A stretch of 64,000 nt of DNA from Phlebopus portentosus (Eukaryota > Basidiomycota > Agaricomycetes > Boletales > Boletinellaceae), in NCBI GenBank assembly GCA_037892935.1, contig JAYXKI010000001.1, forward strand, positions 4,030,001-4,094,000, written 5' to 3'. The notes under the pieces are model-generated. The model saw nothing but the letters and a program-made list of their open reading frames with translations. It searched no databases and was not told the origin of the DNA. A program made the position numbers and the translations under genes. Shown here one piece after another: positions 1 through 64,000 of the stretch; positions within the stretch are counted from its first letter, which is position 1; the number at the start of each line of letters is the position of its first letter.

Positions 1-659
1 AGAGATAACACTCCACTCAGCTGGCACCTTAAATAAACTTTCTAATGAATACTACTGACTACCAAATACTACCGACTATGCCTCGCCATTGGTCAGGACA
101 ATATGTTTCAGCAGGTGTTACCACTACTGCCTACCACCTGTGTCACCACCAAGTCCTAGCACCTAGTGTCACCACTGTTCCTAAAGACTGGTGGTACTAT
201 TAGTTATTTCCTTTCATATTAGACTAGCTTTTATTTACCTCCATTGCTCTAAAGCTTCTTCTGTGCTTCTTTTGATTGCCATTTCTATTACATATTAATC
301 CTGTCTGCAAATTCTCTCATGAGAGATTTTTTCTATATGCCGAGATCTCACTTCTCCAGTGCTCTATTTCCTCAGCTGAGCTTCTGCCACTAATCTTCTA
401 TTATGGGGCTGACTGTGATCTCAGGGTTTGGAATGAGCAACCCCTGCCAATCTTTTGAGATTAATCTTAGTGGCTGTGTAAACTTGGCAGATACCCTTCT
501 GTGCCTTGCCGCAATACTAATGTTAGAGTATTATAGTCCAGTGCCCAATATTAACCTGAATTGTTGTCCCAGATGATTTGTCCCACATCATTCATCTACT
601 ATGATAACTCCTTCTTTTGATCGTTCTCATGCTTCTAGCATTCATCCTATCACTTCTTC
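1..659. other. AT-rich repeat-block flank, no gene
   Basis: No coding region could be supported. The stretch is AT-rich, with several scattered copies of a short TGTCACCAC-like motif around 130-170. It ends at the TA dinucleotide that borders the Tc1-type element. I see nothing functional. Confidence 0.5.
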
Positions 660-661
660 TA

Positions 662-695
662 CAGTTGAGTGATAAAAGTAATGGCCACTGTCACA
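662..695 (+). repeat. Left terminal inverted repeat of Tc1-type element
   Basis: Starts CAGTTGAGTGAT directly after a TA dinucleotide and matches the reverse complement of 1953-1986 at 30 of 34 positions. Confidence 0.93.
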
Positions 696-773
696 AAAAA
701 TATGTGCTGTGTCACCCATACTCTCGCTTTGCTTGCTTGCTTCATCTCGCAGATGACCCATGACCCTCTCTAA

Positions 774-1829
774 ATGTCCAATGTGTGTCCAAGGAGGTCC
801 CAGCTTGCATCGTCAGTCAAGAACTGCATTGTTGGTGCCATGATTGGTAGCCAAAATACTATGCAAGTGTCAAGAACATTTGGAGTGCCCCGAAGAACTG
901 TGTGCCATATCTTTGCTCGCTTTGAGATAACTGGTACAACAAAAAACAAGCCCCAATCTGGATGTCCACACCTACTTGACGATTATGCATGCCGCCTCCT
1001 GAGATGTACTGCCCGAAAGAACTGCTTTGCACTATACAAAATCCTTGCAAAACAGCTGCATACCAAAATCAGTCCTCGTACTGTCAAACATGAGCTGGAG
1101 GCTATAGATCTTAAGTGTAGAAAGGCCAGACATACTCCGTACATTACTAAGGCCAACCAGGTGCAGAGGCTAGCACGTGCAAAATAGCTGGCAAAGATAA
1201 CGATGAAGGAATTGAAGTCGGTCATCTTTTTAGATGAGTGCTATGTATACCTCAGCTCACACCCGGGTGCTGTTTACTGTACTCGAAGTCCTGATGAAGT
1301 CTGGCATGAAGATTGCATTATTCTGACCTTCACCAAGTCTCCTGTGCATATTATGGTGTGGGGGTGCATTATGTACAACAGGAAGGGCCCTCTCATTATA
1401 CTCAACTATCCAGGTGGGAAGAGTGGTGGAATGACTGCGAAGCGTTACATTGAGCAGGTTTTAGATAGGTGTTTGTTGGATTTTTACAAGCAGGTTCAAT
1501 GACGCAATTGGTCTGTTACATTTCAGCAGGACAATGCACGCTGTTATACTGCAAAGTCGACGCAACAGTGGTTTGAACAACACAGCATTTCAAGGTTTTC
1601 ACATCCACCCTCTTCACCTGACATCAGTGCAATTGAACCATGCTGGCTGGACCTGAAATGGAATATATAGGCTCGTCAACATCCTCCAACATCACTTGGG
1701 GAGCTTGAGGTGGCTGTATTGGAGGCATGGGAGCAGATACCAGTAAAGAAGATAAGTAATTATATTTTGTTTATACCTCGCTATGCACAGGCAGTAATTG
1801 ATTCAAAAGGAGGACCTACTAGATACTAA
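774..1829 (+). pseudogene. Tc1-like DD34E transposase, three in-frame stops
   Basis: One continuous frame of 352 codons, close to the usual length of Tc1 transposases (about 340). The N-terminal part shows a helix-turn-helix-like segment (QVSRTFGVPRRTV, then KPQSGCP). The catalytic part keeps the triad: Asp in FLDECYV, Asp in QQDNARCYTA, and Glu in PDISAIEPCW, with 34 residues between the second and third, i.e. DD34E. In-frame stops lie at 1185-1187 (TAG), 1500-1502 (TGA) and 1668-1670 (TAG), so no full protein can be made. All three could come from single C-to-T changes (CAG to TAG, CGA to TGA, CAG to TAG), suggesting decay by cytosine deamination (inference). No frameshift is needed to follow the frame from end to end. 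Confidence 0.92.
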
Positions 1830-1952
1830 TGCTTTGATAGCTAACAGTAAATACAGATTAATGTATATACAAAAAATCTAGTCATAATTTTTTGTTTTGT
1901 ATCGTCAAGAGGCAAATGAAGTTGGATGCTCGTGTCATGCGAGCATGTGAAA

Positions 1953-1986
1953 TGTGACAGTGGCCATTACTTTTGTCACCTAGCTG
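1953..1986 (-). repeat. Right terminal inverted repeat of Tc1-type element
   Basis: Its reverse complement starts CAGCTAGGTGAC. It is followed by TA at 1987-1988, which completes the target-site duplication. Confidence 0.93.
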
Positions 1987-2280
1987 TATAAGACTTTCAA
2001 CATCTGATAGCAGTCTATAGTATACTGGCCAATTGACTTCCACTATAGTATTTTGGCATAAAGTCTGGTGATGATGCTGATTGATCCAAGCTCTTACACA
2101 GACCTTCAATACATAGACATCCCTATCACTGAGCTATATGGATACCTCATAATCATATGTGCTCATTCTGCTGTTCAGTAATAGTTGGTCTATTGTTCAT
2201 TCTGAGGGTCTGAGTTTATGTTAAATCTTGGCATCGACTGCCTCTCTCATTACTAAGCACTCTATGAAATTCTTGAGAAG

Positions 2281-2664
2281 TTATTCTGAAAGAACCCAAC
2301 TCCTTTGATATGTTAAATAGCAATTTGCATACACCAGGCTTTTATGAACTAAGTGTCTGGTTACACCACATTGATAGTATCTTCTCTGCAGGAGTTCTAC
2401 ATATCTTATAATATTCCAGTCCTCCATCTGGATGAAGCTTTGTTCTGGTGGAGGAGTACGCCCAATATGCATCCTAGATAATCCTTCTTGCAAATTGTAT
2501 GGGTCCTCCCTCTCATCACATTCATTCTTATAATATCGTTGACTGAGTTCCTCTGAAATGTCTTCAGCAGCTACCTCCCCAGGTACTTGCTGCATTAGTG
2601 GGCAAGAATTATCTCCACTATTCTGTCTGTGAAGCCTTTTGAAATACTCTTGATTAGGCTGCAT
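2281..2664 (-). CDS. Unknown 127-residue reading frame in the repeat block
   Basis: An uninterrupted ATG-started frame encoding 127 residues, acidic in the middle (EDISEELSQRYYKNECDERED) and basic and aromatic near the end. I do not recognise it. It lies between a dead Tc1 element and a long-TIR element, so it may be a remnant of a transposon-borne gene. No introns, signal peptide or membrane segment are visible. It could equally be a chance frame in AT-rich DNA. Confidence 0.25.
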   Translation of the reverse strand: MQPNQEYFKRLHRQNSGDNSCPLMQQVPGEVAAEDISEELSQRYYKNECDEREDPYNLQEGLSRMHIGRTPPPEQSFIQMEDWNIIRYVELLQRRYYQCGVTRHLVHKSLVYANCYLTYQRSWVLSE

Positions 2665-2724
2665 AATTCGGTGTGTAAGGTGTCTGATTCTACACTACAT
2701 TGGGTATCTACAATTTTCATAATA

Positions 2725-2858
2725 CACAGTCTATTAGTGAGTACTCTACATCAAGTGTACTCATCACTGGACTTAGATATGTAGTTAGACTGTTAATATA
2801 CATCAAGTGTACTCACCACTAGACTCAGTAGGTCCCTTGCTGGATTTGTGTGCTCTAA
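2725..2858 (+). repeat. Left 134-bp terminal inverted repeat
   Basis: Pairs without gaps with the reverse complement of 3727-3860. It contains two tandemly placed TACATCAAGTGTACTCA-type units at about 2747 and 2799. Confidence 0.85.
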
Positions 2859-3726
2859 TACAACAGTGATGGAGCTACACACCAATTAACATTAGAGCTG
2901 TTAGACACAAAATGCAGTGTAAAGAGAGAACAGATAAGCTGAATAGTGCATAAATTAGCACACAGATAGAGGGGAATGACCCAAATCAAACAATGTGAAG
3001 AGCATGTGGATTGGATCAGTGGATTGGCAGCAATTAGTAATTTCTATTAGTATAAGAATAGCTTACAGCACAGTTAAACCACAGCTGATGAAGCTGAAAC
3101 TTGGTGGAAGTATGCACAAGTATGGGAGCCATATGCACACCAAAGGGTGTCTGGATCAGATTAGTAGTTGCTGAGAAAATTGAAAGTTGTCAAAATGAGG
3201 TGCAAAACAAAGATCTTTCAATAAGTCAGTGGGTTCTTGACTGATTTGGCTGAAACTTTGCAACAGATGATGTGGAAATAGGCCAAGTAGATGTGAAAAT
3301 GTTCATGAGAAACAAATTGGCAGTTTGCCCAGAATAGGCAATACAACTTTAAAAATAGTCAAAAGTGATAGGGCTATAGCGGTGTCAAATTATAATAGAT
3401 CAGGCTGAAACTCAGCAAGACAGTAGGCCTATATGGGCTAAGTAAACATGCTAAAGGGCGTCAAAAATAGCTAGATAGTTGTAGAGCAATCAAGCAGTGG
3501 AGTTTTAAAAAGATTTAGCTTTGATAAAGGCTAAATAAGAAGACAGAGGGCTCTGGCACTGTGAAAAATGCACAGAAGGGTGTAGAAGATGATAGAAACA
3601 CTAGAAACACACTAAAAGGCCAGTTCAGAATATCAAAAGCTTCTTTAACAATAGCAGCAGCTCTCCAAACCTAAAAACTTAAAAATGTGGCAGTGCAGAC
3701 AGCTAAAGCTCAAGGCTCATAACCTG

Positions 3727-3860
3727 TTAGAGCACATAAATCTAGCAAGAGACCACTGAGTCCAGTGGTAAGTTTACTTGATGTATATTAGCAGTTTAAT
3801 TATATACCTGAGTCCAGTAGTGAGTACACTTGATGTAGAGTACTTACCAATGGACTGTGC
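3727..3860 (-). repeat. Right 134-bp terminal inverted repeat
   Basis: Inverted copy of 2725-2858. It ends GACTGTG, mirroring the CACAGTC start of the left arm. Confidence 0.85.
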
Positions 3861-4534
3861 CGCTTTTATAGGAGATTACATAAGCATCACATGATCAAAA
3901 AAGCGGACATAAGGAAGAATATAAACAGAACAATAAACTATAAAATAGTAAGAGTGTTAGAATCACACTTCTAATAGTTGCGTGTTCTAGTTGATAGGAA
4001 TAAAAAGTCAGTTCAAAAGCTTGAGGATAGAAATATGCAGACTAGCCCTTCATAGACTTTAAATAATCTAATTTAAGTAAGGTATATAATATTGTTATTA
4101 TTATTATTATTATTTATTAACTGTAACTTAGTATTGCATCCTCTCCTATTAGATAGACTAATATAGAGCTAGGTTCTCTATAGTTTGAAATGCTATTTGA
4201 GCCTTAGAGCAAGCTTCAACTTTTATTAGAGGATGATGTTAGGCTTTTTATCCTAGATGGATACTGTAGACCTTTATTTTTAGGGCTAGCAGAGAGATGT
4301 AAGATATTTATTTTATGCCTTCTTCCTTCATATAATATATACATTGCAGTCATATAATGTAGGTGTCTTTGGTCTATTCAGTATGCATTATAAGATAAAG
4401 ATATCTGCTATAGCAAGATAGCATATATATATCTTGAAACAGAATGTTGTCTCTATTTACAGACAAGCTCACTAGAAAGCATTTACTAAAGGGACAATTC
4501 AGGCAGCATTTTACAAATATGGAATTCACCCTCT
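3861..4534. other. AT-rich spacer with ATT microsatellite
   Basis: No coding region is seen. A short run of ATT/TTA trinucleotides lies at about 4095-4118. The rest is AT-rich sequence between two inverted-repeat elements. Confidence 0.5.
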
Positions 4535-4536
4535 TA

Positions 4537-5620
4537 CAGCTAGTTGCAAAATTGTTGGCAATCATGTGATTTCATCACTTTTCATGTCACAAGAGCCTCA
4601 AAACACAAATAAAATCATATCTCACCCAGAACTCAACGGTTTCACATCATCTAAGTTGCTAAATTCATCTTTTCGAAAGGGCTTTCATTTAGAAACAAAT
4701 ATTGAGAGAATAGGTAAAGATTTGACCCTAAAATAGCAAAAATATTATTTTTTGCCTCTTCCTTGCATATGCATTTTTTTCTGTGCTCCATGCTGGTCCA
4801 GCACCTCCCCAAAGCTATCCAGAATGATAATATGATTATAATATGAATTTACAGACTGAGTTTGAGTTGAATTGTGCACCAGAATGTACTGCTTTGAGGC
4901 ATGCCTGAATTACTCAAAACTCATCATTTACCCCTAACCTCCCAAGCTCCAGGAAAACTTCTTACAGGCCAGATTGATGCATAAAAATTCATTTTGGATA
5001 TAATAGACTAGGTTTGTGTGCTAGCTAGGGCCTCAGCATCCACTGGTGAGCTGGGCTGAGCATAAGGTTCTAGTTGTATGCACTATTCTAGATAGTATCT
5101 TCCCAGCTCACCAGTGGATGCTGAGGCCCTAGCTAGCACACAAACCTAGTCTATTATATCCAAAATGAATTTTTATGCATCAATCTGGCCTGTAAGAAGT
5201 TTTTCTGGAGCTTGGGAGGTTAGGGGTAAATGATGAGTTTTAAGTAATTCAGGCATGCCTCAAAGCAGTACATTCTGGTGCACAATTCAACTCAAACTCA
5301 GTCTGTAAATTCATATTATAATCATATTATCATTCTGGACAGCTTTGGGGAGGTGCTGGACCAGCATGGAGCACAGAAAAAAATGCACATGCAAGGAAGA
5401 GGCAAAAAACAATATTTTCGCCATTTTGGGGTCAAATCTTTACCTATTCTCTCAATATTTGTTTCTAAATGAAAGCCCTTTCGAAAAGATGAATTTAGCA
5501 ACTTAGATGGTGTGAAATCGTTGAGTTTGGGGTGAGATATGATTTTATTTGTGTTTTGAGGCTCTTGTGACATGAAAAGTGACGAAATCACATGATTGCC
5601 AACAATTTTGCAACTAGCTG
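4537..5620. mobile_element. Foldback element, 519-bp arms around a 46-bp loop
   Basis: A near-perfect giant palindrome: arm 4537-5055, spacer 5056-5101, arm 5102-5620. The arms align without a single gap and differ at only a few positions. The outer ends are CAGCTAGTTGC and its complement, and the element sits between TA dinucleotides (4535-4536 and 5621-5622). TA duplication plus CAG termini is the Tc1/mariner signature, and the first bases resemble the right end of the Tc1 element at 662-1986 (CAGCTAG). It has no transposase; the 120-residue frame that can be read in the right arm is not recognisable. Best read as a non-autonomous foldback derivative of a Tc1/mariner element, inserted or rearranged fairly recently given the arm similarity (inference). 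Confidence 0.85.
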
Positions 5621-5622
5621 TA

Positions 5623-6024
5623 AGTCTTTGGCACCCCTGCTTTAGGAAGGAGGATTTGCATGCTTTATATGGTATCATAAGCATCGGATAGCACCTGGCT
5701 CATATAAGAGGGATCACCTCATTTCGCAGTCGTTTGTTTCCCGAGAAGGCATGCAAATCACCTTCCATAAATAGTGGGTGCTGAAGACTTAATGTACCCA
5801 CCTGTAGCTGTAATACTAGATTGAGTAGATTTTTGTAATGGCCGGCACATCCAATTCTTTCCTTCTACTCTCTATAGTACTATTCTACAAGACTCTCTGC
5901 GTTCTGTTCGTTCTGCTCATACCGGTGCTAACATTCTCAACGCATTCTACTGCTCTCGACTGTGATTCTCTCGAAAAGTTTTTCCTGATGGGATAATACC
6001 CAATGCATCAAGCTGATTGATCTG
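5623..6024. other. Boundary between repeat block and gene-bearing DNA
   Basis: No gene is seen. Base composition changes from AT-rich repeat DNA to gene-like composition across this stretch. It forms the downstream flank of the minus-strand oxidoreductase gene, but no clear polyadenylation signal could be picked out. Confidence 0.4.
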
Positions 6025-7783
6025 CTAACCCCAAAGCTCCTCGATCAGGTCCTCGGCGCGTGCCCTTGTCCATCGTATTTCGCTTATTCCAAGGCAATCA
6101 GGTAACCAGTCAGTAGTCTCGTCCCCGCGATCAAGAATTTGTAGAGCAACTGCGCGACCACAGAGGAAGGCATGCGCCATACCCTCTCCACTATACCCGG
6201 CAGCAAGCCATTCGCCAGGCGACGCAACCTTCGCTCGAAATTTCTCCGCGTCCTTCTCACTCGAATATGAATCCTTGTCACTCAAAGGATATGTGGGCAA
6301 TGGACGGCTCGTCAGTTTTGCTGGAATTCGTCCTACCCAAGGGATACGATCAGAGGAAATACCAATTATTCCACTCCACATCGATTTGACGCGACCTTCG
6401 AACCAGACCTGGCGCTTATCTTTTCTTCCATGGTCAAGGCTCGAAGATGGCACCACCTCGCCCCCCCAATTATTGCCGCCAAACAACATAGGCAAAGCAC
6501 CTCCGAGGTGCGCTGCAACACCAGAATTGAACCATGAATCATCTGAGGTTCCGATCTCACCCAGCCCATCATCGCCAGCTTGAACAAAGCCACCACCAAA
6601 CATGAGTTCATGCTCCCCGTCGGGGAGCTGTGTGAGGTAATCATAACCAATGTGCCTGTCGTAGAACACCCAGCTGCGCTGACCGTCGAGCGATGCTGAT
6701 GGGAGAGCATTGCCAGGGCGCTGGGCCGTCATGTTGCCCCGCACACAGAATATCTTCGTCCGCATCTGTGGAAGGAGATGAGAAGCCCAAGCATTAGTAG
6801 CATGTACTACATGGCTAGTGAGCACTGTGCCCCGAGGCGTCTCGACGCTGTATAAAGGTCGTCCATCTGGTCCGGTAGTTGTTAGAATTCCAGTACAAGG
6901 AGTGTTAGTTGAGAGATAGAATCGACCGACATGCTGGTCGACGAGGCGTGCGAGAATACTTGTTACGAAGCGATAGGGATGAACAGCACCTGCCATGCTA
7001 TAGATGACGCCTGCGACTTCGGAGGACAAATGGAACCTCTGATGATAATGCAAGGGTCAGCAACATCTGCCGTCGAGTAGAGCTCAAAACTCACATCAAT
7101 GGCCTCTTTACCTTCGATCCATTCACAGTCCTTCGACTCTTCAGGCATGTCTTCCTTCCACGCCCTGAGCTTCTCCTTTGCCTCCTCGAATGCTTCGGTC
7201 CTGAAGTACACATCCAGGCTATCCACTTCTCTACAATGACATTTGTCTAATATGCCTTCCTCTGAAGCGACAGCTAGCATTTCGCGGACATGCTTCAGCC
7301 GGAAACGAACCAGCATCGCGGCCTGCTCAGGACCATGTTTCTTTTTCAGCATCAAATAGTCATCGTACATGGGTGGCTTGATATGCCCACCATTCCTATG
7401 TTCCGACTCATGGTGAGACGACGCGGAACTGACTGGGAAAGGGGGGAGACATACCGCCCGGTAGCGCCTGAGCAAGCTTCTCGAGCCTCAAGCATCAAGA
7501 CGCTGAGCTCATCGCCGCCTTCACGAAATAGGGTGCGTGCGGTGCTTGTGCCCGTTATTCCAGAACCGATGATGACGACGTCGACGTAGACGGGCAACGC
7601 GTCCGGCACGTGGTTCGCTATCGGAGAAAGCAGGTCGTGCCAGAACGAACGCGTCGGGTTGGGTACGGGCAGACCAGGATCGGTACGTATGCGTTGTAGG
7701 AGGCGCTCATAGGATGCAGAGAGCTCAAGTACTTGCCTGACGGCAATGCGCAGGACCTTTACTCTCGACCAGACGGCACCCAT
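6025..7783 (-). CDS. FAD-dependent oxidoreductase (DAO family)
   Basis: Three exons (7783-7455, 7395-7095, 7038-6025) give 547 residues and close in frame. A Rossmann dinucleotide motif GSGITG lies at about residues 73-78, followed by the acidic residue and glycine-rich turn of the FAD fold (LEAREACSGATGRNGGH), the last part formed across intron 1. The C-terminal part holds the typical late FAD-contact region (AAGYSGEGMAHAFLCGRAVA). This matches the DAO-type oxidase/dehydrogenase family of fungi; the substrate (amine, amino acid or other) cannot be read from the sequence. The start was chosen because it is the first ATG of the frame downstream of a TATA-like box at 7833-7840. Introns are GTATGT...TAG and GTGAGT...CAG. 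No signal peptide is evident, so a cytosolic or peroxisomal enzyme is likely. Confidence 0.85.
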
Positions 7784-7832
7784 GTTGAGACGAGGGAGAT
7801 AAGACTGGGCTGGGAAACGCGTGTAGTGGAAG

Positions 7833-7840
7833 TATTTATA
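7833..7840 (-). promoter_or_regulatory. TATA-like box of the FAD oxidoreductase gene
   Basis: TATAAATA on the minus strand, about 50 nt upstream of the chosen ATG and in the correct orientation. Prediction from sequence only. Confidence 0.5.
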
Positions 7841-8009
7841 CCTTCTCCCCGTAACTAACTGTTGGGGAATACATAACGCCTCGTGCTTTGGAAACTCATA
7901 TAATATACATACATTCAACCCGTCAGCAGTGCCTTATAATCATCTCGGCTCGTGATCAACAGAATTGTTCATATATTATGACCGTCAATGTGAGAGACAG
8001 AGCTATCGA

Positions 8010-9626
8010 TCAATGAACTCGAACGTTCAGAAGCGGCTCTACACCTATCAGATTCAAGCTCTCCGCGACGCAATTCGCAATTACTGGATGCCTTCCGATC
8101 TCCTCTTTGGCGTTTTTATGTACACGGAGTTCTTTCAACCCAGTGACGTCCAGCTCGCAGTGTTCAGGAGAGCTCCTACGACCAAGCGCGAAGCGCGAAA
8201 AGACCATTGACGCCAGAATATCGATTGAAAAGTATGCCTCTGCAACATTTAGCGTCTCGAGACGGGGGCAAAGCAAAGTACTATCAGCCCCACTGTGCCC
8301 GTGACGTGATCTAAACGAGTGAACATCGGAGATTTTCATTTCTTGAAGTAAGTCATCAAACTCTTGGAACCACCCAATCGAGAGTTTCCTAAGCCCTGGT
8401 GTCAATGTCAGACACGCACGCATATCGTCGATGTTCATCGGAACACCGTTGATCTCAAGCTCCTCGAGCGGTGGCATATCTGAGCGATGAAGGAATAATG
8501 GAATGTGAAACCAACGGGTGTTGAGCGAGCCGGCTCGAGCGTGGAAAGAACTGACCTTGAGACTCCTGAGCGATGGCGCCGAAAGAGAATCGAGAAGCGT
8601 GCCGACAGGACTGGACGTCGAGAAGGTAACTATCTCGAGCTGTGTAAGATGATCGACTCGCCGCACATTCGTGTCCTGTATACTCTCGACGCCGCGTGCT
8701 CGTGAGTTGGTGTGTACTCGAGGGCGGCTGTTGATGACTACCCAACCGTCACCATCCAACTCGGATTCATCCAGGTCAATCTCCTCGTCCAATCCGTCGA
8801 ACTCGTCTATCTCTGGATCATCATCTTCCTCACTTATCCCACAAAGAAGGTGCACCTTGAGATAGTCCAGATTCGGGCAAATGCCGATCCAATCCAGAGC
8901 GTGCGATACAGCGGTACAGAATCGAAGCTTGAGGATACGCATATTTTTTAGAACTGGAGTACCGTGACTGCTAACCGGGGACGGCAGCAGCGTAGGGCAT
9001 GTAAGAATGAGACTACGCAGGCGGGGGCAGGTGGTAGCAATGTTGTGTAGAGTCCGTGTGTCATCAGGCCCTCCTAGTAGCGCAGTAGTCAGCTCCAATT
9101 CCTCAAGTAGAGGAGCTGTGGCTAAGACATTTGGTTCTAATGTACCCAAGGTCAAGAAAAGAGGGCCGAGAACAGTGGCACCTGGAACGTCCAGGACGAG
9201 CGAGCGCCATCGCTGAGAGTTCGTACAAACCCTTTCAATTAACATTGTAGTGTCCCTCTCGTACCTGGCATTGACTTCTTCGTTGAGTAGCACCTCGAGC
9301 GCATCGTCTATTTGGGGATCCAGCACGATGTCAAGTGGCTGGGTTTCGCCGGCCCGTTCCAGCCAGAATTCGAAGGTGAGTAATTCCTTAGAAGAATCTG
9401 TTCCATGACGACCGAGAACAATTCGACTCCATAGTCGAGGGGTAGAAAGAACAAGGTGGCGCCAGAGGGGGCAAACACGAGTAAAAGTGAATGGAGGCAG
9501 CAGTTGTGGATGCATGCTGAGGCGAACATAGTCCGTGGGTAGGCAACGAGAGAATATTTCGACAAGGATTTCGGAAGGAAGGCCTAGGCTTCCATTTTTA
9601 GATGAAGACTGTTTGTCGAAGGTCAT
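8010..9626 (-). CDS. F-box / leucine-rich-repeat protein
   Basis: A single uninterrupted frame of 538 residues. The F-box is at about residues 15-60, with the pattern LPSEILVEIFSRCLP followed by FTRVCPLWRHLVLSTPRLW. It is followed by irregular leucine-rich stretches (for example LRSLILTCPTLLP, LEELEINGVPM, LRKLSIGWF) and an acidic linker near residues 265-295 (EEDDDPEIDEF). F-box proteins of this kind bind Skp1 in SCF ubiquitin ligases; the substrate is unknown, and the family is greatly expanded in Agaricomycetes, usually without characterised members. No intron is needed. It lies between the oxidoreductase and HPP genes on the same strand with about 230-290 bp spacers, so each is probably an independent transcript. 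Confidence 0.88.
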   Translation of the reverse strand: MTFDKQSSSKNGSLGLPSEILVEIFSRCLPTDYVRLSMHPQLLPPFTFTRVCPLWRHLVLSTPRLWSRIVLGRHGTDSSKELLTFEFWLERAGETQPLDIVLDPQIDDALEVLLNEEVNARYERDTTMLIERVCTNSQRWRSLVLDVPGATVLGPLFLTLGTLEPNVLATAPLLEELELTTALLGGPDDTRTLHNIATTCPRLRSLILTCPTLLPSPVSSHGTPVLKNMRILKLRFCTAVSHALDWIGICPNLDYLKVHLLCGISEEDDDPEIDEFDGLDEEIDLDESELDGDGWVVINSRPRVHTNSRARGVESIQDTNVRRVDHLTQLEIVTFSTSSPVGTLLDSLSAPSLRSLKVSSFHARAGSLNTRWFHIPLFLHRSDMPPLEELEINGVPMNIDDMRACLTLTPGLRKLSIGWFQEFDDLLQEMKISDVHSFRSRHGHSGADSTLLCPRLETLNVAEAYFSIDILASMVFSRFALGRRSSPEHCELDVTGLKELRVHKNAKEEIGRHPVIANCVAESLNLIGVEPLLNVRVH

Positions 9627-9914
9627 AGAGAGCAGGATTAGTTCCAGTCACCTGGCTCATCATATAGTTTGAGTAAAAGCCGCCACGGCTCTCGAGCAAA
9701 GTATAGGATAGCAAACTTTATCTGCCGAGCACTTCACCTTTCGCTTTGCTCCCAGCGGATGCAGGATCAGAATGCAGGGGTTCGCAGCAAAGTATGTATT
9801 GACCGGGTACAAACTTTGGGACATTGAACGGGTCATGAACAATCAGAAAACGGGCCATTTCTAACAAGGAAGTATGCCTACAGACACATGAAATCGAGAA
9901 CGTCAAGACACCGG

Positions 9915-10745
9915 TCATACTCGGTCCTCCGCTAGCTCCTGAGCTTCTATTGCTACTTCGTCCCCTTCGAAAGGTGTATCACTCATCCTTTTCTCTTTTG
10001 GAATCTGCGGTCCGATAGGAGTAGGAGACGATGCCGGCTCAAACCAGTACACTGGATACCTCCGTTGGATATTATTGATCAAGAGAGCGGATACGAGGAC
10101 GAGTGAACTGGAAAGTAGGATGACGGGTAGGTAATACCAACCGATGGCAACGACATCGTCATTGACAGCAGCCAGAAGAGCAGTCGCGCCGGCAGGTGGA
10201 TGAGTGGTAGCTGTCATCTGCATTACGACTATGGCGATCGATGTCGAAAGCGAACCAGCCAGCCAGCGGAGGGAGTCGAAATTGGCAGAGAGATGAAATA
10301 GCTTCGTGATGCAAACACCGATGAGAGCGGCAATGAAATGACCACCCACGAGCGCTCGTGGTTGTGCGAGAGGCGCCTCAATTGCACCATAGCAGAGAAC
10401 AACGGAAGCGCCCTAATAGGTCAAGAACAATTCATTAGCATGACATACTAGCATCTAGATTTCTTTGAAATGGGACCGACATAGCTGGCAATGATACTTG
10501 GTACATTGCGTTCAATGAAGTAGTGTGCATGGCCGAAGGTAGCCTAGAGACGTTAGTTCAGTCCACTGACAGAGGAGTGACAATATTAATGTGAGACGGA
10601 CCTGCAAGATGGACAAGCCACCAAATGCGCCGATGAAAGACCAGAACCAGATGATATAATTTGGTCGAATCGGGGGTGGAGCGGAGCGGTAGCCCAACCA
10701 GTGGGAGAGCCAGGATGGAAGGAGTGCAAGACGAGTTTGGGCCAT
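9915..10745 (-). CDS. HPP-family integral membrane protein
   Basis: Three exons (10745-10602, 10543-10481, 10412-9915) give 234 residues in frame. The HPP region is plain: the family-defining TTHPPAGATALL segment lies in the second half, preceded by GASVVLCYGAIEAPLAQPRALVGGH split over intron 2. About four hydrophobic segments are visible (around IIWFWSFIGAFGGLSI, FIAALIGVCITKLF, LAGSLSTSIAIVVMQM and YYLPVILLSSSLVLVSAL), as expected. Plant and cyanobacterial relatives have been linked to nitrite transport into plastids; the role in fungi is not established. The tail after the last segment is acidic and likely cytosolic. Intron 1 has donor GTCCGT; intron 2 has the weaker donor GTCGGT. No frame breaks. 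Confidence 0.87.
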
Positions 10746-12066
10746 CGGTCTTGTGGGTGGTAGAAGTGTGCGAGGACGAGGAGTACCACTACAAGTGTGA
10801 GTATACTAATTACACGCTGGAAGCTATATAAAAGTGAACGCCCTCGAGTCTAGTGCTACAGAGGTCTGTCTAGAGTGTGGTGGTCAAGAATAAGCACGCC
10901 CCGCCCTGTAGACATCGGAGACGAGTCATTGGCAATGCAATAGGCCGACCTGAGTGCCTTCAGTTCTCAAGCCTCGACTTCAAGTTCGACTCCGGTTGTT
11001 TAGGTATTGATGATCACGATGGCTGTTAAATTTGGGCCGAGTCTGCGCGGGCGGCTCAGCGGAGAAGGACCTGCATCACGCGATCATTCAGATCAGTTTC
11101 ATCTTCGTCACGGTCACGTTTCCATCGCTTTTTCAGCATTATTGTCAATTGAATATCGAAGTCCAGTCCATTGGCGGCAAAGGAACATTCTCGAGCTGGC
11201 GACTCAGCTCCGATAACTCCTTGACAGCGGCTCCATATATAAAATATAGTGCTTTGATGCCTGTACTGCAGCTTTTTCTGGGCTCTCTCACACTCTTGGT
11301 CTCGTATGTGCCTCAGAGACAACAACGGATCAATCCTTTTCACACCAAGCGCATGATCGTGGACTTCATGAACTACTATTGCTTTCAAACGATGTCAGCT
11401 CCGTCTCGGACTATCGCAGCAGGGAATGCCCGGATCACCCTCATGTCAAATACCAACGTGGTGCACATCTAATTGCATACTAACAGGCTCATCGTATTAT
11501 ATCGGTCCATTTATACAAAACAGTGTTTAAATTGCTACAATTTCGAGTGCATACTCGACATCCATTTGGCGACTCGGTTTGCCTGGTCGTCCCGTCATGG
11601 GCTATGAAGCTGTTGGACGATATTTAATGTTGCTTCATGCGCTCCTTCTCTTGTTGAATAGTTCCCTTACCTAGACGGTCTTATGTGGCTCAGATTGATT
11701 CAGTAAGCTATGGGTTTTCTTCAATTTGTATCACCACTTGATGTGTTGTACCTCACTCTCAGGCATGCTCCGCCGTATCGCATCAAAACTTCTCATGACA
11801 GCGCGATAACAAACCGAGTGTCCTCGTTCGTTTGTTTCGAGGGCATGACAGTTCATGATCTTGCTCGTATTGCCTCTTTTTCTCGAATTCTGCAATAGAG
11901 TCCAAATCGCCAGCAAATTTCTTGTCAGCATTGTAAACATACTGCTGTCTGTAACTATGGCATCAAAGCCTTTAAAGGGGTTGGGACTCCGGGTCGATTT
12001 CCTTCATCTTCCCTCTAGCCTGTCCTTTCTATCGTGCTCTCAACTCGACATAACATACCACCAATA
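10746..12066. other. Divergent intergenic region, HPP gene and P450
   Basis: 1.3 kb between two divergent genes. A good TATA-type sequence (CTATATAAAAG, 10824-10834) faces the plus strand, yet no convincing plus-strand gene follows nearby; the reading frames at 11007-11472 begin at non-ATG codons or resemble nothing. AT-rich TATATAAAATATA also occurs near 11234. No gene is called here. Confidence 0.4.
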
Positions 12067-14154
12067 ATGTCTTCCCATCCGTCTCCATCCGTATCGGCCT
12101 GGCCAAAGTTGATCCCCTTTCTCTCATCGTCTTCGCTAGACGTTCCTGAGGTTAAGCTCAACCACGCCATTATGTTCGTCGGGTGCATCGTATTGGCGAG
12201 TATATATCTTCTCCCCAAGGTTTACAACGCGCCCCGCATCTTTGGCAGCAAGCTCTATAATCAAGATGGCTATGCCACGCCAAATGGTCCACTTGGTCTT
12301 CCGATAGTTGGCAAGTGCTTTGCTACGAGAAAAACTACCTTGCTGATCGGTTATCATCCGACAGGATCATTTCCGTTCCTTTCGCATTACCCTGAGCGCA
12401 TGCTCGACTACTGGTACAAGAAGTTCGGTCCTCTGTACTCACTCTGGCTCGGAGACCAGCTTTTTGTCATCATTACCGACCCAGGAATCGCTAAAGACTT
12501 GTTCGTCACTAACGGCGCGGTCTTCTCCAGCGTGCGTTGAAACGATTGAACGCGGTTATCAATGTCTCACTGCCAAAGCCCATGATTTTTATAGCGGAAG
12601 GAAATGTTCATCAAATCTCAAACCGTATTTACTGGAAGGGGAATAACTGCTACTCCGTACAGTGACCGCTGGTTAGTAGGGCTTTTCGTGTACATGTCCA
12701 TAGACCTCGGACTCACCCATCTTACTATAATTCTAGGCGCAAACACCGCAAAATCGCAACAACATGGCTTAATCAACGCGCCGTGGACGAGTACACGCAC
12801 ATTCTTGATTATGAGGCGACGGTTCTCCTGAAAGGGCTTCTCCGCGCCGGAAATAACCCTATCAATCCACAGCCACACGCAGGACGTTGCTCTTTAAACA
12901 ACATGCTCACGATTGTCTTTGGAACACGGACCGAAACTATTAACGATCCTCTAGTAAAACAAGCTTTGCGTCTATCCCGGGAGTTTATGTAAGTATCAAT
13001 CCGTGATATTTGCTGATTCGGAAATTCTAACTTTTGCTAATAAAATTTCAGGAACTGCACTGGACCTGTCTCGAATCTCGTCGACTTTATCACGCCCTTA
13101 CAATGGATCGCGACTTCAATGCGCAGCAGAGGTCGAAAGCTGCACCAAGGACTCGTCGATACTTATGGCGGTATGATCAGGGACATCGAATCCAGAATCA
13201 GCGCCGGAGAAAAAGTGCCGGACTGTCTCACCAAGACGATGCTCGAGTTGCGCCACTCCGAGGGCCTCGATGAACTCGACATGGCTATCCTAGCGTCAGC
13301 GTTCATGATTGGCGGCGTCGAGACGACCGCTTCGATCATGCAATGGTTCAGTGCTCTCATTCCTGCATACCCTGAAATCCAGAAGAAGGCACAGGAAGAA
13401 CTCGACCGAGTTGTCGGCCGGGATCGTCTACCTTCCGTTGAAGACGAAAAGGATCTTCCGTATTGCCATGTGCGTCTAGATTACATTTTTGTTCTCGTCA
13501 GGCTTGCGCTTATGCAAATTCAGGCAATCATCAAAGAGGTTGAACGCATGCATAATCCTTTCTGGCTCGGCACCCGCACGTTGCCTCCGAGGATTTTGTG
13601 TATAAGGGACAGTTCATCCCCAAGGATACCGTACTGGTCCTTAATACGTACTCCATGCACCATCATCCTGAGCGCCACCCGGACCCATATAGCTTCAACG
13701 TGAGCAAAGATCTTTGTATTCAGGTTAAACGTGCTTTAGCATCTCAGGTGATGCTGATCGCACCTTTTGTCTTACAGCCGGAAAGGTACACAAACGACGG
13801 GACCAATAATACAGAGTCAGCAAATCTTTCTAATCCATATGAGCGTGATCACTGGATGTTCGGCGCAGGGTGAGCCAGGGTTTCTTACGACAGTCATGTG
13901 TACTTGTTGCCCTTATATTTTGTCTCAATTTCATGAAATCCAGCCGCCGTATCTGCCCTGGGATGATCGTCGCTGAACGTGAAATTTGGCTCGCGATCTC
14001 TCGCATGCTCTGGGCCTTCAACATGTATGAGATACCAGGCGAGCCTATCGATCTTAATGAATACGATGGTCTGTCTGGACGTTCTCCGGTGCCGTTTAGG
14101 ATTCGTCTCGAGCCTCGACATTCGAACGTGGCAACAGTCCTTGGGATGGCGTAG
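12067..14154 (+). CDS. Cytochrome P450 monooxygenase, one frame break
   Basis: Seven exons (12067-12531, 12595-12671, 12737-12988, 13052-13469, 13524-13699, 13778-13869, 13944-14154) encode about 563 residues of a microsomal class II P450. An N-terminal hydrophobic anchor (HAIMFVGCIVLASIYLLP) and proline-rich hinge (PNGPLGLPIVG) lead into the catalytic domain. The I-helix motif is GGVETTAS, the K-helix ExxR is in KEVERMHNP, the PERY motif begins exon 6, and the haem loop FGAGRRICPG is split by the last intron. Exon 5 changes frame once: a C appears to be missing in the CCC at 13573-13575, after which the family pattern (YKGQFIPKD, SMHHHPERHPDPYSF) resumes. Every other phase closes. Likely an intact gene with a consensus error, or a recent pseudogene. 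Substrate unknown; similar basidiomycete P450s are often loosely annotated as sterigmatocystin-type oxidoreductases. Confidence 0.85.
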
Positions 14155-14432
14155 ATAAAGACTTCCATCGGATGTGCCTCAATCATAATTCTTCTCTCCA
14201 AAAAGCATCTCACCGGTTACAGGCCATCATGACATCCAGCTCACTGGCGATCCGAAACAACATTTGAAAGATGGTGGAAAAAATGCATCTAGTTTACATT
14301 GTACGAACCTCCTCTACAATACATGGGTGGCGGGTACAGGTTGATGTAGTATAGATAGAACGTTCAATAACAATGCTAGCAAGGCTAGTAATATATCGAG
14401 TCTACTACGAAAACCATTATACGAGAGATGCT

Positions 14433-17400
14433 TCACAGCGTCTCCCAACCGCCGCTATCGACAGTACTTTCGAGTTTACGTGCAATGAGGGTAGGTATCC
14501 CGTGATTGAGCCATGCCTTTCGGACTTCTTCCCAGCGGGCGAAGTGTAAGTATTGACGACGACCTCGCCTGCTGTTGCGTCAGAAGACCATATACACCGG
14601 AAAGTAGAAAGCGAAGTACCTCATCGATACATCCATTTCTCCATGGACATCGAGATATGGGGCTTGGACGAATGTACCATTGCCAGCGTATAGATACAGA
14701 AGGGAGCAGCGTTTCACTAGGAAGAAGAGTCCAACCGCACCGCCGCACCTAAATCAGGAAGTCAGCCAATGAAACAGTCACGAAATCTCTTCCCGCTTAC
14801 TCTCGCGTATGAAGATTGCATTCTCCGCGTTCCTTTGTGTCAAATTCTCTGCAACAGTGACTCTGCATGCAACACACCGCGCCACAAGCAAGGCAGATAG
14901 CAGCGTCGACAGGCACGCTCTTGCATCTCTTACATACCGTTAACCTGTCCTCCTCACCGAACAAGGTATCGAGAACGTGTGGAAGCTCCACTATCCGGTA
15001 AATTGAACAGAATTCCAAATAGACCCCGCAATTGAGTTGCGACGCAGCGTGTGATTGCCCGTAATGCGAACACCAGCCAAAAAGCAAAGTTTTGAGTGTG
15101 TCGTGATTGGGTAACTCGGCTAGGGGAGGTATGCCGAGTAACTGCAGAAGACGAGAGTATTCATTCGTGTCCCCAGAGCCACATTCTGGTGCTGGGAACT
15201 GTCTGGGAAGCATTGCTCGACAGAGGATAGCCGCTCGACGCAGGAATGGAAGTGTGAAGGAGTAGAGAAGCTTCTCCATGCGGCCATCTCCGAAGCTATC
15301 ATAGACTATTTCCGCAGTGTGCTCAATTACTGGTGACTGCCGCACAACAGACATGCAAAACGTGCGCAGATCTCCAAACAAGGCCTCATAGCGGCGATTA
15401 TGAATCGGAACAGCATTAGTTGGTCGGCACTTATTCAGCACGTAGATCATGCCGATCACTATCCGAGCGAGGCATGCATAATAGAGAGGAATGAGAGCAT
15501 GGCGCAGCATCTCAGGTGCGACCGCTGCGGTTTCGACGAGAATAGTCAAGGGGTCGCGTAAGAGCAGAGGATAAGGGAGGGAAGTCAGCGAAGTACGGCT
15601 CCATTCTGGAAGTAAGCGCTTCACGATCGCTTGGCGTATCGCGTCCCTTCCTTCGTCGGGCCTGATTCTGAAATGAAGTGCGGCGAGCTTCGTTAGGTTT
15701 GCAATCATCCCTCGAAGTAGCATATAGGTGGAGTCCGGTATCCTGTCAACGAGAAGGTTTGACATGTCACCCATACCGCGTTGCGCAATCTCAATCATAC
15801 CAAGCGTATAACCGACGAGGTCTTCAGGAAGATACAACCCAGCTCCTCGCTCGGTCAATTCGGGCTCTGGGCGTTCGCGCAAATGTCGCGTTTGTTGCGA
15901 GAAACTTTTCGTGACAACGATCAGCGTATCCAGCATTTTGTGCCAATCAGCATTACCACTTTGGTCTGATTTTGCATACGGTAAATAACCGGTGTCCTGA
16001 GCTGCCCAAAACACGAACTCTCCTGTGCCAGTCTTAGCTTGCAGGGAGTCCAGCTGAGGGTCAGGCCGAGATTTCAGGATTGTTATACCGACAGACCGTA
16101 CCCAATCACTGAACGGTTGGCTATTGAGAGCGGCGGTGGCCGGCAGTGACACAGGTAATACGACGTTACCAAGGCTCTTGCATAACGGGCAAAGATACTC
16201 CTTTCGTGCAATGCTTTCTGGGTGGTTTCGCTGCCCCTGAGCACGGTGCCTCTGCTTGATGGATACGTTGTACACTTGAAAACAATCAAGATGCATCATA
16301 TGAGAACATACAGAGCCGACGAGGCCAAACTTTGTGTAATGGGACGGAAAACCATCGAACAGCTGGTTGTTAGCCTTTTTCTGGGCGTCCCTGAGTTCGG
16401 CATCTTCAGGTGGGAATTGCGTACCAAGGCGAGGTGGAACTGGACGATCCAAGCTCTCTGGAGTTGACAATGCTTCATTAACATGGTATATCTGTCCTTC
16501 GGGATGCTTGCGGACAAGTCGACTCGGCTGGATCAAACCTAAAGCACCAAAACCTTTGGACGAATTCAGGTCCTCCTGGCACACAATGCATGTCCCAAAA
16601 GACACCGGTCGTTCTTCAGTCCTTCGCTTGTTGCTTTCGTCTTCCTCGTCCTCGAAGTCTTCTTCGAAGTTCATTGCGAAACTAGACTGCTGTGCCTTCA
16701 TTTGCTTCATAATTGCCTCTTGCCTCGCCTTCGCCGCGCGCTTCCTAGCTTCTTCAGGGTCAGCAGGTCCATTAGCCTTGTCAACAACACGGCGCTTCGA
16801 TTGAACTTCTGATTGTATATGTTCTTCGAGCCGGTTCAAAATCCAATCGACGCGTGACTTGTGAGGCTTAAAACCTGGATGATGTTCTAGGGCGCACAGA
16901 ACGTCCACCAGTCCCTTGTGGTTTTCCGGCTTGCATGTAGCAAGAAGCTCGGCGAAACTCCGTCCACGTTCAACAATCCCTAACATCACGAGGTGCAATG
17001 CCTGGTCCAAAATGGGCTCCGATGATGGTGCAGGCTTCTTCGATTTCTCCGAACATAAGAGGATGTTGTTGATGCAGAAGAACATCACATGTAATAGCAC
17101 CTTGGAACCGAACACGTTCGAAAGGACTTGGTAGGGTCCATGACGTATCCCAATAGACCTAGGTACAACGACAGGGTCGGTAGCACCGGTCTTCTTTTTT
17201 AGCCTCGTTTTCAAAATTGTCTCGACTTCTTCGCGTTTGTTGCGCGAGTAGTGATAGAAGAATGGATTGATTTCATCAAAACACTCGTCCTTCAATTCAT
17301 ATATGCCAGTATCCATAGTCGACACGGGTGCCCGGAAATTCGCAACTTCACGAAGGACGTGGTCGAAGCAGACGTCGTCCACCATTCTTTCCGCGACCCG

Positions 17401-20168
17401 TTTCACAAGGTCCGTGTATGGGCAAGGTCCGACGGCCAGTGCGTGAATTATTTCTCGTCTGACGGCCGACCGCATATCTATTTGGCCGGCATTCGCGTTT
17501 TCGCTAAGGATCGTGATGAAAACATAGAGTACCTCCTCAACCATGCTAAAAAGCTGTGATCCTTCATACACCGGGCTGACGATAGATCCATTGAACCATG
17601 GTATGAGGTTGAAGCGGTCGATGATGCTGATCAAGACCAGATCAGGGTCATCCAGCATTACAAATGCCGACTGCATGATAAATAGGTCTTGATCATAGCA
17701 AAGCTCGCGAAGCATGAAATCACGATAATGCATGAGTTGGCCACGAATCACAAACCCATTTCGCACCCATAGTCCAGTTCTGATCTGGGCAACCACCGCA
17801 AGGACTAGAGCGATCTTTTTCAGCAGGCAACATCAAGAAGAAATACTATAACTGACCTCGTAGTGGGAAGTCAATTATTGTCAAAATTCCAAGGTAAGAG
17901 ACTCGGCATTTGATCACATGGCGTAGGCTCTCATATCCATGCGGTTGCAATGCCTCGTCACTCAAGAGGTTGACATGCTTTAACAGCTCCGCTAACAGCC
18001 AGTGCAGGGAATGATGAAAGCTAACCCAGCCTTCCATGATATCAAATTCCACAACCCCTACAGTCTTCTCGCCTACCGTCGCTCCATGCCACTTGGTCTC
18101 CTGGAATTTCGACCTATCGATCCGTGGATCTGCCAGATTGCAGACTTCCATTAAGTTATCGATCACGGTGTGAAGCGCACCGACTAACTCCAATGGAGAG
18201 GCCACAGCAAAAGCTTCGCCATAGACCTTTATGACGCGAGATAAAGACAGCGTAACATTGAACACGCTGATCCATGCATCCGTCTCGTATTCAACGTGGC
18301 TCTCAGCCGCACGCTTGTTTGGATTTATGCACATGAACAGCTTGCATGTACTCGCGAACTGCTCAATATACGAGAGATCGTGTGCGATGAGCTGCTGCAC
18401 GCTCTGATTGTGGGCTATGTAACGTAGATCGCTGAAGACGGGCATGAAACGTTTCGACTTGAATGGAAACGTGTCCACGTCGATCACGGCTCGTGGATCA
18501 GGTGGATACGCTACGCGCTTGTCCCGGATCTGGTTCGTGAAGAAGGACGTGATGATGGAGAGGAGGCGTGAAATGATTTGGTGACCTTGTACGATGTGCG
18601 CTGCTACGGAGGGAACCGTGAATAGTTGAAGGGCAAAGTACTTTATAGAGGTCTCTGCTTCGCGATCTACCAAAAGATACGAATCGATAATCCAATGGTA
18701 TACACTCGCATAGTGAACAGCTGGAAAGAAGAGCTTCAGCATCCAACATGGTTCATCTTAGACTGGACATGTACTAACCGAGGGTAATTTTATGCTCATG
18801 ACTAAGAGTTAGTATTGAGACGTAGATCTCCTTCAAACTCAAGCGGGGCTTTTTCCAAAGCCTGGTATGATATAAGAACATCCAATCCAGCCTTGACGGG
18901 CCATTTATATCGTGCAGGACCTTAGCACATTCAGGATTCTGCAACAAAGAATGGATGTCTCTTTTTCTGGGACTGATGAATTCTGTGGCGATAACCTCGC
19001 GAATGACCATCGTGTCCGACAGCAAACGGCACTTTGTCAAATCCAGCAACCATTCGATGAGAACGCCTGCTATCTGTTCTCGGAAAGTATCATATGCCCT
19101 TCTGACCGTGACACCGAGATCAATTCTGGCAATTGCCTGAGCGATCTCCAACAGCCTTGGACTGTAGTTATTCATTTCCACGACGTCACGACCTTGCTCG
19201 TCGATTTTACTCGCGTGGTTAGATGCTTCTTCTACCGAGCAGCCACAGGTGTCTGCCAAATGTCGAATTACTTCGTCAAACGAATGCTTGTCATCGTTCC
19301 ACACGACAATCGCGTATAGGTCCTTCTTCAATGGATCAGCAGAGGGCTGATCCGTAAGTGCTTGCTCTGTTGTAGGCAAGAGAGTCTCATCCGGAGAATA
19401 GTCCAAGGTGTCAAGGATGAAATCAAGAACATAAGCCACCGTACGAGACATCGAATCCCAAAGTTCAGGGGGAACGTGTGGTCTGTTGGGTGCTGTAGCT
19501 TGGGTGGCACCAAAATTGAGACTACGGGTCGATGCCCTTGGCGTATTCTCCGGAGCGAAAATTGCATCCGACTCTGAGGCAGGAGGATGGTATCGACAAC
19601 CAATAGGATAGCGCCAGGCTTCCTGGTCACCACAATCACAGCATCCTCCCGATTGTTGAGCGATGTAAAACGAAACGTTATGGCCCTCATGTTTAGTTGC
19701 ATGGAAACATCTCGCGCACATGACGCAACTGTCATCTAGTGCACAGTCCCTGGTCAAGAAGTTCAGAACCACGAGATGATGCATGAAGAAGATACCAAAT
19801 TGTTCTCACTTGCACCGGTAACAGCTTTCACCCTTCGTAAATATGTGCCCACATGATCGCCCAGGGATTATCGGCGGCTCTCCACCTGCACCATGAAACC
19901 CATACCTCGTCTGAACCTCGCTAAGGAGAACTTGGACGGGAAGAAACGAAATTGCATTGGGCAAGAAGAAACTGCCATGAGATCCCCAGAAAGTTTCGTA
20001 TAGTTCGGAGAGAATTTCGCAGCGAGTTGCGGGCATAAAGATGTACTTTTTTGAGCCTGGAAGAGTCTCAAGAGTAAAACGGAGCCTGGTGAGCCCGTCA
20101 GTTGTCCTGTTCTGAGGACTCATGGTGCTCCCTGCAGCGAAGGAGAGAAGAGAAGACAAGCGGGACAT
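14433..20168 (-). CDS. UBR1: E3 ubiquitin ligase UBR1 (N-recognin)
   Basis: Six exons (20168-19810, 19749-18779, 18720-17857, 17804-14801, 14748-14620, 14568-14433) give 1,820 residues, the expected size for fungal UBR1. The UBR-box zinc finger (about residues 104-172; CGHIFTKGESCYRCK then DCALDDSCVMCARCFHATKHEGH and GGCCDCGD) binds N-terminal basic residues of substrates. A ClpS-like region follows (VVWNDDKHSFDEVIRHL, about 265-315) for bulky hydrophobic N termini. A Cys/His RING-type region lies near residues 1140-1285 (CIVCQEDL ... HLDCF ... YLCPLCKSL). The C-terminal cap is recovered across the last two introns (GAVGLFFLVKRC; TLIARKLEST). The protein acts in the N-degron pathway with a Rad6-type E2. 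The start is the first ATG of the frame; a second ATG 16 codons on is possible. No frame breaks in 5.4 kb of coding sequence. Confidence 0.93.
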
Positions 20169-20326
20169 CGTGAAGGCGAGCAAGTTTTGCGAGGTCGTAT
20201 TCTTTTGTCGTGAATATCAAGTCATAAGTAAACAGAATGTGTTCTGGCCGTCGTTGTGGTCGTGGGGAGAAAGAGGTGGCTCTGAGTAAGAGTAAAGTCG
20301 AGTTGGAGACGCGTCTTGTTGAGTGA

Positions 20327-20352
20327 GCGTCGATCACGATCATGATCGACGC
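20327..20352. promoter_or_regulatory. Palindrome in the UBR1/TRM2 divergent promoter
   Basis: Perfect 9-bp arms GCGTCGATC / GATCGACGC around an 8-bp centre, inside the 218-bp gap between the divergent UBR1 and TRM2 starts, 35 bp from the TRM2 ATG. It could bind a dimeric factor acting on both genes. Prediction only. Confidence 0.4.
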
Positions 20353-20386
20353 GCCCTTCCCATGACTTGACTTCTTGGTTCCGTCA

Positions 20387-22437
20387 ATGTTGCTTGCTTT
20401 TCGCGTACATCGTCATCCTATATTCTGGCACCAGTTACGGCTCCTGCATTCACGAGCAATGGCCGGTCCAAAAGTCGGAGAGAAAAGGGAACTGAGCCCG
20501 CCCTTCTCAACGCTAAATCTTGACAAAAAGCGACGCTCTCATTCGCCGCGTCCTGAAAATTTGTCAGTTGGTGCAACAAAAGCTCAGAAGAAGGAAGCTG
20601 CTCAATTGTCGCAGAAGTGTCAGAGCAAAATAGCTAAGAAGCATAAGAAGAAACTAACCGACATCGAGCCTTGCTCTCACGACGATGTATATTGGCGCGA
20701 GGTAATTTCACTGCTGGGGCAAGACGTCGTAGATACTGCGATCGAGGAAGGGACAGAATTAAAGGCACCCTTTGATTTTCTCGAAGAACTCGAGCTGGAA
20801 ATGAGTCGACTCTCATCTAATGGTAAGATCTTTTGTTAAAGTAGAGTTCGGAGAACTAAATGCTTTTTAAGGGGAGGGCTTGGCTATCGCTCCGTCACCT
20901 AAACGGTCGTGGGTAGTATTCGTACCTTTCTCGCTTCCTGGAGAGAAAGTGAAAGCGAGGGTGTATCGAAACGCAAGGCTGCATTCATTCGCCGATTTTT
21001 TGAGTGTCGAGCGGCCCAACCCGGTTATGCGCGACATGAGTCGGGTTCGTTGCAAGTACTTCGAGAAATGCGGTGGTTGTCAATATCAAGTAAGTTCTGT
21101 CGCTAGATATCTCGCTAAATGGTTGAAAATCGAAAATCGAGTCCTCTTTCTGACAGCTTGGCTCAACCAGATGCTCTCCTATGAAACACAACTAGATTTA
21201 AAACGTGATGTGGTCGTTCGAGCATATGAAACCTTCTCAGGTATACCGAAGATCAAAGTTCTTCATGTCGACTATAATGCTTAATTTTCTTAATAGGATT
21301 GCCTTCGCCTTTGGTACCAGCTGTTCTTCCTACCGCACCATCTCCTTTACAATATGGCTACCGGACGAAAATTACCCCTCATTTCGACGCTCCAGTGAAG
21401 GTCTCTCGTCGTGATAAACAAAAAGCCAAGCAACCAATCGAACCTTTCCCGGAAGGCAAAACGATCCCTATTGGATTCAACAAGGTCGGAACACGAGAGG
21501 TCCTTGATATTGAGGTACGCATACAACATTCCTTACGAATGCAGACTTATATCCTGTGTAGGAATGTCTCATTGCTACCCCTGTGATCAATGAGGCACTA
21601 GGGCCCTTGAGAAAAAGCATTCTGGAGTAAATACTGCAGGACCTGTTCTGATGAGTATTCATACTTACAGATGCTTGTCAGAAAACTACACACGTATAAA
21701 AGGGGTGTCAGTCTTCTCCTACGCGATTCTCTCCCGATACCTGCAGAGGCATCCGACATAGCCCTGACAGCGGAAGAGCACGTCTGCGTGACCGACCACC
21801 GCGGCAAAGTTCTCGAGAGGGTTGGGGACAAGCTTTTCCAGTACAATGCAAGCTCTTTCTTCCAAAACAACAACGCTGTCCTCGTCCCACTCGTCGAATA
21901 CGTCCGGGATGCTATTTTCCCTCCCAACACTGAAGGCTCTGTGCATACCCTGCCAACCCATCTTGTCGACGCATACTGTGGAGCTGGTCTGTTCTCAATT
22001 ATGCTCTCTCCATATTTCAAGAAGATCGCGGGAATTGAACTTTCTTCTGAGTCCATTGCTGCAGCGACAGACAACGCAGAGCTCAACAAGCTGCCTCCAG
22101 GTCGGGTAACCTTCCGTTCTGGTGATGCCGCTCATATCTTCGCAGCAGTACCAGAATTCCCGCCCACAGAAACTGCGGTAATCATCGATCCCCCCGAAAG
22201 GGCTGCGACGAGAACTTCCTTGGCCAACTGCTAGAATTTAGGAGTACCACAGTTGTGTATGTCAGCTGCAACGTTCACACGCAGGCGAGAGACGTAGGCA
22301 TTTTGTTGAAGAAGAGCATGGAGGAAGTTGAAAAGGGAGTGAAGGCCGGAAAGTATGTCTTGGAAAGCGTACGCGGATTTGACCTTTTCCCGCAAACAGC
22401 ACACGTGGAGTCCGTAGCAGTCTTGCGATTAGTCTAG
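20387..22437 (+). CDS. TRM2: tRNA (uracil-5-)-methyltransferase, Trm2/RumA type, one frame break
   Basis: Six exons (20387-20822, 20872-21089, 21171-21240, 21297-21514, 21562-21626, 21682-22437), about 587 residues. The protein makes m5U54 in the T loop of tRNAs using S-adenosylmethionine. Visible are a TRAM-like region (SWVVFVPFSLPGEKVKARV), the Cys-rich cluster CKYFEKCGGCQYQ, the SAM-binding segment VDAYCGAGLFSIML followed by IAGIELS, and the catalytic Cys in YVSCNVHTQARDV. The frame breaks once at the C run 22190-22195, in the place of the conserved Asp-Pro-Pro-Arg-Lys-Gly motif: one missing C explains it, and the downstream frame runs to the stop. The first 24 residues are basic with no acidic residue, like a mitochondrial presequence; a second ATG at 20459 would give a form without it. 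Yeast Trm2 modifies both cytosolic and mitochondrial tRNA. Confidence 0.87.
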
Positions 22438-22897
22438 AGGAACTGCATGCCGTAAGCTTTACCTTGGAATTCATCGATGAAAAAAAAAGCACGTATTCTC
22501 GTTAACCAAATAACAAATTCAATGATGGAGCAGCGCATGGTTCGGTATAGTCGTGCACTTCAGCGAATACCAAAAGGGACTTACGTTGACACCCTATAAT
22601 CGAGAGATCACCATATCATGCAGTGCCTTATCTCGAAGCCTGAAGAGTCAAACGTCCCTCTCTTTGGTCCCTTTTGTATCAGCTGACTGCCGACCCTCCG
22701 AGGAAACATTATTAAATCCGTCAGTGTTGAAGCAATCATCAGTAAAGGACTGCGGACAAGTTTATCATTCTGGAAAGATGGATGTGATTTCACGTGATAG
22801 AATAGATGATTCAATCTTCAAGTTCGTTAACAGTCTCCACAACAGTGACAAGACTCAATCCGGTGAGTCCTCCCGTAAATCATGGCCTTGTAAATAT

Positions 22898-23536
22898 TTA
22901 CGTGGTACAACTTAAAAACAGAGACCGATGTCTATCCGTACGTTTTACAACAGCCTCGCTTCGATTGAACGCAGACTTGAACGTGTTCACAAACAGCTTT
23001 GTTGATCTCGCGGCTACTTCGAAAGATGTTGATATGAAGGCAACACAGCCCGATAAGCAAGGGTGTTCTACCACCCAGCATTGGGACGAGTCTACCCTTG
23101 TGGAAATCTGTTGGCCCACAAATAGAGCTGTAAAGGGTGGGGACCATCCAAGATTGGCGACCTTTGAAAGCATGGATCCAGTCGTGGGTACATAATCAAG
23201 GAACCGACCGTCGTACAAAACAGGGGTATGGGGAAATAACAACGAAGAAAGATGACTGTTGTCTCCTACCTGGGAGAAGTCCATTTTAGGGTTGCAGATG
23301 AAAACGGCAACGTCTTCACCAGTTACCTGTGACAAGTAGATCGTCTTCCTAAGGACCACCACTGGACCACTGAGCCAGTGCTCTGCAAGCGCCAGGATAA
23401 TACGTAAAGCATAGCCGTCACGATGCATGTACCACCGGAAAAGGTCGAATGACGGAAACACGAGAATGGAAGCAGAACTTGTGAAGTAGATTCGAGGACT
23501 TAGATGGGCTTCGACATGATCGTTGATCGTTTTCAT
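22898..23536 (-). CDS. Unknown protein, convergent with TRM2
   Basis: An open frame of 212 residues from the first ATG. I do not recognise a family. It is rich in hydrophobic and aromatic residues at the N-terminal side (IYFTSSASILVFPSFDLFRWYMHRDGYALRIIL) and has scattered cysteines. A GT at the codon after MDFSQ could be an intron donor (GTAGGA), so the true protein may be shorter or spliced. It faces TRM2 tail to tail with about 460 bp between stops. It may be a lineage-specific gene or a chance frame. Confidence 0.3.
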   Translation of the reverse strand: MKTINDHVEAHLSPRIYFTSSASILVFPSFDLFRWYMHRDGYALRIILALAEHWLSGPVVVLRKTIYLSQVTGEDVAVFICNPKMDFSQVGDNSHLSSLLFPHTPVLYDGRFLDYVPTTGSMLSKVANLGWSPPFTALFVGQQISTRVDSSQCWVVEHPCLSGCVAFISTSFEVAARSTKLFVNTFKSAFNRSEAVVKRTDRHRSLFLSCTT

Positions 23537-24806
23537 TGTAAGAAAACACAGGTAATTCAAACGTCATCTCTATGTGATGTTCGGCGTGATCAAAGAACGT
23601 CGATGCTCATTGCTATTCCTTTTTTTCTTGGACACTTTCCACGATCATGACGACAAACTAATTTTCTCTCTACAAATTCTTATTCTTACTTAGACACTTA
23701 CAAAGTACCCTCGCTCTAACGGCTGCAGGATCATATCCTGCTCAAATGGTGCATCTACACAACCCTCCTTCTAGAAACAACGGTGACACGAAGCACATAC
23801 TAGAATGACAGTGACTCCATCGTAGAAACTGGCAGGAGGCAGTAGAATCCGTCACTTACTTAAAGTGGATAAGTCATAAAATCGTAATAGAGTTCGCCCT
23901 CGAGGGTACTGATCAGGGGGGCATCCTATCAGAAATTCACAGAAACTAGGACTTGGCATTCAATTAGACCCTAAATATGTAGAACCTCCTGCAACCCGAA
24001 CATCTATTGAGTCTCATTGTCCTGGGATGTTTGAACCACTTCACTTGGTAGGCAGGCTTTGGTAAAAAACCCGCCCGAAGAGAATCGTTTATTTATTCAT
24101 TCAGCAGTCAAGGCTGCAAATCGGATCGGGTGGAATGGAGCGGGATTCTACATTCTACGAGAGTGCTAATTCGAACAAAATGATTCAGGGCCACAGAACA
24201 TGTCACTAGAAACGGCTCTGATTTCCCTTCATCGTCCACTATTATTCACTCGGGTACGAACAATAGATTCGGCCGTGCTAAACAAGTGGCAACCCGTAGC
24301 AACCTGTAGCGCTTGTCAATCGAATAAACTCATCGGAAGATCGAATCTCTGATATTCTGAGATACCTACCACAACCGTCATATCAAAGCTGATCACCTTT
24401 CTGATCAAAATTCGTAAAACGACACATTATCCAATTCACATCCGAATGTATTACTTCGAACCGGGTGTTCTTCACAACCCTGGATCTGCGGCGCTTCGGG
24501 ATTGAACCTGATTGATCACCCCTGCCCTAATTGATCATTATGAATAATTGCTTATATCTACGAAAGGCAAGACCAACACACGCCGTTATTTGAAAAGAAG
24601 GAAAACAAAATTGTGTCGTGGTGAACATCCTAACGGGATTGGTGCCTAGCATGGCAATACAATATATCTAGGAGCGTACACTACATGATAGATACGTGGT
24701 AAAGACAATGGCAACAAAGCAATAGGCGGAATGGAGATAAAGAGGAATAGAGTGGTGCGGGACAAGAAGATTTTTGTTGGGATGATAGCGATAGCATTGG
24801 ACAAAT
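23537..24806. other. Intergenic stretch, nothing recognised
   Basis: About 1.27 kb with no supportable coding frame, tRNA or repeat on either strand. Confidence 0.45.
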
Positions 24807-25340
24807 TCATGGGAATGCGAAGAGCGAAAGGGCACGGGGCGAGGGTGCTCGCAACACACATATGGAAAAGATAAATACGGGTCGAAAGGTAGTTGAGAAT
24901 CGTATCGGATGGGAACGGCCTATAAATACGGCTTCGCCAGGGACTTCATTGTTCCTGTACAGGCAGGAGAGACACCTCGCCCGCGAATACATGCATGCGC
25001 CGTGGCGGAGGCACAAGATCGATTTGTGGGAGAAAGAAAGTGAAACCCTCGGAAAGTTCTCGAGCGAGCGAACTTTAGGCGCTTGAAAGTGACGAGACGA
25101 AACGTGCCGCGACTCACACTCGCTACTCGTCATTGAAGTAGCTCCGACCGAGTTCACAATAGGATCTTCCGAATCTGTACGTATCGCCCCCATAATTCCG
25201 GACGCATTTGGCGGGTGAACATCAAGGCCCAGAATAGACCGCAACATCAGCATCGAGAACCGAAGCCCGGGCGCCGAGACCAAGAACATAAAAAGAAGTT
25301 CCCGGTAGGTTGAAACAATTTTCAGGAAAGATTGGATCAT
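24807..25340 (-). CDS. Unknown 177-residue reading frame
   Basis: ATG-started open frame without recognisable domains. Its first 35 residues are hydrophobic (MIQSFLKIVSTYRELLFMFLVSAPG), suggesting a possible membrane segment, and the rest is Ser/Arg/Cys-rich. It lies downstream of the G-alpha gene on the same strand and might partly be that gene's 3' flank. Not recognised; could be non-coding. Confidence 0.2.
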   Translation of the reverse strand: MIQSFLKIVSTYRELLFMFLVSAPGLRFSMLMLRSILGLDVHPPNASGIMGAIRTDSEDPIVNSVGATSMTSSECESRHVSSRHFQAPKVRSLENFPRVSLSFSHKSILCLRHGACMYSRARCLSCLYRNNEVPGEAVFIGRSHPIRFSTTFRPVFIFSICVLRAPSPRALSLFAFP

Positions 25341-25809
25341 CAGTCAAGCGGTTATGAGGCTAATATCGGAAAAGGAAAAAGTACATACGTTGTTGCTTAT
25401 GATCGTACTACAAAAGCGAGAAATGCGATGAAAAGCGGTTGCAGGCGATTGGTGTTACAGAATTGATTTCGTTCAGGGAATAAGATTGGACGGGCAGTAG
25501 ATCGTTCGTTGATTATCCGACGTAGAGGCGAACGAACGGCGGAATGCATATAAATTTATATTCCCATTTTTGATTGCGAGTGAGGGAGTGCGTGAATCAT
25601 AGACGAAATATGATAGATAAAAAAAGAAAATTCCGTCAGCGCTCCATAATCAAAACAAGGTATATGAACAGGAGGAATCCGAAGTCAATGTGTGTATGCA
25701 GCAAAGCAAAATAAACAAGCGAATGGTACAATTATCCGATGCTCAGCAGGGCGTGAAAAGAACGTAAACGAAGGACGGAAGAGACGAAGTAGGGCGAAGG
25801 CGGACGGCA
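25341..25809. other. 3' flank of the G-alpha gene
   Basis: No coding region is seen. The stretch begins right after the G-alpha stop codon (minus strand) and probably contains its 3' untranslated region. Confidence 0.4.
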
Positions 25810-27696
25810 TCAGATGAGAGCAGCCTTGGTGAGATTGCCGCGGAGAGCAATACTATTCGGCGGATACGACGAGACAAAAGAGCGATTGAGCAATGATGAA
25901 AACGAAGGAACCTAGAGGGGAAAGAAGGAAGAACTCACTCTGGACGTGAGAACGCAAAGGCACAAGAGCATTGTCATGATCAGATACGGCGGATTGACTA
26001 TAGAACGAAAGAAGCCGCGTACCTTCGACAGCTGCCATAACGACTCGTAATAAGGCCGTGTCCGTTGCGTTTGTGAAGCTTTAGAAAAAAAAAAAAAAGG
26101 GTAAGCAGGGGGTCATCATACTCTGATAACGGTCGCCGCAGATATGCCTAATACGTACTGGACGTAAATTTCTCGTTCGCGTGCTTGACCCGACTTCCGC
26201 GAGAGTTTGGTAAATCGAGACCTGAAGTAATCACGACCTTGGATTGCATCGCCGGGCTCGCCCTCGTAGTCCTTGGAGAATGCAGGAAAATATCAGAGGG
26301 CCAAGATCAAAAGGATAAGTAAAAAACGATCAACAAACGGGGAAATGGTTTTTTATATCAGAATTCTTTATTTTCTCTTTGAAGATATCATCCTTATTCA
26401 GGAACAAAATCTAAGTACCATGCGTACCATGCGTTAGAAGCGGGAAGAGCAGCACGAGAACAGTTGGGCGCTCACAATGGAAGTTTGCCGGAACCACTGA
26501 GAGTGGCAGATAGAATCCCAAATGGTCATGGCATCTTGCATTTGGTTCTAAGCACGCACCGCAGTTCCGTTAGTACCGTGAGACATAGAACTGATGCTCG
26601 GTTCAAGATTAGCTTACCGCATCTTTGTCCTCCACCAAACATTGATCGTAGCCACTCAAACTGACAAGAAAGAGTATGGTCGTCACATCCTGGAAGCAGT
26701 GGATCCATTTTCGTCGTTCGCTTTTTTGGCCGCCGACGTCGACCATGAGCATCTCGTGCGATCGTAGCTTGAACATCGTTTCAGTAATACCAACCGTTCT
26801 CGCCTTACATCGGATGATGTCTTGTTCCGAAGGATAGTAGTCCGTCTTGAACACCCGTTCAAGGTGGCCGAGGAAATAAGGTAAGCTAGAATAAGGATGA
26901 GAACAAATCAGTCACAGAATACGAATTAGACAATGGTTGGTGTACTTGTCGGGTAGCGCAGCTTCATTTCCTCGACCCCAAGCCTTTTGCACGACCGAGT
27001 TCTCCCATAAAGCTTTGAGGGGTTCATAGTAATCACTAGGGAAAGGTTGCCCGTCTTTGACATCCGGAGGTTCCTCAAGCATCTGTGCATATGGTTCCAT
27101 ATCCTCCGGAAGCTGCAACTCCATATCCTCGAAAGCCTCGAGTACCTGCTTCATTCCTTGTGTAATATTGCTGAACACGAGTTGCCGATAGAATTCGAAT
27201 TCTTGAGGAGAGAAGTGTACATCATGGATAAGTCGCATTTGCTAGAAGATCAAAGAGTCAGTAATGTCATTCATACAAATCCACGTCGTACGTCGTCATC
27301 TCCAACATAGTATGTGTCTCCAACATAGTATGGGGATGACCTGAAGCGCTGCGCGTATAAACGATGCAATTGGAATTGTCGGGTCGGGAGGACAAAGGAT
27401 CATCGTCAGGGTGGCACTGAAGAGACGCACACGCCATCACGAGAGGAATCGGGCAATCGATGACCTACTTTGAGGATTGTGGACTTTCCAGAGTCGCCAG
27501 CACCCAAGAGGAGGACCTGCAAGATGCAAATAGATCGAAGTTGGATTATCTCGAACCTATGAAAGACGCAGATTCTTCATACCTTTACTTGGTTGTCGAG
27601 CTTTATTTTGGCCTCCCTCAGTTGCCGCTCTGCCTCTCGATGCTTCGCCTTCTCCTCCTCCGTGATACCGCCCTGTGCTGAAATACACGCGCCCAT
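25810..27696 (-). CDS. Heterotrimeric G-protein alpha subunit, with predicted 1-nt exon
   Basis: Ten predicted exons: 27696-27583, 27516-27469, 27241-26946, 26885-26618, 26547-26476, 26410-26339, 26271-26159, 26078-26023, 25939-25939, 25852-25810. They sum to 1,083 nt, i.e. 360 residues, the usual G-alpha size. The N terminus MGACIS is a myristoylation/palmitoylation signal. Nucleotide-binding motifs: P-loop GAGDSGKST (Asp replaces the usual Glu), switch I ARTVGIT, DVGGQKSERRKW, FLNKDD, and TNATDT. The C-terminal helix that contacts receptors is recovered only if a single base (25939, A on the coding strand) is an exon. That restores the conserved Asp after AVE and ends with KAALI. Introns on both sides of that base are 83 and 86 bp with good GT/AG ends. 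The protein couples 7-TM pheromone or nutrient receptors to downstream signalling. A missing base near the previous donor is the alternative explanation. Confidence 0.88.
25939..25939 (-). other. Predicted single-nucleotide exon of G-alpha
   Basis: On the coding strand the sequence reads CTCACGTCCAG, A, GTGAGTTC: an acceptor CAG, one base, then a strong donor GTGAGT. The upstream exon ends in phase 1 (a lone G after the Glu codon) and the downstream exon needs two bases before its frame. Exactly one base makes the codon GAT (Asp), the residue expected in this part of the G-alpha C-terminal helix. Without it the frame enters unrelated sequence. Confidence 0.6.
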
Positions 27697-29728
27697 TGAC
27701 ACTGATGGGAGCTGTCCTTGTAATATTAACGCAAAAGAGAGTGAAATACGGCCGAGAAGGGGCTGAAAGATTGGACGAAGAGGGTTGGGGGGAGAGGGCT
27801 GTTCAGGTGATGATGCATCAGCAAGAAGGCCGGATGGGACTGAAATCAGCGGAGATATGTTGTTCTCACCCTGTAAATAGGACTGGGATCCGCGTGCACG
27901 CCGCTGGGAACGACGAACTAGCGTCGCCGCTGTCGCTTCTGGCGATGAAAATTGAACGAAAAAAGGAGAGAAAATAAGATACGGCAAAGTGGATGGACGA
28001 AAGAGAGAGGGTTACGCGCGTGCTGTAAGAAAATACAAAACAAAACAAAATCTTATTACCTTACATTTACACGCAGGGCCGGTTCGTGCCGTAAACATCA
28101 GGCGCCCATCTCGAAGATATTATTCCTTTTTTTATTGCTTGTTACCTTTTGCAAAGTACACACGCAAAGTAATTGTTATTCAAAATAGTTCATTCGATCC
28201 CGACTCAAGAGGCTTTCCTCTCTAACATGATGAAAGGTAACACAAACACACCCCGAAAGGCGATTGATTCCTGATAGCGGGCGTCAGCATCCCCGACTAC
28301 TTCGGCGTCGTCTTCTGACGTACGTTAAACTAGCATACACCCGGGAGTCTCGGAAGCGCAGTAGACTCGGACACCAAACATGAAACACAAAACTCATTCC
28401 CGTTAGCCGATAAGCTTTTCGTCTTCTCGTGGATCATTAATTCAGGCTCGCTCTCAGCGGCCATGGATTCGACTTCGTCTAAGTTCGCGGGACTTTTGCT
28501 TGCCAGCCAGGAACCATTCTATGCCGGTAGAGTCCTTATATGCGCGTTGAAACATGTGGATCCTTCTCAGTTTCACCACTTTGATCTCCTTGTCATGAAA
28601 AGGTATCGCCGTGTGTTTGACGTGCAAGCGACAGGCGGTATGAACCATCAAACCCGCATGCCGCCACCGACGACCACATACTCATACGCTAGGCAATGAA
28701 TCGAAAAACTTTTGACTATTGCCTGGTAAACTCGCAGTTGGTTCCGAGTGTCAGAAACCCGAAGAAAAAACGTCATCTGTGCGGACGTTCTTCGGTACGC
28801 ACCTTGCAACGTATCAGAGTCATCACGACAGCATCGTATCAAGTTGGCCAACAGGTAAAGGTCGAGGTGCTCTGAATTCTGTGTCGCGCGCCGCTGGGGA
28901 CAGCCACGGCTTTGTCGTCATCCATCGGTACCTGAAGACGCATAGAGCGGAGGAAGAAATTCGAGGTTCGCCGCGGGATTCAGGTAACTTTTAGACGCGT
29001 GCAGGTTACTCAAGCGCATAAACGGCAGGAAAACAACCAATTAGTGTTCTGGAACGAATACATCATAAACGTTATCATTTCAATCTCTTACGCGGGGAAC
29101 AGAAGGGTACGGCGATACTCACATTCGTTTCTCGGCTCCTTTGACATCTTTCTAATAACCTCCCTGGTGAAAGAGAAGCGCGTCCAATTCGTTCAAAGTA
29201 TCGCTATGCCTTGCACCCCGGATTGCATGCTGCCTGAGCGGGGACATATCCAGGGAGCTGGGCTGATGATCGCGGAAGTCACAGGAAGCAATCTTCAAGT
29301 ATGCTATCGAGGACCATCCAGAGAAATCATTCGAAGTACTCGGTCTGCATTGCCGCACTTCCATCTGCATCTGATCAAGAAGATCCATTGAGCATAGCGG
29401 CAATACCAATGTCAGATTCTACAAAAAAACCTCGTTTATGATTTCGACCCTATCGTGTGAAAATGTCAGTCTGAAGCGAAGTGATGTCCGAGTGCTTGAG
29501 AAACGCAACTTAGATAGTAGATAATATTTTCAGTTCAGGCCGCGTCGATCGAAAGTCTTACGTGGGAATTAGAAATTCGAATTCCGCGAACTCCGCCGCT
29601 ACGCGTAGTCACGTGAGCGAGTCGTAAGTCGATCGGATCATCACCGACGATCCTCTATACAAAATTTCTGAGTTCACTTCTTGAAATCAGGAGGTTACTC
29701 CGCATTTCTGCTCCCTTTTTATACTTCA
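27697..29728. other. Divergent intergenic region, G-alpha and UTP18
   Basis: About 2 kb. Several frames of 60-130 codons exist on both strands (for example 28463-28699 and 28999-29391), but none resembles a known family and several start at non-ATG codons. I regard this as promoter and leader sequence for the two divergent genes. Confidence 0.4.
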
Positions 29729-31829
29729 ATGGTCAAGCACGCTCGGAAGAAACAACGCTTAGGACCAAACTTACAGCCCCTGGGTTCCGTGCAGCGTCTA
29801 GATGACGACGCCGAAAAAGATGATGAAGAGCGCAGACTCGAGAGTATCCTATTCGGCACGGACTACAAACCTTCTGCAAAGGGGAAGGGCAGAGATGACA
29901 GTATGTTCCTTGTGATATCAGATGAGGAGGGGGACGGAGGAGGGCATGGGGATGTAGGAAATGCTATGGAGAATCTTCAGGATGCGGACGTGAGTCGCCT
30001 GTATTTTGCTTATTTCTTAGAGAGAAACTCATGCTGTTTCATGCAGTTGTTCTTCATGGATGATGCGCTTCCAGATACTGGGGATACTGCTATAGGCATA
30101 AAGGAAAGCGCCGAGTCGGACCGCAACGAAGACATTCATGAACATAACTCCGAATCAGAGAGAGAAAATGATACGCTACAAGCCGAGGAGAACGCTGCAG
30201 AACCTTCATTTTCCTCAAACCCCTCACAAAACCTGTCAAATCGACGAAAAAGTCGGCCTGGATAGACCCAGACGATGCAACCTTGACAGTCTCTCTAGCT
30301 ACAACAAAACGACTTCGAAAACTACGCGACGCGCCAATCGAGGACGTAGTCGGCGGTACACAGTACGAAGCTCGTCTCCGTCGAGAGTTCGAACGTATCA
30401 ACCCTGCACCAGAATGGGCGACAAAAGCCAGGAAGAAAGCTCGTGAAGAGAATGAGCGAAGGCGAGGGAGTACGAGTGATGTTGACATGTCAGATAGGGA
30501 GGAAGGACTAGATGATCTCTTAACTAGGGCAGATGGAGTTCTGTCTAACGGGAGGGACCAAGGTTGGACAAGGGCATGATTGGAGTTGAGCGATTACGGG
30601 ATGCGAACCAAAGTGCAAAGGCAGAGGGAGAGATTAAGGCCCTCTCTTTCCATCCGTCCCCCCGAGTTCCAGTGCTCATGACCGCGAGCACCGATAGGCG
30701 GGTGCGGCTTTTCAACGTAAGTTGCTAGTTTCACTCGGACGGAAAATATCTTGAACACTGTTCACAGATCGATGGACATACAAACCCACACCTCCAGACG
30801 GTCTACATCCCCGAATTACCAATCACACATGCCGAGTTCCATCCAGGAGGGTCCTCCATCCTCCTCACCGGTCCGCGGACCGTTCTACTACACCTTTGAT
30901 CTACAATCTGGTGCAACAACGCGTTCACCACGCGGACTTTGGGGCTGCAACCCAGCACACTTCTCTACTAAAGCAGCAGATCTGGGTATGGAACTTGTTG
31001 CATTCGATCCGTCAGGGGCCATCCTCGCCGTTGCAGGACGCCGCGGGTACGTCCATCTCGTGGACTGGCGTTCCGGAAGTGCACAAGTAGCAGGAAGCGT
31101 GAAGATGAACTCCGGCGTGAAGGGCTTATGGTGGAACCGACATCCTGGCCTTGACGGTCGGCCAGAACTGCTGACGCTTGGTGCAGACGCAGAGGTGTAC
31201 GTATGGGATGTGGGCGAGAGAAGGTGTGTGAGAAGGTGGAAAGAGGAAGGTGGGTACGGGACGACTGTGATCAGTGGGGACAACAGTGGCCGCTATCTGA
31301 GCATAGGGTAAGAATCTTTTGCACTATTGATTCCCTTTCGCCATTTGGTCGGCGAGAAGTCAAGCTTTCTCTCTGCAAGCCGATCTCACGGTTTTGTTTC
31401 AGGTCAAAGTCCGGTCTTGTCAACGTTTATGACGAAGATGCTATGTTATCAACGTCATCTTCTCTGAATCCCAAGCCTCAGAAGACCCTTCAGAACCTCA
31501 CCACATCCATCTCAACTCTCCGTTTAAACCACGACTCACAAGTGCTTGCAATGGCGTCTAGCGTCAAGAAGGATCAGATGCGATTGGTTCGTGCTCTCTC
31601 TGTCTATCTTTACTCCGATTAGTCTCCTTGAATAATCACCTCATTCGTTCCCCCAATCCAGGTTCACCTTCCTTCACTTACGGCGTTCTCCAATTGGCCA
31701 ACTTCTAGCACACCTTTGGGGCACGTTACCGCTATTGACTTCTCCCCCACCAGTGAATACATTGCTATCGGCAATAACCGTGGTCGCGCTTTGTTATATC
31801 AGCTTTCACACTTTGTCAAATCATATTAG
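29729..31829 (+). CDS. UTP18: U3 snoRNP protein Utp18, WD40, three frame breaks
   Basis: Five exons (29729-29989, 30047-30716, 30768-31307, 31403-31586, 31662-31829). Utp18 is a WD40 component of the SSU processome that recruits the exosome cofactor for pre-rRNA processing in the nucleolus. The N terminus is basic (MVKHARKKQR), then acidic. WD repeats are seen in LRDANQSAKAEGEIKALSFHPS, TASTDRRVRLFN, FDPSGAILAVAGRRGYVHLVDW, ADAEVYVWDVGERR and TAIDFSPTSEYIAIGNNRG. Three indels disturb the frame: one base missing between about 30168 and 30223 (candidate: C run 30220-30223), one missing around 30541-30565 (candidate: G run 30550-30552), and one extra base near 30879. With two losses and one gain all exon phases close to the stop. 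Such an essential gene is unlikely to be dead, so consensus error is the likelier reading. Confidence 0.82.
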
Positions 31830-32138
31830 AAGTCGCATTGTACACACTATTCACATTGGACGTTATTCTCATACATTTTTAGAGTAACGGAGCAATCGGA
31901 GTGAACAGAAGATCAAGCAGGAGAGTTTGCGCACATGTGATACCAGTGGAGTGGAGCAGATAAGCAGCGGTTCTCAGGCGTATTCATGAAAGCATAGACG
32001 AGAGTATACACAACACGCAGAACAAGCCAATGAGAGCAAACTTGGAGCAGAGACGAGTAATTGGACAGAGGCACGAGGTCAGCAAATTGTCATGGGACGG
32101 GAAGTTCAAGGCCAACCCTTGCAGATCGTCGACGTTGG
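31830..32138. other. Convergent 3' spacer, UTP18 and SPO22
   Basis: About 310 bp between two converging stop codons; no gene or clear terminator motif seen. Confidence 0.5.
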
Positions 32139-35100
32139 TTATGACGCTCGTGGAGCATATTGTTCCAATAGACGACGGTATGTCTCCGATATCTGAATGG
32201 AAGCAAAGAAACATGAAGCCAGCAAGTCCGTCAAATCCCCTTCAGGAGGAACAATTTCTACGCACCCGTTCTGACTGCCGTGCTCCATCAGGTACGGATC
32301 GACAAACCACAGCGGCCGCCTCGAACCAGCGCTTAGCTTCATCAAGATCGGTTGAGCTGCCATAGTGTGAAAGTAGAGTTAGCGAACATCAAGTAGCAAA
32401 TGGATGTGCGTCGCCACAGTTCTGCACGCACGCCAAGCACTCTATACCGGTGTTGTACGAAGTACTCAAGAGCCAATATCGTTCGTCCATCGGATAAACC
32501 TGCTGTTTCATCCCAAGCATCAGTCACAATTACTTGGCTTCTCTCAAGAATTTTGCGGCAGAACGAACCTCTTCGGGTTCTGTGGTGTCCTGGTTTTCCA
32601 GGACGACTAGAGCTTGCTCAACATAGCTGATGGCCTTCCCTCTATCGCTGGAAGAGTTCCGGGACAACAGAATGGAACAGATAGCTCTTAGCCACCGAGA
32701 AAACTTCTCCACAGACAGATTCTCGTGATCAAGGCATGCGCGAAGCAGAGACTACAAGGGTGCTGAAGAAAAGGTCATCGATGACGAATTACTACATACC
32801 TCCAGGGTGATGTAAAGAACTATGCAGTTTAGGGATCAGAACCCAGAGGAGTCATTTGGGAAACGGTGCTCACCATTGACTGGGCAGTCTCGTTCTGACC
32901 ACTTGACAAGGTTTTTCATAGACTGGAAGTGTCACAGAAGATCAAAGAACCTACGAGCATATCTGCAATTGCCTCGTAACTTGCGAGCGTATCTGCACCA
33001 CTCCCGATGCCCTGCAGGGTCCCGAAAAAAAGATGGGCGACGAGCATGACAGTACGGATAGTAGGGACGAACATTAATGACCCTGAGAAGCATGTCCCAC
33101 TCTTGTCGCTGGCAAAAAATTTCAGCGTCGAAGACCTGAACGCTATGAAGAAGCTCATCCAGATTCTGTATATCCAACTGATTCTTCACTCGCTCCTTAG
33201 CAGACGCTATTGTTTCTTTTACTGTTTCTATACTCTTAATCACCAGAGTTTGCTGTTGAATCTCAAAACCCGGCGCCGGACTCAATACCCCTCAGAAAGG
33301 TAGCGGTTTGCACATACACACCTTATCTCCACTGTCGGCCGTGGAGAATCGAAGAGAGAATACTGATTTAGATCAGAAAACATCCTTTATCCATTGAATG
33401 GAGCAACTCACTCCGAGCGGATAACGACGAGAAAGCTGAATGCGCCATGCAAATGTAGACGTCCGTTTCTGTATTAGCCACCGCTATCCGCGAGTATGCG
33501 TGGGCCAACTAGCAGTGACGAGTCAGGCAATTGATCAGAAGAAAGACGTCTTCATCAATTACCTCATGTGATAACTCAAAAAGTTCGCCAATTTGAATGT
33601 CAGCATCCCGCCACTCAGAACAACCTTGAAGCGCGATGTTATATGCGGTCCGCCAGAGCCATGATACATCTTTCGCAATGAGTGGTGCATTTCTTCCGGT
33701 GACAGCGGTGTTCACCAAAGCAGAAGCTAGTTCGTCATGATCGCCGTCGTGGTAAGTTAGACGGGAACCAATCATGAATGATATCCAAGCACCTGTCCTG
33801 AAATGCCTGATTAGGCTTGAGATCAGTGAACTCCTACTTTGCTTTCAGCATTTCGCAGACGCGAAGTCAAACGAAGAATATATACCGGTCTGAGGCAACA
33901 ACCGCTTCCTTGATAAGTCGGATGACAAGCCGAACGATGCAGCGTGCTAGACAAATTGCTTCAATATCCGATTCCATCGGGCCGTGAGTGTGCAGAGTTT
34001 TCAATAGCGCTTCCAAGGAGGCTAATATTGCAATTTTCAAGTCGGATTCATGAGACAACTGGGTTGCGAGAAGTAGCATCTTCCTGTCAAAATCTGGAGC
34101 ACTAGCCATGCTTTGGATAGCCGCAACAGCTGCGCACAGAAAATGAAGCATTCCCAGGACTTCTGCTGATATGTGAACTCACCATCCTCTTCGAAGCCTA
34201 AAGCGGAAGAAATGAGCTGGGGCGACCTGTTAAGAAGCAAAGTCACGTACCCTGGTACACCGCCGTAAGGAATTGAAGATAGAATGTGCTAGACTGGTCA
34301 CTCGGACATTGCTGTATAATTTGCGAAGCTCGTGCGTATTCTCGCTGTTCTATGTAACATAATGCGGCTTTCCGCAAGCACTTTGGACCGGCTATATGAA
34401 CGATACTCGCAAATGCCTTATGGGTACCGACGAGGAACCATTCAGCCGCCTGTGACCATTTCTTCATCTGGAAGTGGCGATCGCCAACTTTCCAGAGGAT
34501 CTATGCAAAACGCAGAGTACAAATAAGTAAATATTCTACGTGGAGGATACGGCTCTCACGGTCAGACATGCCATCGCAGGCGTCTTCGCGAGTTCAAACT
34601 CAGACCGAACGAGAACTGGCGAATATAGAACGGGGTCAGTGTCAGCAGGTTCAAGTGATGATGGTTCTCACAAAAACATCCCGTTTCTATATCCTTGATC
34701 GCTCTAGAGTTATCTTGATCTCTCACGCAATGGGCTAACAATGCAAGGAAAAATCGAGAGACGTTTTCAGAGCTACCCTTCGGATCATCCAACACTCGCA
34801 GAATGCATCGGTGCAGAACGTCGGAGACCAGGGTGCTAATAAGACTGAGTTAGGAGGGCAATGCTACACGTCAAATTGAGCCAACCGAGGAACTCACTGT
34901 TGTTGTGTCACAGTTCGCAATTCTTGGAGCATTCTAAAAATGCGGGAGCCAGAAGTTAGAAGGAACACCTTAATGCCGCATGCGCGATGCAATCGGTGAT
35001 ACGTGACTGACTCCGTTGTTTCCGTTTCCGTGAAACCTGTATGATCTACTATCGATCCAAACGCTGCGCGAACAAATGTATTCGAGATCCTTGCGCCACG

Positions 35101-37081
35101 ATGCCTTAATTATCCTTGGAAAGCAAGCGTACCTTCCGATAACGCAGGTTCTGGCGCCATTCGCTTCTTGAGAACCGCTAGCCACATCCAGCGCAGCTGG
35201 CGATGTTCGGGATTAGTCTATTCAAAGCCTATATGAATATCCAAACAAGTTATACGAATTGAGTGATCGAGTACCCTGTCCGTGGAGTTGTCGATGGAAG
35301 CAATAAGCTCCTGCAGAGTCGTCTCGGCGCGAACAAGGTTCTCGGGATCAATTGACGAAGAAAGATAATACGCGCGAACTTGTCGTTGGATCAATCTTCA
35401 ATACTATGAGATGCATGGTAGAACTCGTACCCAAGCTACGTAGTATCGTTCTCTGAGGCCAGGGAGTGAGACCAGACCTTGTAGGAAGCAGCGAGTCGCC
35501 TACCTTCAGATCTGTTATTCCGGGACTCTCTGGGTCTTCCATTTTCTCCACTAGAGTAAACGCCCTTCGAAGCCAAACAACGGAATCCTGTGCCTTTTTG
35601 GCGTCTCCGAGCGCCGCAGCGCCGTCTTCCGACGTCCGAGTAGATGCTTTCAAAATTGACTTGCCTATAACCATTATCCTAGCCGCTATGTGCTCTCGCT
35701 AAAATATTTATCAATATCAATAGGATAATTCTTTACGGCTGAAGGTCTTACGTCAGGTATAGGGACTAGACTAAGACGTCTTTCATCGCTTTCTAATTAA
35801 CGAAGATGAATATCATGTAAGAAAGCATCAAATACAGCCATCATGTTCGAAGTCATACCAGTGATTTTCTCAAGCATGAACTGAGCAATAGCATCATTGC
35901 CACATTGCCATGCCTAAACAAGGTGAATTCATATGGGATAAATTCGGTATTAAACATTCTTTGAACTCCGCTGTTGACGGACCCAAGATAAATGCGACGT
36001 ACGGCAAGCATGCGACTGCAGTAATAAAGAACGACAGCCCGAGCCTTCGCCTGCTCATGAATGCCGTCGCCATCACCTTCCGAGTTCCGCAACTGTTCTT
36101 CAAACTGAACGAAAGGTCATAGTGTGGACCGGTGAAAAGGTAAAATGGACCGGCAAGTGAACCAACTTACCTTTGCGGCGCTACTGAGAACACTAGCAGC
36201 GACATCGTTCTTTCCGCTTTCTGAGAAGTCGATGTGACCAACAAAGCGGATGCGACAATCGAGATGCAACATGATATCATAAGCACAGTTGCAGGTCTCA
36301 TGTAATCAGGACGTACCCGATAAGGCCGTGCCAGCTTTGCTTGCCAACCCGAGAACGTTGATGAGAGCTAGAAGAAAGAAGACAACGCGTTGATGAGTAC
36401 GGCTCCCACGCCATGCGCAGTCTGAACGCGATGTAGCGTACAGACGCACTTTCCATGCCGGGCTTCTGCTCAATTCCTGCCTCAATTAGACGGAAGCCCG
36501 ATAACCTGACTTGATCGCGCGAATAGATTCCGAGGGAACGGCAACAGCAGGCTTGTCAGTATTACAGGGCCATGCCAGACGACGGTGCAAGAAAGAAAAT
36601 GCTGTGCACCCGAAATGCTGTGACTTACACGCAGCAAAGAGACTTCGATCTTCATCGCTTCCTGTTCCTTGCCGAATCAGTCTTGATATGTTCCAAAGAT
36701 GAACGCCTGTGATGAGAAACCATGGACAAAATTTGGTCAACGACAAGAACAGCCGCGTCGTGAAAATCCAAATCCGAACGGACCTTCGCGATCCAGCACG
36801 TCGGCCATATCAGCGCCCATCTTTGACCTAGTTCGTTGCTCTGAGAATGTTTCGCCGAGTGCAGCAAGGCGCTGCAGGTCCTCAAGCAGGGTGCTTCTGG
36901 CATCTTTTTGATCGAGGTTCGCAAGCTTTGGCTTTACCCTCGCAAGGATTCCTGCATGACTACCCAATCAACTTACGCGTAAGAATTCGTTAATTCCAGT
37001 TTAGGACTTGCCTAAAATCGTGTCAAAAGTCCCAGATAGGTGCGACGAGTTCGCAGCGGCTTTACGCTTGTTCGTCGACAT
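32139..37081 (-). CDS. SPO22: Meiosis protein Spo22/Zip4 (TPR-rich), 31 exons
   Basis: I could trace 31 exons whose lengths sum to 3,072 nt, i.e. 1,023 residues with every phase closing: 37081-37012, 36951-36784, 36706-36629, 36551-36450, 36367-36317, 36220-36171, 36104-36003, 35913-35859, 35792-35752, 35698-35504, 35452-35431, 35378-35275, 35217-35133, 35063-35003, 34933-34898, 34835-34672, 34615-34560, 34500-34251, 34197-34183, 34129-33886, 33836-33563, 33508-33412, 33362-33322, 33261-33073, 33011-32955, 32922-32874, 32819-32800, 32751-32569, 32499-32432, 32356-32266, 32192-32139. Diagnostic stretches include LRWMWLAVLKKR, DDPKGSSENVSRFFLALLA, AAEWFLVGTHKAF, APDFDRKMLLLATQLSHESDL, SVEKFSRWLRAICSILL and DLDEAKRWFEAAA. 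Zip4/Spo22 is a tetratricopeptide scaffold needed for crossover formation and synaptonemal complex assembly. Intron 1 uses a GC donor (GCAAGT). Exons of 15, 20 and 22 nt occur. Some N-terminal junctions (exons 3-5) are less certain. Confidence 0.88.
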
Positions 37082-40000
37082 CGCGACGCGTTGACAATGA
37101 AGTGAAAGCTCAAGTCACACAGTTATTGCTCGCGTCAGTGACAGGGATGATGATCTCCTCATATGGCAGTACGCCGATCTTCGACTACGCCCTTTCTGCT
37201 CTTGTCATCAAGCTTCCTTGATATTCTCACTCCTCGCCGATCTGTTACACGTCTCAGATGAGTGGGAGGCAAGGCATCGCTACGGGAGTGACATCAGGCT
37301 TTCTCGGAGGTGTATGAATGCTCACAGATTTTGCGCTTTCATGAGAGAGATCGATCTTTTCTGGCCGTGACTTGGAATCGGATGCCTCTTCTTTTTTGCC
37401 TTTCTATCAGTCACAGTAATCTTGGCCGATATCTCACTTCCACCAATGCGCTTGTAGGAGCCCTGGCCCCTGGGAAGATGAATTCTCCGGTTCAACAGAA
37501 ACCAAACCCTACCTACTGAAAGGCATCTGTAAGTTGCTTTCTTCCTTTCTTCCCGCTCTTTCTCCTTTAAGCCCGAATCGGACACGTTCGCTAAAACTTC
37601 ATTGGGTTCGGAACATACGCGTGGCTTTGCCGCTTGCGTGTGTCTTATTGGATAAGGGCAGCTGTGCGAAAGTTTCCTTGCCTCGGGATGAGAAGCGGAG
37701 CCCGCTTCCTTCATACTCTTTATAGACAGCTCAACTGAGCTCATCTTCAATCGGGTTGCATACTGATTCAGGGATGGAACTGAACGACTTGTCCAGTCAC
37801 AGACGCGATTTTCGCCTATTTGTTCTCTAGGGTGTTCCTCCAGACTTCCAGACTCGGATCGCCGAGGCAACCCAGATACGCCGGAAGGCTGCATCATCCA
37901 GATTGGCTCTAGACAAAACCTCACAAGATCCCGCTGCTGAAGAGGATATTTTTTTAATCATGACACAAATTCTGGTTTCCGGCATCAAAAGGACACCTTT
38001 GATGCTTCATAGCACCGTAATAATAAGTACGAACATCTTTCTCTGGTTATGATAGAGTTTCTGGGCTGACTTGGAGCCGATACTTATTACACCGGGAGAC
38101 TGTTGGGAGATTGCAACGGGCGGAAGGGAAGTGATGTGGAGATGTAAATCAACATCCACCCCTTTCGCCTGACGGGTCGTCTCAGACAACTTAGGTCGGT
38201 AAACATCCACATCATCCCGTAAAATCAAACAATTCACTCTACGCCGCATTCGTCCCCACTTACCAATCTTGTATCAGAGGACGACTATTTCCATTGCTCC
38301 TTTCAATGCGGCTCATTGGCATCTCAAGCGCCATCTCCACCTGATCGCACATTTAAGAGATACTAATTACTGTCCTCCGATCTATAGGTTGGGTGGCTAA
38401 GCCGGCGTGTTTAGAGCATCGCAAAAGGCTCTTGAACCTAAAACGTATTCATATCAATGAGTTTCAGGCCTTTCTTTGTTCAAGTCTCCAGTACATCTTT
38501 GGCCCCTTTCCCATCCGAGTTCTTTTCACCTGAGCGCGAAATGGAAGGAAGCACAGAATATATCGTTATAATCCATACATCGGTAAGTTAGCGCACCGAT
38601 TCCCCAGGATAAAAGAATCAGGTTGATGCCGCTGTTCTTGTGGAAAACATAAGAACCATTTGTATTAGGCCAGGACTACTATTGTCCCGCTAATGATGCC
38701 ACGTCTCTGTCCTTTGACCCATCATGATCAAAGATCAAATCCAATACACAGGCACTTGCTAATTTAGGCTCGGAGCTTGAACTAACACGATACAGCCGCA
38801 GTCGTAACCCGTCTTGTTCCCCACGTGGATACGCGAATAGGGCGCTGAAATTCCATTACAATACACTATATTGTAACGCATACTCCGCCTAAAGGTAACT
38901 TACGACCGATATGGGACGTGATAGGTCTCATTCTGGCGCTATGCAATGCGGACTAATACTATTGATGAGATAGCCCTATTTCTCGCGACCTAGCCCCGCG
39001 CGACAAAGACGGCGGCCAGGCAATGCCGGTACTTTTGTGTCTCTCGCAAATGAGTCGCTGCTCCTTTTGATGCCGTTCAACGAGATAGGCGTGGAATGGA
39101 ATATCCACGGATGCCAGCAACCGCTACCACGGACATCTTGTTTACAACCTGATACACCTTTGGATCCGCAGTCGGTCCAAACTTGCGCGCGTCAACCGCG
39201 GAAGTTCCATCATTTGTCGTGCCAAAATCTGGATACATGTAGTGGGCGGGAGAAGGTGATATTTTCCAGCCCAACAATTTTGTTTGAAGGGACCATCACG
39301 TAATCTGGCTACGCACCAAAATTGGCAGCCCGAGAACCTATTGTGATGTGACGGGCGAACTTACCAAGAAGGAAGTGTACAAGAAAACGTAACCCGAGAA
39401 CACTCGACGTACCCCATATACGGGAATGACGAATTTGAGCCTCTATTTTGATCCGGTCAGGAGGAATTCCGCCAATCAGGGCACTTGCCGAGTTCAGTTT
39501 GTGTCGGATCTGTGCTTTTCTTTTCTTTTTATCATCGCACTTCATTTCTTGTCTTTGTTATATCCGCCCGACCGCCTGTGTCGGAGAGTGCTTTACCTGG
39601 ATCTCGCTTGCAGTCTCTAATCCACTCCTCTGACCTGACTTGACCTGTCGCGGATGTCTAGTCCATATCCGCATCATGTTGAAAAGGTTCTCTTCCGATT
39701 TACTCGGCACTCATTCTGCGTAGCGTGTATGAATTCGTAAAATTGGCTCTCCATGTTATCCCCTATCGTCCTTGATCTCATGCTGTGTTTCTCGGCCATT
39801 TTTCTTTCTACAAAGAAGAGGAATACGTTGTCGCAGCCCATCTTAGGAGATCGATCTTGGGGGCACTGAATTGCAACCAAGTACACTAGCTGTGCTCTTT
39901 CTGACTCACGGAGCTTTTGTCACTTTGGACCTTACTACTCAATCACGGAATGGATAGGGCGGGTGTCGGAGAATTGGTATTCTACGGGCGATATGCCGAT

Positions 40001-43000
40001 GAGCTCACTTCACTTTTCGTCCGGGCCGATGGCCAAAAGCATTTCAAAAGATAATCACCATCGTCCATCGTGGTCAGATCGGTCAAAGAGTGAGTGACTC
40101 TACAGTAGCCCCTTCTTAGGTGGTTACATCATATTCTTTACTTGTTCGGTACGAAGAAACGAAGAGTACATATACTTGAAGCTCTAGAAACTTCTGCAAG
40201 GTCGGTCCAGCTGATTTAGTGTGCGTAATCCCGGTAGTATGAGTATTTAACCCTCCATTTCGCGATCCAGTCTAGCAACGGTACTCATATGGTCTCCACC
40301 CTAAGTAAAGGCACCTTATTCACAAAGGTACAGAGGATACTCGGTTGTGTTTTAGGGAAGGCCAACAATTATCTGGCGAATTCCGTTCAAGCGTCCCGAA
40401 GCAGGCTCGGCGAGGTTTTTTTTTCATCAGAAGCTTCATTTGAGATTTATTTCACCCTACATGTGTTTCTTTTCAGTTTCTTCATGCCGTTGCGAAGGCC
40501 GGATAAAGTAGAATCGAGTTTATGTATGCCGTGCAATGTGCCTTTTTTCTACTCATGAGATCTTTATTGGATACTTTGTTAAAATTGCTCCCGACTGTCC
40601 GAAACTTGGGAGCCGTCCTGCCATCCTGGGTTGATCGTCGTGGACACCCAGAACCACTTCTCTGCCCAAAACGAGACGAAGGGGAGACGTCGATATGAGA
40701 AAACAAGAGATCATTAATATCTGAAATAAAACTTCACAGAATTCCGGATTAGGGCTTGCTTGGAAAAGTAGGCTCTACGATGAAGCAAGCTCTCGTCCAA
40801 ATGACAAGACCTGACGGTGGCGTTGGGTAACATCACGCTTCCGTTGAGTTCGCGGAATGCAGGCAACGAAAGCCTCTCCAAACCAAACACTATGAACACG
40901 AGGACAACGTATTGATCCCTAATGCATAGATGAATGCGAGATGGATCAAGACTTCGAAGGTGCACTTCCCGGCCGGTAAAGGAAGCTTGCTTGCAGGCCG
41001 ATCGCGTTCTCCATGGCCTGACAGGACTTTACTTAAGCTTAAATCCACAAGTTTGCAAGGTGTTCGCATTCCTCCGAGATGTCAACCAGGTTATAAGCAG
41101 CAAGGACCATGCCAAAGCTTTCGGCAAAGGTAGAGTTTCCCTCGAAATCTCCGTTCAATCTTAATCACTATCGTTCGGCCCAAGGTGCAACTTCGAGCGA
41201 GCAGCCTGGCGAATTTGTTGCTTTCTGACAGAACTAGGATATTAAGAAGCGAACGCGCCACGGTGGGCCATCGCGCAAGTGTCCTGTCTGCCAAACAAAA
41301 CACAAGAGATACGATCCTGGTATACGCTTCGATAGCCCAGCCCGTTCAAGTCGGCAAATGGAAGACCACGGCTGGAGCTTCATGAGGTAGAGTTTGCCGC
41401 TCACGGAAAGATTACTTAGACAAGTCAAAGCGTAGTATCAAATGCGTCACGTCCCGTGTTTGCGCACGCATAAATAGATGAAGCTCCACAAAGATGGAAG
41501 AATCTCCGCAGGTAAGAATGACTCGATAGACCGACATTTGCAACGCAAGGAAAACGAAAAGCCGTGTCATGAGTAATCGTCTACAGGCAACCGAACATCT
41601 AGAACGCATCTAAAGCCCCTCAAACAACCGTCCGACACCCAATAGAACTTAAGTACCGCGCAGGCGACGAGCAATGCGTTACATATGCCCCAGTTTGCAT
41701 ATGAGCGGAGGCGCTCAAAAATCGTAGCCGATTTACCAATTACGAACCACATCCGAACCTCCGACAGAAGTTACACCTCTCAAGTTGAGCCTTCAATCCA
41801 TTTTCGTCAGTGCCTTGATTGTTTGCCAACTTGTCCAAGCTCCGAGATATGGTAGTCGAGGATCTTGAAATGAAAGCCAGCGCCGCAAATGCCCTCATGA
41901 GCTGCAACAGTAAGACATGATGACCCACCCGAGACAGCCGACTCACACTATACTCCATTATTACAATTCGGCCGTTATTACTTTGCGGCGGTTCAAGCTC
42001 AAGCAAAAAAAGAAGACCGACGTTTGAAGACATCTCAGGTGAAGAAAATCGTGAAGAAAAAAATGATTTTTGGTGTTACCCGGTATCCGGCTACCTTGAG
42101 TAAGAGCGCCCGAGAAGGGTATACACTATACACTACAGTTTAGTTCTCAATCTAGAACGCTTCCATTTTCTTCGGCGAGAGGAGCGGATGTTGTCAGGTA
42201 CGATAAGTTGATTAGGAAACGAAACTTCACGCAAACGTGATTCTGATGGGCTGTGACCGGATGACACTAGTGTTACTTGTCGCGTCTTCCCAAGTATTGG
42301 CTTGCCCAAATCAAGAGATATCGGGTTTCTATATTACGGCTCGGCAATGGGCAAGCAGGAAATTCGCACTAGTCAAAATTTCAAATTTGATTCGGTGTCT
42401 CGGACGCGATGTGAATGTGAACACAGAAGTGGGGAATCGTCTTACTTGGAAAGTGACAACAGCGCTTGGAGTCATGCGTAGTAGCGCGACAGTGATTCAA
42501 GATTCAGAGTGAGTTAGAGTAATGTAATGGAGGCGGACAGGAGCTGCGAAATGAAGATGCATGATGCGTAGCGAGGTCCGAGATCTGGACTCGTTAGTAT
42601 AAGAGGAGTTGTCAAAGAAAAAAGAAAGCGATGAACACTCGTTTCTGATACAATAGATGTTGCGAAGGCAAGCTCCGCGAGGGACGATTACCGAACTAAG
42701 TGGCGTGCATCGCGGTGGTGTTTTGGTCGACTGCTGTCATGCGCAGTTGCCTCTCAATCGGGATTGCGGCTGTTTTGATTCGGATGGATGGTGGTGGAAA
42801 AGATTGGAATAGTCCGAAAGCTTCCTCTCTCACACTTCGCGCAGGTTGAAGGGACGGAGAAGGCTAGTACGGATCTCACAAGGAATGAAGATGGATGGGG
42901 AAGGCACACGCATGTGTCGAGCAGCATCTGCTGAACTTTTTTTTCGAATTGGAGCCTACTCCTTTTTCATAAACCTACAGAGTCCGAGACGCGAAGGGAC

Positions 43001-43983
43001 GAAGGGAGAGATGATATTGATTGAGACTCGGTAGAAGTGGCGAAGAGAAAGGCCAAGGAAGGCAGGGCACGGCATCGTGATGATGATTGAGATGGAGATA
43101 GCATGACAAAGGAGCTGAAAGGAGAGGATGATGGACCTGGTAAAGTTTTCTTTCTTTGAGGACAGCCCAAAAAAGGAAGCCAGGTGTTACGTTGCATAGA
43201 CTTCGGTTGGATACGCGTGCAGAATAGAGGGATCAAATGACAGAACACAGATTTCGGATGGAGATGTGCGAAAGGAGAACGAGGAGGAAAGGAGAGAGGC
43301 GCCGGACCAAGCGACGGCGTTCGGCGATGGCTTATATTATCCTTTGATTTTTCACGCTTCACATAATTTCAGCATGATTCACATATATATACTCTCGGAA
43401 CGTGGCCGAGTGGCCGAAAGGGAAACGGGCCAGATGTATTTGGCAGATTGGCAAAAAAATTGAATACAAAAAAAGCGCAGATGACAAACACATGAACCCA
43501 ACGAAGACGGACGGACCCTAGGCCTTGGACATCTAAAGCACGGGTCAAGTTAGACAGGAACGCAGGCAGGAACGGCCGAACGACGATCGCGAGCAACTCG
43601 ATATGGGCGGTGTTGCTTATGCATGCATTTCAGTAATTTATAAAAAGGATACCCGGAATTCCTTTCTATGTACTTCGTTGCCATACGGAGCGAAACTTTG
43701 GGAAAGGCTATGGAAAGGTAATAAGCTAGGGACTGAATGCGTGGGATAGCGTGACGTGACCCTGTGCGAAACCCTAGGCGAATTTCGCCGAAAAATAATT
43801 TTGCGATGAGATTTGATGGGTAATATTTTTAAGTGGATCATGACATAATCGCCCAGTAAATTCTTCGGTCTGCTCATAATGCACATAATGCGCTTGTCTC
43901 AAAGGTCCATGGTCCCGCCAATATTTTACCGTATTTTCATTCCTTTTTCCCGTCCCTTCCCTCTTTAACCGCTCGGTCTGGCG
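37082..43983. other. Gene-poor region, about 6.9 kb
   Basis: No confident gene on either strand. A long minus-strand frame at 37322-37924 (about 190 residues from an internal ATG) is Ser/Lys/Arg-rich and unrecognised. A fragment near 41860-41970 on the minus strand reads like protein (HEGICGAGFHFKILDYHISE, behind a GTGAGT...CAG intron) but ends at a stop, so it may be a decayed gene. No transposon ends or tandem repeats were found. The last 1-1.4 kb is probably the cyclin gene's promoter and leader. Confidence 0.45.
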
Positions 43984-46900
43984 ATGCTCTCTGTGCAGAG
44001 CCCATTGCAGCTCGCCATGTCCAACGACAACCTTTACGACGATGCCCATGCCTCTTGGAATGCGTGGCGCGGTCACACAAACCTCCCGACTCCCCCTTCT
44101 TCCGATCCACCGCGACGTCTGGGAGCTACCAAGCAGCACTTCGTCGTCGACCACGACTATGGCCGCCAGCAGGAGCACTCGACAAGTACCAGTGGTGTCC
44201 AAGTGAGCCAGCAGCAGCACTTGACGCTGCCGCCGATCGCACATATTGACCGCCACTGGCCCAGCTCTTCGCCGTGTATGTAGCGCCTTTGTTTTCCGTA
44301 GTATCCTGTTTAAGTTTTTGTACTTATCTATTATGCGGGACAGTGACGCCTCCAGACGATGAAATGCATGCTTCTCCTATTTCACTCTCCACCTGGCGAG
44401 ATTCGAAGCCAGGTCCTTCACGCCTACATTCTCCAATGAATCCAGCCACTTCTCCCTTTCCTGTATCTCCTTCATCCTCTCCGGAAGATGACTACGAACG
44501 ATACGAACGATATGATCCAATGGATGAACAGCCTGAGATGGAAGATGAGACTGAAAGCAGGGATTGTGATTGGGGCCAGGAGAGGCAGCATGCCGGGGAA
44601 AGCGACATGGACGAGCAGACCAGAGCTGATGACGATTACGGACGAGACCAAAAGTCGCCAGGCTCAGGTAGCAGTAACCCAAGTGCTGCCGATTGGGTTA
44701 CCAATCCTTCGCAACTCTCTGCTCACTTCATTGCGGAGAAAACATGTGAAATGGTCTGCTACCTATGGTTTTCATCCTCCCTTGGTCCTCGGGCCGCGGC
44801 TGCCTCGCGTGCTCGACGAGAGCATGAGCGCGCTCAACGGCGACGCGCGAAAGACGCGTCATCGCATCCTCATTCGCCTCCTTTCGCATCCCGACCGCTG
44901 AGTAACGCGTCAACAGCGGCACTGCAGTTCAGTGCAAGTCCTGAATTTATTTCATTCATGGCGAAGCTCCTTGCGACGACGCAAGTAAGCCAGAGTGTTA
45001 TAGTGCTCTCGCTGCATTATATTTTTCGGCTGAAGGAGACGAATGAATTTACCCTGGGTAAACCGGGCAGCGAGTTCCGCGTTGCGGTGTGCGCCTTAAT
45101 GCTTGCAAATAAGTTCGTGGACGAGTGAGTCTATTTTTACTTTCAAGTTCTTCGCGGTTATCTTATCTGGCACGTGACTAACCGCATATCGTCTGTACAG
45201 TAATACATACACAAACAAGACCTGGTCAGAGGTATCTGGTATCGCATTGGAGGAGCTCAACAAGATGGAACGCGAATTCCTGCTAGGGGTCAACTTCCAA
45301 TTGTTTGTGGATGCGCAGACATACGACTCGTGGCTTAATCTCCTTAAAGGTTTGGTTCTTACAAAGGAACGCGAGTTCAACAGGTGGCGCGAGCGAAGAC
45401 GGATGCGCGTTATCGTACCGCGCATCAGAATTCCCGATTCGAATAATTATGTACGACAAGCAAATCAGCTTCAGCGGGCAAGGAGCACCAGTCCCCACCA
45501 TCCTCGGAATTACGCCTACGCACCCGCTTATCCATTCACGTTCACCGTCCCGTCATCTTCTGCTGTACATCTTCAGGCTTCGTCTCAGTCACATGCTCAG
45601 AGCCAATCGGCGCACTGCTCCCCAAACCGTCCGATAACTTCAAAGCGTACTGCCGCAGATGCGTTTTCGCCGATTAGTGCATCGTTTGATGGTGTAACTC
45701 GGGGTGGGAAGCGACCAACTGGACTCGCTTTAGATATCCCTGCTGCACTTGCGTCCGCTTCAAGTGCAGGTGGATATACAGAGAGAGCTGGGAGTGTGAG
45801 CGCCCATCCAGCTTTTACATATGCGGATAGTTTGCGTAAGCTGGAGAAGATGAGCCTTGCGACGCCCATTGAGCCTCAATCGAACTCGGATGCCAGAGAA
45901 GTTCGTGCAGCGGAGGACACTAGTGTCCGAGAGGATAGAGAGCAGACTCTAGCAGCCCCTTACCGCGGAGTAGACGCTGCACGCCGCCCACCTCCGCCGC
46001 ACCTGTACTTTTATTCTCTGGCTAGTTCCCCCCTGGCATCATCGTATGCTGCTGTCGCTGCTGCCCCCGATTCCACCCAGACTTCTGCCGCACACACCTC
46101 TTCTATTGATCCCAATTTGTCTATAACCGAGGAACCATCCGCAGTAAAGGAAACTGTGGACGTTTTCCCTGCGGGCGCAGATCGTAAGGCGCGCTTACGC
46201 TACGCGGATAGCCATGCGAGTACCGGATACGCACACGACTATTCTTATGGATATGGTCAAAGTATTGCACAAACTCAAAACAATGCCACTGGACACCAGA
46301 CGGCGTATCTCGCTCCGGTATTGAGCACGGCTCATTGCTCTTCGGTAAACTTGCCCTCAAGTTCGCACCTGGAATCCCATCCTCACTCGCATTATGCGCC
46401 TTCCGCTGCTCATCACCTGTCACAGCCAAACCAGCAATTGCAGCAGTTGCCGCCGCTCACTCTTGCCCTTTCGATGCGTCAGGCGCCCGTCCGTTCTCCT
46501 GCGGTACAAGCCCAGGGCGACAGAGCGAGTCCATTGCCAGGTTTCGCGTCGCTGAATGCATTTGCAACATCTTATGCATACTCTCATTCCCAGGCGCAGA
46601 CACAATTGCGACCCCAGGAACACAGCTCGTATAGTGTGCAAGTTTATCCGACCAATGATATTCCGAGTCAGTCTACGATCTCGCGTGGGTATTCGGCAGC
46701 TCCGAATCCTGCGCCAGTTGTAGAGTGTGCATGGAGTGCGCCGCCGAGTGGGACCGTTGACGGAGTGTATGCCCCTGCACCGCGTCACGTGCACACTCAT
46801 GGTCCAGTCATGCAGCAGCAGTATTCCCATCCTCCATACATCCAGACTTCGACTTATGGTTCCTATGCATCTCCGGCATACACATATCCGTCCCAGCAGC

Positions 46901-47196
46901 AATATGCACGTCACAGCATGACGACTGAACCTGTCGTTTCAGGTGCAGCTTGCACTTGTCAAGAGAATTCTCTGCCTGAGCGTGCAGCATTTGCAAACGC
47001 CGGACCTCCTGGCGTAGCGCACTTTTATCCGTATGCTCGGTCTGGATCTTTATATGGTGCTGAGGGGTACAAGGATGCATATGGTGCTTATTCAAATGCG
47101 GGAAAGCCTGTACACCAGTCCTACAGCACGACTGCTAGTCCGGAAGGTCCTTATATGTTCGGCTATGATTACTCGTCCGGTGGGCGGCGATTCTGA
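43984..47196 (+). CDS. Pho85-type (Pcl) cyclin with long low-complexity tail
   Basis: A cyclin-box protein in about three exons (43984 to about 44275, about 44342-45124, 45201-47196). The cyclin fold spans the exon 2/3 junction: FISFMAKLLATTQVSQSVIVLSLHYIFRL, then FRVAVCALMLANKFVDDN, TWSEVSGIALEELNKMEREFL and LGVNFQLFVDAQTYDSWL. This is the Pcl pattern that activates the Pho85 cyclin-dependent kinase in phosphate, glycogen and morphogenesis control. About 600 residues of Ser/Ala/Gln/Tyr-rich disordered sequence follow and about 250 precede. Exon 2/3 is well supported (GA then T AAT after GTGAGT...CAG). The exon 1/2 junction does not close in frame with the obvious donors near 44274 and acceptor at 44342-44343, so either the true donor lies upstream (for example GTACCA near 44189) or a base is wrong. 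No introns in the tail. Confidence 0.8.
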
Positions 47197-50100
47197 CAAC
47201 TCATCTTTATTTTTCCCCTGTTGCTATGTGTCTTTCCTCTGGACATGATTTTTTTGAGACACCTAATCCATTACTTCATGCACACCGCTTGACGCATGTT
47301 TGCGTTCACTTTCTCCCATTCCTCGTTATACTGAGCAAAGTGTATCGGGTGATAGCTTAACGTTATTGCCTTCGCAATTTACTCGTATCTTCTGCTCTTG
47401 TCCATTTTTTTTGTCTTTTCAATAGCTCTGCTCCATTCAGATCGCAAACATACTTTCGGCGCACACTCATACATTTCTGAGTGTGCATAGTTATCCAGCT
47501 ATACACGTTTCTGCGTTTCGTTCACCAGGCCTGCTGGTCCTTTTTTCCTTCTTGTGCTTTGCATTCTTCTCGTTTTTCTTCTATTTTATTCCTTTTTCCG
47601 TCTTGCCCCTTGCTATTTTCTCATCGCATCGGTTAGCTCTCAAACTTCACGTTACATTTCTTCTGACATGCATGTTTGGTATTGTTTCCTCCTTGACACG
47701 CAAGCATATTCCTCATTCTCCCGAATCTCTCAATCTTCATTCTACAGCGCTTTGCATTACATACATGTTATGATCGTTTATTCGTCATAATCAATTCATT
47801 CAAGTCAATCCAATCCATCTCCTACACCTTTACTCTCCCCCTTTCCCAATTCAACTCTTTAATGCAACGAAAGCGCAATGACATCGTCCCTATCCTCGCA
47901 TCCCCTTTTATATTCAGTAAAATAAGTACGTACATTACGTGACAGGCTATTACAGGCTATTATTCCTTCTTTCAGTTCCCCAAGGAGAACGAGAATACAA
48001 AGTACGAGATTCAATTAGTAGTGTAGTAGGAAATCTAAATAAAGAGCGTAAAACTTGGACTGGTCTGAACATCGAGTGGATTGCCGTTCTCGCCTCCGTG
48101 AAATCTTTTCCAAGTCAGCAAATGTGATTGGTCTGTTGTTGTACGTGAACTAATATATATATGGGGTATTCCGCCGTAGATGATTGATTACAGACCCTGC
48201 ATCGGCCTTTTGATCACAGAACAGATTGTGCGTGAGATCTATCATCATCAAAGTTGTGAACGTTGATACCTCAGTAATCCTGACCTGAAACACGTCAAGG
48301 ATAGTACCAACAGCATCTGAGGTCGACGAAACAGTGCAGTAGCGGATACGCAGGATCTAGTCTTCTCTGCCGACATCAGCCCTGCCTTCCGCATTATCCT
48401 ACGACTCCTCAGGCACGTAGCTCGGGATGTGGGGATGTTCGGAAAATTTGTCTTACAAATTACATGTTTGGGCGGGGTGTCTGTCGCACTTCAGAAAGAA
48501 AAAGCCCAAAAAAGAATGTATCCCGAGGCGATTGTTGCGAGTCAAGTCGTTTGGAAACGCTCGCATCAGATCTGCGGGATAGAGCTGCAGCGTTGAGCGC
48601 TTCGATTCGAAACTGTATAGATCTCCGTCTCTTGAAACGAGAGCCTCAATAGATACGCACGATGTCCCGGAGGTAGATGCTGGGGCGAATCGTTCAAATA
48701 TCACCTAGGTCGTATAATGAACCGAGAACAATGGAAGACTACGCCACGCTGGTAGAAAGCGGAAGGCACAGCCCATACGACGGAACTAGAGCCGGAGAGT
48801 CTAGTATGAGTATAAATTGCCGTTACGTTGGAGGGGAGGCGTAAGGGATTGATCATATTAATTATACCGCATAGTCCCTTATACTACGCATTTTAGGCCA
48901 ATCGATAACAAGGGCGCCAGGAAGGGCCTTGACTCTAGTGGAACAAACTTCTCAAAAGAGGCTTGAACAAGGACCAAAGACGGCACCTCTGTGACAGACG
49001 ATTATCAATCTCCGCCCGTAGAGTGAGCTGGGCGAAAAAATCCAGTCCATTTCTCGACAAAATGAGGGGGCACACGTCCCGCATTTGTACCATTCCAGAA
49101 CGCATGCCTCACGCATGCAGAGTTTCAAGGAGAATGTGTTCGTAGAGAACTTAGCAAAGAATAAGCGAGTACGTCAATTTACATGCGCACATTCCAGAAG
49201 TATCCTTACCCGCGAAGTGAGATTTATTTGACACGCCTCCACGAGGCAAAACTGGAAGGGCAGAACCAAAACCGCAACCTTGCGACCTGGTCATACTGTA
49301 ATCCGGTGTAGGTTTACGTCATTCGGGAGAACAACCGGTTTATCAGTATATCTGTAGGAATCAGGAGGAAGAGTGTTCTGACTTCCGCGCATTCCATTTC
49401 CAATGTACATGAGTTACACGCCGACCGGGCCAAGGAGAGATCTAGCTGCCGAGGCGCTGGTTACGAGCATACTCAGCCGCCGCAAGTTCTTGTGCTCCAA
49501 GGTCAAGGGATCCCAATCGCAAATTGACACCTGGCTCCTACCTGTTTGGGGTAGTTACCCGGATTGGGCAATCGTGCAAGGTCCGATGACAATACAATAC
49601 ACCAGGAAAGGCCAGTCTTTGTCCACGTCCCGTCCTTGCAAGGAATAAAGACGACCAATTGTATCGTGATGCGCCACGATCGGTGGATAATCGACTTGTC
49701 CCAGTAACTGAGTCCATCGTAGAACTGATAGTGGCGCCCGTGAATAGCTCTCTCTGACCTGGGACCTCGTCTTAAAGAAGAAGCGGGAGCTTACCATATC
49801 ATATCGCTTTTCAAATGCGCGAAACTCGGAATACAGATGCACAGCACATAAGCGGGAATGGCCGTGTATGGAACTCGAAGCTTGTTTTTTTCTGTAATAG
49901 ACTCCGAGTACGATTTGTGATTGCGAGATATGCGGAGCTATGTATGAACCATGAGTCAAAGCCGAAGTTCAAAAGGACTTCCTTCTTCCTTCGGCCCGTC
50001 GGACTGATTATCACAATGCTTGTCTACCGAAGACCTGGACAGCCGATTGTGAACCCGAACACAATTACCTCGCAAGAAGCAGCTGTATTGCATCGCCCTG

Positions 50101-53040
50101 CATCACAAGTGTTGGCTACGGATGAACAACTTTCAAAACTCCATGGAAGAATGAGGCGATTACCTGATGGGAACAGTCGACTCGAGAGTTCCGGTTAACA
50201 TGATTGAGAATTTGATGGGACGACCAAGCATAACAAAGACTCCTGGCCTTGAGACATATTGAGGCGGCGACCTATGCTCGCTCCTCCGTATGCTCCGATA
50301 GCGAATGAATGATATATCCGAACCACGTTTAGCGGTGTGAGAGACAGGCGAGGCTCGCATGCTAAATCTCGCAAGCTGTAACGGCTCGCCAAATGCTTGG
50401 CTATTGCGCCTGGAGAGCATGAGAAATCATGGGATGATATCATCGCGCATACGATTCAAAACTAAACGGGAAATTAACTCTAGAGACTCCACGCTGTACA
50501 TGTTGATATTGAGAACACAGCATGAAAATAGCGGGACTTCACCAGCAGCGCAGGACCTTGTGTGGTAAGTGCTTGATATCAGGCGGGAGTAAACCCAAGC
50601 ACATGGTATCAGTCAAAAGCGTGAAATCTTTGGGGTGAATTAGGGCTTTGATCAGTTCGTCCTCAAAGGAAAAACAGGTATTATGAGCCAGGAATCAAAG
50701 GTCGTAGGTTGACAATCACAGGCGATTGAAGTTGTTGGTTCAAGTTGTGGTTGTCAAGTCACGGTATGGTATGGCCAAATTGGTTATTTTGTGTGACTTT
50801 TTCATTTCCCACGGTAGTATCTTTCTATACATACCCTTGCTCCATCATCATGTTCATCTTGAACAATAATGATATTTGTTCTCTTTCAGTAGTACTTTCC
50901 TCACAATCCCAGTCTATCCACCAGTTTCCAGATGCAGCTTAACTTAATCTAACTGGCATCAAATTCGATCTCCTGTGTTCCCCACGTATACAGGACATCT
51001 TTTCGGGAATCTTCTGGACAGGAATCATTATCAAGGCCCACTCTACGAGCACTTAGCTTTTGATCCTGATGAATTCAGTAGAGACAAAATGGCTGCAACT
51101 CAATTCCTCGGCGATACCCTGTTATGCTCCGAAAGCCGCAAAGTTCATATACTTACACCGGTTCGGCCATCGACTCTGTAATTCGGAACCATATAACGCC
51201 GTCTTTTCGGGTTTCTGATATCGGGCGCAAAGTGCACAGGGAACCTGTCCACGGCATCTGCATTGATGCAAGGGAATCGAAGGATCCGAGCGGAAGAAGA
51301 GAGCAACAGTGTGGCAGAGCAGTCTGTATCGTCTTGTATCTGATTCTGAACTGGGCGGATCGGTCTCTGACTGGTTTTGATCTCGATATGTGTTGCGCGG
51401 ATGCCAACTTCAAGCAAAATTTCTCTCCATCACGTAGATCCCTTCACTCAGTATCTCATTTCACGCTCTGATTAAGGCGTTGTTGGTGTAAACAGGGTTG
51501 TCCGACGATAGCAATCTTTCGCCGACCCAGATGAATTATCTCAGTATCTGATTCTTGCTAGTTGCATTCGCCGAACGTTCGCCGGGTAACGGATATCAAC
51601 TCGGCGGACAGACCCTCTCGGACGAGGTATTCATAGGTAGTGTACCTGCGGTTCTTTATTCTCAGAATCAACACCGATACAGATCACACCAGCCACACGC
51701 ATACTGAAAATGAACACAACCCTGCTTCTCAGTAGGCTTCAATGCGCAACTCGGCGAGAACGATAATTGTAAACCTCGGCGGTGATCTTCGAGGGGATAC
51801 AGCGGCAGATGTAACAAGTGAGAAAGGTTCCGACCTCAACTCGGGAATGACCCTCCTCAACATCTTCTCGCCGAGTTGTGAAGTCTCCATCCGGGCTCTG
51901 TGTCACAGGGCATTATTACTAATCATCAACGCAGCCCGGAGGTACACCCATATCCGGGCTGAATACATATATGGCTTCCTGAGCCACATCTGACTTGGGG
52001 ATCCCAATCGTTTCAGACCTTCATGACCGATAGAATATGTTCTAATTTTTCGTATCGACGCTATTACAACACCATCGCTTCCCATATACATAGTTCGTCT
52101 CTCATCAGCTTAGCCACGGCCTCCCTGGATATGGCTTACTGAGGTTGATACTTGGAGGCTTGAAGGTTCCACATTTTGGGTATCCCGTCTTCGAAACCCA
52201 AGGACCTGTGCAATTTCCTTTTCCGATGTGCCAATGCCCGAGTTCCTTGTCCTTCCGCTTCGCGAATGAAAGCGGCACTGCTCATTCTTCTGGGCGGTCT
52301 TTATATTTAGCTCTTCTGGGACGCACCACCGGCCGTAGAACCAGATAGCTTTGGGTAGATTGCTCCTCGCCAGACCTGCCGGTACCTTGACAAACAAGGA
52401 CCTTCAGATGCGCGGTTAGAAGCTGTCATGCAATGAAGCTGCGTCCAAAATCTGACGAAGTTCTAGTGAAACTACTGCGAATGACACCGACACCAGTCCG
52501 AGGTTATAGGGGATTAACGGGAGGGGTGTGTAGAGAGAAGGAAAGAAACCGGCGCCAGTTTCAGTTTCAGTTTCAGTCTTAGTCTGTGCTCAAGTGGAAA
52601 GTAGTTAGAGGGAGTGCGATTCGGAAGGTTTATTTTTTATTCAAGCAGAAAGCACACTCAGTCTTCCCTTGTGTATGCGAGTTGCAAAAAAATCGAAGGG
52701 TAATATTATACCTCGTTTGCTAATTTTACTTGTTTGACTTCATTTATGACACGCCACATTGAGTATGTAATCATTTCCATAATTGGGAAACAGTCTGGTT
52801 GTACTCGCCATCGTCACTCGTTCCGCGCCTCTTCGTCGTCGCCCTCGCCGCCGCCGCCGCCCGCCCGCCCACCGCTTTCGTCGTTCCTCTCGCGGCCATT
52901 CCAAATACTCTGTCTCGAGACAATTGGCGCGTCTTAAATTACCTTAGCTCGTTATCTGCGGAAGTCTGGAACTCATCCGTCGTCGCTTGGGAAACAACGG
53001 CTACCTGTGACTTTGAGACGGACACATCAGCGCACTCAAA
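47197..53040. other. Gene-poor region, about 5.8 kb
   Basis: No gene could be supported. Frames of 60-134 codons on both strands (for example 49555-49959 minus, 49815-50198 plus, 51124-51471 plus) match nothing I know. A short (TTTCAG)n tract is at 52556-52577, and a GC-rich CCG/CCCGCC tract near 52845-52870 lies upstream of CHS7. The first few hundred bases are T-rich and probably the cyclin 3' UTR. Confidence 0.45.
52556..52577 (+). repeat. (TTTCAG)n microsatellite
   Basis: Three to four tandem copies of a TTTCAG hexamer about 460 bp upstream of CHS7. Confidence 0.7.
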
Positions 53041-54416
53041 ATGACGATTGAATTCGGGAAATTCACTGGGATATGCGAGATGGCACCCTTGGTCATCTGT
53101 CCGCTTGTCCAGACCAGCCAGGGGGTTGAGCCGACGTGCTACGGTCGTAATGTCGATTTGGGCGGTACGCTCATCTTCCAGCCCGGTGCGTAATCCTCTT
53201 GTTGTCTTGTCAGTCTCTTCTGTTGCTGATGCATGTGTACCCAGCGACATGCGTTATCCATGTCGCCGCCATTTTTATGACTGGTATTATGATCTACCAC
53301 ATTCGCAGTAAATATACGGCCGTTGGTGAGTTGCTCTTCCATCATCGTGTTTGTATTGGTACAGATGAGCTTTCGCTTTCTCGGCATTTGCGAAAGCATC
53401 TCTTTGATTGAATTGTACCAGCAGAACCTGTTTTTTTTTTAGTTTGGTGATCGAGATCTGACTGTCCATTCTGTTGCAGGTCGCAAAGAAATCCTCATGT
53501 TCTTTTACCTTTACGCCCTCGTGGAGCTCTTAGCCATATTCCTTGATTCTGGTATTATACCGACGGCGAGCTCTGTATACCCGGTAAGCAATTCGAGTAT
53601 GCATATTTCCAGAGTCGTCGGTGCTCAATTGATGGTTATCAGTGGTTTACGGCCGTTTATACTGGGTTAGTTGCGGCAACCTACTGCTGTCTACTCGTGA
53701 ACGCATTTGTTGGCTTCCAATTTGCTGAAGATGGGACTCCTTTGTCTCTCTGGGTACGAAAAGCAGTCTACATCTACACAGTATTCTGCTAACAGCTTTC
53801 ATAATAGGTACTCCGTATAGCGTGCTTGGTCGTTTTCGGCATCGGGTTCTTTGTTGCAATTGCGACCTTCAAGCAATTTGCGGGCTTCAAATATACCAAC
53901 CCTATTGGCCTTTTTATTGTTTATATTCTCTGGCCATTAATCTGCGCTTCCGTTTACGTTGTATCGCAGCTCGTCCTCGTCTTCCGCACGCTAGAAGACC
54001 GATGGCCTATTGGTGACATTGTGTTCGGCACAGCATTTTTCGTCGTCGCTCAAGTCGTCCTCTTCGGGTTCTCCGTGAAGATTTGCGATGCCATTAGTCA
54101 TTACATCGATGGACTTTTCTTCTATGCGCTCTGCATGTTGCTGAGCGTGATGATGATCTACAAGTACTGGGACAGTATTACGAAGGAAGACCTTGAATTT
54201 TCAGTCGGCAGCAAAGCCTCTGTTTGGGAGGTCAAGGACCCGCTGCTTGCTCCAGGTCCGGACTATTCCGAGGAAGACACGAGCAGCTATTATCCCGGCG
54301 GAAATACGCCAGCGAGCCTCGTTGGTGGAGTCAGCGGGCAGCAACTCTATAACGGACGGGGTAATGGTGGACAGTACGGAGGTCGTGGTTACCCACCTTC
54401 CTCAGAGCGATACTGA
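53041..54416 (+). CDS. CHS7: Chitin synthase export chaperone Chs7
   Basis: Five exons (53041-53185, 53245-53325, 53480-53583, 53643-53753, 53808-54416) give 349 residues without frame breaks. Chs7 is a multi-pass ER protein needed for chitin synthase III to leave the ER. Family landmarks: [95 protein letters not shown] and [15 protein letters not shown]. About seven hydrophobic segments are visible, as expected. The C-terminal 60 residues are hydrophilic, Gly/Asn/Gln-rich and poorly conserved. Splice sites are ordinary GT-AG. The start is the ATG directly at the conserved N terminus ([18 protein letters not shown]). Confidence 0.93.
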
Positions 54417-54672
54417 GTTGAATTGGCATCGTCGGCGGTATGGGCTTTACTTTCATGTGGACACGAGTTTACAATTGTCCGATTCGCACTGCTCCAGTCA
54501 GGGTTGACCCTGTGTTCTCTATTGCGTATCTGTTTTGTTCAATCATTTGTTTCACTCCCTTCTTTTTCGTAGCGTAATTACGGACATGGATTTTTAATTG
54601 CAAGATCATCAATGCATCATCGTACATCATCTCTCGCCCGTGCCACAGCATGCGATTTCCCCCCATTCCAAC

Positions 54673-55110
54673 TCATTCTTTAACCAGACCAGAATATATC
54701 AAGTCACCTGATTGCGGCTTTGATCGCCCAACATCCCTTCGCTCGGAAGTTACGCCGCAACCATCGTTAGCACCACTGGTGTAAACAGGTCGCCGACTCC
54801 ACCGCCAAGCTGGAGCTTCAGCTGACTTTTCCTGATAGATCTGTCTTCTAGTCATTTGCTGGCCATGTCTATACGCCTTATACCGGCTGATGCTGAGAAT
54901 ATCAGATGTTGGAGATACACCGTTCAGTGGAACATCGTAGGTTCTTCCTTGATCAAACTTGAAGGTAGTAACAATCTTACTGTCGCACGCAGGTGTTTCA
55001 CCGTATGAACGACTTGTCCTGAATAGGGTCTTGTGCCTTGAAATTCTGTTCGGTATGATTACTTGATGATGGTCCACATGAAACCACCGTGCCATTATGT
55101 TTCGGATCAT
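54673..55110 (-). CDS. Unknown 145-residue protein convergent with CHS7
   Basis: An ATG-started uninterrupted frame. It begins with MIRNIMARWFHVDHHQVIIP, is basic overall, and has a middle section (IVTTFKFDQGRTYDVPLNG) that reads like a beta-rich domain. I do not recognise the family. It stands tail to tail with CHS7 (256 bp apart) and head to head with the DUF6533-like gene (185 bp apart), a spacing consistent with a real small gene. No signal peptide or membrane segment. Confidence 0.4.
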   Translation of the reverse strand: MIRNIMARWFHVDHHQVIIPNRISRHKTLFRTSRSYGETPACDSKIVTTFKFDQGRTYDVPLNGVSPTSDILSISRYKAYRHGQQMTRRQIYQEKSAEAPAWRWSRRPVYTSGANDGCGVTSERRDVGRSKPQSGDLIYSGLVKE

Positions 55111-55295
55111 GCTAAACGCAGCGAATCATTGTTCATTGTTGCTTCCTTGTCGGAATAAAGTCTTCCGCCTCCGAAGATCCTGTGCATCGACGTCAACTCT
55201 CGTTTCAAGTGCCAAAATGGCATCGTCACTTCGAAGCTATATGAATCTCAGCAAGTTGCAAGGCTCCCCGCCTTTCTTTCCTCTCGGACAACGAG

Positions 55296-56941
55296 ATGGA
55301 CACTTATAGTCTAATCGAGCTGCGTGTTGCGCATTCTCAGCGGATTGATTTGAGTTGCCAACTCGCACTTACCACTATGATAATCTACAATGCCAGTTGA
55401 GTAGTACTCTTCCATCGTATTTCTCAACTGTTCCTCACACTTTCTGTCATTGACTAGTTACGAGATTGGATAAGGAGGTAAGCTGTACTTACTGTCCGAA
55501 CTTAACCTGGGCCCCGCTTAATTGTTCCTCAGATCAAGTACGTCTGGGTACGTTTGCATATCTCGTACATGCAATTATTCCCATGTTTGTTCAAATTTAC
55601 AGTGTAAACCAAACAGCTTCATAAGCATCGTTTACTTTTCCGTGGGTATTTGAGATGCGTTTAAGTAGCTTGAAAGCTAGAATTCTTTGCTAGAGTCAAT
55701 ATCTTGGGATATTCTCAACGATCGCGGCCATCTGGCGTGAGCATAGCCGTCTCGTCTGAGGTTCTGCAGTGATGGTGCTAATTGACCTTCACGGTTCTCT
55801 GATCCTATAGACTACTTATTCGGGTTGAATAACAGATTGTGAGTCTATCCCACCTCTTCATCGGTGGAGCTTTTTTCGAGGCGTTTTAGATGTATGATTG
55901 CTTGGTTGAATCTAAAAGCTGTTTACATCCTCAAGCGTCTACCTTCCTCTAGGCACCTTCTCTTTGGTCAGCTCTTCTCTCACAGGTATGTTAGTGGCTT
56001 GTATTTCTACATGTTTTAACGACACTTTCGTCACAGAATGGCTCGTTGTATTGGAAATAGAATGTAAGTCATTTAGCGGAAGCATTGGTCACTTATTTAT
56101 CATTCGAAGATATCTTGTTGCTACGTGTCATAGTGTTGTTCTCGCAAGGTGAGAGGATCGTGCAAATCCATGCTGACAGACTTTAACAAAGCATCAGATG
56201 CGCAAATGGCCAAATGGCTGAAGTTCTTTTACTGTAGTCAAGGGATTTTCGCCTTGTTCATTTTAGCGTATTCTTTTCGCAAATATGATCTCGGTGAAGC
56301 TAACGACTCGCCCATCATTGCATACGAAATGGCACTCACTCCGTGATCTAGAGACTTCTGGATTCGCCTTCTGTCAGATAGAGAGCGGGATAACTCCGCT
56401 ATTTCAAAGCCTTCGTTGGTTAGCATGCATAATGATATTTTATGAGTATTTTTCATTTCAGTTTGGGCTCTTAAAGTATCGGACCCTTTGTGTTTGAGAT
56501 TGTCTTGGTCTCACTTGTGGTCTACAAGTCCATCTCAGTCAATACGGGCACAAGTCCTACGACACGATTCACGTTTACACTCCTGAAGGTTTTGTTACAG
56601 GACCAGGTGGTCTTCTTCGCTTGGTAAGTCAACCACATCTACTCCCATACACATACTCGCAAACAAGTTTACACATTAGGATCTTTTGTTGCTTCATGAC
56701 CCACATGATATCAATGGCAATTGATCGTAGTGAGATGCCGAACATGCCGCTCAGCATTTACGAGACTCTTATACATGGTTCTACGTTACCATGTATCATA
56801 GGTGGCTGGCTCATGATTCATCTGAAAGAAGTGGCAGAGAGGGGAGAGACCATCATCTTTGACACGAACATCATGGGGGCTGGCCTACCGTTGTCTGAAG
56901 GACAGGTCCTGAGTAGTATGCGATTTGCCCAATCTACTTAA
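55296..56941 (+). CDS. DUF6533-like multi-pass membrane protein
   Basis: Recognised from its N-terminal core, assembled over tiny exons: 55296-55395 (LALTTMIIYNA), 55458-55477 (20 nt, ending RLDKE), 55533-55547 (15 nt, IKYVW) and 55603-55645 (CKPNSFISIVYFSV). Joined, these give the YN..TRLDKEIKYVW pattern of DUF6533 proteins, a family of 7-TM proteins abundant in Agaricomycetes. The C-terminal part is clear as well: a segment ending at about 56622 (VFEIVLVSLVVYKSISVN, LLKVLLQDQVVFFAW) is spliced over GTAAGT...TAG to IFCCFMTHMISMAI and GWLMIHLKEVAERGET. Exons between about 55811 and 56470 are uncertain. Function unknown; a receptor-like role has been suggested for such proteins but not shown. 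Confidence 0.6.
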
Positions 56942-57691
56942 CGTTACGCCAGAGTCATGTAGTTTCATTCCGTTGTGCATTCAATAATTCACATTGCGTC
57001 TAGTATACCCCCATATGCACCATACCAAAGGGACTGAAGCTCGACAAAGTCTTCGACTCTTCGAGGAAACGAAGGAAAATGGATTTCAATTACGGGAGGA
57101 CCATAAATCGCAAACCTTTACCGATTTCCAATGTGCTGCGATCATCAACGCAGACAAATCATCGAGACAACCTACAACTACTGATCAACTTGACATAATG
57201 GCTTTGCGAATCGCGACAAAGTAGACCAAAACTAGACGCGTTGTCTATGAACCAAATGTCTAACTTCGAGTCTGATTCTCGTCAGTGGCTTGCTTTGCCG
57301 ATCGTGGTCCCTTGCACAATTCTGTCACTCTTTGCGAATGAAAAGCTCTAGGAGTACATGGACAAAACACGCGTAGGCTTGAAAGTACAAACAACTCCAA
57401 GACTGAACCCAAACCAGATACTGCACCACGTTCGCACAGCCATGACTCAGTCGTTGTCCTTGATGTCACATGAGGTAAGCTGCTAGATATGACAAGAAGT
57501 GAGTCTGCTACCTCTATCAGAAAGACTGTGTGCTCACATGAGCTTTATTATGAAATACTCGTAATTCTAGTAGTTGTTACAAAAATACACGAAAGAGACG
57601 AGAGGACAAAGCTTAGTAGTGTACAATGGCTGACCGCATTGGGAAGACATTAGCAATGGCAGGCTCGTCTGAGTGTCATATGGTTCTTTAT
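56942..57691. other. Convergent intergenic stretch
   Basis: About 750 bp between the DUF6533-like gene and the kinase-like gene, stop to stop. A frame at 56994-57224 is open but unrecognised. Nothing else seen. Confidence 0.4.
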
Positions 57692-60013
57692 TCAGTTTTC
57701 CCATGCTCCCACTGCTCTACGAATCGTCCAGCGCTCATCCACATTCCTCCTGAGGGCTCTCGAGATCTCTCGGATGGATTCTTTCTCCTTGCAGTGCCCT
57801 ACGTCCTCAACGAATTGCGCAAGCACTATCCCCGACTTCCATGCATCGGCAAGATACATGTACGCATTATGGCAGTTGTGCCCTTCTTCCAACTCGACCT
57901 CTGGAACAGTATACCCTCTAGTGCCAGACACACCTCTGACCTTGTAGTTGCCGTCGGACGGTAGTACCATCGACGAATCGAACCGCGCAGTTCGAGTAAT
58001 TGGATCCCGGAGAATGTTACTAGGTTTGTTTGTTCAAATGAACAATGTGGCAGTCGTGCAACGCCGCAAATATCTTGAGGGCTGTCCAAGCGATATCGGT
58101 TTCTTGTCCCTTCGCATTCATCCAGTATTTTAGGTCCGAGTGTTACAAAGCGGTTCACCGGCATACGTAGGTATATAACTGTTTGGCCGAATACTCTGAA
58201 AGTCTTCTCCGGAAGGAGGAATCTGGATCCCGTTGCGCGAATCGCAAATGCATTACTTAAGTCCCCGCTTGTTTGTAACTTTTACAAAGCCAAAAATTCT
58301 CTTCGCGGTTGCTACATCCTTGTACCATATGGGTCCGTTCAGGTACGTGGCAATATACGTGGCAAATACTAATGATGAGCAGCCACAAACCTCTGTAAGA
58401 TCGATGCGAGTTTCGCTTGTACACACAAGCGATATGAACTCTGTGAACAATAATGAAGTCTCCCCTTGACCTGTAGGACCTTACGACGGAACTTGAGGGC
58501 TGTTTCCTTAAGTCCAAGCAAATCCGTGAGTTGCTTCCCAAACTTGTCCTTCGGACCCATCTTGTTATCCCGGTAATTGAACAAGCATCGTGCGAGTCTC
58601 AAAGTATCTTCCGTCCTGGAGATACGAAAGGTTTGCTCGAAGTCAGTAACCTAGAAACTCATATGAGCCTACTCGCGAATCGACGGTTACTGACGTACAT
58701 TGTAAGACTTGTCCGCGTAGAACAAGTGCAGCTCGACATTGAAGTTCTTGTGGATATATAAACCGAGTATCCCGTTATCTTCTTTGTAAGGTTCACGGAG
58801 AACACACCGCCTTTGATGGCAAACCACCGCGCCTTATAAAATCATTCTAGTCCTATCTTCTCCATCCGAGTTCGAATCGACCTCTGATATAAAAAAGGGT
58901 AGCCGGTCTTTCTCTTCGGAAAGCACGCCAACATCGCTCTGAGGGTTATACGAATAGATTCGACGCGAACCAAGTTGTTTTACAAACATGAGAACATGAT
59001 AACCGCGATTCCTGTCGGTTTGTTAGCTCGAGCTAATTACGACAGTACAATTAAAAAACGCACAGAGTCACGCTCATCTGTCCTTCATCACGGGCCATGT
59101 CCCAGAGAAATGCAGGTAGTATTAATGCAGGGGCCACAAGCATAGTATTCAATGCAGATGGAATATACTGTGCATTGTGGACTCTGCGACAGCGGTACTC
59201 GATGCCACGAATTAAATCATTGTAGCATTCTAGTTCCTCGTTCGTCATAAGCCGAGACGTCGAATTAGCGTTGAAGAAATGGTCTAGCCCGAGTGCTTCG
59301 AGGCCTTGAAAAAGTGCCGGAAATCTAAGCTTCATAGATGGCTCCTGCCCTCAAAGCGTGAGGAACACATAAGAAAGGGGAAGTCGAAGATCCCCCCTAC
59401 CATCTTGCCAGGGTTATGAAGCTGCTCGAACCATTGCTGTACGACCGCGTTAGTCGAATTAATATCTTGCTCACAATAAAGTTTAATTCAAGGCAGTGTC
59501 AAGTCCGTCACTTGCCAGGTATTGACGTCAGAAACCTGAACAATAGACTGGTGAAAAATATCCGGTCGTCTAGGAGTATCCAAATACGAAAGGTCAATGA
59601 ATATAAGACGGAGGAAACACTGACTTAGAATGCTGACCCGCATAGAAGCAAGCCGTTCCTCGAGGGAAGGTATATCGAGTTCTTCCGCATCTTCGAGTTC
59701 TTTCAATTTGCTCAAGAATCCCACACTGTGCTCGGCGAAGGAAACACTGAAGAAAAGAGTCAAGCCACTGGTACAATCTCTCCACTGCAACTCCCACATA
59801 CCTCCGTGAGCGATCGAATTCAGATACAATGGTCTGAAGCAAGTCTGGGTTCGCTATGAGTTCCAAAAGGTCGATATTGAGCTTTAGATAATAGGGTTTT
59901 TCGTCGATGTCGAATTTGAAGTACATGGTAAGGCGGAAAGTCGCGTCGCGCGGATCGGACGTGATACCGTGGTGGTATGTCACGCGACAGGCGGGAAATT
60001 GTGAAAAGTTCTT
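57692..60013 (-). CDS. Divergent protein kinase-like protein (pseudokinase candidate)
   Basis: A multi-exon minus-strand gene whose C-terminal part is kinase-like. ALHDCHIVHLN stands where the catalytic loop (HRDxxxxN) should be, then NILRDPITRTARFDSS, then GTRGYTVPEVELEEG, which matches the end of the activation segment (GTxGYxAPE), and ADAWKSGIVLAQFVED as the following helix. The catalytic Asp of the HRD motif and a normal DFG are not seen, so activity is doubtful. Upstream exons read RVTYHHGITSDPRDATFRL, SVSFAEHSVGFLSKLKELED, QWFEQLHNPGKM joined to EPSMKLRFPALFQGLEALG, and VELHLFYADKSY with VTDFEQTFRISRTEDTLRLA. The first exon is not identified: the frame at 60013 follows a TAG acceptor, so the gene extends further upstream. 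Exon borders in 57970-59050 are approximate. Agaricomycetes have many such lineage-specific kinases. Confidence 0.55.
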
Positions 60014-61205
60014 CTAATGGCAGGCATGGCTTCATGTCGAGGTTCTACATTTATTGCTTGCGAAATGAGTATACAATATTACAATATTGCCAGTCCCTTC
60101 GAGAGCCTTGAGTATATCGTTTGACTCTGCCAGGTTTGAAACTCGACCGTTATGTGACTTATCTCCAAGATCTAGTCTATTTTCCCTGTGTCTCATGTGC
60201 CAAGGCTCAAGCGCGCAAGATCAACAAGTTTGGCGGAGATGCAACTAATGGCTAGTATATGCAGCTGAACAGCTTGGTCTTCATGAACTGTTTTTCAGCC
60301 CTTCTATGTGCCTGTACATGTATTATTTGATGGTTACCCTTCCGACACGACACGCCTCAAAACAGGGGAAGCATGTAGAAAGTATCGTAGAAATACAACA
60401 AGCAGTAGTTATTGTTGAACGAGGCAAAGTAGTTGCTCAGAGTAAACGACAATGAAAGCCTCAGGATAAACTGGGAGAGGGGCAAAATTTGAGAGAACTG
60501 GTCTGAGAACGCTATCGTGCATCATGCATGCCTACAGAGAATTTTCCCCTGGTATGGAATATGTACAGGGAAACGAACATGAAGAAGCTACAATTGAAGA
60601 GCAGACATCAGCGGACACGAGAAACAAAAGACAAAAGACTACAAATGTATTACAGAGGATGACAAAACGAAAGACGAATGATAAAGGGAATACCAAGCTG
60701 GGATTACAGAAACGAGACAGAACTTATCCGTCCTGGCCTAGCCGTTTACAAAAGGGTGCCTCAAGGGCAGAATGAAGGAACAACACGGAACCGCGAAAGT
60801 GAAAACAGCAAATAAATAATAGAATACAACGACATGAAAATGAAAACGAGAATCAGAAAGGGTCGTAAATCATGCAACCGGAATCGTGAATCGTGCGGAA
60901 TGTAGAAACCTGTCTTTTCCCGACATTGTACTGAAGATTGGGGCACATTGAGACGAAGCCGTTCGATCGAGATGTCTTAGGCTGAAACCTGGGTGGCCGG
61001 CCGCACCGCAAGATGCGGAGTAGTTTATGATATTCGACTGCAGTCAGAGTGAGAAACATTGACTCTGGTTTCATTTCCCTGTCTCCTTGTCGGTCATTAG
61101 TGCATCAAAGCACGCAGCAAATAGTTCGTGGGCTTAAACTAGTGAAGTCTGCCGGTTCGTATAACGAAATCTCCATCCCCTTCCCTCTCATCCACTTACG
61201 TTGCA
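60014..61205. other. Region between kinase-like and Ser/Pro-rich genes
   Basis: About 1.2 kb. The part next to 60013 should contain the unidentified 5' exon and promoter of the kinase-like gene; the part next to 61205 is the 3' flank of the following gene. A frame at 60524-60775 is Lys/Arg/Gln-rich and unconvincing. Confidence 0.4.
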
Positions 61206-63624
61206 TCAAACAATCAATCCTCGCGAATACGATACGCCCCCAGCAGCTTCACTCCCCACGCTCACCGATGACGTCGGCGATAAACCACGCAACGCATTTA
61301 CACCCGCGCGCATGATGTTCGACACGCTCGCGCGCCGGCGGGTCATCTGTGGCGATGGTGGGGACGATGCGAGTTCTTCAGTATTTGATCTACTCTGAGT
61401 GAGTCCGTGCATTGCCGGCGCTGATGCGGGGGGCACGGGAGCTGAAGAATAAGACGGAAGTGAGGTTGGCGGTATATATAGTCCGGGGACAGAAGTTGAT
61501 GCAGGTACAGAAGCAGGCGACAGCGACTCCAGGTTGGTACCAGAACCCGAGCCATGTCTCCTCCTCGGCGAGAGCGGCAGATGCACACTCGGGATATGCG
61601 GACGCGGCATCTGCATCTGTGGAAGGGAATGGAGCGAAGCTGGCAGTTGGTGCGCGTGTTTATCCCCTTCATTACTATCATCGATGCCATAATTAATACC
61701 CGCTCCTGAAGGAGGACTGAGCATCGGCGAGCCAGGCGGGGAATTCAGCAAAATTGTTGAATCGGGCAGGAGAGCATCCGGGTCGGGAAGCGAAGGGTCC
61801 CACTCAATCTCATCGAGGTTCGAATGGAAGTAGCTCACTCCTTTTAGATGCGGTCCTGGAATAGGAATAGGTGCAGAGGTTGAGGAGGCGGAGGCAGAGA
61901 CATCGAGACTTCTGGTTAGGTTAGAAGATACATTTGAAGCTGAGAGTGCTGCAGAAGCCGATACAACTGTGTCTGCTTGTGCCTTCGCCTTCTCCACTCG
62001 CTTGTCTTTTTCAGCCATCTTTGCGCGAATAGCTGCTTCGAACTGTCGAGGTTCGGTAGTGCTTCCCGATAGTCCAAGCCTAGTAATTTGCGCAGGTAAA
62101 CACGTAGCGCTATCGGACGGACTGACAGCAGGCGATAACCGGTTCGGTGACGGAAGAGGGAACAAATCCTCCTCCGATGTGTCTTCACTCCCACTCCCAG
62201 TAGGACTAGGAGGATCGAATCGATCTATATGTTTAAGCCGATCCAAGTTAGGCATAGTTATCATCAAATTGCTTCTGCTCTGAGCATCTTTCTCATCCTC
62301 AGTAAGTGCAATTACAGAGGTATTCGGACTCGAGCTGCGTTTCCGATCAACTTCATCGACTCGGACCAAGGAATTGAGTAACTTCCCCGATGCAGCACCT
62401 GCCGGACCCTCTTGAAATTGCCGTAAAGCGTGTGCATGCGCAGGTAGAGCTCCAGATCGATCGACAGAAGCACTTCTCCAGAGTTTCAAGGCACCTTTGG
62501 TAAAATGCAGCCCAGCGCACCAATCTTCCTCCTCTTCTTCCTCTTCTCGTAAATCGAGACGACTCTGTGAGGGCGTATGCTCTCTCGAAGATTCTTGCAA
62601 GGTCGGTAACCGGCCCCGCTTTTGAAGGGGATTCCTATTCCAGTGGACCTCGCTTGCAGCGAGACACTTCTCGCAGCAAGGTCTTAGAGGGATTGTTTCG
62701 ACGTTCGGGTCTAGAGGGAGTGAAGGGAGAGACGCAGAACGTCTCTGGGGTTTTCTCGGACCAGAGCTCGAACTTCGATCTGCATCTGCGTCTGGACTCG
62801 TGTTCCGGTGACCAAAGCTCGTACTGATCGCTGAAGAGGGCGGAGAAGTTGAATGTCTTAGACATGATCGAGGCAGGACAACCGAAGAATGCGCTGGTGA
62901 ATGCGATTTGCGACGGAAGCTAGAAGAACAAGTGATCAGCACCAGCCGTGCAAAAAAGTGTCGTATTCAATTGAAAGACATAAACTCAAGATGTTCCAAA
63001 AGGGGGCAGGAATTCCATAGAGAAAGTTAGAAGAATTACAGGTGACGAAGATAAAAGATAGTCGTGACGGCACCGAAATGACAATCAGGCTCTCCAAAAC
63101 TAAGCAGTAAATGATATGAAAAGTGGATGCGAACGCAAACGAAACGCGATCTTAGTGGTGGGTACGCACATAGGATAAGGCAGTTTGAGAACAACAGGCT
63201 GGGCTGCCTCGTGCCTAGTAGAGTTCGCAGCGATTCTCGGCGGAGAAACACTCACGCCAGCACCTAGCACACCTTCGTCGCTCTCAGCATGCGACTCGTG
63301 CATATCGCTCGGAAAATGCTTTTCTTTAGGAGATGGCGAGCCTAATACGGGCCATTTCCAGCTAAAGGGAAGATTGAGGTTGACTTCAAGTGTTCCAGTC
63401 CTTAAACGATGGGGAACAAATGGACGGGAAGAGGGCCTCTCGGGAATAAGCACGCAGCGTTCGTAGAAGCGTACTTCTCGTCCGAGCGGAGCAATGGCGT
63501 TGTTGCTTAAATTTGCATCGCTATCTGCTGTTGTCGGAGCAGATGTTGTGGATGAAGAGGCTGAGGGGCTGGGGCTGATGCTTGAATGCAAGCTCGGCAA
63601 ACTGGCTGAACTTCCTGAAGCCAT
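61206..63624 (-). CDS. Conserved Ser/Pro-rich basidiomycete protein, function unknown
   Basis: Two exons (63624-63170 and 62919-61206) give 722 residues; donor GTGCGT and acceptor TTCTAG join in phase (AT then C). The only folded-looking part is near residues 45-100 (LGREVRFYERCVLIPERPS, then GTLEVNLNLPFSWKWPVLG), followed by VVLKLPYP at the splice junction. The rest is disordered, with Ser/Pro-rich stretches, a Glu run (LDLREEEEEEEDW), a Cys pair (RPCCEKCLA) and a coiled-coil-prone segment (FEAAIRAKMAEKDKRVEKAKAQA). Many SP/TP sites suggest regulation by proline-directed kinases (inference). I do not recognise a named family. No frame breaks over 2.2 kb of coding sequence. Confidence 0.72.
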
Positions 63625-64000
63625 CGTCGCTTATGTACAGATGTTCTCTCGCCGACGTTCCTGATATCGACCTAGACGTGTCTTCGTCGCATAGCTGGTC
63701 GTCGTTGTTGTTGTCGCGAATCAAGAGGGCATAGGGAAAGCAGAAACGCAGTATTGCATTATATATAGTTCTTGGCAAGATGTGTTCACAAGACCTTTTT
63801 TCTTCCCGTCCCGAGGTTGCCTTTTCCGGTATCCGTCCAATAGGTCCCCATCAATTTCATAATCAGCATTCATCTCACCCGCCGCAGAGCTGTAGTCTTG
63901 TCTTTCATTCTGTGATATTCTCGGAGAGCTGCGGTGTGAGGTATGGTATGCTCTTTGTAGGTTTAGGTAGATTTAGGTTTCGCTTCGGAACCCGAAAGTT
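63625..64000. promoter_or_regulatory. Probable promoter of the Ser/Pro-rich gene
   Basis: No gene is seen. A TATATA-type sequence at about 63760-63767 lies some 136 nt upstream of the minus-strand ATG and could be its TATA box. Prediction only. Confidence 0.35.

Follow-up and report, generated by a model that had tools for sequence, protein, structure and literature searches.

One-base exons are already known. They have been shown in the plant genes APC11 (PMC4674806) and VPS55 (PMC8831610), and a one-nucleotide exon in CYP621A of Fusarium is called by its authors the first in a fungal gene (PMC12940212); in mitochondria, one-base exons have been described for placozoan cox1 (PMC5436844) and Ophiostoma rnl (PMC12308204). 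A preliminary description of the gene reported here had named Arabidopsis as the known example, which holds for plant APC11 and is incomplete, as plant VPS55 and Fusarium CYP621A have also been published. Our search of the literature, mainly of openly accessible papers, found neither a one-base exon from any basidiomycete or G-protein gene nor anything on G-alpha microexons in mushrooms. Long-read work on Coprinopsis cinerea reportedly may treat microexons. The G-alpha case described here joins this very small known group and would be, within the literature searched, the first report of such an exon both for basidiomycetes and for G-protein genes.

The gene is located at positions 27696-25810 on the minus strand of the 64,000-nucleotide (nt) stretch of DNA that was analyzed (the window), which comes from a genome whose 23 contigs total 38.4 Mb. 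Its product matches G-alpha-o from the PDB as a whole protein (E value of 4e-83, residues 18-356), and a PF00503 match is present in the window. Mushroom annotations give the G-alpha class to which the gene belongs the name "G protein alpha subunit 4" or "GPA2-like." The predicted exons, together with the two introns flanking the putative one-base exon, are listed in Table 1.

Table 1. Predicted exons of the G-alpha gene and the introns on either side of the putative one-base exon (positions in the window)
Feature	Position	Strand	Description
Exon 1	27583..27696	-	114 nt, ATG
Exon 2	27469..27516	-	48 nt
Exon 3	26946..27241	-	296 nt
Exon 4	26618..26885	-	268 nt
Exon 5	26476..26547	-	72 nt
Exon 6	26339..26410	-	72 nt
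Exon 7	26159..26271	-	113 nt
Exon 8	26023..26078	-	56 nt; last bases GCT GTC GAA G, phase 1, one spare base
Intron 8 (putative)	25940..26022	-	83 nt, GTACGC...GTCCAG
Exon 9 (putative)	25939..25939	-	single A, middle base of a GAT (Asp) codon; sole AG-N-GT in the gap
Intron 9 (putative)	25853..25938	-	86 nt, GTGAGT...GAATAG
Exon 10	25810..25852	-	43 nt, T ATT GCT ... ATC TGA; encodes the C-terminal tail IALRGNLTKAALI

The last exon, which holds the final 13 residues and the stop codon, needs two bases ahead of its first T, and exon 8 supplies one. The phase clash that had been claimed for these two exons is thus present, and joining 26023 directly to 25852 leaves the frame (VE-VLLSAAISPRLLSS...). 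On the coding strand, the donor G/GTACGC at 26022 is followed by CACGTCCAG up to 25940, and the A at 25939 is followed by GTGAGTTC from 25938 up to the acceptor GAATAG/TATTGCTCTC that leads into exon 10. The 170-bp gap between exons 8 and 10 contains a single AG-N-GT string, CCAG-A-GTGAGT, in which the acceptor AG and the donor GT are exactly one base apart. Treating its central A as an exon gives a joined coding sequence of 1,083 nt and a protein of 360 amino acids that ends AVE-D-IALRGNLTKAALI and a stop. The preliminary description had given the same gap, the same A, introns of 83 and 86 bp, a GAT codon for Asp, and a 360-residue product; every coordinate and length was confirmed, and codon and product were reproduced by the joined coding sequence. 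The other seven introns of the gene are 60, 65, 66, 67, 70, 80, and 227 nt long.

Other ways of joining exons 8 and 10 were enumerated, allowing a GT or GC donor, an AG acceptor, and an intron of at least 30 nt. Nineteen one-intron joins remain in frame without a stop; none restores AVE-D-IALRG, so that the neighboring exons cannot be joined into the expected protein without the single base, and all 19 were rejected on this ground. The nearest of them, from a poor GC donor at 26018, yields VE-GT-IALRG. Two introns fit into the gap in three ways, which leave an exon of 1, 22, or 28 nt between them; a single extra residue results from the 1-nt exon alone. The 22- and 28-nt exons were rejected, as they add 7 to 9 residues that are absent from relatives. 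To estimate chance occurrence, the gap was subjected to 20,000 dinucleotide shuffles, and strings were counted if they left two introns of at least 45 nt; any AG-N-GT arose with a frequency of 0.19 (19%), YAG-N-GTRAG with 0.00115 (0.115%), and YAG-A-GTRAG with 0.0002 (0.02%). Together with the evidence from relatives given below, the phase clash, the unique AG-N-GT, the normal intron lengths, and this chance of 0.0002 argue that position 25939 is very probably a genuine one-nucleotide coding exon of the G-alpha gene. Elsewhere in the window, two more YAG-A-GTRAGT strings were observed, at 42505 (plus strand) and 12446 (minus strand), which are candidate strings only.

One oddity counts against the one-base exon. 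Introns 2 to 7 (26079-27468, minus strand) carry a CTNAY branch-like motif 16 to 23 nt from their 3' ends, and intron 1 is without one; the two introns flanking the single base (25853-26022) have no CTNAY at that distance, and theirs lie at 40 and 7 nt, with a CTCAA at 34 nt.

In an alignment with human G-alpha-o, the residue of the Asp codon falls opposite Asp 341 of the C-terminal helix (position counted back from the alignment); the preliminary description had stated that G-alpha C-terminal helices carry Asp here. In three paralogues from the same genome, the corresponding codon specifies Asp or Glu and is free of introns (L001, AVKET; L005, AIQDI; and L011, SVRDM). The C-terminal helix is the part of G-alpha gripped by activated receptors.

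For comparison with relatives, we assembled 170 distinct homologues after removal of overlaps, drawn from the best 120 of 5,419, 33 of 33, and the best 120 of 1,322 matches; all are cluster representatives at 90% identity. They comprise 76 intronless open reading frames (ORFs) on short contigs of ∼1.2 to 4.8 kb and 94 genome-annotated proteins. The short-contig sources "jgi," "lgn," and "ena" were pooled, with source labels copied by hand from the listings and with "lgn" guessed to mean assembled SRA data. These short-contig ORFs are presumably cDNA, since they are uninterrupted although the gene has nine introns in the window.

Among the matches listed, all 76 short-contig ORFs have Asp at the codon of the one-base exon. 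From this Asp onward, the end is 13 or 14 residues long in 75 of the 76 and 12 residues long in one (P0019), and at each of the seven earlier junctions, 74 to 76 of the 76 align without gap or insert. The closest short-contig ORF among the matches listed (P0002; 88% identical, on a contig of 1,615 nt) terminates in VMAAVEDIALRGNLTKAALI, and its last 20 residues are the same as those of the window model.

Asp plus tail was found in none of the 94 genome-annotated proteins among the matches listed. At any one of the seven earlier junctions, 88 to 92 of these 94 proteins are correct, which argues that the annotation failure is specific to the junction at the one-base exon. A looser measure, which asks for no gap and for 3 or more identical residues out of 7, is passed by 37 of the 94 at this junction; the preceding AVE suffices for a pass, so that Asp plus tail is the meaningful criterion. 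Two annotated proteins, Serpula P0087 and Serendipita P0131, have the Asp followed by other sequence.

The ways in which the annotated proteins go wrong fit a missed base. In 24 of the 94, the protein ends VE-E and a stop. When the window itself is read with exon 8 joined to the A and on into the donor, the result is G/AG TGA, that is, a protein of 347 amino acids with this very end; a GTAAG donor read through likewise would give GAG TAA. An end of this kind therefore marks an acceptor, then A, then GTRA. The taxa that have it include members of the Agaricales (Coprinopsis cinerea), Polyporales (Grifola), Russulales (Bondarzewia), and Cantharellales (Tulasnella). In four further annotated ends, each residue could be encoded by the true tail in a frame shifted by one base, over 13 residues in Phellopilus, 8 in Heterobasidion, 11 in Daedalea, and 11 in Psilocybe cubensis, and adding one base gives the expected tail. 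These four belong to the Hymenochaetales, Russulales, Polyporales, and Agaricales, respectively; an out-of-frame match of at least 8 residues occurred in 0.07% of shuffled ends. The two groups together make 28 proteins from five orders of Agaricomycetes.

The tail is reached with Gly replacing Asp in 19 of the 94 annotated proteins, 12 with Gly alone, the kind to which Dacryopinax (Dacrymycetes) belongs, and 7 with Gly plus one residue. Gly alone would come from models that use the donor G instead of the missing A (GGT), and Gly plus one residue from models that use the GT four bases further on. Four proteins (P0034, P0089, P0109, and P0115) run Ser-IVLR into tail A (see below), as an AG/T acceptor would give. 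Read-through, shift, or truncation, mostly of a nondiagnostic kind, affects 46 of the 94, the four frameshifts included. The annotated model of P0006 is wrong already upstream of this junction. The conservation in related Agaricomycetes that the preliminary description had proposed to look for is supported at the protein level, by Asp in 76 of 76 short-contig ORFs and by the 24 VE-E ends and four frameshifts among the 94. Read back from protein sequences in this way, the one-base exon is probably conserved through the Agaricomycetes and widely missed by gene-prediction programs.

One alternative is that a base is missing at the donor of exon 8, either through an error of sequencing or assembly or because the gene is a frameshifted pseudogene, which would explain a phase clash in one assembly. 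However, the closest named relative among the matches listed, an annotated Sanghuangporus sanghuang protein (P0001; 402 amino acids, on a contig of 4,361,896 nt), equals the window's read-through from exon 8 letter for letter, and S. baumii P0003 (on a contig of 127,054 nt) has the same end as that read-through. Since both agree with the window, it is unlikely that this one assembly gained or lost a base within exon 8 or the gap. The same one-base shortfall moreover recurs in related genera, the gene is otherwise undamaged, and P0002 shares the conserved tail; we give an error or a pseudogene next to no credence. A single intron with a noncanonical or GC donor, such as GGTAC/GCGGCT, is also highly improbable. 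It would be in frame, would use an AG acceptor, and would give VE-GT-IALRG, with which the Gly and one extra residue before the tail in seven annotated proteins are consistent; against it, we judge TAC/GCGGCT a poor match to any donor consensus, and the short-contig ORFs have Asp in 76 of 76 and Gly-X in none.

It is scarcely more plausible that the terminal exon is merely hard to predict, with errors that have no common cause and an AG-A-GTGAGT string that is coincidental. Gene models easily miss a 43-nt last exon that follows an intron, and nearly half of the annotated proteins (46 of 94) do read through, shift, or truncate, yet if the short exon fitted the frame, at least some of the 94 genomes should have it right; 24 ends in VE-E and a stop, four tails one base out of frame, and 19 tails without Asp also speak against scattered errors, and such a string had a chance of 0.0002 in the gap. 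Finally, the exon might be real and skipped or included by regulation, in which case the skipped form, with its different end (VLLSAAISPRLLSSDAVRLRP...FTPC), could not couple to the usual receptor. Skipping does open a frame of 52 residues, from NATDT to the stop; the resulting end was seen in 0 of the 76 short-contig ORFs, a sample in which a rarer form is not expected, and we regard regulated skipping as unlikely.

With a genuine one-base exon as the preferred reading, exon 8 would give the G, the single base the A, and the last exon the T of the Asp codon, close to where the C-terminal tail begins. The introns on either side would be removed one after the other, since spliceosomes could hardly occupy an acceptor and a donor at the same time when these are separated by a single base; for Arabidopsis APC11, Guo and Liu likewise argue against simultaneous recognition (PMC4674806). 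Removal of the downstream intron first seems somewhat likelier, given its strong GTGAGT donor compared to the weaker GTACGC of the upstream intron. For a 9-nt exon of potato cited by Guo and Liu, the downstream intron leaves first (PMC4674806). In the other order, removal of intron 8 would recreate a usable donor (GAAGA/GTGAGT), which would amount to recursive splicing.

Two tails follow the Asp in the short-contig ORFs, 44 of tail A (the D-IVLRSNLETAALI type) and 31 of tail B (the D-AIVSKNIRTIML type). In Suillus, P0048 (tail A) and P0078 (tail B) have bodies that are 99.1% identical, the sole near-identical pair found and a sign that the one-base exon may be followed by alternative last exons. 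Alternatively, recent paralogues could explain this pair. A tail-B exon was sought with strict criteria across the entire window on both strands and with loose criteria in 22000-28000 on the minus strand, without a match, and only tail A was found. Alternative last exons would leave room for a more tentative idea, prompted by the VE-E end in Tulasnella, the Asp before both tails, and the Suillus pair: that the one-base exon is ancient, predating the split of the Cantharellales from other Agaricomycetes and perhaps that of the Dacrymycetes, and serves as a fixed hub at which splicing selects one of two receptor-binding tails and thereby the receptor. The single near-identical pair, its possible origin from recent paralogues, and the window without a match to a tail-B exon speak against this idea, which we consider possible and somewhat doubtful.

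If genuine, the G-alpha one-base exon may be among the most widespread in fungi, and fungal spliceosomes would routinely handle exons at the lower size limit in a core signaling gene. The receptor-binding tail would then be wrong or missing in all 94 annotated proteins, that of the model mushroom Coprinopsis cinerea (P0036) included. Since the gene is common to cultivable mushrooms, the order of splicing around the exon is directly testable, and the special value of the case would lie in its breadth across fungi combined with experimental access in mushrooms.

Among the described systems, the mitochondrial cases likewise place a single-base exon between two introns, but they are organellar and not spliceosomal (PMC5436844, PMC12308204), the one-base exon of Ophiostoma rnl lying between group II introns (PMC12308204). 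Plant APC11 and VPS55 resemble what is proposed for the G-alpha gene in being nuclear and spliceosomal, in deep conservation, and in the absence of the exon from reference annotations (PMC4674806, PMC8831610), and the VPS55 exon is followed by a strong GTRAGT donor, as in the G-alpha gene (PMC8831610). They differ in being land plant genes with proof from RT-PCR or RNA-seq, the VPS55 exon being near the N terminus (PMC4674806, PMC8831610), and since the genes are different, the G-alpha exon would be of independent origin. In Fusarium CYP621A, as proposed for the G-alpha gene, the exon sits in a fungal nuclear gene, where a phase-1 boundary precedes it and a phase-2 boundary follows; it provides the middle base of a conserved codon and is flanked by short introns, and it is missed by annotation and kept by orthologues (PMC12940212). 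CYP621A represents conservation at the level of an ascomycete genus (20 orthologues, 24 genes), with a G exon (AGGGT) and support from SRA reads (PMC12940212), whereas the putative G-alpha exon is an A in a basidiomycete signaling gene, with signs of conservation at the protein level over several orders.
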